A DNA stretch of 5,619 nucleotides, taken from the NCBI GenBank assembly GCA_947364965.1, contig CANAUU010000063.1, positions 1-5,619 on the forward strand, given 5' to 3'. This document shows, one piece after another, positions 1 through 5,619 of the stretch. The stretch's first letter is position 1. The number at the start of each line of letters is the position of its first letter. A program made the translations under genes and the position numbers. Source of the stretch: an uncultured Candidatus Saccharibacteria bacterium (lineage in GTDB: Bacteria > Patescibacteriota > Saccharimonadia > Saccharimonadales > Saccharimonadaceae). Below the pieces are notes generated by a model. That model made no database searches, had not been told where the DNA came from, and worked only from the letters and a program-made list of their open reading frames with translations.

Positions 1-130
1 CGGCTATTACTGGTCATCTACTCCGCTCTCTAACGGCACCCAGGCCTACAACCTCCTCTTTGGCGGCACCAGCAGCATCAATCCGTCCTCCAACAACTAT
101 CGGAACGGCGGCTTCTCCGTTCGCTGCCTT
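1..130 (+). repeat. DGR variable repeat (VR)
   Basis: This segment aligns without gaps to the reverse complement of 5490-5619. The seven differences are at 56, 57, 89, 90, 98, 107 and 108, where the template has A and the VR has C, T, T, C, T, G and G. The last 22 bases (109-130) are identical to the template and would act as the initiation-of-mutagenic-homology segment. Identity stops at 131, where the VR runs into the stop codon and the template runs into its 3' closing sequence. Many template adenines are unchanged in this copy, including all those in the first 55 bases. Confidence 0.93.
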
Positions 131-139
131 GCCCGCTAG
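1..139 (+). CDS. C-terminal end of a DGR target protein (C-type-lectin-like / FISUMP-type domain), 5' truncated by window edge
   Basis: The frame opened by base 2 reads 45 codons to a TAG stop at 137-139. The peptide starts GYYWSSTPLSNGTQAYNL and ends GFSVRCLAR. The order YWSS, then AYNL, then NP..NN, then GFSVRC is typical of the C-terminal part of Fibrobacter succinogenes major paralogous (FISUMP) domains, which have a C-type-lectin/FGE-like fold used as a DGR display scaffold. The segment is a variable repeat: it matches the template at 5490-5619 except in four codons, giving Leu19, Ser30, Tyr33 and Gly36 (numbered in this fragment) where the template has Asn. Such residues normally form the ligand-binding face, so a surface binding protein is inferred. 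The N-terminus, and any signal or anchor, is left of the window. It faces the template array convergently. The ligand is unknown; the domain-family name is less certain than the VR role. Confidence 0.85.
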   Translation, partial: GYYWSSTPLSNGTQAYNLLFGGTSSINPSSNNYRNGGFSVRCLAR

Positions 140-182
140 GGCGGAGGAGCAGGGTTAGTCCCGGCGGGGAGGGCGTAAGCCC
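131..182 (+). other. Short hairpins just downstream of the VR
   Basis: GCCC-GCTA-GGGC (131-142) spans the stop codon, and GGGC-GTAA-GCCC (171-182) follows with a GNRA-type loop. Some DGRs (Bordetella phage BPP-1, Legionella) need a DNA hairpin or cruciform just after the VR for efficient retrohoming. The position fits that role, but the stems are only 4 bp, so function is a guess. Confidence 0.3.
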
Positions 183-353
183 GAACCCCGAACTAGCCTG
201 CGACGGAAGTGGGGCGCGCCCTCGGAGTTCGGTCCGGGGGCGTGATGGTTTGTGGAGTGGGGTGCGACAGATTGGCTTTTGCTTTGCCATGGCGCACACC
301 ACAGAATCAAAAATCGTGCCCGGTCTCCGGCTAAAATTCGGTCTCGGGAGGGA

Positions 354-382
354 AGTTCCAAGTCTTCAGACTTGGAACTTTT
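354..382 (+). terminator. Strong hairpin with short T-run, possible terminator of the target gene
   Basis: A perfect 11-bp stem (354-364 with 369-379) closes on a TTCA loop, and its 3' arm runs into TTTT at 379-382. It lies about 215 bases after the target gene's stop and no gene begins between them, so it probably ends that transcript. The T-run is short and the stem only moderately GC-rich, so termination may be partial. It could also work for minus-strand transcription. Confidence 0.5.
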
Positions 383-1002
383 GGGTGGTGCCGATTTTGG
401 AGTTGCCCGACAGAGTTGGCGGTCTGGAGCAGAACGGAATAAGATGCTGGGACAATGAGCAACAACTCCAATCTGGTCTGGGTTGAGGAGCTTCGGTTCG
501 TGAGAGGGTGGCGGGGTTGATAGCGTCGCCTTGGGGCTGGGGAGAAGAGGTGAGTGGCTTGAGGGAGTTGATTCTGACGCGGGGGTGAGGGCGGTCGCTT
601 GGCGACGCGGAATGGAGTGGCGGGCTCTGGTGGAAACTGGAAATTGCCATTTGCTGAAGCGCGAAACAGGATTTGTGCGCGCTGGGAGGGTTTTGGTTTC
701 GCGATGCGGGGTCGTGCGCATGATGACGGCCCCGATTTGGGGTCTTCGCCGTGCGGCGACGCCTTTTGGCGGAGACGACCGGAGCGCCATTTTGACGGGG
801 CGATTGACCTGAGTCTGGGCGTGTTCGACTGGTTGTGCGTTTGGGTTTGCTCCTGGCGGTGGCGCGACGCTGGCTGCGAGACCCCTTGATGCTGGGCGAA
901 CGACGTCCGCGCCGCTGGGGTCGCGGTCAGCGCGGAATGTGTCGCTGGAAGGGATGTTGGTGTAGCTTTGGTGCGGACGGAGTGAGCCTTCGGAGCGAGC
1001 GA
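383..1002. other. G-rich stretch without a convincing gene
   Basis: About 620 bases in which the plus strand is rich in G and T and poor in A. A 284-codon minus-strand frame (155-1009) crosses it, but its product is a low-complexity Pro/Ser/Arg string with no recognisable domain. Its openness follows from the scarcity of TTA, CTA and TCA on the plus strand. Several plus-strand frames of 70-96 codons overlap one another, have no ribosome binding site and resemble nothing known. I see no Avd-like helical protein, reverse transcriptase or tRNA. It may be a degraded gene or untranslated spacer. Confidence 0.5.
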
Positions 1003-1029
1003 ACATCACGAAGTGATGTGAGCGAGCGA
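993..1029. repeat. Hairpin flanked by a 10-base direct repeat
   Basis: GAGCGAGCGA occurs at 993-1002 and again at 1020-1029. Between them is a perfect inverted repeat, ACATCAC-GAA-GTGATGT (1003-1019). The element marks the change from G-rich sequence on the left to AT-richer sequence holding the toxin-like gene and template array on the right. TTTT follows at 1030, so a weak terminator is possible; a recombination scar is an alternative. Confidence 0.4.
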
Positions 1030-1119
1030 TTTTCTGGGAATATTGTTATTGAAGTATGATGGAGGGTGGCTTAGTTTGGTTTTGTGTTCTGGGGTTGTTT
1101 ATTTTCTTCATGCTTGTGC

Positions 1120-1149
1120 TTGGAAGTGGCTTGACGGGTGTGATATAAT
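1120..1149 (+). promoter_or_regulatory. Promoter of the CdiA-CT-like gene (copy 1 of a repeated promoter)
   Basis: TTGGAA (1120-1125), an 18-base spacer and TATAAT (1144-1149), with an upstream TG giving an extended -10. The whole block, including an internal TTGACG, recurs at 2171-2200 and in decayed form at 4342-4378. The predicted start is A1157, the A of the ATG, so the mRNA would be leaderless. Confidence 0.75.
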
Positions 1150-1156
1150 GGGGCGC

Positions 1157-1552
1157 ATGAAAACTGGGAAAATTATACCGAATGGTATGGTGCTGGCGAC
1201 GCATGAGTATGAGACGTTGGTTGTTCTAACTAACGACGGGAATGATGTAGAATTACTGAAACCATCTCTCACGAAGTATACGAAAACGGGCGATTTCGTA
1301 ATGCTCGGATTGATCTGGGAGATGAAAAGTCCAATAGGGAAAAGCCGTAGGACAATGGAGCATATTTTTAAGAAGGCGGCACATCAATCTAAAAACATCA
1401 TAATTGATTTGCGCCGAACGAAGATTGCGGACGAGCAAGCGATCGTATCTCTAAAGAGAGTATTCAAAACTTCGCGTTCTGTGCGTAATTTATGGATTGT
1501 CACGAAGAAAACGGAGATAATAAAGTTGAAATCTGGGGGTTGTCAAAGTTGA
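1157..1552 (+). CDS. Small standalone nuclease-like protein resembling CdiA C-terminal tRNase toxin domains
   Basis: 131 residues. The core TGDF (44-47), IWEMKSP (53-59), GKSRRT (61-66), QSKNIIIDLRR (77-87), then a Lys/Arg helix and LWIVTKK (112-118), matches my recollection of the CdiA C-terminal tRNA-nuclease family (BECR/PD-(D/E)xK-like folds). In that family an acidic residue, the E-x-K pair (here Asp46, Glu55, Lys57) and the DLRR strand belong to the active centre. Related domains sit at the C-termini of contact-dependent inhibition proteins and some phage head-morphogenesis proteins; here the domain stands alone, with no secretion or delivery domain. The start at 1157 is chosen over 1043 because the TATAAT ends 7 bases before it and no Shine-Dalgarno is visible, so a leaderless mRNA is likely. 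No immunity gene is adjacent; the next element is a small RNA whose -35 box overlaps the last codons. It is AT-richer than the preceding kilobase. Cellular role and relation to the DGR are unknown. Confidence 0.75.
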   Translation: MKTGKIIPNGMVLATHEYETLVVLTNDGNDVELLKPSLTKYTKTGDFVMLGLIWEMKSPIGKSRRTMEHIFKKAAHQSKNIIIDLRRTKIADEQAIVSLKRVFKTSRSVRNLWIVTKKTEIIKLKSGGCQS

Positions 1553-1568
1553 GGTTTTGCGCTATACT
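1540..1568 (+). promoter_or_regulatory. Promoter of small RNA 1
   Basis: TTGTCA (1540-1545), a 17-base spacer and TATACT (1563-1568) form a near-consensus housekeeping promoter. The -35 box overlaps the last codons of the CdiA-CT-like gene. Predicted start is A1575. Confidence 0.75.
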
Positions 1569-1574
1569 ATGGGT

Positions 1575-1622
1575 ATTGAGGGCGCCCGGTGTCGAAGTGC
1601 ACTGGGTTAAGCCCTCTTTTTT
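1575..1622 (+). ncRNA. Small RNA 1 with intrinsic terminator (twin of 2207-2257)
   Basis: From the predicted start the transcript begins AUUGAGGGC. An outer stem pairs GAGGGC (1578-1583) with GCCCTC (1611-1616), followed by six T residues (1617-1622). Inside is a second 8-bp hairpin, CCCGGTGT (1585-1592) with GCACTGGG (1599-1606), including two G-U pairs. The product would be about 48 nt, essentially a promoter feeding straight into a terminator. The same nine-base start, outer stem and T-run recur at 2207-2257 with a different interior. No translated frame is credible. It could be a regulatory RNA, an insulator shielding the convergent template array, or a partner of the upstream toxin-like gene; the sequence does not decide. 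Confidence 0.7.
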
Positions 1623-1679
1623 GTTGAGTTGAATAGCTTATTGATAAGCATAGTTTATATTGGGCGTATTTAGAATGGG

Positions 1680-2094
1680 GGAGATCGGGCACAGCAAAGG
1701 CAGCGAACGGAGCGGCCGTTCTGCCGATTGTTGTTGTTGGACGGATTGATGTTGGTGGTGCCGTTGAAATAGAGGTTGTAGGCGTTGGTGCCGTCAGTGT
1801 TCGGGGTAGACGACCAGTAGTTGCCGTTGTTGCCGGCGTTTCTGAACAGGTTGCTGGTATTCTGATTGACGTAGCCACCCCTAACAATCGGCGAAGGGAT
1901 ACCTGATCTGTGCGCTATACCGAAAAAGAAGCCTTTTGGGGGAGACTTAAATCGCGACTTAAGTCTCTTGACGAGCCTGTGGCGTGTTTTATGATGCCGC
2001 GAGGAGGCTTCACGATCTCCTGAAATGACGCTGAGGTTGAGGCGGAGTTGTTTGCTCAGGCTTCAACTTGGGCGCCGTGAGTTGTTGGACTCAT
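1680..2094 (-). ncRNA. DGR template RNA unit A
   Basis: Read on the minus strand. The -10 TATAAT (2106-2101, preceded by TGC) predicts a start at A2094. The RNA opens with a hairpin UGAG-UCCAACAA-CUCA, then a leader to GGAGATCG (2020-2013), 74 nt from the start. A linker follows with the perfect stem 1942-1950/1959-1967. The 180-nt template (1876-1697) encodes, if read in the target frame, GYVNQNTSNLF...NYWSS...INPSNNNNRQNGRSVRCL. The unit ends CGATCTCC (1687-1680), complementary to GGAGATCG. Many N positions are AAC/AAT codons, as expected for adenine mutagenesis. There is no stop where the target gene has one, so it is a template and not a gene. It belongs to the main template class, with the 3' end TCCGTTCGCTGCCTT. 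Its 3' neighbour on this strand is the convergent small RNA 1. Confidence 0.85.
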
Positions 2095-2100
2095 ACTTTT

Positions 2101-2106
2101 ATTATA
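2101..2106 (-). promoter_or_regulatory. -10 box of template unit A
   Basis: TATAAT on the minus strand with TGC just upstream (extended -10). No good -35 is seen. The same arrangement recurs 6 bases before the predicted 5' end of the other complete units. Confidence 0.7.
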
Positions 2107-2170
2107 GCAGTTTCGGGGGTTGGGATTTCTGAAGAATTGGCACTGGTTGGTTTTTGGAAGTCGTTTGTGC

Positions 2171-2200
2171 TTGGAAGTGGATTGACAGGTGTGGTATAAT
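2171..2200 (+). promoter_or_regulatory. Promoter of small RNA 2 (copy 2 of the repeated promoter)
   Basis: TTGGAA (2171-2176), an 18-base spacer and TATAAT (2195-2200) with upstream TG. It is nearly identical to the promoter at 1120-1149, including the internal TTGACA block and the TGTGC before the -35. It diverges from the promoter of template unit A. Predicted start A2207. Confidence 0.75.
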
Positions 2201-2206
2201 GAAACT

Positions 2207-2257
2207 ATTGAGGGCAGGACCGGAACTGGAATGTACCGGACACCGCCCTCTTTTTTT
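2207..2257 (+). ncRNA. Small RNA 2 with intrinsic terminator (twin of 1575-1622)
   Basis: The predicted transcript starts AUUGAGGGC, as in small RNA 1. The outer stem is GAGGGC (2210-2215) with GCCCTC (2245-2250), followed by seven T residues (2251-2257). The interior differs from the twin but still has two CCGG blocks (in 2220-2240) that can pair. It uses the toxin-like gene's promoter sequence, whereas the twin uses another, so promoter and RNA body have been shuffled. An overlapping 63-codon frame beginning in the -10 box is not credible, because its ATG lies upstream of the transcription start. Confidence 0.7.
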
Positions 2258-2387
2258 GTTAGCATATTACGAGTTGGACCTGAGACTCTTCGTTAACTGG
2301 TTCAGGCATATTATGGACTGTGGAAAACTTGATGATAAAAAGTTTGAAAAAGTCTTGAAAAAACTATTGCTTTTATACAACTTATGC
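2258..2387. other. AT-rich spacer without a gene
   Basis: No credible reading frame. The right part is A/T-rich and holds several TTGAAA-like hexamers (2344, 2355) that may serve as upstream promoter elements for the next item. Confidence 0.4.
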
Positions 2388-2473
2388 TAAAATGAGAGTG
2401 GGTAGTTTGAACGAAAGTTTAGATTATCCAGGAGATAGTTGAGTCCCGTGCGCTTGTCGTGCGGGGCTCTCTT
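2388..2473 (+). ncRNA. Possible third small RNA: extended -10 followed by a long hairpin
   Basis: TGC-TAAAAT (-10 at 2388-2393) is a plausible extended -10. About 48 bases after it a 12-bp stem pairs 2441-2452 with 2458-2469, including G-U pairs, and is followed by TCTT. GAGAG (2394-2398) could also pair with CTCTC (2467-2471), echoing the outer stem of small RNAs 1 and 2. The T-run is poor and no clear -35 exists, so this is a weaker call than the two twins. Confidence 0.4.
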
Positions 2474-2564
2474 ATGAGTATGAATTCTGTGTTGGAAGCT
2501 TAAGGGGTGGAGTGGGGGTTTATTTGGGTATTGTTTTGCTGCTTTGTTTTATTGCTTTGGAGTA

Positions 2565-2958
2565 GGAGATCGGGCACAGCAAAGGCAGCGAACGGAGAAG
2601 CCGTTCTGCCGATTGTTGTTGTTGGACGGATTGATATTGCCGGTGCTGTTGAAGTTGAGGTTGTAGGCGTTGCTGCCGTTAGAGTTTGGAGTAGACGACC
2701 AGTAGTTGCCGTTGTTGCCGGCGTTGGCGAACAGGTTGCTGGTACTCTGATTGACGTTGCCGCCCGTCTACCAAATGACATATTAAGGAACTTTGACAGA
2801 AGTTGCTTCAGTTTCCCCTAATCGTAATTATGAGAATAGCTAGTCTAAAGCGGTTTTGTTGTTGGCTTTAGAGAACTTCACGATCTCCAGTTTGGCAGGT
2901 TGCCGAGAACGGACTTGCGTCAGGCTCTGGGCGCGCGGCCGTGAGTGTTTAGGCTCAT
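2565..2958 (-). ncRNA. DGR template RNA unit B
   Basis: Minus strand. -10 TATAAT (2970-2965), predicted start A2958, 5' hairpin UGAG-CCUAAACA-CUCA, GGAGATCG at 2888-2881 (70 nt from the start). The linker has a CTAAAGC/GCTTTAG stem (2845-2851/2865-2871). The template is 2761-2582 (180 nt) and the closing CGATCTCC is 2572-2565. In the target frame the template reads GNVNQSTSNLFANAG, NYWSSTPNSNGSNAYNLNF and NINPSNNNNRQNGFSVRCL. Its leader is close to that of unit E (shared block around 2897-2943 and 4240-4291), although the templates differ. This is the main template class. No terminator is visible after CGATCTCC. Confidence 0.85.
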
Positions 2959-2964
2959 GAATAT

Positions 2965-2970
2965 ATTATA
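2965..2970 (-). promoter_or_regulatory. -10 box of template unit B
   Basis: TATAAT on the minus strand inside an AT-rich run. Unlike most other units it lacks the upstream TG. It lies 6 bases before the predicted start A2958. Confidence 0.6.
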
Positions 2971-3013
2971 TATGTTTTTTAGTGATATGCGGTTTATGAT
3001 AATATTTGGTTTT

Positions 3014-3435
3014 GGAGATCGGGCACAGCAAAGGCAGCGAACGGAGTTGCCGTTGTACCGATTGTTGTTGTTGGACGGATTGATGTTGGTGGTGCCGTTG
3101 AAGTTGAGGTTGTAGGCGTTGGTGCCGCCAGAGTGTGGAGTAGATGACCAATAACGACCGTTGTCGCCGGCGTTGGCGAACAGGTTGCTGGTATTCTGAT
3201 TGACGTAGCCACCCCTAACAAAACCGCTAAACCTGTGCTTCAACTATGTGCCGATGCTGATAAACAGCATAAGAAGACGCTTGACGAGATTTTTGCCATA
3301 GCAAAAATGGCTGCTAGTCTGTAGAACTTAATTGGGGTTCTTTGAGAGGTCTTCACGATCTCCTAGAAAAGAACTGGGCGTGGCTGGAGGGTTCCTCAAA
3401 GCGGCGCTTCGTATCTTGTGGGGTGTTAGGCCCAT
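3014..3435 (-). ncRNA. DGR template RNA unit C
   Basis: Minus strand. -10 TATAAT (3447-3442, after TGT), predicted start A3435, and a 5' hairpin UGGG-CCUAACA-CCCCA in which the stem pairs have changed together relative to UGAG/CUCA of other units. GGAGATCG is at 3363-3356 (72 nt from the start). The linker carries two perfect stems: 3254-3259/3265-3270 and 3289-3296/3301-3308. The template is 3210-3031 (180 nt), read in the target frame as GYVNQNTSNLFANAG, RYWSSTPHSGG and NINPSNNNNRYNGNSVRCL. Closing CGATCTCC is 3021-3014. A frame of 107 codons covers the template, but it begins at TTG inside the linker and runs through the closing sequence into unit B's promoter, so it is not a gene. Confidence 0.85.
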
Positions 3436-3441
3436 GAAGTA

Positions 3442-3447
3442 ATTATA
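3442..3447 (-). promoter_or_regulatory. -10 box of template unit C
   Basis: TATAAT on the minus strand with TGT just upstream (extended -10), 6 bases before A3435. Confidence 0.7.
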
Positions 3448-3484
3448 ACATTAGAGGATTGGAAAGGATTGATTACGTAGTGAA

Positions 3485-3886
3485 GGAGATCGGGCACAGC
3501 AAAGGCAGCGAACGGAGAGGCCGTTGTACCGATTGTTGTTGTTGGACGGATTGATGCCGGTGGTGTCCCAGAAATTGAGGTTGTAGGCGTTGCTGCCGTT
3601 AGAGTTTGGAGTAGACGACCAGTAGTTGCCGTTGCGGCCGGCGTTGTTGAACAGGTAGGTGGTATTCTGATCGACGTTGCCGCCCCTCTTGGTATAGGGC
3701 GAGAACGTGAGAAAGAAATAGAAGTTATTTGAGTTTTATTACAGGCCGTGACCTATAATAAGGGCTTGCCAAGACGAGTTTATTTAGATGGTCGAGGAAA
3801 CTTCACGATCTCCAGAAATGGTGAGTCGGTCAAGGCGTCGAGATTATCGGGGCGTTGACCTGCTAACCGTGAGTTGTTAGGCTCAT
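3485..3886 (-). ncRNA. DGR template RNA unit D
   Basis: Minus strand. -10 TATAAT (3898-3893, after TGC), predicted start A3886, 5' hairpin UGAG-CCUAACAA-CUCA, GGAGATCG at 3813-3806 (73 nt from the start). The leader contains a 31-base block (3829-3859) identical to one in unit G (5361-5391), whose ends GTCAA/TTGAC can pair. The template is 3681-3502 (180 nt), read as GNVDQNTTYLFNNAGRNGNYW, NAYNLNFWDTT and GINPSNNNNRYNGLSVRCL. It departs most from the other class members in the NFWDTT segment, so a different target gene is likely. Closing CGATCTCC is 3492-3485. The linker is AT-rich with only a weak stem (3716-3720/3726-3730). Confidence 0.85.
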
Positions 3887-3892
3887 GGAGAT

Positions 3893-3898
3893 ATTATA
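3893..3898 (-). promoter_or_regulatory. -10 box of template unit D
   Basis: TATAAT on the minus strand, after TGC (extended -10), 6 bases before A3886. Confidence 0.7.
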
Positions 3899-3916
3899 GC
3901 ATAGTTTTACAGGATA

Positions 3917-4304
3917 GGAGATCGGGCACAGCAAAGGCAGCGAACGGAGCGACCGTTGTTCCGATTGTTGCTGTTGGACGGATTGATGGTGCTGGCGCCG
4001 TTGAAGTTGAGGTTGTAGGCGTTGGTGCCGTTAGAGTGAGGAGTAGAGGACCAGTAGTTGCCGTTGTTGCCGGCGTTGGCGAACAGGTTGCTGGTTCTCT
4101 GGTCGACGTAGCCGCCCCTGAATACCAAGGGTTGTTCGGTCAAGAAGCCACTGGATATGATATAAGTCATGACTTATATTTTTTACTAGCCTGTAGCGTG
4201 TATTGGATAGCTGCGAGGGGGCTTCACGATCTCCTTTTTGACAGGTTGCCGAGAGCGGACTTATGTCAGGCTCTGGGCGCATGGTCGTGAGTTGTTAAGC
4301 TCAT
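3917..4304 (-). ncRNA. DGR template RNA unit E
   Basis: Minus strand. -10 TATAAT (4316-4311, after TGC), predicted start A4304, 5' hairpin UGAG-CUUAACAA-CUCA, GGAGATCG at 4234-4227 (70 nt from the start). The leader is like that of unit B. The linker holds a perfect 20-base palindrome at 4160-4179. The template is 4113-3934 (180 nt), read in the target frame as GYVDQRTSNLFANAG, NYWSSTPHSNG and TINPSNSNNRNNGRSVRCL. Closing CGATCTCC is 3924-3917. An open plus-strand frame across the template (3874-4290), giving Val/Gly-rich peptide, is an antisense shadow that recurs in other units. Confidence 0.85.
4160..4179. repeat. Perfect 20-base palindrome in the linker of unit E
   Basis: ATATAAGTCATGACTTATAT is fully self-complementary. 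It sits where other units carry hairpins of unrelated sequence (A 1942-1967, B 2845-2871, C 3254-3308), suggesting that a stem here matters more than its sequence. As DNA it could also be a dimeric regulator's site. Confidence 0.5.
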
Positions 4305-4310
4305 AAAGAT

Positions 4311-4316
4311 ATTATA
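4311..4316 (-). promoter_or_regulatory. -10 box of template unit E
   Basis: TATAAT on the minus strand after TGC (extended -10), 6 bases before A4304. Confidence 0.7.
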
Positions 4317-4341
4317 GCATTATGTCGGTCTTGTTCGTGCT

Positions 4342-4378
4342 TGTGCTTGGAAGTGAGTTGACGGATGTGAGGATATAT
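4342..4378 (+). promoter_or_regulatory. Decayed copy 3 of the repeated promoter
   Basis: TGTGCTTGGAAGTG (4342-4355), then TTGACGGATGTGA (4358-4370) and GATATAT (4372-4378), match the promoters at 1120-1149 and 2171-2200. The -10 is disturbed (GGATATAT for TATAAT). No small RNA body like those at 1575 or 2207 follows, so this looks like a remnant. Confidence 0.5.
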
Positions 4379-4400
4379 CTGGGCTCGTATCTAGGCTTGG

Positions 4401-4442
4401 AATAAAAATATCCCCTGACATTATGATTGCTCATAACCGGGG
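4401..4442 (-). terminator. Intrinsic terminator downstream of template unit F
   Basis: On the minus strand, CCCC (4442-4439) and TTATGA (4436-4431) pair with TCATAA (4426-4421) and GGGG (4415-4412) around a GCAA loop, followed by ATATTTTTATT. It lies about 75 bases after the closing CGATCTCC of unit F, separating that unit from unit E. Clear terminators of this kind are not seen between units B and C, C and D, or D and E. Confidence 0.55.
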
Positions 4443-4516
4443 GTGGCGGGGGGTGTCCCGAATATATTTACAGTATAGCACGGATGGGTATTTTTGACAA
4501 GATTTTATAATCTGGA

Positions 4517-4941
4517 GGAGATCGGGCACAGCGATGGGCACGAACGGAGTTGCCGTTGTACCGATAGGGATTATTGGAAGGATTGATACTGCCGGTTCCG
4601 CTAAAGTTGAGGCCATAGGCATCGACGCCATTAGAGATGGGCGTAGAAGACCAGTAGTTGCCGTTGTTGCCGGCGTTGTTGAACAGGTTGTTGGTATTCT
4701 GACTGACGATACTATGAAATAACTGAGGATGAGTGTTTGGTTTGGGTGTCGTAGCTGGGGCTGTGCCTATATGAGAAATCATTTGAGGTGCTGGCGGGTC
4801 GTGACTCGCAAGAATGACTAATCTTGAACGCTTGTTTTGCAGCGATTCGAGAAGATTCCACGATCTCCTAGAGAAAGTTTTGGCAGGGCTGGAGATTGAA
4901 CTCAGAGCGGTGCCGAGACTTTATGGAGGATTATCTCCACA
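4517..4941 (-). ncRNA. DGR template RNA unit F (second template class)
   Basis: Minus strand. -10 TATAAT (4953-4948), predicted start near 4941, 5' hairpin UGGAG-AUAAUC-CUCCA with compensated pairs, GGAGATCG at 4868-4861 (about 73 nt from the start). The template is 4713-4534 (180 nt), read in the target frame as VSQNTNNLFNNAGNNGNYW, NGVDAYGLNFSGT and SINPSNNPYRYNGNSVRAHR. Its 3' end, TCCGTTCGTGCCCATCGC, differs from the CGCTGCCTT end of the main class. Because the DGR needs a match at this end, it should serve a different target family ending in SVRAHR-like residues. Closing CGATCTCC is 4524-4517, with a terminator further on at 4401-4442. Confidence 0.82.
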
Positions 4942-4947
4942 GGGATT

Positions 4948-4953
4948 ATTATA
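4948..4953 (-). promoter_or_regulatory. -10 box of template unit F
   Basis: TATAAT on the minus strand in an AT-rich stretch, without an upstream TG. It lies 6-7 bases before the predicted start near 4941. Confidence 0.6.
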
Positions 4954-5062
4954 ATATACCTAGGTTGGAATTAGGTGTAAACTGTGGTGCTTTGATGAGG
5001 GTGGGTATGATGATATTTCTGCTGAAATTCAATTAGTTTTCTAGCTGCCTTGAACTAGAAAA

Positions 5063-5417
5063 GGAGATCGGGCACCAAAAGAGGCGAAGAAACGGGGAGC
5101 CGGTAGGCCGATTGTTGTTGTTGGACGGATTGATGTTGTTGGTGTTGTTGAAGTTGAGACGGGAAGGGTCGGGGATGGGCCAGGGAGAGGTTGCTTGTGC
5201 TTCATGAGAGCCGGGGCTTTTATGAAATGGCTAGCCTGGAGCTACCTTACGGTTGGTTCGCTAGCGCGTAGCGTGACGATTATGATGATTTATAATGTCG
5301 CGTTTGGCGCTGGCGATGGTAGCTGGAGGGAACCTCACGATCTCCTAAATGGGCGTTGCCGTCAAGGCGTCGAGATTATCGGGGCGTTGACTTTTACGCC
5401 ATGGGGTTTAGTCCCAC
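5063..5417 (-). ncRNA. DGR template RNA unit G (third, most divergent template class)
   Basis: Minus strand. -10 TATAAT (5429-5424, after TGT), predicted start G5417, 5' hairpin UGGG-ACUAAAC-CCCA, and a leader with the 31-base block shared with unit D (5361-5391). GGAGATCG is at 5345-5338 (72 nt from the start) and closing CGATCTCC at 5070-5063. The RNA frame is intact, but the template differs: similarity to other units covers only about 5080-5158. In the target frame it reads DPSRLNFNNTNNINPSNNNN and then RPTGSPFLRLF, with no YWSS segment. The run of AAC codons is the densest in the window. The unlike 3' end points to a target family not represented at the left edge. It is also the shortest complete unit (355 nt). 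Confidence 0.75.
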
Positions 5418-5423
5418 GGGCTT

Positions 5424-5429
5424 ATTATA
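5424..5429 (-). promoter_or_regulatory. -10 box of template unit G
   Basis: TATAAT on the minus strand with TGT upstream (extended -10), 6 bases before G5417. Confidence 0.7.
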
Positions 5430-5472
5430 ACATCATTGGATTGAGTGTGGGTTTTGAGGTTGTGGTTTTGGA

Positions 5473-5619
5473 GGAGATCGGGCACAGCAAAGGCAGCGAA
5501 CGGAGAAGCCGTTGTTCCGATTGTTGTTGTTGGACGGATTGATGCTGCTGGTGCCGCCAAAGTTGAGGTTGTAGGCCTGGGTGCCGTTAGAGAGCGGAGT
5601 AGATGACCAGTAATAGCCG
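5473..5619 (-). ncRNA. DGR template RNA unit H, 5' part cut by window edge
   Basis: Only the 3' part is present: template bases 5619-5490 and the closing CGATCTCC (5480-5473). It has the same spacing and the same main-class 3' end as units A-E. It is the partner of the VR at the left edge. Its leader, the GGAGATCG partner and its promoter must lie right of 5619. Confidence 0.85.
5490..5619 (-). repeat. DGR template repeat (TR) matching the VR at 1-130
   Basis: The reverse complement matches 1-130 at 123 of 130 positions. TR adenines at 5564, 5563, 5531, 5530, 5522, 5513 and 5512 (T on the plus strand) correspond to C, T, T, C, T, G and G in the VR. Read in the target frame it gives NLNFGG and then NPSNNNNRNNGFSVRCL. 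None of the other templates in the window matches the VR this closely (for example, NGTQAYNL and GGTSSINPS occur only here and in the VR). Confidence 0.93.

Follow-up and report, generated by a model that had tools for sequence, protein, structure and literature searches.

Tandem template units on a Saccharibacteria contig that probably encode template RNAs of one DGR

The window analyzed here, which is the whole of the 5,619-bp contig C63 of an uncultured Candidatus Saccharibacteria bacterium, carries on its minus strand an array of seven complete template units and an eighth that is truncated by the contig end. The array is probably a set of template-RNA genes belonging to one diversity-generating retroelement (DGR). 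Each gene is likely under a promoter of its own, and a single DGR-type reverse transcriptase (RT) is predicted to use the RNAs in trans. The scaffolded units, the single RT with an Avd-fold partner, the targets, and one template-target pair differing only at adenines together point to a multi-template DGR with free-standing template RNA genes, in which the scaffold lies upstream of the template. A preliminary description of this DNA had proposed an array of eight template units, and the array was borne out; the unit that it called partial (H) is indeed incomplete, but because the contig end cuts it and not because it is naturally partial. The features of the window are as follows.

1 to 139, plus strand: variable repeat, the final 45 codons plus the stop codon of a target gene truncated by the contig start, homologous to the C terminus of the target on contig C1
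1157 to 1552, plus strand: small ORF with a CdiA_C match (PF18451, E = 6.8e-12 on 1160 to 1549), convergent with the array
1680 to 2106, minus strand: unit A, with -10 box (2106 to 2101), P1/P2 leader, P4, and template; P3 arms 2020 to 2013 and 1687 to 1680
2565 to 2970, minus strand: unit B; P3 arms 2888 to 2881 and 2572 to 2565
3014 to 3447, minus strand: unit C; P3 arms 3363 to 3356 and 3021 to 3014
3485 to 3898, minus strand: unit D; P3 arms 3813 to 3806 and 3492 to 3485
3917 to 4316, minus strand: unit E; P3 arms 4234 to 4227 and 3924 to 3917; the -10 box of unit D follows 18 nt further on
4517 to 4953, minus strand: unit F; P3 arms 4868 to 4861 and 4524 to 4517; 3' end of template altered
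5063 to 5429, minus strand: unit G; P3 arms 5345 to 5338 and 5070 to 5063; template short, with altered 3' end
5473 to 5619, minus strand: unit H, only part of the template and the 3' arm of P3 (contig end)

A relative of the CdiA_C ORF adjoins a DGR RT in two other loci (L266 and L267).

Every complete unit has the same layout: a -10-like box, a 5' hairpin (P1), a second helix (P2), a long-range stem (P3) around the template, and an inner helix (P4). Counted from just behind the -10 box, complete units are 361 to 503 nt long. P3 consists of GGAGATCG paired with CGATCTCC, enclosing the template. There are 15 copies of GGAGATCG in the window versus 0.15 expected, a number reached in 0 of 200 shuffles; seven form the 5' arm (minus strand, starts at 2020, 2888, 3363, 3813, 4234, 4868, and 5345), and CGATCTCC is found at the ends of eight templates (1680, 2565, 3014, 3485, 3917, 4517, 5063, and 5473). 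The 77-nt template core is present in eight copies in the window. Contig C68 adds complete units I and J plus one leader, K, for a genome total of ten templates (A to J) and at least ten units, nine of them complete.

Compensatory changes preserve the scaffold helices from unit to unit and between species; in P3, GGAGATCG:CGATCTCC in this genome is replaced by AAAGATCG:CGATCTTT in a relative. All nine complete units of the genome have an intact P3 and are able to form P4. The 3' arm of P4 was located in 19 of 19 units, a count that is partly given by construction, since the arm came from a search along each unit; its consistent position (77 to 91 nt in 17 of the 19) and shuffling argue against a chance helix. 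The same kind of search located P4 in only three of five units from G024, G155, and G042. Two measures of covariation were weak: 11 pairs with changes on both sides (at least as many in 35 of 500 shuffles) and 21 further pair types (likewise in 410 of 500). A conserved, covarying RNA scaffold on the template units is supported, and because the units have such non-coding scaffolds it is unlikely that they are exons of one protein gene. A search of the window against Rfam at gathering thresholds gave no matches.

The sequence TATAAT is found upstream of all seven complete units of the window, 82 to 86 nt before GGAGATCG. The leader of fixed length that had been described holds for nine of ten leaders (82 to 86 nt) but not for unit J (192 nt), and the claim that each unit has its own promoter stands as far as the -10-like box, with no clear -35 element visible by eye. 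In four of seven cases the template end lies 18, 37, 43, or 43 nt from the next -10 box. A transcript might run on into the next unit, whose leader might then serve as a 3' structure. The 3' flanks of the units in a related genome, G014, had no evident kinship by eye.

The genome has one DGR-type RT, located on contig C5 beside an ORF with a predicted Avd fold, so that absence of an RT, which would have spoken against a DGR, is ruled out. Among solved structures the best match of the RT was the BPP-1 DGR RT (8ub7; E = 1.5e-25, next sequence 4e-6), with the motifs aligned. Assignment as a retron RT was rejected (St85 model, 33.8 bits versus a cut-off of 235; best solved structure, a DGR RT), as was a specific defence-RT identity from PADLOC, in which 74 generic or defence RT families matched with a best score of 98.9 bits, taken as general RT likeness. 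The adjoining ORF has a C-terminal part with a predicted four-helix Avd fold; the Avd match was moderately over the level that calls for caution with helical bundles; two bundles unrelated by name scored higher (16.6 and 15.7). Foldseek alone gave no match below E = 0.001 with either of two models. The RT and the array are on different contigs rather than in one DGR locus as first proposed, and it is only plausible that the two contigs are joined.

Twenty-two homologous target genes or fragments were found in the genome, and the variable repeat could be read in 21. The target proteins are probably secreted and possibly C-lectin-like at the C terminus. Between unit H and the variable repeat at 1 to 139, 98 of 98 non-adenine positions of the template match, and mismatches occur at 7 of its 31 adenines. 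All seven mismatches are therefore at template adenines, the signature of a DGR; in most DGRs at least 75% of TR/VR mismatches are at template adenines, according to the part of the survey drawn on here (PMC8144416). The 3' ends of VR and TR differ in sequence (IMH/IMH* comparison).

H is the only one of the ten templates with a clean partner in this 93.7% complete, fragmented assembly. For the other 20 readable repeats the best-scoring template agreed at only 0.586 to 0.882 (59 to 88%) of aligned non-A positions; the highest value (a repeat on contig C19) covers just 17 positions, and the longest good case is a repeat on contig C53 with template C (118 of 140). In sequence, most variable repeats are unlike the templates at many positions other than adenines, as if they had not been overwritten recently. 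Exchangeable templates for several targets, as first proposed, are thus not evident in the form stated. In a mosaic test the window repeat was fitted better by templates of its own genome, G000, than by those of the other genome (11.0 versus 19.0), and a repeat on contig C31 of G014 somewhat better by its own than by those of G000 (33.5 versus 39.0). The other eight G000 repeats tested had no consistent preference, and mixing of templates had no clear support. Differences between templates were more common at consensus A, both in G000 (51/357 versus 53/796; seven templates) and in G014 (51/368 versus 51/887; eight templates). The templates themselves may be rewritten, or consensus-A positions may be less constrained.

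A narrower form of the multi-template DGR would have a dedicated target for each template, with the array as mere storage. The perfect partner of H on the same contig and the differences between the middles of the templates are in keeping with such one-to-one pairs. However, no other template is partnered in this way among the 21 readable repeats, and in G040, a near-complete assembly, none of 11 templates had a clean partner among 47 similar places; over long stretches the highest non-A agreement was 83%. We regard strict pairing as rather unlikely.

In relatives, such a unit lies directly behind the RT, or the units are dispersed, eight in G014 and 11 in G040. Counting this genome itself, the R1 model had matches in 4 of 118 genomes of the same genus (that in G038 weak), and the R2 model matched 3 of 392 genomes of the order under strict filters and 6 of 15 chosen genomes. 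The R2 model, run on 16 of 18 RT loci, found units in two, and a looser pattern, run on 13 of these loci, found them in three. In viral contigs, a scan picked out 93 stretches; among the 80 listed there was one match each, taken as chance. Nine variable repeats in G014 agreed with its eight templates at best at approximately 0.7 over long stretches, and the RT-adjacent target, truncated by a contig end, agreed with the eight at 96 to 104 of 110 to 120 non-A positions (0.81 to 0.89).

The recurrence of eight and 11 scaffolds in these relatives also bears on whether this is an ordinary single-template DGR whose duplicated units are decaying, with one or two still working. Nine of the ten templates lack a clean partner, and by eye the template ends of F, G, and J are altered or shortened; some units may therefore be dead, and G is possibly decayed. 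The intact P3 and formable P4 in every complete unit and the strong covariation across species are difficult to reconcile with mostly dead copies, which we consider improbable.

It is still less probable that the units are silent cassettes, stored pieces of target genes that ordinary homologous recombination copies into expressed genes, no reverse transcription being involved. Recombination would be possible, given the many homologous target genes and the edge sequences that templates and targets have in common. Against this, H and its partner differ at template adenines only, the templates are usually rich in AAY codons and the targets are not, a covarying non-coding scaffold on each complete unit would be needless, and a DGR-type RT is present. 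An array built by misassembly of repeats is hardly credible: the contigs are short, C68 ends in adapter-like letters, and the same template position lies at both contig ends, but one contig holds seven complete units with differing linkers and spacers, and assemblies of other species also have many units, there dispersed.

Under the multi-template DGR that we favor, each unit would be transcribed from its own predicted promoter, the RT and its Avd-fold partner would bind the 5' scaffold, the RT would make errors at adenines as it copies the template, and the resulting cDNA would overwrite the 3' ends of targets. Templates and targets have end sequences in common, and for this reason the array may further, though less surely, act as a library from which alternative templates are drawn for a C-lectin-like, probably secreted protein family. 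More tentatively, the DGR could be programmable, one RT and Avd partner interchangeably loading ten or more scaffolded template RNAs, any of which overwrites, with new mutations, any of about 20 surface proteins; we see this as possible but somewhat doubtful. It would combine antigenic-variation-like cassette switching with targeted hypermutation in one machine.

In the portions of the literature examined, most DGRs combine a single template with one target or a few. A clade with free-standing, multiplied, scaffolded template RNA genes would, if confirmed, make DGR templates modular and trans-acting, provide a covariance model for locating templates distant from any RT, and hint at the way in which Saccharibacteria, very small and presumably dependent on a host, vary many proteins by means of a single enzyme. 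Targeted-mutagenesis tools would also have a natural starting point in a compact 5' scaffold whose template can be exchanged.

Retron ncRNAs consist of msr-msd with an a1/a2 stem. The likeness to retrons that had been drawn extends to the stem closing around the reverse-transcribed part and ends there, as the RT here is of the DGR type and the template is homologous to a protein gene. CRISPR guide arrays have short identical repeats and spacers beside cas genes; the complete units here are hundreds of nucleotides long and have a -10 box each. More than one TR, as here, has been reported in a Stenotrophomonas SKA14 DGR (two TRs, six VRs) and in Pseudomonas costantinii (six TRs, termed atypical, with few A-to-N changes), and the available passages of that source do not describe a tandem array of scaffolded units (PMC6642488); none was found for DGR template genes in the parts of the DGR literature searched. 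Excerpts of another account mention individuals with multiple TRs in metagenomes and describe DGRs that pair a single TR with many targets, such as that of Treponema denticola, in which homologous targets lie away from the RT, as here (PMC4891356); unlike in those DGRs, it is the templates, as RNA genes, that are present in many copies here. The DGR of Bordetella phage BPP-1 (RT, Avd, a single TR, and VR) shares with this system a DGR-type RT, an Avd-fold partner, adenine-specific differences between template and target, and a target end that here is possibly of C-lectin fold. In BPP-1 a folding 3' spacer behind the TR recruits RT and Avd, according to the sections of the report consulted (PMC12875486), whereas the present system has ten or more units, and the conserved structure found is on the 5' side of the template and includes a stem that encloses it.

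The minus strand of C63, the contig that the window covers in its entirety (genome assembly of 0.89 Mb in 101 contigs; 93.7% complete), carries seven complete template-RNA units (A to G) and an eighth, H, cut by the contig end, in agreement with the tandem array proposed in the preliminary description. GGAGATCG occurs 15 times in the window versus 0.15 expected, and TATAAT lies 82-86 nt ahead of it in all seven complete units. A genome-wide search for GTGCCCGATCTCC with one mismatch allowed recovered the ends of all eight units of the window and two unit ends on another contig, C68; a single-mismatch site at window 316-328 is not a unit. C68 contains two complete units, I and J, plus a leader, K. 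The leader of J (4401-4593 of locus L014, on C68) is 192 nt long, has ∼100 nt inserted within helix P2, and still folds into the common outline. K, a leader without a template, and H, a template without a leader, may be one unit, so that the genome total would be ten or eleven. If C68 does adjoin the window via K/H, a single array would run I, J, K/H, and G to A. The final bases of C68 (L014 5052-5070) resemble an Illumina adapter, an assembly flaw.

P1 and P2 are shared by the leaders of 18 units in three genomes, a set from which J was excluded because of its long insert. P1 was paired in 100% of cells, with both-sided changes in three of four pairs, and the P2 helices were paired in 88% and 81%; the proposed last inner helix of P2 was paired in only 47%. 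Pairing over the entire structure (84% of cells versus 67% when shuffled) and the covariation score (0.617 versus 0.283) were each reached in 0 of 500 shuffles. Two other measures were weak: the 11 pairs with both-sided change were equaled in 35 of 500 shuffles, and the 21 further pair types were equaled in 410. P3, the helix that closes around the template, is GGAGATCG:CGATCTCC in the genome studied here (G000) and its relatives G014 and G049, AAAGATCG:CGATCTTT in 11/11 units of G040, and GGAAGATCG:CGATCTTCC in G013; the G040 change is compensatory at two positions. When its 3′ arm was looked for along each unit, P4 could form in 19/19 units of four genomes, with nine distinct 5′ arms and the 3′ arm 77-91 nt distant in 17. 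A similar search of five more closed-P3 units (three in G024 and one each in G155 and G042) found P4 in three.

Comparison of H with the variable repeat at window 1-139 revealed identity at all 98 non-adenine template positions and differences at 7 of 31 adenines (Fisher P = 2.6e-5). The break at both contig ends falls on the identical template position, as expected if H and this repeat have common sequence beyond. AAY codons made up 13-19 of 52 codons in seven full-length templates and 9 of 35 in H (G and J were not scorable), and 0-6 of 48 in 20 variable repeats and 6 of 40 in the window repeat. Comparison with the templates found no clean partner for the remaining 20 variable repeats of the genome. 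In G014, the fraction of non-A positions at which the target adjacent to the reverse transcriptase (RT) matches the genome's eight templates is 0.81-0.89. The corresponding value for the other nine readable repeats is ∼0.7 over long stretches, suggesting more recent overwriting of the RT-adjacent target. Template-to-template differences in G000 and G014 are enriched at consensus adenines, as if the templates themselves had been overwritten.

In the mechanism that we infer, each unit would be transcribed, P1, P2, and P4 would together form a landing platform for RT/Avd, P3 would hold out the template, and cDNA altered at adenines would take over target 3′ ends. Most templates have GGGGYGGC on the 5′ side, and CTCCGTTCGCTGCC is common on the 3′ side. 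Such shared edges would allow more than one template to serve more than one target. The only template-target pair backed by sequence is H with window 1-139.

Other features of the window were as follows.

1157-1552: ORF with a CdiA_C domain
1577-1622: strong hairpin, T run after, -10-like box ahead
2210-2253: strong hairpin, T run after, -10-like box ahead
2392-2473: strong hairpin, -10-like box ahead
1104-1143, 2155-2194, and 4331-4370: 40-nt repeat with a TTGAC(A/G) box, later copies 73 and 88% like the first

Among 20 loci searched, a relative of the CdiA_C ORF lies just beyond the RT, in convergent orientation, in L266 and L267 and ∼6 kb off in L274, which supports reading this array end as a DGR neighborhood. 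That its product is a nuclease aiding retrohoming is speculation. The hairpins are possibly small RNAs or attenuators, and the 40-nt repeat is perhaps a promoter.

Across 118 same-genus genomes, model search R1 matched G000, G014, G049, and, weakly, G038. Search R2 found 11 units in G040, five in G024 (closing stem in three), and one each in G155 and G042. The units of G040, a genome examined over almost its full extent (805 kb) and with one RT match, are spread over eight contigs, and the eight of G014 over seven. A unit lies immediately behind the RT in L267 (the contig of G155, judged by length and position), L268, L271, and G042. Thus, the earlier arrangement was probably one unit linked to the RT, followed by multiplication and dispersal in some species and by clustering in the present one, an order of events that we infer.

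Stand-alone repeats were also observed in relatives. In G040 (L218-L264), 70 RCLSTVL matches fall in dispersed stretches of ∼230 nt resembling stand-alone variable repeats, some in convergent pairs, with ORFs mostly of 65-137 amino acids (a few cut shorter) and edges that hardly vary (GTGCGCAGCGG and CTCCGCTGCCTTAGTACTGTATTAGGTATGTAGGAG); a similarity search with the 11 templates also located 47 places. These stretches look like variable repeats turned dispersed mini-elements. A consensus gave 54 matches in G013 (L166-L183), of which one is the RT-adjacent, adenine-rich template and another (C5:13422) belongs to a longer gene. The remainder are short cassettes (YLTRGG...GFTV), some near-identical at distant places, and many share the 5′ edge TCTCCTATA among the 26 matches listed.

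Passages on multi-TR DGRs report two template repeats (TRs) in Stenotrophomonas SKA14 and an atypical six in P. costantinii (PMC6642488), as well as multiple Treponema TRs in individuals from metagenomes (PMC4891356); 216 of 271 DGRs with multiple variable repeats carry one TR (PMC6642488). An array of scaffolded template genes is not described in those passages (PMC6642488, PMC4891356). In four of the seven cases, just 18, 37, 43, and 43 nt lie between the end of the template and the -10 box that follows, a gap that could hardly accommodate a 3′ spacer of the BPP-1 type unless transcripts continue into the neighboring unit. BPP-1 has a 3′ spacer, whereas the conserved structure found here sits upstream of the template.
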